13,466 nucleotides of DNA from NCBI GenBank assembly GCA_003697085.1, contig RFFU01000041.1:1-13466 (forward strand), given 5' to 3'. This DNA comes from Candidatus Hydrogenedentota bacterium. GTDB taxonomy: Bacteria; UBA8481; J006. Shown here in pieces: positions 1-13,466 of the stretch. The position numbers and the translations under genes were made by a program. Positions within the stretch are counted from its first letter, which is position 1. Every line of letters starts with the position of its first letter. Under the pieces are notes generated by a model, which was not told the origin of the DNA, did not search any database, and saw nothing but the letters and a program-made list of their open reading frames with translations.

Positions 1-2
1 CT

Positions 3-716
3 TCATTTCGGCCTTCCTTTCCGTGTCACGGCCGAGGCGGCGCCATCCGCTCGATCGCATCGAGCATCTCCTCCCGCCTCGAGCATTTCTTCCCGCAATC
101 TTCTCACTTCGGCCTCGAACCGCGCCGCGAACTCCCGGTACGCGCGACCGCTGCGCTCCATCCCCTTCGTCTCCATCGGCTCCCCAAAGGCCACCCGTAC
201 CTTCGCCGGATGAAACTTCCCCCCCCTCGGCCAGGCCTCGAACGTCCCATCAATGTACGCCGGAACCACGGGAACCTCCGCCTCCGCCGCCACGAGAACG
301 AATCCCGGCTTCATCCTTCCGATCTCCCCCGTTCGACTCCGCGTTCCCTCCGGAAAGAATACCACGCCGCGGCCCTCCTTCAGAAGGTCGATCGCGGCGC
401 GCATCGCCTGCCGGTCATTCCTCCCCCGCTTCACGGGAAACGCACCGAGACTCCCAATGAACCACCCGATCAACCTGTTCTTGAAGAGTTCCTCCTTCGC
501 CAGATACGTCAGCGGACGCTCGACCGCCGACGCGATCACCGGAGGGTCGAGCACCGAAGCGTGATTGCTCGCCACGATGACTCCCCCTGTCTCCGGAACA
601 TTCTCCGCACCGCGGATCGCCGAACGATTCAATCGCAACAGGAAACGCAACGTCAAACGGACCCAGAATCGGCAGAAAAGGTAGAGCGGTTCGGCCTGTT
701 TCGTATAACGCTTCAC
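3..716 (-). CDS. plsC: 1-acyl-sn-glycerol-3-phosphate acyltransferase (PlsC/LPLAT family)
   Basis: Predicted to acylate lysophosphatidic acid to phosphatidic acid at the inner face of the cytoplasmic membrane, an early step of phospholipid synthesis. The 237-residue product has the family signature in order: NHxxxxD (N51, H52, D57), the block around GAFPVKRG (91-98), FPEGTRS (121-127) and VPVVPAYI (148-155). H52 and D57 form the catalytic pair of the family. A hydrophobic and basic N-terminal segment (about 11-30) suggests membrane association. The start is GTG at 716 and no convincing Shine-Dalgarno precedes it, so the start is provisional. The TGA stop is at 3-5. It lies 129 bases downstream of cmk on the same strand; cmk-plsC is a recurrent bacterial pair. 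The last 25 or so residues are charged and variable-looking. The exact acyl-acceptor cannot be told from sequence; another LPLAT activity is possible. Confidence 0.9.
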   Translation of the reverse strand: MKRYTKQAEPLYLFCRFWVRLTLRFLLRLNRSAIRGAENVPETGGVIVASNHASVLDPPVIASAVERPLTYLAKEELFKNRLIGWFIGSLGAFPVKRGRNDRQAMRAAIDLLKEGRGVVFFPEGTRSRTGEIGRMKPGFVLVAAEAEVPVVPAYIDGTFEAWPRGGKFHPAKVRVAFGEPMETKGMERSGRAYREFAARFEAEVRRLREEMLEAGGDARCDRADGAASAVTRKGRPK

Positions 717-845
717 ATCAAAATCGACCGTTCAGCCCCGTAAAGCCCGGAAGACCGAAAGGCTCGTCTCGAAGAGAACGGGAGGCCGAATTTCGACGTT
801 CCTCACACCCGTTTCCATCCTCCCGCCGGGACATAACTCCCCCGG

Positions 846-1526
846 TCACGCCTCTCCCCTCACGTACCGTACGATCCGCTCCACGACCTCCTCCACGGCC
901 AAATCGCTCGTGTCGATCTCCACCGCGTCCGAAGCCTTTCTCAACGGCGAGACCTCCCGCTCGCTGTCCCGCCGATCCCGTTCGAGAATGTCACGCAGGA
1001 CCCAGTCGAGTTCCTTCCTGCGCCCCGCGGCCGCCAACTCCGCCTGCCGCCGCCTCGCGCGCTCGCGAGGATCCGCATCGAGATAGAACTTCCAGCGCGC
1101 GTTCGGAAAGACCACCGTCCCAATGTCCCGGCCCTCCATCACACTCCCCTCCACCCCCTCCGCCAGCCTCCTCTGTTCCTTGACCAAGAATTCCCGAACT
1201 TTCGGATGGGAGGATACCGCCGAAACATTGCGCGTGACATCCCCAGTACGGATCTCGTGCGAGACGTCCGCTCCGTTGAGAAAAACATTGGTCCTCTCGA
1301 GACCGATCGAGATTCCCTCGAGCGCCTCCTCGACGTCCTTCTCGTCGGCGGGATCCCTCCCGTCGCGTAAAACCTTCAGCGTCACCGCACGATACATCGC
1401 TCCGGTGTCAACGTAGAGAAACCCCAGCGCCTCCGCAACCGCCCGCGCCACGGTGCTCTTCCCGCTTCCGGCCGGGCCGTCGATCGCCACCACCGGCGCC
1501 GTCGCCGGCAACGCTTCTCCCTTCAT
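846..1526 (-). CDS. cmk: cytidylate (CMP/dCMP) kinase
   Basis: Phosphorylates CMP or dCMP with ATP to the diphosphate in cytosolic pyrimidine nucleotide recycling. Counting from the chosen ATG at 1526, the product is 226 residues, the normal length of bacterial CMP kinase. Visible motifs are the P-loop GPAGSGKST (17-25), DTGAMYR (40-46), the NMP-binding EGRDIGTVVFP (131-141), the lid region ERDRRDSER (182-190) and the C-terminal SDAVEIDTS. The open frame continues upstream to a GTG at 1625. I prefer 1526 because GGAGG lies 8 bases before it and because it places the P-loop at the usual distance from the N-terminus. An in-frame ATG at 1541 is the nearest alternative. In many bacteria cmk directly follows aroA; here a plus-strand gene intervenes and cmk has its own candidate promoter. 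Confidence 0.95.
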   Translation of the reverse strand: MKGEALPATAPVVAIDGPAGSGKSTVARAVAEALGFLYVDTGAMYRAVTLKVLRDGRDPADEKDVEEALEGISIGLERTNVFLNGADVSHEIRTGDVTRNVSAVSSHPKVREFLVKEQRRLAEGVEGSVMEGRDIGTVVFPNARWKFYLDADPRERARRRQAELAAAGRRKELDWVLRDILERDRRDSEREVSPLRKASDAVEIDTSDLAVEEVVERIVRYVRGEA

Positions 1527-1630
1527 CTCCGCTTCCTCCATCTCCGCTCCCGTCCTCTTCCCGGCCGGCGTCGCCAACATCCGCTCACTCCTCTTTTGGG
1601 GTTCTCCTCGGTCCCTCCCCCTCACCCACG

Positions 1631-1659
1631 ATTAAACGAAACCACCCTCCCACTTGCAA
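1631..1659 (-). promoter_or_regulatory. candidate sigma70-type promoter for cmk-plsC
   Basis: Reading the minus strand, TTGCAA (1659-1654) is followed after exactly 17 bases by TTTAAT (1636-1631). These match the -35 and -10 consensus at 4/6 and 5/6 positions. Transcription would begin near 1624, giving a leader of about 100 bases before the cmk ATG at 1526. Identified by eye only. Confidence 0.5.
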
Positions 1660-1724
1660 CGACAAAAAGGGAGCCCGGAGGAAATTGGGCACTTGTTCTC
1701 AATAGGCCCCTGGCCGCACAAAGT

Positions 1725-1748
1725 AGGGGCGACCGGCGGGGCGCCCCT
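1725..1748. repeat. short inverted repeat, GTAGGGGCGACCGG family
   Basis: Perfect 7-bp arms AGGGGCG (1725-1731) and CGCCCCT (1742-1748) enclose a 10-base loop. The left part, GTAGGGGCGACCGGC from 1723, matches the last 15 bases of the window (13452-13466) except for one G. This marks it as a dispersed repeat rather than a local hairpin. It abuts an ATTCC...GGAAT repeat, a pairing also present at the right end of the window. Confidence 0.6.
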
Positions 1749-1786
1749 GATTCCTCGTCGGGCGCCGCCCTCCTCGGAATGACAAG
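1749..1786 (-). repeat. dispersed hairpin repeat, TGTCATTCC...GGAATC type
   Basis: On the minus strand this reads TTGTCATTCC ... GAGGAATC. The outer arms are ATTCC (1750-1754 and 1776-1780), and an inner GGGC/GCCC stem lies between. It belongs to the same family as the copies at 13144, 13206, 13301 and 13375. It is a non-coding element although an open frame runs through it. Confidence 0.65.
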
Positions 1787-1844
1787 GAAAGGTGGATCGG
1801 CCGTCCGCAGACTGGAGAGTCCGCGCTCCACATCTCATGTTCCA

Positions 1845-1935
1845 TTTTGCCTTTTTCCTTTTGCTTTTTCCCTTCTCCCTTCTCCCTTTTGCCTTTTTCC
1901 TTTTGCCTTTTCCCCTCTCCCTTCTTCCTTTTGCC
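1845..1935. repeat. degenerate polypyrimidine/polypurine repeat tract
   Basis: About 90 bases are almost purely C and T on the plus strand, built from iterations around CCTTTTGCC and CCCTTCT. A 20-base string occurs exactly twice, at 1845-1864 and 1887-1906, and a partial copy ends at 1935. Such tracts are prone to slippage and can form triplex DNA. The complementary strand has three evenly spaced GGG runs. Together with the two hairpin repeats at 1723-1786 it fills the gap between cmk and the plus-strand glycosyltransferase gene (1527-1998). I see no gene in that gap. Confidence 0.75.
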
Positions 1936-1959
1936 ATCTTCGTCTTTTCTTCGTATTCT
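1931..1959 (+). promoter_or_regulatory. candidate promoter for the GT-C gene
   Basis: TTGCCA (1931-1936), a 17-base spacer, then TATTCT (1954-1959). Matches to consensus are 5/6 and 4/6. The -35 element lies in the last copy of the CCTTTTGCC repeat, so the polypyrimidine tract may have supplied part of the promoter. Predicted transcription start is near 1966. Confidence 0.45.
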
Positions 1960-1998
1960 AGCCCTCAAATCGATGTCCTCGATAGTCTCACACGCGTT

Positions 1999-3468
1999 AT
2001 GACCAAGATACGTTCGTTCAAACGGCAGAACGACGTCCCGGGCTCCGAGAGACCAGGGTGCGGCCAAGGCCGCGGGGGGGAAAAGTTGAAGAAGAGCGAG
2101 TTCGCCTTCGGTGCGTTTCTGTTCCTTGCCCCATTGCTGATCCTGCCGCTCATTTTTCCCGGAATCCACTCGCGAAGAATCGTCGAAGCCCACAATATCG
2201 ACGAATGCCAAATGGTGAAGGTCATGGACCGAATGGCGGAGGGCGAATGGCTCGATCCGGACCATTTCTACAACTACGGCCCTCTCTTTTATTACGCAGC
2301 CCGGTTTCTCGAACGCGCCGCCGGGATGCGGGACACCTTCACGTCACACATCGCCGCTCTGCGGGTAACGAGCTACCTCTCTTTTCTTTTTCTGTTGGCG
2401 GTTTTATGCTTCTTCTTTCGCAAGCAACCCGTATCCACCAGAACTCTCCTCGCCACATCCCTTCTCCTCCTCTCCCCCGTTCAACGGTACGCCGTTCAAG
2501 CCCATCCGGACCTCCTTCAGCTGGCTCTTCTCTTCCTTGCCTTCTTCTCGGCACCCAGCCATCCTTCCCTTTCCGCCGCCCTCCTGGCTCTGGCGGCCTC
2601 GACGAAACTGGCGGGTTTCGTCATTCTCCCCGCTCTGTTTCTCTTTCCTCCGCGCGCGGCGAAGATTTGCGAGAGAATCCGCTGGTTTCTCGTCTTCGTC
2701 GCGGTTCTTCTCGTGTCCCAACCCCGTCTGATCGTCGCTCCGCTCCAGACGATCGAAACCATCCGGCGACACGCGGAATATACCTTCTCGCCGCTCCAGG
2801 GAATCGGCTCGCCGTGGCTCATTTGGCCCCTTCTTCTTTTTCACTACGACGGCCTCGGCGCCGTTATTCCCTTCCTCGGCTTCTTCGGAATGGCAACCGC
2901 AACCTTCACGGAATCCTCACGATCGGAAGAAATCCCTTCCTGCGGCAACCGGAATCGACTGATTGCGCGTTTCGGCCTCGCTTGGTGCGGCATTTTCGGC
3001 GGATTTCTTCTTCTTGTCGCCAAAGGGGACTACGGTGTCCGCCATCTTCTGCCCCTTCTCCCTCCTCTGTTCTGGGGGGCGGCTCAGGTCCTGCAGCGTA
3101 CGGGGAAAAAGATAATCCCGCTCCTCCTCCTCTTTCTCTTCGCCTTCCAGGGACCGGCCGCGTTGGAGAACCTTCGTGATATCGCCGCTTCGGGAACGAT
3201 CCCGAAGGAAGACGTTGAGGCGGCAAAGGATATCCCCGACAACGCCGTCGTGGCCGCGCAATACCTCATCTATGTCCCCGAACGGATTCTTCACGTTGAC
3301 CGTTTCAACATCCACCTTCCGGCCGGAAATTACGACTTCGTTCTCCGTAAATCCGGAAAGATTCCCGTCCTTCGGGACCTTCTTCTGGAAAAAGGATACC
3401 GCCCGGTCAAAACCGTCGGCCGCGTCGAGGTTTGGAGCCGCGAGCCGTTCCCTCGTTCGAGGAACTAA
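1999..3468 (+). CDS. GT-C/PMT-family (GT39/GT83-like) membrane glycosyltransferase
   Basis: Multi-pass membrane protein, probably transferring a sugar from a polyprenyl-phosphate donor to lipid, glycan or protein at the outer face of the cytoplasmic membrane. From the ATG at 1999 it has 489 residues. The first membrane segment (about 36-54) is followed by a loop with the acidic pair D68-E69, the usual GT-C catalytic position, then YNYGPLFYY (91-99). Several further hydrophobic segments run to about residue 390, and a soluble C-terminal tail of about 100 residues follows. The frame is open back to GTG 1792, but that part translates the polypyrimidine repeat into a Phe/Leu-rich string and is very likely not coding. 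TTG at 2086, preceded by a G run, is a good alternative start. The gene is convergent with aroA (stop codons overlap) and sits inside an otherwise minus-strand aro-cmk order. Substrate unknown. Confidence 0.75.
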   Translation: MTKIRSFKRQNDVPGSERPGCGQGRGGEKLKKSEFAFGAFLFLAPLLILPLIFPGIHSRRIVEAHNIDECQMVKVMDRMAEGEWLDPDHFYNYGPLFYYAARFLERAAGMRDTFTSHIAALRVTSYLSFLFLLAVLCFFFRKQPVSTRTLLATSLLLLSPVQRYAVQAHPDLLQLALLFLAFFSAPSHPSLSAALLALAASTKLAGFVILPALFLFPPRAAKICERIRWFLVFVAVLLVSQPRLIVAPLQTIETIRRHAEYTFSPLQGIGSPWLIWPLLLFHYDGLGAVIPFLGFFGMATATFTESSRSEEIPSCGNRNRLIARFGLAWCGIFGGFLLLVAKGDYGVRHLLPLLPPLFWGAAQVLQRTGKKIIPLLLLFLFAFQGPAALENLRDIAASGTIPKEDVEAAKDIPDNAVVAAQYLIYVPERILHVDRFNIHLPAGNYDFVLRKSGKIPVLRDLLLEKGYRPVKTVGRVEVWSREPFPRSRN

Positions 3469-4802
3469 CCCTCGATCGCTTCGATCACACCGGGTGCCAG
3501 CCGTTCGACAGTCTCTTGGAACCCCGGAAACGACGTTTCGACGCACGCCACATCCTCGACGATCACGCCTTCCCTCGAAACGAGACCGGCGACGGCCGCC
3601 GTCATTGCGATACGGTGATCGCCACCCGAGGAGACCGTCCCCCCGCGCACGCTTTGCCCGCCCGGAATCTCGAGTCCGTCATCGCGCGTCCGAACCACCA
3701 GGCCGATCCGGCCGAAGACCTCCGCGATCCGCGCGATTCGATCCGACTCCTTGACGCGCAGTTCCGCGGCATCGCGAAAAACCGATAGGCCTCCGGCGGA
3801 ATGCGCGGCGAGAAGAGCGAGGACCGGAATCTCGTCGATGAGCCGAGGGACGAGGTCCCCGGCGATACCGAACGCGGAGAACTCACCGGCGCGGACCGAG
3901 ACTTTTCCGCGCGGTTCCCCGCTGACAGTCTCGATCCCTTGCGCCTCCCAGGAAACGCCGGCCGCATCGAAACAATCGAGAATTCCCGTCCGGGTCGGGT
4001 TGAGGCCGAGATTCTCGATCGAGAGTTCCGAGCCGGGGATGAGCGCAGCCGCGACGAGAAAAAAGGCCGCGGAAGAGATGTCCCCTGGAACGGAGACCGG
4101 CCGCGGGGCCAAGGACGCCGGCCCGCGAACCGCAACCGCCCTCCCGTTCCCGCTTCCTTCCACGGGAACCCCGAAATAATTGAGCATTCGTTCCGTATGG
4201 TCACGGCTGGGAGCCGGTGATGTGATCTCCGTGGTTCCCGTTGCTTGAAGACCGGCCAGAAGCAAGGCCGATTTGACCTGAGCCGAGGCCACGGAAAGTT
4301 GGACTCGCGTCCCTATCAGTTCCCTCCCCTCGATCCTCACCGGCGGCCGCCCCTCGTTCGTCTCGATACACGCCCCCATCTTCCTCAACGGCGCGGCGAC
4401 GCGTTCCATCGGACGGCGTCTGAGCGAGGCATCGCCGTCCAAACGAAAACAACACCCCTTCCGCCCGGAAAGGACCCCCATCATCAAGCGAATCGTCGTT
4501 CCCGAGTTCCCGCAATCGAGTTCGAGCACAGGATCTCCTCCCTCGGCGGCGTTCTTTGGTTTCTGAGTTTCGGCACTTCCTTTCTCTTCTCCCCCCGTAC
4601 CGCCGCCGAAGACCTTTCGGATGATCTCGCGCGTCGCCTTGACGTCCTCCGATTCCAGAAGATTCTCGATCTCCGGCTCCACCTCACCGGCCATTCCGGA
4701 CAGGATCAGGGCTCGGTGGGAAATCGATTTATCCCCCGGAACGCGCATCGTTCCGCGTAAAGCCGAGCCGCCGGGAAGCGGACGAACCCGCCAACATTTC
4801 AT
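3465..4802 (-). CDS. aroA: 3-phosphoshikimate 1-carboxyvinyltransferase (EPSP synthase)
   Basis: Joins phosphoenolpyruvate to shikimate-3-phosphate, the sixth step of the shikimate pathway, in the cytosol. The 445-residue product shows PGDKSISHR (22-30), DCGNSGTTIRL (96-106), RRRPMER (128-134), SAQVKSALLLAGL (173-185), PGDISSAAFFL (239-249), NPTRTG (268-273), IDEIPVLALLAA with catalytic D323 (322-333), and ELRVKESDR with K351 (347-355). The combination GDKS, RPMxR, SAQxK and NxTR is the published signature of class II EPSP synthases, usually less sensitive to glyphosate; this assignment is by motif only. Residues about 66-91 form a Gly/Glu/Lys-rich insert just before the NSGT motif. The start is ATG 4802 with a weak Shine-Dalgarno. 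It follows tyrA after 69 bases. The TAG stop (3467-3465) overlaps the stop of the convergent glycosyltransferase gene. Confidence 0.96.
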   Translation of the reverse strand: MKCWRVRPLPGGSALRGTMRVPGDKSISHRALILSGMAGEVEPEIENLLESEDVKATREIIRKVFGGGTGGEEKGSAETQKPKNAAEGGDPVLELDCGNSGTTIRLMMGVLSGRKGCCFRLDGDASLRRRPMERVAAPLRKMGACIETNEGRPPVRIEGRELIGTRVQLSVASAQVKSALLLAGLQATGTTEITSPAPSRDHTERMLNYFGVPVEGSGNGRAVAVRGPASLAPRPVSVPGDISSAAFFLVAAALIPGSELSIENLGLNPTRTGILDCFDAAGVSWEAQGIETVSGEPRGKVSVRAGEFSAFGIAGDLVPRLIDEIPVLALLAAHSAGGLSVFRDAAELRVKESDRIARIAEVFGRIGLVVRTRDDGLEIPGGQSVRGGTVSSGGDHRIAMTAAVAGLVSREGVIVEDVACVETSFPGFQETVERLAPGVIEAIEG

Positions 4803-4871
4803 TCTTCCATCACCAACGCCTTTCTTCGCGCCCGCCTTCCGTTTTCCCCTTCGCGTGCATCGGGCGATCCC

Positions 4872-6002
4872 TCATTGCGGAGCGCGGACCGTGATTCCCT
4901 CTTCCGTGAGCGCTCCGGCCGCCTCGTCCCGCTCTCCCACCTTCTCGAAGAAGAGACGTAACGGCGCCACATCCGGCCGCTCCCGGACCCGTGTGATCTC
5001 CAGATCCACGATGTTGATCCCGCGTGCGGCCAGAATCCCCGTCACGCGGGCGATCTCTCCCGGATGATCCGGCACCTCCACGTAGAGGTCCGCCAGTCCC
5101 TCCAGAACCCCGGCGCCGCGCGGGGGAACCGCTTTCCGGGCCTCCGAGGATTCCTTGAAGAACCTCTTCAACCCTTCCTCGTCCGTCTCCTCCAGGACAT
5201 CGCGGAAAGATTCGAGATCGTCACGGAACTCATCGAGGATTTCGAGGATCATCTCGCGGTTCGTCAGACAGATATCGGTCCAGACGCGCGGGTGCGAGGC
5301 GGCGATGCGGGTCGTGTCGCGAAATCCTCCGGCCGCCAAATCCCAATAGCGCCCTTCTTTTCGGGCGCGACGAGCAACGACGTTGACGAGCGCCGCGGCG
5401 ACGACGTGGGGAAGGTGACTAATCGAGGCGACGATCCGGTCGTGCGTCTCGGCGGAAAGCGTCAGAGGAACGGCTCCGAGCGCACGCCAGAAATTTTTCA
5501 TCGAGATCAACGCCGCCTCGTCCGAAAGAAGCGACGGGGTCACGACGACGACCGCCTGCTCGAAGAGCCCCGCGTCCGCGAATTCGATCCCGCTCTTTTC
5601 CGATCCCGCCATCGGATGACTGCCGACGAAACGGACCGCTGAAGGCAAAACCCTCTCGGCAGCGGCCGTAATCCAAGACTTCGTCGAACCGGCATCCGTC
5701 ACGAGAACGTTCGGCTTCAAGGAGCCCGCGATACGTTCGAGGATTCCGGGAATTGTTCGAACGGGCGGCGCAAGAATGACCAGATCGGCCTCCGCAACCG
5801 CTTCTCCCGGCTCGAGGAAGAATTCATCGATCGCTCCGATCTCCCTCGCCCGCTTCAACGTCGCCTCCGTTCTCCCGAAGGCCACGACCCGCGTCCGGGG
5901 AGCCCGTGACTTGATGCTGAGCCCCAGGGATCCTCCGACCAGGCCGACACCTCCCAGCGCAATCGTTCGCAGGGAATCGGGAAATGCAATCGGCGCGGTC
6001 AA
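4872..6002 (-). CDS. tyrA: prephenate dehydrogenase with C-terminal ACT domain
   Basis: Oxidatively decarboxylates prephenate to 4-hydroxyphenylpyruvate with NAD(P)+, the committed tyrosine step. Counting from TTG 6002, the 376 residues contain the Rossmann motif GGVGLVGGS (17-25), a DAGSTKS segment (103-109), the catalytic-site GSHPMAGSEKSG (127-138, H129), the helical SHLPHV (195-200), and an ACT domain from about 304 to 376, probably for feedback control by tyrosine. The frame extends to an ATG at 6080, but that would overlap aroF by 82 bases. I chose TTG 6002 because it gives a TTGA overlap with the aroF TGA and the usual short N-terminus before the Rossmann motif. The gene is translationally linked to aroF upstream and followed by aroA. 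Confidence 0.93.
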   Translation of the reverse strand: MTAPIAFPDSLRTIALGGVGLVGGSLGLSIKSRAPRTRVVAFGRTEATLKRAREIGAIDEFFLEPGEAVAEADLVILAPPVRTIPGILERIAGSLKPNVLVTDAGSTKSWITAAAERVLPSAVRFVGSHPMAGSEKSGIEFADAGLFEQAVVVVTPSLLSDEAALISMKNFWRALGAVPLTLSAETHDRIVASISHLPHVVAAALVNVVARRARKEGRYWDLAAGGFRDTTRIAASHPRVWTDICLTNREMILEILDEFRDDLESFRDVLEETDEEGLKRFFKESSEARKAVPPRGAGVLEGLADLYVEVPDHPGEIARVTGILAARGINIVDLEITRVRERPDVAPLRLFFEKVGERDEAAGALTEEGITVRAPQ

Positions 6003-7036
6003 CGCATCACTTTCCCGGCGAGTTCCACGTAAGGACGAATCCTCCCGATACACTCCGAAAACTCCGGTTCGTTCAAACATTGCGGCCCGTCACTGGCCGC
6101 GTGTTCCGGATCGGGATGGACTTCGATGATAAGCCCGTCACAGCCCGCGGCGATACCGGCGCAGGAGAGCGTCGCGATGTGCCGCCGGCGCCCCAGGGCA
6201 TGGGAGGGGTCGAAGATGATCGGAAGATGCGACAATTCTTGGACCGTAGGAATCGCCGAGAGGTCCGCCGTGTTTCGATACGCTTTTTCGAAGGTTCGAA
6301 TTCCGCGCTCGCAAAGGATCACCTTCGTGTTTCCTTCCGAAAGAATGTATTCGGCCGCCAAGAGCAGATCCTCGACCGTCGCCGACATCCCCCGTTTCAG
6401 CAGGACCGGCCGCTTCGCCTGACCGACCTCCTTCAGAAGCGTGAAATTCTGCATGTTCCGCGCTCCGATCTGCATCACGTCCGCATACTCCGCAACAAGT
6501 TCGACGTTCCGGGGATCCATCACCTCCGTCACGATCGGCAACCCTGTCTCGGCACGCGCCGCCGCGAGCATCTTCAACCCCTCCTCGCCGTGACCCTGAA
6601 AACTGTACGGAGACGTCCGCGGTTTATACGCGCCGCCACGCAAGGCGTGCGCGCCGCACCGCTTGACCAACTTCGCGCATTCGACAATATGTTCCGCGCT
6701 CTCGACGGAACACGGCCCCGCGATGACACAAAATGCCCCGCCGCCGAGCTTCACCGGCGTTGCGTCCGAGCGGTCCGCCCCGATCGTCACGACCGTCGGC
6801 TCCGGATGGAACTCCCGGGAAACACGCTTGTACGGTTTCGTCACGCGCATTACGTTCTCGACTCCCCCGAACGCCTCGAGAGGAATTCTTCGAATCTTCT
6901 CCTCCGGACCGATGACGCCGATCACCGTCCGCTCCGTTCCCACCGAAACGTTGACATCCAATCCCTGCTCTCGAATTGTCTTGATAATGGTGTCCCGTTC
7001 CTCCTCGGTCGCCCGAGGCGCCATCACGATAATCAT
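5999..7036 (-). CDS. aroF: 3-deoxy-7-phosphoheptulonate (DAHP) synthase, type Ib with N-terminal ferredoxin-like regulatory domain
   Basis: Condenses phosphoenolpyruvate and erythrose-4-phosphate, the entry step of aromatic amino acid synthesis. The 345-residue product closely follows the Thermotoga-type enzyme in layout. It has an N-terminal ferredoxin-like domain (1 to about 72) ending in KPYKRVSREFHP, then a TIM barrel with AGPCSVES (106-113) and KPRTSPYSFQG (138-148). IGARN (190-194), LLKRG (212-216), CERGIRTFEK (242-251) and DPSH (276-279) follow. The expected metal ligands C109, H279, E305 and D316 are all present. In the Thermotoga enzyme the N-terminal domain mediates tyrosine inhibition, so similar control is likely here. 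The start is ATG 7036, with AAAGGTAGG about 11 bases upstream. It is the first gene of the apparent aroF-tyrA-aroA operon. The symbol is by function; some genomes call this type aroG or aroA(G). Confidence 0.95.
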   Translation of the reverse strand: MIIVMAPRATEEERDTIIKTIREQGLDVNVSVGTERTVIGVIGPEEKIRRIPLEAFGGVENVMRVTKPYKRVSREFHPEPTVVTIGADRSDATPVKLGGGAFCVIAGPCSVESAEHIVECAKLVKRCGAHALRGGAYKPRTSPYSFQGHGEEGLKMLAAARAETGLPIVTEVMDPRNVELVAEYADVMQIGARNMQNFTLLKEVGQAKRPVLLKRGMSATVEDLLLAAEYILSEGNTKVILCERGIRTFEKAYRNTADLSAIPTVQELSHLPIIFDPSHALGRRRHIATLSCAGIAAGCDGLIIEVHPDPEHAASDGPQCLNEPEFSECIGRIRPYVELAGKVMR

Positions 7037-7081
7037 CTCCGAACAAACCTACCTTTCCCTTTCGATTCCCAAAGCCCGCGT

Positions 7082-7110
7082 AGAATACGCTCTTCCAGCG
7101 GTGCTGAAAA
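7082..7110 (-). promoter_or_regulatory. candidate promoter for aroF-tyrA-aroA
   Basis: On the minus strand TTTTCA (7110-7105), a 17-base spacer and TATTCT (7087-7082); each hexamer matches consensus at 4/6 positions. It lies in the 156-base gap between tyrS and aroF, the widest gap in the block from the DUF6922-like gene to aroA. The leader would be about 40 bases. No convincing tyrS terminator is visible in this gap. Confidence 0.4.
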
Positions 7111-7192
7111 GAGGTTCAAAAACGAAGATTTTACGCCCCAGGGGTTTACTTTTTGACATTTTGGTTCAAGGGGACGGGTGGGCTCTCGCGTG

Positions 7193-8377
7193 CTATCTCC
7201 TCACTCTGAGAAACCGCCCTCTCTTTCCGATCCGAAGGATCGCCTCCGGCTCCCCGTCAAAGACTTCCTCGATCGCGGTCACCTTCCGCCACGACTCGCC
7301 CCGTCGCACCCGAATCCCTCCCTGCGCGATCAAGCGCCGCGCCTCGCTCTTCGATGAGACGCATCCGGCTTCCGCCAACACCGACGCCAAATCGGAGTTC
7401 CCATCCCAGACCCGCTCCTCGATCCCCTCCGGCACCGCCTTCTCGCGGAAGACCCGATCGAAATACCCTCGAGCGGCATCCGCTTTCCCGCTGTCATACA
7501 ACTGCGCTACGACCTCCCACGCCAAACGCGCCTTCACGTCCCGCGGATGCCCTTCCCTCACCATCTGCTCAACCTCGTCCTCATCAACATCCGTCAGCAG
7601 AATCAAATACCGCGCCGTCAGTTCGTCGGGGATCGACATCAGCTTTCCAAATATCTCCTCCGGAGGTTCCGTCACGCCGACCGCGTTTCCGTAGGATTTC
7701 GACATCTTTCGAACACCATCCAACCCCTCGATCAACGGCAACATCAGGATCACCTGCGGCGCCTGGCCGTACCGTTCCTGAAGAAGACGTCCCATAAGAA
7801 GGTTGAAGCGCTGATCCGTACCCCCGAGTTCGACGTCGGATTCGAGCGCGACGGAATCGTACCCTTGCAACAACGGATAGAGAAACTCGGCGATCGTGAT
7901 CTCCTGGTTCTGTTCGAAGCGTTTCTTGAAATCGTCTCGTTCGAGCATACGGGCGACGGAACGCTGCCCGGCGAGGCGCAGAAGACCGGAGGCCCCCAGT
8001 TTCTCGAGCCATTCCGAATTGAAGACGACATCCGTCTTCGATTCGTCGAGAATCCGAAAGACCTGGTCGCAGTAGGTTCGAGCATTTTCCTCGATCTGCT
8101 CGCGACTCAAGGGAGGCCGCGTCTCGTTCCGGCCGCTCGGATCGCCGATCATCGCGGTGAAATCCCCGATGAGAAACTGGACCCGATGCCCGGCATCCTG
8201 AAAGTGACGCAGTTTCCTCAAGAGCACGAGATGTCCCAGATGGAGGTCCGGGGCCGTCGGATCGAACCCCGCCTTGACCCTCAACGGACGCCCCAACCGC
8301 AATTTTTCCTCGAGGTCGCCGATCGACTCCTCGACACCGCGCAGAAGAATCCTCGACTCGGACCTTCTTTCCGCCAC
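7193..8377 (-). CDS. tyrS: tyrosyl-tRNA synthetase
   Basis: Class I aminoacyl-tRNA synthetase that charges tRNA-Tyr in the cytosol. From GTG 8377 it has 394 residues, close to the length of the Haemophilus-type enzyme. Motifs are [13 protein letters not shown] with the HIGH-type HLGH (46-49), [13 protein letters not shown] (70-82), the tyrosine pocket block around [22 protein letters not shown] (171-192), KMSKS (224-228) and a C-terminal S4-like RNA-binding domain (about 328-390). The open frame continues to a TTG at 8431, overlapping icd by 17 bases. I chose GTG 8377 because AAAAGGAG ends 9 bases before it and the overlap disappears. It lies 37 bases after icd and upstream of the tyrosine pathway genes, so tyrosine synthesis and use are adjacent. 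Confidence 0.95.
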
Positions 8378-8414
8378 GGCTCTGCGCTCCTTTTCCTTTC
8401 GCTCCGCCCTCGGT

Positions 8415-9761
8415 TCAATCCATTCGTTCAATCACGGCCTTGCCGAAACCGGAACACGAAACCTTCGTCACGTCTTGCCGCCCCTCGGCCTTCATCAAAC
8501 GCTCGAGATCATACGTCACGTGCCCGTCGCGGATCGCCCGTTCGATTCCCCTGACGATCAGCGCCGAGGCTTCCTTCCAGCCGATATGGTCGAGCATCAT
8601 AACGGAGGAGAGGAGGAGCGAGCCGGGATTGACCTTGTCCTGGCCGGTGTATTTCGGAGCGGTACCGTGCGTCGCCTCGAAGATGGCGCACTCCTCCCCG
8701 ATATTCGCTCCGGGCCCCAGACCGAGACCTCCCACCAGCGCGATCGCGGCGTCGGAAAGATAGTCACCGTTAAGATTCGGGACCGCAAGAACACTGTACT
8801 CCGCCGGACGCGTCTGAATCTGCTGAAAGATCGAGTCCGCGATGCGGTCCTTGATCAGAATCTTTCCTTCCGGCATCGTCCCGTTATGCTCGCTCCACAA
8901 CTCCTTCTCCGTAACGAAATGCTCACGAAATTCCTCTACGGCCACCTCGTATCCCCATTTGCAGAAACTGCCTTCCGTAAACTTCATGATATTGCCCTTG
9001 TGCACGAGCGTCACCGAAGGGAGGTTGTTCTGAATCGCCCACCGGATCGCGGATCGCACCAAACGCTTCGTACCCGTGACGGAAATCGGCTTGATCCCGA
9101 TCCCGGAATCCGGCCGGATCTGCCGCCCCGTCTTCTCCTTGATTAGATCTATCACGGCCGTCGCCACCTCGGACCCCTTCTCGAAATCATACCCCGCGTA
9201 AACATCCTCGGTGTTCTCGCGAAAGATCACGAAATTGACCTTCTCGGCGTATTTGTTCGGAGCCGGTACCCCCTGGAAATATCGCACCGGTCGAACGCAA
9301 GCAAAGAGATCCAACGCCTGGCGGAGCCGAACGTTGATCGACCGGAACCGCTCCGTTACGCCGTCCTCCTTGCCGCAATTGTCGCAGGGAGCGGGATGGT
9401 TCTGCTGGTGGGCGCAGTGAAGACAGACATGTGTTTCCTCGCCGATCGGTGTCGTGAATGGTCCCTTGATCGCGACCTTTACGTATCGAATCGCTTCCAA
9501 GGCCTCGTCGGGAAACTCCGTACCGTACCGTTGGAGCCCCTCGAGCCCGACGTAGATCGGACACCAGGCAATCTCCCTCTTCCCTCCGTACGCCTTTTCG
9601 ACGGCGGCACCGACGACATCCTTCATCACCGGCGTGATGTCCAATCCGATCCCGTCGCCGCGCATCAACCCGATGATCGGCCGGTCGCCGACTTGCGGCC
9701 TGCCGTCCTTCACCTCGATCCGATCCCCTTCCGGAACATTCACGTGCTTGAACTGCGGCAT
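8415..9761 (-). CDS. icd: isocitrate dehydrogenase [NADP+] with a four-cysteine insertion
   Basis: Oxidises isocitrate to 2-oxoglutarate in the citric acid cycle. The 448-residue product aligns with the E. coli type throughout: [10 protein letters not shown] (35-44), FTTPIG (102-107), [10 protein letters not shown] with substrate-binding S141 (139-148), [27 protein letters not shown] (181-190), and [20 protein letters not shown] near the C-terminus. Lys-Tyr of APKY and the later TYDLERLM retain residues associated with NADP+ preference. Unusual: between TTPIG and FRS there are 33 residues where E. coli has 4 before the equivalent serine. The insert contains C113-x2-C116-x9-C126-x2-C129 plus several histidines, suggesting a small zinc-ribbon or knuckle. 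GGAGG lies 7 bases before ATG 9761. It follows the DUF6922-like gene by 79 bases and precedes tyrS. Confidence 0.95.
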
Positions 9762-9840
9762 CTCTTTTCCTCCATCGTTTCCTCGATCTCTCCCCTCCTC
9801 GAAGGACCGAGCCTATCAGATTTTTGCGAAGAGAAAAGGC

Positions 9841-10140
9841 TTACAGAATCACCAACTGGTCGGTCGCGGCCGGCGGGGAAGGCCGTAAAACGAGTTTAAA
9901 GAAGCGCCGCGTGCGTTCCGATACTCTTCGCGATCTCAGTATCACCTCTAAAAACTCGTCGCGGCCATAGTATTCCACCAAAACCCGGATTTCCTTCGTT
10001 CCTCCCGCCCCGCCCAACCTTTCCATTATGAGGTTCCGATGACGTTCCGGATCGATGCGCGAAAGATCGCCGTATTCAGGAAAAAGGTGCCGGTTCTCTC
10101 GCAGCAACTCTTCAATCCGCTCTCGTCCAATTTCACCCAT
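9841..10140 (-). CDS. DUF6922-like small protein (antitoxin-associated domain)
   Basis: A 99-residue protein, function not established. Residues about 12-86 (LLRENRHLFPEY... through VEYYGRDEFLEVILRSRRVSERTRRFFKLVL) resemble the short domain of the DUF6922 type: an HLF opening, an IDPERHRN acidic/basic stretch, the IRVLVEYYG helix and an SRRVSERTRRFF end. From memory such proteins are often encoded beside AbiEii-type nucleotidyltransferase toxins, but no such gene is next to this one. I chose ATG 10140, preceded by AGAGGG about 6 bases upstream; the frame runs open to 10437 but that part crosses palindromic intergenic DNA. It is the first gene of the minus-strand run leading into icd. Family assignment is from pattern memory and should be treated as tentative. 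Confidence 0.65.
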   Translation of the reverse strand: MGEIGRERIEELLRENRHLFPEYGDLSRIDPERHRNLIMERLGGAGGTKEIRVLVEYYGRDEFLEVILRSRRVSERTRRFFKLVLRPSPPAATDQLVIL

Positions 10141-10183
10141 ACGATTCCCTCTTATCGCATCAGGCGGCCCGTCGCCATGCTGA

Positions 10184-10223
10184 TGTATAACAAATAACAG
10201 GTAAAATATCGGCACGTTGTGCC
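10184..10223 (-). promoter_or_regulatory. candidate extended -10 and palindromic operator upstream of the DUF6922-like gene
   Basis: On the minus strand an extended -10, TGTTATACA, has its hexamer at 10189-10184. Just upstream is a palindrome with perfect arms GGCAC/GTGCC and a 3-base centre (10211-10223), covering the expected -35 zone. Its position suits an operator controlling the small gene. Regulator unknown. Confidence 0.4.
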
Positions 10224-10271
10224 AAACAGGTCCTTTGCAACATAAAGTCCCCGTTTTATTTCCACTGATGT

Positions 10272-10298
10272 GCCGGTTCGAGCGACCGGCGAGTCGCC
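10272..10298. repeat. short GC-rich inverted repeats in the divergent intergenic region
   Basis: GCCGGT (10272-10277) pairs with ACCGGC (10285-10290) across 7 bases. It is immediately followed by overlapping GGCGA/TCGCC arms (10289-10299). The GCGACCGGC core resembles the GTAGGGGCGACCGGC elements at 1723 and 13452. Probably a divergent or partial member of that dispersed family. Most of the 319-base gap 10141-10459 consists of this and the two flanking regulatory-looking palindromes; I see no gene in it. Confidence 0.4.
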
Positions 10299-10414
10299 CG
10301 TCCCCTTGTCGTTCGGGGCGGGGCGGCGCGAAGCGGCACCGGCGGGGAATCCGCCACGAGCACCTTCCCTCGCTTTCTTCTCCCCTTACCCCGTTCGGAA
10401 ACCGAATCCTCGAC

Positions 10415-10446
10415 CTTTTTCCCTTGTTTCGCCACAAGGGAAAAAG
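10415..10446. promoter_or_regulatory. 13-bp perfect inverted repeat at the start of the STAS gene
   Basis: CTTTTTCCCTTGT (10415-10427) and ACAAGGGAAAAAG (10434-10446) are exact reverse complements around the 6-base centre TTCGCC. The T tract is at the 5' end and the A tract at the 3' end, the reverse of a rho-independent terminator. An operator or 5'-end hairpin is therefore more likely. It ends 13 bases before the STAS ATG at 10460. Confidence 0.65.
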
Positions 10447-10453
10447 TTAAACT
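10424..10453 (+). promoter_or_regulatory. candidate promoter overlapping the inverted repeat
   Basis: TTGTTT (10424-10429), an 18-base spacer and TAAACT (10448-10453), each 4/6 to consensus. The -35 lies in the left arm of the inverted repeat and the spacer holds the right arm, so a protein bound to the repeat would block the promoter. Initiation about 7 bases after the -10 would fall at the ATG (10460). No Shine-Dalgarno precedes that ATG, so the transcript could be leaderless. Confidence 0.35.
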
Positions 10454-10459
10454 GATTTT

Positions 10460-11500
10460 ATGGAATGTACGACGACACGGCTTGGAGAGGCGCAGGTTCT
10501 CAAAGTTCGCGGAACGATCGATGCCAATACCATCAACGAGGCTCGGGCTTATGTCCAGCCCCTTCTCGACAACGGGCTCACCGTTATCGATCTTTCCCAG
10601 GTCGATTTCATCGATTCGAGCGGGCTGGGGATGCTCGTGGCGTTCGCGAAGAAACCCTTCAATCGCGGGCTCTTTCGGATCGCCGCGCCGCAGCCTCCCG
10701 TCGAGAAGATCATCCGCCTCGCTCGCCTCGACCGCATCCTCGATCTCTACTCCGGAGTCAATGAGGCCGTGCTCGAACCCGCACCGCGCCGGATCACCGT
10801 CATCGAGCCGGACGAGGCGACGCGCAGCATTATCGAGGCGATGCTGGAATCGTATGAGTACAATGTTCGTGCCGTCGGGCAGATTGCCGAAGCCGGACAG
10901 ACACAACCTCACCTGATCATCGCCGGCGAATTGCCGCCTTCTGAATTGAGCGCGTGGAGGGAAACGGTCGGTAATCCCCCGATTCTTCACTTGGGACCGG
11001 AGGAAGAGATTCAGTCTCTGAGACAATTGGGACTCGACGCGACCGTCGAGGAGGCCGGCCTCGCCAAACCCTTCGATCCCTATGATCTGCTCGGCCAGGT
11101 CCGCCTGCTTCTCCACGACAAGGTCGGTCACGGTGCCGCGCTTCTCTGCTGCCTTGGAGATCGCGAGGTTGCCGAAACGGTCCAGTTCGTTTTGGAGCGG
11201 CACGGATACAGACCGCTCTTCGCCGCAACCTACGGCGCCTTCGTCAAGAAACTCGAAGAAGGAATCGTCTTCCAGGCCTTTTTGATCTCACACAAACCCG
11301 TCGGCGGAAATTTCGATGCGCTTTTGGGAGAGATTCGCTCCAACCAGGACTACGCTAAAACCCCCGTGATCGCTGTCGGTCCCTTGACGCAGCAGGAGGT
11401 CATCGCCTATGTGAAGATGGGAGCGCAGGATGTTCTGGCGGTCCCCATCGTTCCCGAATCCTTACTCGGAAAACTCGCTCACCATATCAAACGCTATTGA
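10460..11500 (+). CDS. STAS-domain protein with two degenerate receiver domains
   Basis: 346 residues in three domains. Residues 1 to about 105 form a STAS domain like anti-sigma factor antagonists: LKVRGTIDANTI (14-25) and VDFIDSSGLGML (48-59), with S53/S54 at the position phosphorylated in SpoIIAA-type proteins. Residues about 111-219 form a receiver fold with acidic E116, D118 and E119 and the switch lysine K203. The acceptor aspartate is replaced by G156 (LIIAGEL). Residues about 225-346 form a second receiver fold with S277 in place of the aspartate (AFLISHK) and V328 in place of the lysine. Neither receiver is therefore likely to be phosphorylated. It is probably a cytosolic signalling adaptor in a partner-switching pathway; no kinase or sigma factor lies nearby. 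The start is ATG 10460 without a Shine-Dalgarno. The stop overlaps the start of the following membrane gene. Confidence 0.85.
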   Translation: MECTTTRLGEAQVLKVRGTIDANTINEARAYVQPLLDNGLTVIDLSQVDFIDSSGLGMLVAFAKKPFNRGLFRIAAPQPPVEKIIRLARLDRILDLYSGVNEAVLEPAPRRITVIEPDEATRSIIEAMLESYEYNVRAVGQIAEAGQTQPHLIIAGELPPSELSAWRETVGNPPILHLGPEEEIQSLRQLGLDATVEEAGLAKPFDPYDLLGQVRLLLHDKVGHGAALLCCLGDREVAETVQFVLERHGYRPLFAATYGAFVKKLEEGIVFQAFLISHKPVGGNFDALLGEIRSNQDYAKTPVIAVGPLTQQEVIAYVKMGAQDVLAVPIVPESLLGKLAHHIKRY

Positions 11501-13011
11501 TCCGCCGACAAGAATTCTCCCGCGGAGGTCTCCTCCCCCCCGGCGCTCGTACTGATCTCTTCCTTCTTCTCTGCCTCTTCTTTTTCGTCCGTGTCCCCTA
11601 CCTCGCCAAGTTCCCTGTCAGCGGAGACGAAGGTGTCTTCGGGATGATGAGTTACGCCATCGGGATCGGTGACGACTATCCGCTCTATTGTTGGGGAGCC
11701 CATTACGCCTCCGCGCTCGTCTCCTACATCGCCGCCGCTGTCATGCGCTTCGCAGGCCCCGGGCCCGGCGCGCTCAAGGCCGCCGTTCTTCCCTATTCCC
11801 TGCTTCTCATTCCCCTCTTCTACCTCATCCTCCGCCGTCTCTTCGAACGCCTTACGGCACTTTTGGCAACCGGCCTCCTCGCCATACCTCCCCCCGTCTT
11901 CCTCGAAATGCAGTCCCAGGCGCACGGAGGGTACCCGGAAACCTTTTTCCTCGGAGCGACGCTTTGGTTTGTCGCCGCCGATATCGGACGTCCCGACGCC
12001 TCCCGCTCTCCGCTCCCCCTTTCCCTCCGTTGCTTTCTCCTCGGGCTCCTTTGGGCGGCCTCCTTCTCGATCCTCTGGCTCGGCGTTCCCTTCATCCTCG
12101 CCGCCGCGACCGTTCTCTATCGAAAGCGACGATCTCTCCGTTTCTCCCCCACCGCATTCGTTGCCGGCTCTCTCCTCGGGCTCTTCCCTTTTCTCGCCTA
12201 TAACCTCTTCCTCGCCCCCGGCCGAACGCTCCTCCGCTTGGCGGGCCGGGCTCTCCATGCCTCCCGCGCCCAAGAACTCCCGCACGGAATCTTTGAACGC
12301 CTCTTCCGACCTCAAGAATGGTGTTCTTCCCTGTTCCACGGGTTCTCCGAGTTTTTTCAACCGGTCGGAGGAGCGACCGCCGGGCTCCTGCTTCTGCTGT
12401 TGGCCCTCTGGGGATTCCTCCGGCTTCGGCGTACTCATCCCGAGTGGGCTTTTCTCACGGCCGGCACCCTCCTCTTTTCGATACCGTTCGATTTCCTCGG
12501 AGACCTCTCACGAGTCCGTCACCTTTCCCCGCTGTGGCTGCCCCTGCTGGTTCTTTGGGCGGCACTGCCTCGTCGCGGAGCCGCCGTTTTTCTTGCCGCT
12601 CTTCTTGTCGCCAACGGAATCGCCCTTCGGAACTTCATCCACGAATACCCGACGCCTCGCGAGGCCATCGCGGCGGCAAAGACGCTGCGGGACCTGCCCG
12701 TTGATGCCTTCGTCTCGGATTACGAATACGCTTATCGGACTGTCTTTCTTTCCCGGCGGTATCTTCCCGTTGCTTCGATCGCGCCGCCCAACCCCACCGA
12801 CCGCCGGCCGGATTGGACGGAAAAAATTCGGAGAGAATCCCGCCGCCCGGCTCTCTTTCTCGAGAAAACGAAGGTCGCCCCCCGTTTCGCCCGATGTCTG
12901 ATCGAAAAAAAGATTCCCTTCTCAATGATTGAATTTCAAACCCATACCCTCTTCCTGCCGCGCCTTTCGGCAACCTTCTCGGATTTGCCAACTCGCTGCC
13001 TCGGCCCCTAA
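11497..13011 (+). CDS. GT-C/PMT-family membrane glycosyltransferase-like protein
   Basis: 504-residue multi-pass membrane protein. The first hydrophobic segment (about 20-36) is followed by the GT-C type acidic loop SGDEG (42-46, D44-E45) and WGAHYAS (66-72). The second conserved region is QAHGGYPETFF (141-151). About ten further hydrophobic segments follow, then a soluble C-terminal region from about residue 385. This is the layout of dolichyl/polyprenyl-phosphate-sugar dependent glycosyltransferases of the PMT clan; the acceptor is unknown. The start is TTG 11497, which overlaps the TGA stop of the STAS gene by 4 bases. No later start would keep the first membrane segment and acidic loop, so coupling is likely. 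The gene is followed by 455 bases of repeat DNA. It is clearly of the same superfamily as the gene at 1999-3468 but not an obvious recent duplicate. Confidence 0.8.
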   Translation: MIRRQEFSRGGLLPPGARTDLFLLLCLFFFVRVPYLAKFPVSGDEGVFGMMSYAIGIGDDYPLYCWGAHYASALVSYIAAAVMRFAGPGPGALKAAVLPYSLLLIPLFYLILRRLFERLTALLATGLLAIPPPVFLEMQSQAHGGYPETFFLGATLWFVAADIGRPDASRSPLPLSLRCFLLGLLWAASFSILWLGVPFILAAATVLYRKRRSLRFSPTAFVAGSLLGLFPFLAYNLFLAPGRTLLRLAGRALHASRAQELPHGIFERLFRPQEWCSSLFHGFSEFFQPVGGATAGLLLLLLALWGFLRLRRTHPEWAFLTAGTLLFSIPFDFLGDLSRVRHLSPLWLPLLVLWAALPRRGAAVFLAALLVANGIALRNFIHEYPTPREAIAAAKTLRDLPVDAFVSDYEYAYRTVFLSRRYLPVASIAPPNPTDRRPDWTEKIRRESRRPALFLEKTKVAPRFARCLIEKKIPFSMIEFQTHTLFLPRLSATFSDLPTRCLGP

Positions 13012-13060
13012 AGCGAAAAGAGGCGAAACGCCTGCGCACGCCGGACCGCGCTCCATCACA

Positions 13061-13139
13061 GCAGGCAAGGATGCCTGCGCTCCTACGATTGTGCCCCACT
13101 CCCGCACGCAGGATGCCTGCGCCACGGGGGGCGACCCCC
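13061..13139. repeat. cluster of three short perfect hairpins (GCAGGC...GCCTGC family)
   Basis: Three perfect hairpins follow one another. GCAGGCA/TGCCTGC (13061-13067 and 13072-13078) has a 4-base loop. CGCAGG/CCTGCG (13107-13112 and 13116-13121) has loop ATG. GGGGG/CCCCC (13127-13131 and 13135-13139) has loop CGA. The first two share the string GGATGCCTGCG, so they are diverged copies of one element. No open frame of note crosses them in a coding-like way. Confidence 0.65.
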
Positions 13140-13143
13140 TCCT

Positions 13144-13184
13144 TGTCATTCCGAAAATCGCCGCAAGGCGATTGAGGAATCCCC
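13144..13184 (+). repeat. nested-hairpin repeat, copy 1
   Basis: Outer arms ATTCC (13148-13152) and GGAAT (13176-13180). Inner arms AATCGCC (13156-13162) and GGCGATT (13167-13173) enclose a GCAA tetraloop. It is followed by CCCCTCCGCG, also seen after copy 4. Confidence 0.75.
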
Positions 13185-13205
13185 TCCGCGAGGTATCCCG
13201 CCTTC

Positions 13206-13258
13206 TGTCATTCCGACCCCCTCGCATTCGCTCGGGACAGGCTCCGCGAGGAATCCCC
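13206..13258 (+). repeat. nested-hairpin repeat, copy 2 (longer centre)
   Basis: Begins TGTCATTCCGA and ends GAGGAATCCCC like copy 1, but the centre is longer. It carries CCTCGC and GCGAGG arms in place of the compact tetraloop stem. Same orientation as copies 1 and 4. Confidence 0.7.
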
Positions 13259-13300
13259 TTTACGCGGTATCCCGCTCTGGGGGCCGATCAGCACCCCTGG

Positions 13301-13347
13301 GGGATTCCTCGTCGGCGTCGCTTCGCTCCACCTCGCTCGGAATGACA
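13301..13347 (-). repeat. nested-hairpin repeat, copy 3 (inverted)
   Basis: Reads TGTCATTCCGA ... GAGGAATCCCC on the minus strand, opposite to its neighbours. The outer ATTCC/GGAAT arms are kept. The centre contains the GCGAAGCGA type sequence common in this repeat class. Confidence 0.7.
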
Positions 13348-13380
13348 CCAGGGGGGAGCGAAGCGACACACTGGTGTCAT
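13342..13380. repeat. 10-bp perfect inverted repeat joining copies 3 and 4
   Basis: ATGACACCAG (13342-13351) and CTGGTGTCAT (13371-13380) are exact reverse complements 19 bases apart. They arise where the inverted copy 3 meets the direct copy 4, giving a head-to-head pair. Confidence 0.6.
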
Positions 13381-13414
13381 CCCGAGTTCTCCGTAAGGCG
13401 AACGAGGGATCCCC
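13375..13414 (+). repeat. nested-hairpin repeat, copy 4
   Basis: Outer arms ATCCC (13379-13383) and GGGAT (13406-13410). Inner arms GTTCTCC (13386-13392) and GGCGAAC (13397-13403), with one mismatch, enclose a GTAA tetraloop. The outer pair differs from copy 1 by a compensatory T-A to C-G change. Confidence 0.7.
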
Positions 13415-13451
13415 TCCGCGTGAAATTCTGCGCAGGGGGACGCGCCAACAG

Positions 13452-13466
13452 GTAGGGCGACCGGCC
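13452..13466. repeat. partial GTAGGGCGACCGGCC repeat at the window edge
   Basis: The last 15 bases match the left half of the hairpin repeat at 1723-1748 apart from one G. The element is cut by the end of the window, so its right arm cannot be seen. Confidence 0.5.

Follow-up and report, generated by a model that had tools for sequence, protein, structure and literature searches.

The icd gene of the window, that is, of the whole 13,466-nucleotide stretch analysed, codes for an NADP-type isocitrate dehydrogenase that is catalytically complete as judged by its residues, and whose phosphorylation loop carries an insert (residues 108-138) that is very probably a metal-binding Cys4 ribbon. That this ribbon is structural, holds one zinc, orders the lid of the active site and docks on the large domain is, taken as a whole, the reading we favour, with distinctly less assurance than metal binding as such. 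The enzyme is a variant of a known one, apparently undescribed in the literature and solved structures searched: none of the solved isocitrate dehydrogenases found in the PDB has the insert, and a search conducted largely outside subscription papers found no published description of a zinc or cysteine insert in these enzymes. Among textbook examples of an enzyme controlled through a single active-site loop is isocitrate dehydrogenase; a conserved mini-domain that probably binds metal, placed in that very loop in several poorly known phyla, offers a natural experiment in which to see how parts of a lid tune or regulate an enzyme of central metabolism. The features are located in Table 1.

Table 1. 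Positions in the window of icd and of the features discussed in the text
Feature	Coordinates	Strand	Basis
icd, NADP-type isocitrate dehydrogenase, 448 aa	8415..9761	-	Translation; alignment with PDB isocitrate dehydrogenases; TIGR00183
Insert in the phosphorylation/lid loop (residues 108-138), predicted to be a Cys4 zinc ribbon	9348..9440	-	25 genomes; AlphaFold2
First knuckle, C113-L-H-C116	9414..9425	-	Translation; Cys invariant in 25/25
Second knuckle, C126-D-N-C129	9375..9386	-	Translation; Cys invariant in 25/25, as is G130, which comes next
S141, counterpart of E. coli S113 (binds isocitrate; phosphorylated by AceK)	9339..9341	-	Alignment
L73 (Glu in every insert-less Icd of the comparison), which may help to dock the insert	9543..9545	-	Sequence comparison

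Read from 9761 to 8415, the frame is intact. The product scores 567.8 bits against the NCBIfam model of prokaryotic NADP-dependent isocitrate dehydrogenases, TIGR00183, just over the cut-off of 567.3, and in structural alignments is 44-57% identical to the solved bacterial and archaeal enzymes of subfamily I. The full set of isocitrate-, metal- and NADP 2'-phosphate-binding residues is kept, with the ligands S141, N143, R147, R157, R181, Y188, K255, D309, D333 and D337 in place and K370, Y371, Y417 and R421 present as in the NADP enzymes. The original prediction, which described the enzyme outside the insert as canonical and its frame as intact, was right in both respects. Only two proteins of the genome match PF00180, and since the other is a clear LeuB, icd is probably the sole isocitrate dehydrogenase of the PF00180 kind, to which the monomeric type is unrelated. 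At 8415-8431 the gene overlaps the start of tyrS, listed as TTG. It is the first of a run in which, after tyrS, come the aromatic amino acid genes of DAHP synthase, prephenate dehydrogenase and AroA, as well as cmk. Directly upstream of icd, on the same minus strand (9844-10140), lies the gene of a small DUF6922 (PF21956) protein, and divergent from icd, on the plus strand (10460-11500), that of a protein with a STAS domain, whose C-terminal part weakly resembles a receiver domain.

The phosphorylation loop corresponds to T105-S113 of E. coli and varies between subfamilies (PMC3521221). In the alignment the 31 residues of the insert stand where E. coli Icd has only two, between its G108 and I111, a net gain of 29, which agrees with the roughly 29 extra residues first estimated; the span then given, 9351-9440, was correct to one codon. 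Other subfamily I enzymes, such as E. coli Icd and those of A. fulgidus (2iv0) and A. pernix (1tyo), share the fold and the catalytic and NADP-binding residues, but have nine residues from threonine to serine and Glu at position 73, whereas the window enzyme has 38 (T104-S141), including the Cys4 ribbon, and Leu. The translation bears out the cysteines at 113, 116, 126 and 129 and the histidines at 111, 115, 118 and 122, as well as the location of the insert directly before the isocitrate-binding serine. The motif is hardly accidental: when the protein was shuffled 20,000 times, CxxC-x5..20-CxxC arose in just 6 cases. Assembly error, already discounted on inspection of the frame, is excluded because the insert recurs with all four cysteines in 24 other genomes, in two of which the contig concerned is long (5.5 and 4.8 Mb).

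The spread of the insert, for which a search of Icd families had been proposed, was followed in two ways. A scan for near relatives over the genomes of 84,980 species retained 80 loci, five with the insert and 75 without it. A profile of the insert detected 7 bearers (the window's own genome included) in a sample of 290 genomes from across the domain, and found the insert in 3/7, 2/4, 1/5 and 1/2 genomes of four small phyla, in 10/124 of the phylum that comprises the Cloacimonadota metagenome-assembled genomes (MAGs), and in 5/395 of a large phylum that includes L006, a genome with the label Gemmatimonadales, MAG names being used as deposited. In total, 25 genomes bear it, the window's included, and they represent at least seven groups of phylum level. 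The window's phylum is represented in the collection by two genomes, and the Icd of the other has no insert.

The 25 sequences fall into two clades. Clade A, 14 sequences with that of the window, has the spacing C-x2-C-x9-C-x2-C, and clade B, 11 sequences from Cloacimonadota and genome G246, has x14 between the cysteine pairs. C113, C116, C126 and C129 are invariant in all 25, so that no insert homologue devoid of cysteines, the case named at the outset as contrary to a metal site, was found. V112, L114, Q120 and G130 are likewise invariant, and A117 and R138 almost invariant. Within each clade, conservation of the insert is close to that of the remainder of the enzyme (77 vs 77% in one and 80 vs 82% in the other). 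The histidines behave otherwise: H115 and H122 vary inside clade A and all four are lost in clade B. Hence, of the original proposal of a metal-binding knuckle, the cysteine site gains from the invariance of the cysteines, the confident compact model and the zinc-ribbon-like matches described below, and the participation of histidines is discarded as they are not conserved.

Trees built without the insert columns place the two clades apart, each well supported (100/100 for A and 95/98 for B), and join them in only 4% of the bootstrap trees; constraining both as one clade gave trees that were not worse (AU p of 0.65 and 0.50). The inserts themselves coincide at 10 of 26 non-Cys positions, a figure reached in none of 20,000 permutations, and on that account are very likely homologous. 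Two independent origins are thus not favoured, one clade being unrejected and those residues being shared, and comparison of the sequences points to a likely common origin. The insert may have reached its present distribution by descent with losses or by transfer.

AlphaFold2, run on the window Icd with 47 sequences, gave a whole-enzyme model with a mean pLDDT of 91.9, the blocks over residues 101-140 averaging 90-94. In it the insert (pLDDT of about 93) is predicted to adopt a compact, small three-strand fold, with strands at 111-113 and 135-137. Modelled alone with six sequences it kept the topology, with a pLDDT of 83-85 in the core. In structure searches the whole chain matched solved isocitrate dehydrogenases, which have no insert, and the isolated insert found mostly zinc-ribbon or rubredoxin-like neighbours (Nob1, LapB, MCM, eL40 and RNA polymerase subunit L), with RING and other zinc folds further down the list. 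RNA polymerase subunit L (RPB12) gave the best superposition, with an rmsd of 1.4-1.5 Å over 33-35 residues. These matches are individually weak and not significant (Foldseek E above 1, VIA Z of at most 3.7). The sequence profile of the insert weakly matched eL40 and RPB12 across both knuckles, and Pfam searches with the insert alone gave zinc-finger matches, all sub-threshold; the multi-zinc-finger proteins that topped the profile list owe their place to repeated short CxxC pieces and are not relatives. Domains of the eL40, RPB12 and LapB type resemble the insert, as it is modelled, in having two CxxC knuckles and three short strands, but they are small proteins or separate domains rather than part of an active-site loop, and the likeness stays below significance. 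From the fold class and the confidence of the model we infer that the four sulphurs converge.

Cys4 zinc ribbons are usually structural, and we propose a zinc-stapled lid. On this proposal, the insert would be a Cys4 zinc ribbon of three short strands and two CxxC knuckles around one structural zinc, set midway in the phosphorylation loop of an NADP-isocitrate dehydrogenase that belongs to subfamily I; zinc as the metal, like the role, is inferred. The ribbon would pack on the large domain near residues 73-76, a contact suggested by correlation only, and would hold the loop with T104 and with S141 and N143, residues that bind isocitrate and border the nicotinamide site, ordered and able to close. 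A lid stapled in this manner, in place of the short flexible loop of other isocitrate dehydrogenases, would tune stability and the binding of substrate and cofactor, and should keep an AceK-type kinase from reaching the serine. An analogy of operation, from an unrelated enzyme, is offered by the adenylate kinases of Gram-positive bacteria, which carry a Cys4 structural zinc in the LID, a closing lid. A structural role is more economical than the loop control, redox or zinc sensing, or dimer stabilisation originally suggested. In solved isocitrate dehydrogenases the phosphorylation loop touches NADP+ at its nicotinamide part, and in one apo form this loop is disordered (PMC6313988). The subfamily II enzymes enlarge the same loop, which is said to hinder phosphorylation by the kinase (PMC3521221); theirs, in a subfamily other than that of the window Icd, has 18 residues with a helix and no Cys4 ribbon.

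Outside the insert, position 73 is Leu in 25/25 insert-bearing and Glu in 76/76 insert-less Icds, and L76, L348 and T372 also differ together with the presence of the insert. Position 73 and its partners look as a docking surface for the insert would, which makes such a surface possible; a shared ancestor would equally give linked residues at 73, 76, 348 and 372, and if clades A and B are one, the linkage represents a single event. The Cys4 insert together with Leu at position 73 provides a signature by which these enzymes can be recognized.

The position of the insert immediately before the serine that AceK phosphorylates in E. coli raises the question of control. The ribbon could be a lid switch responsive to redox state or zinc, in which, under stress, oxidation of the cysteines or loss of zinc unfolds it, misplaces S141 and N143 and turns the enzyme off; as a protein-intrinsic alternative to AceK it would gate the flow of carbon to 2-oxoglutarate in several uncultured phyla. 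AceK (PF06315) was found in none of the 25 insert-bearing genomes, among them that of the window, which is 94.6% complete. The only genome of the set that has it, G298, is without the insert, although three insert bearers fall in its family. However, AceK is rare in any case (1 of 12 insert-less genomes and 1 of 14 controls), too rare to tell whether its loss could be the cause of the insert. Isocitrate lyase, the enzyme that calls for control of this kind, is encoded by 3 of the 25 insert-bearing as compared with 5 of the 12 insert-less genomes. Taken with the lack of AceK in all 25, this makes kinase control of the glyoxylate branch point an unlikely reason for the insert. Since ribbons of this class also tend to be structural, we regard the switch as improbable, though not negligible.

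A slightly less probable alternative is that the ribbon serves to dock a partner, for instance a neighbouring enzyme of the tricarboxylic acid (TCA) cycle, for channelling or regulation. In clade A the residues E108, E109, T110, H111, V112, L114, H118, Q119 and Q120 are identical in 14/14 sequences, a conservation beyond the cysteines that a binding surface would explain, but these residues could also touch the enzyme itself. In Cloacimonadota the insert-bearing icd follows the genes of citrate synthase and aconitase and precedes that of a TPR protein (locus L126, 1010-6659; also L010 and L123-L125), an order from which the insert-bearing Icd appears to perform the ordinary oxidative step of the cycle and which would suit docking; against this, no icd neighbour shared within clade A was found. 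An iron site of the rubredoxin type, which would transfer electrons or sense oxygen at the active site, is brought to mind by the LapB domains among the best fold matches, but the knuckles CLHCA and CDNCG depart from the CPxCG of rubredoxin and the reaction requires no external electron carrier, so we give it very little credence.

Apart from icd, the window contains a T/C-rich tandem array with periods of 14 and 42 nucleotides (1840-1935) at the start of a plus-strand membrane-protein open reading frame (1792-3468), whose true start probably lies downstream. Three diverged copies of a 44-nucleotide GC-rich element lie near the contig end (13158-13431), and a short repeat pairs positions 1762-1784 with 13325-13347.
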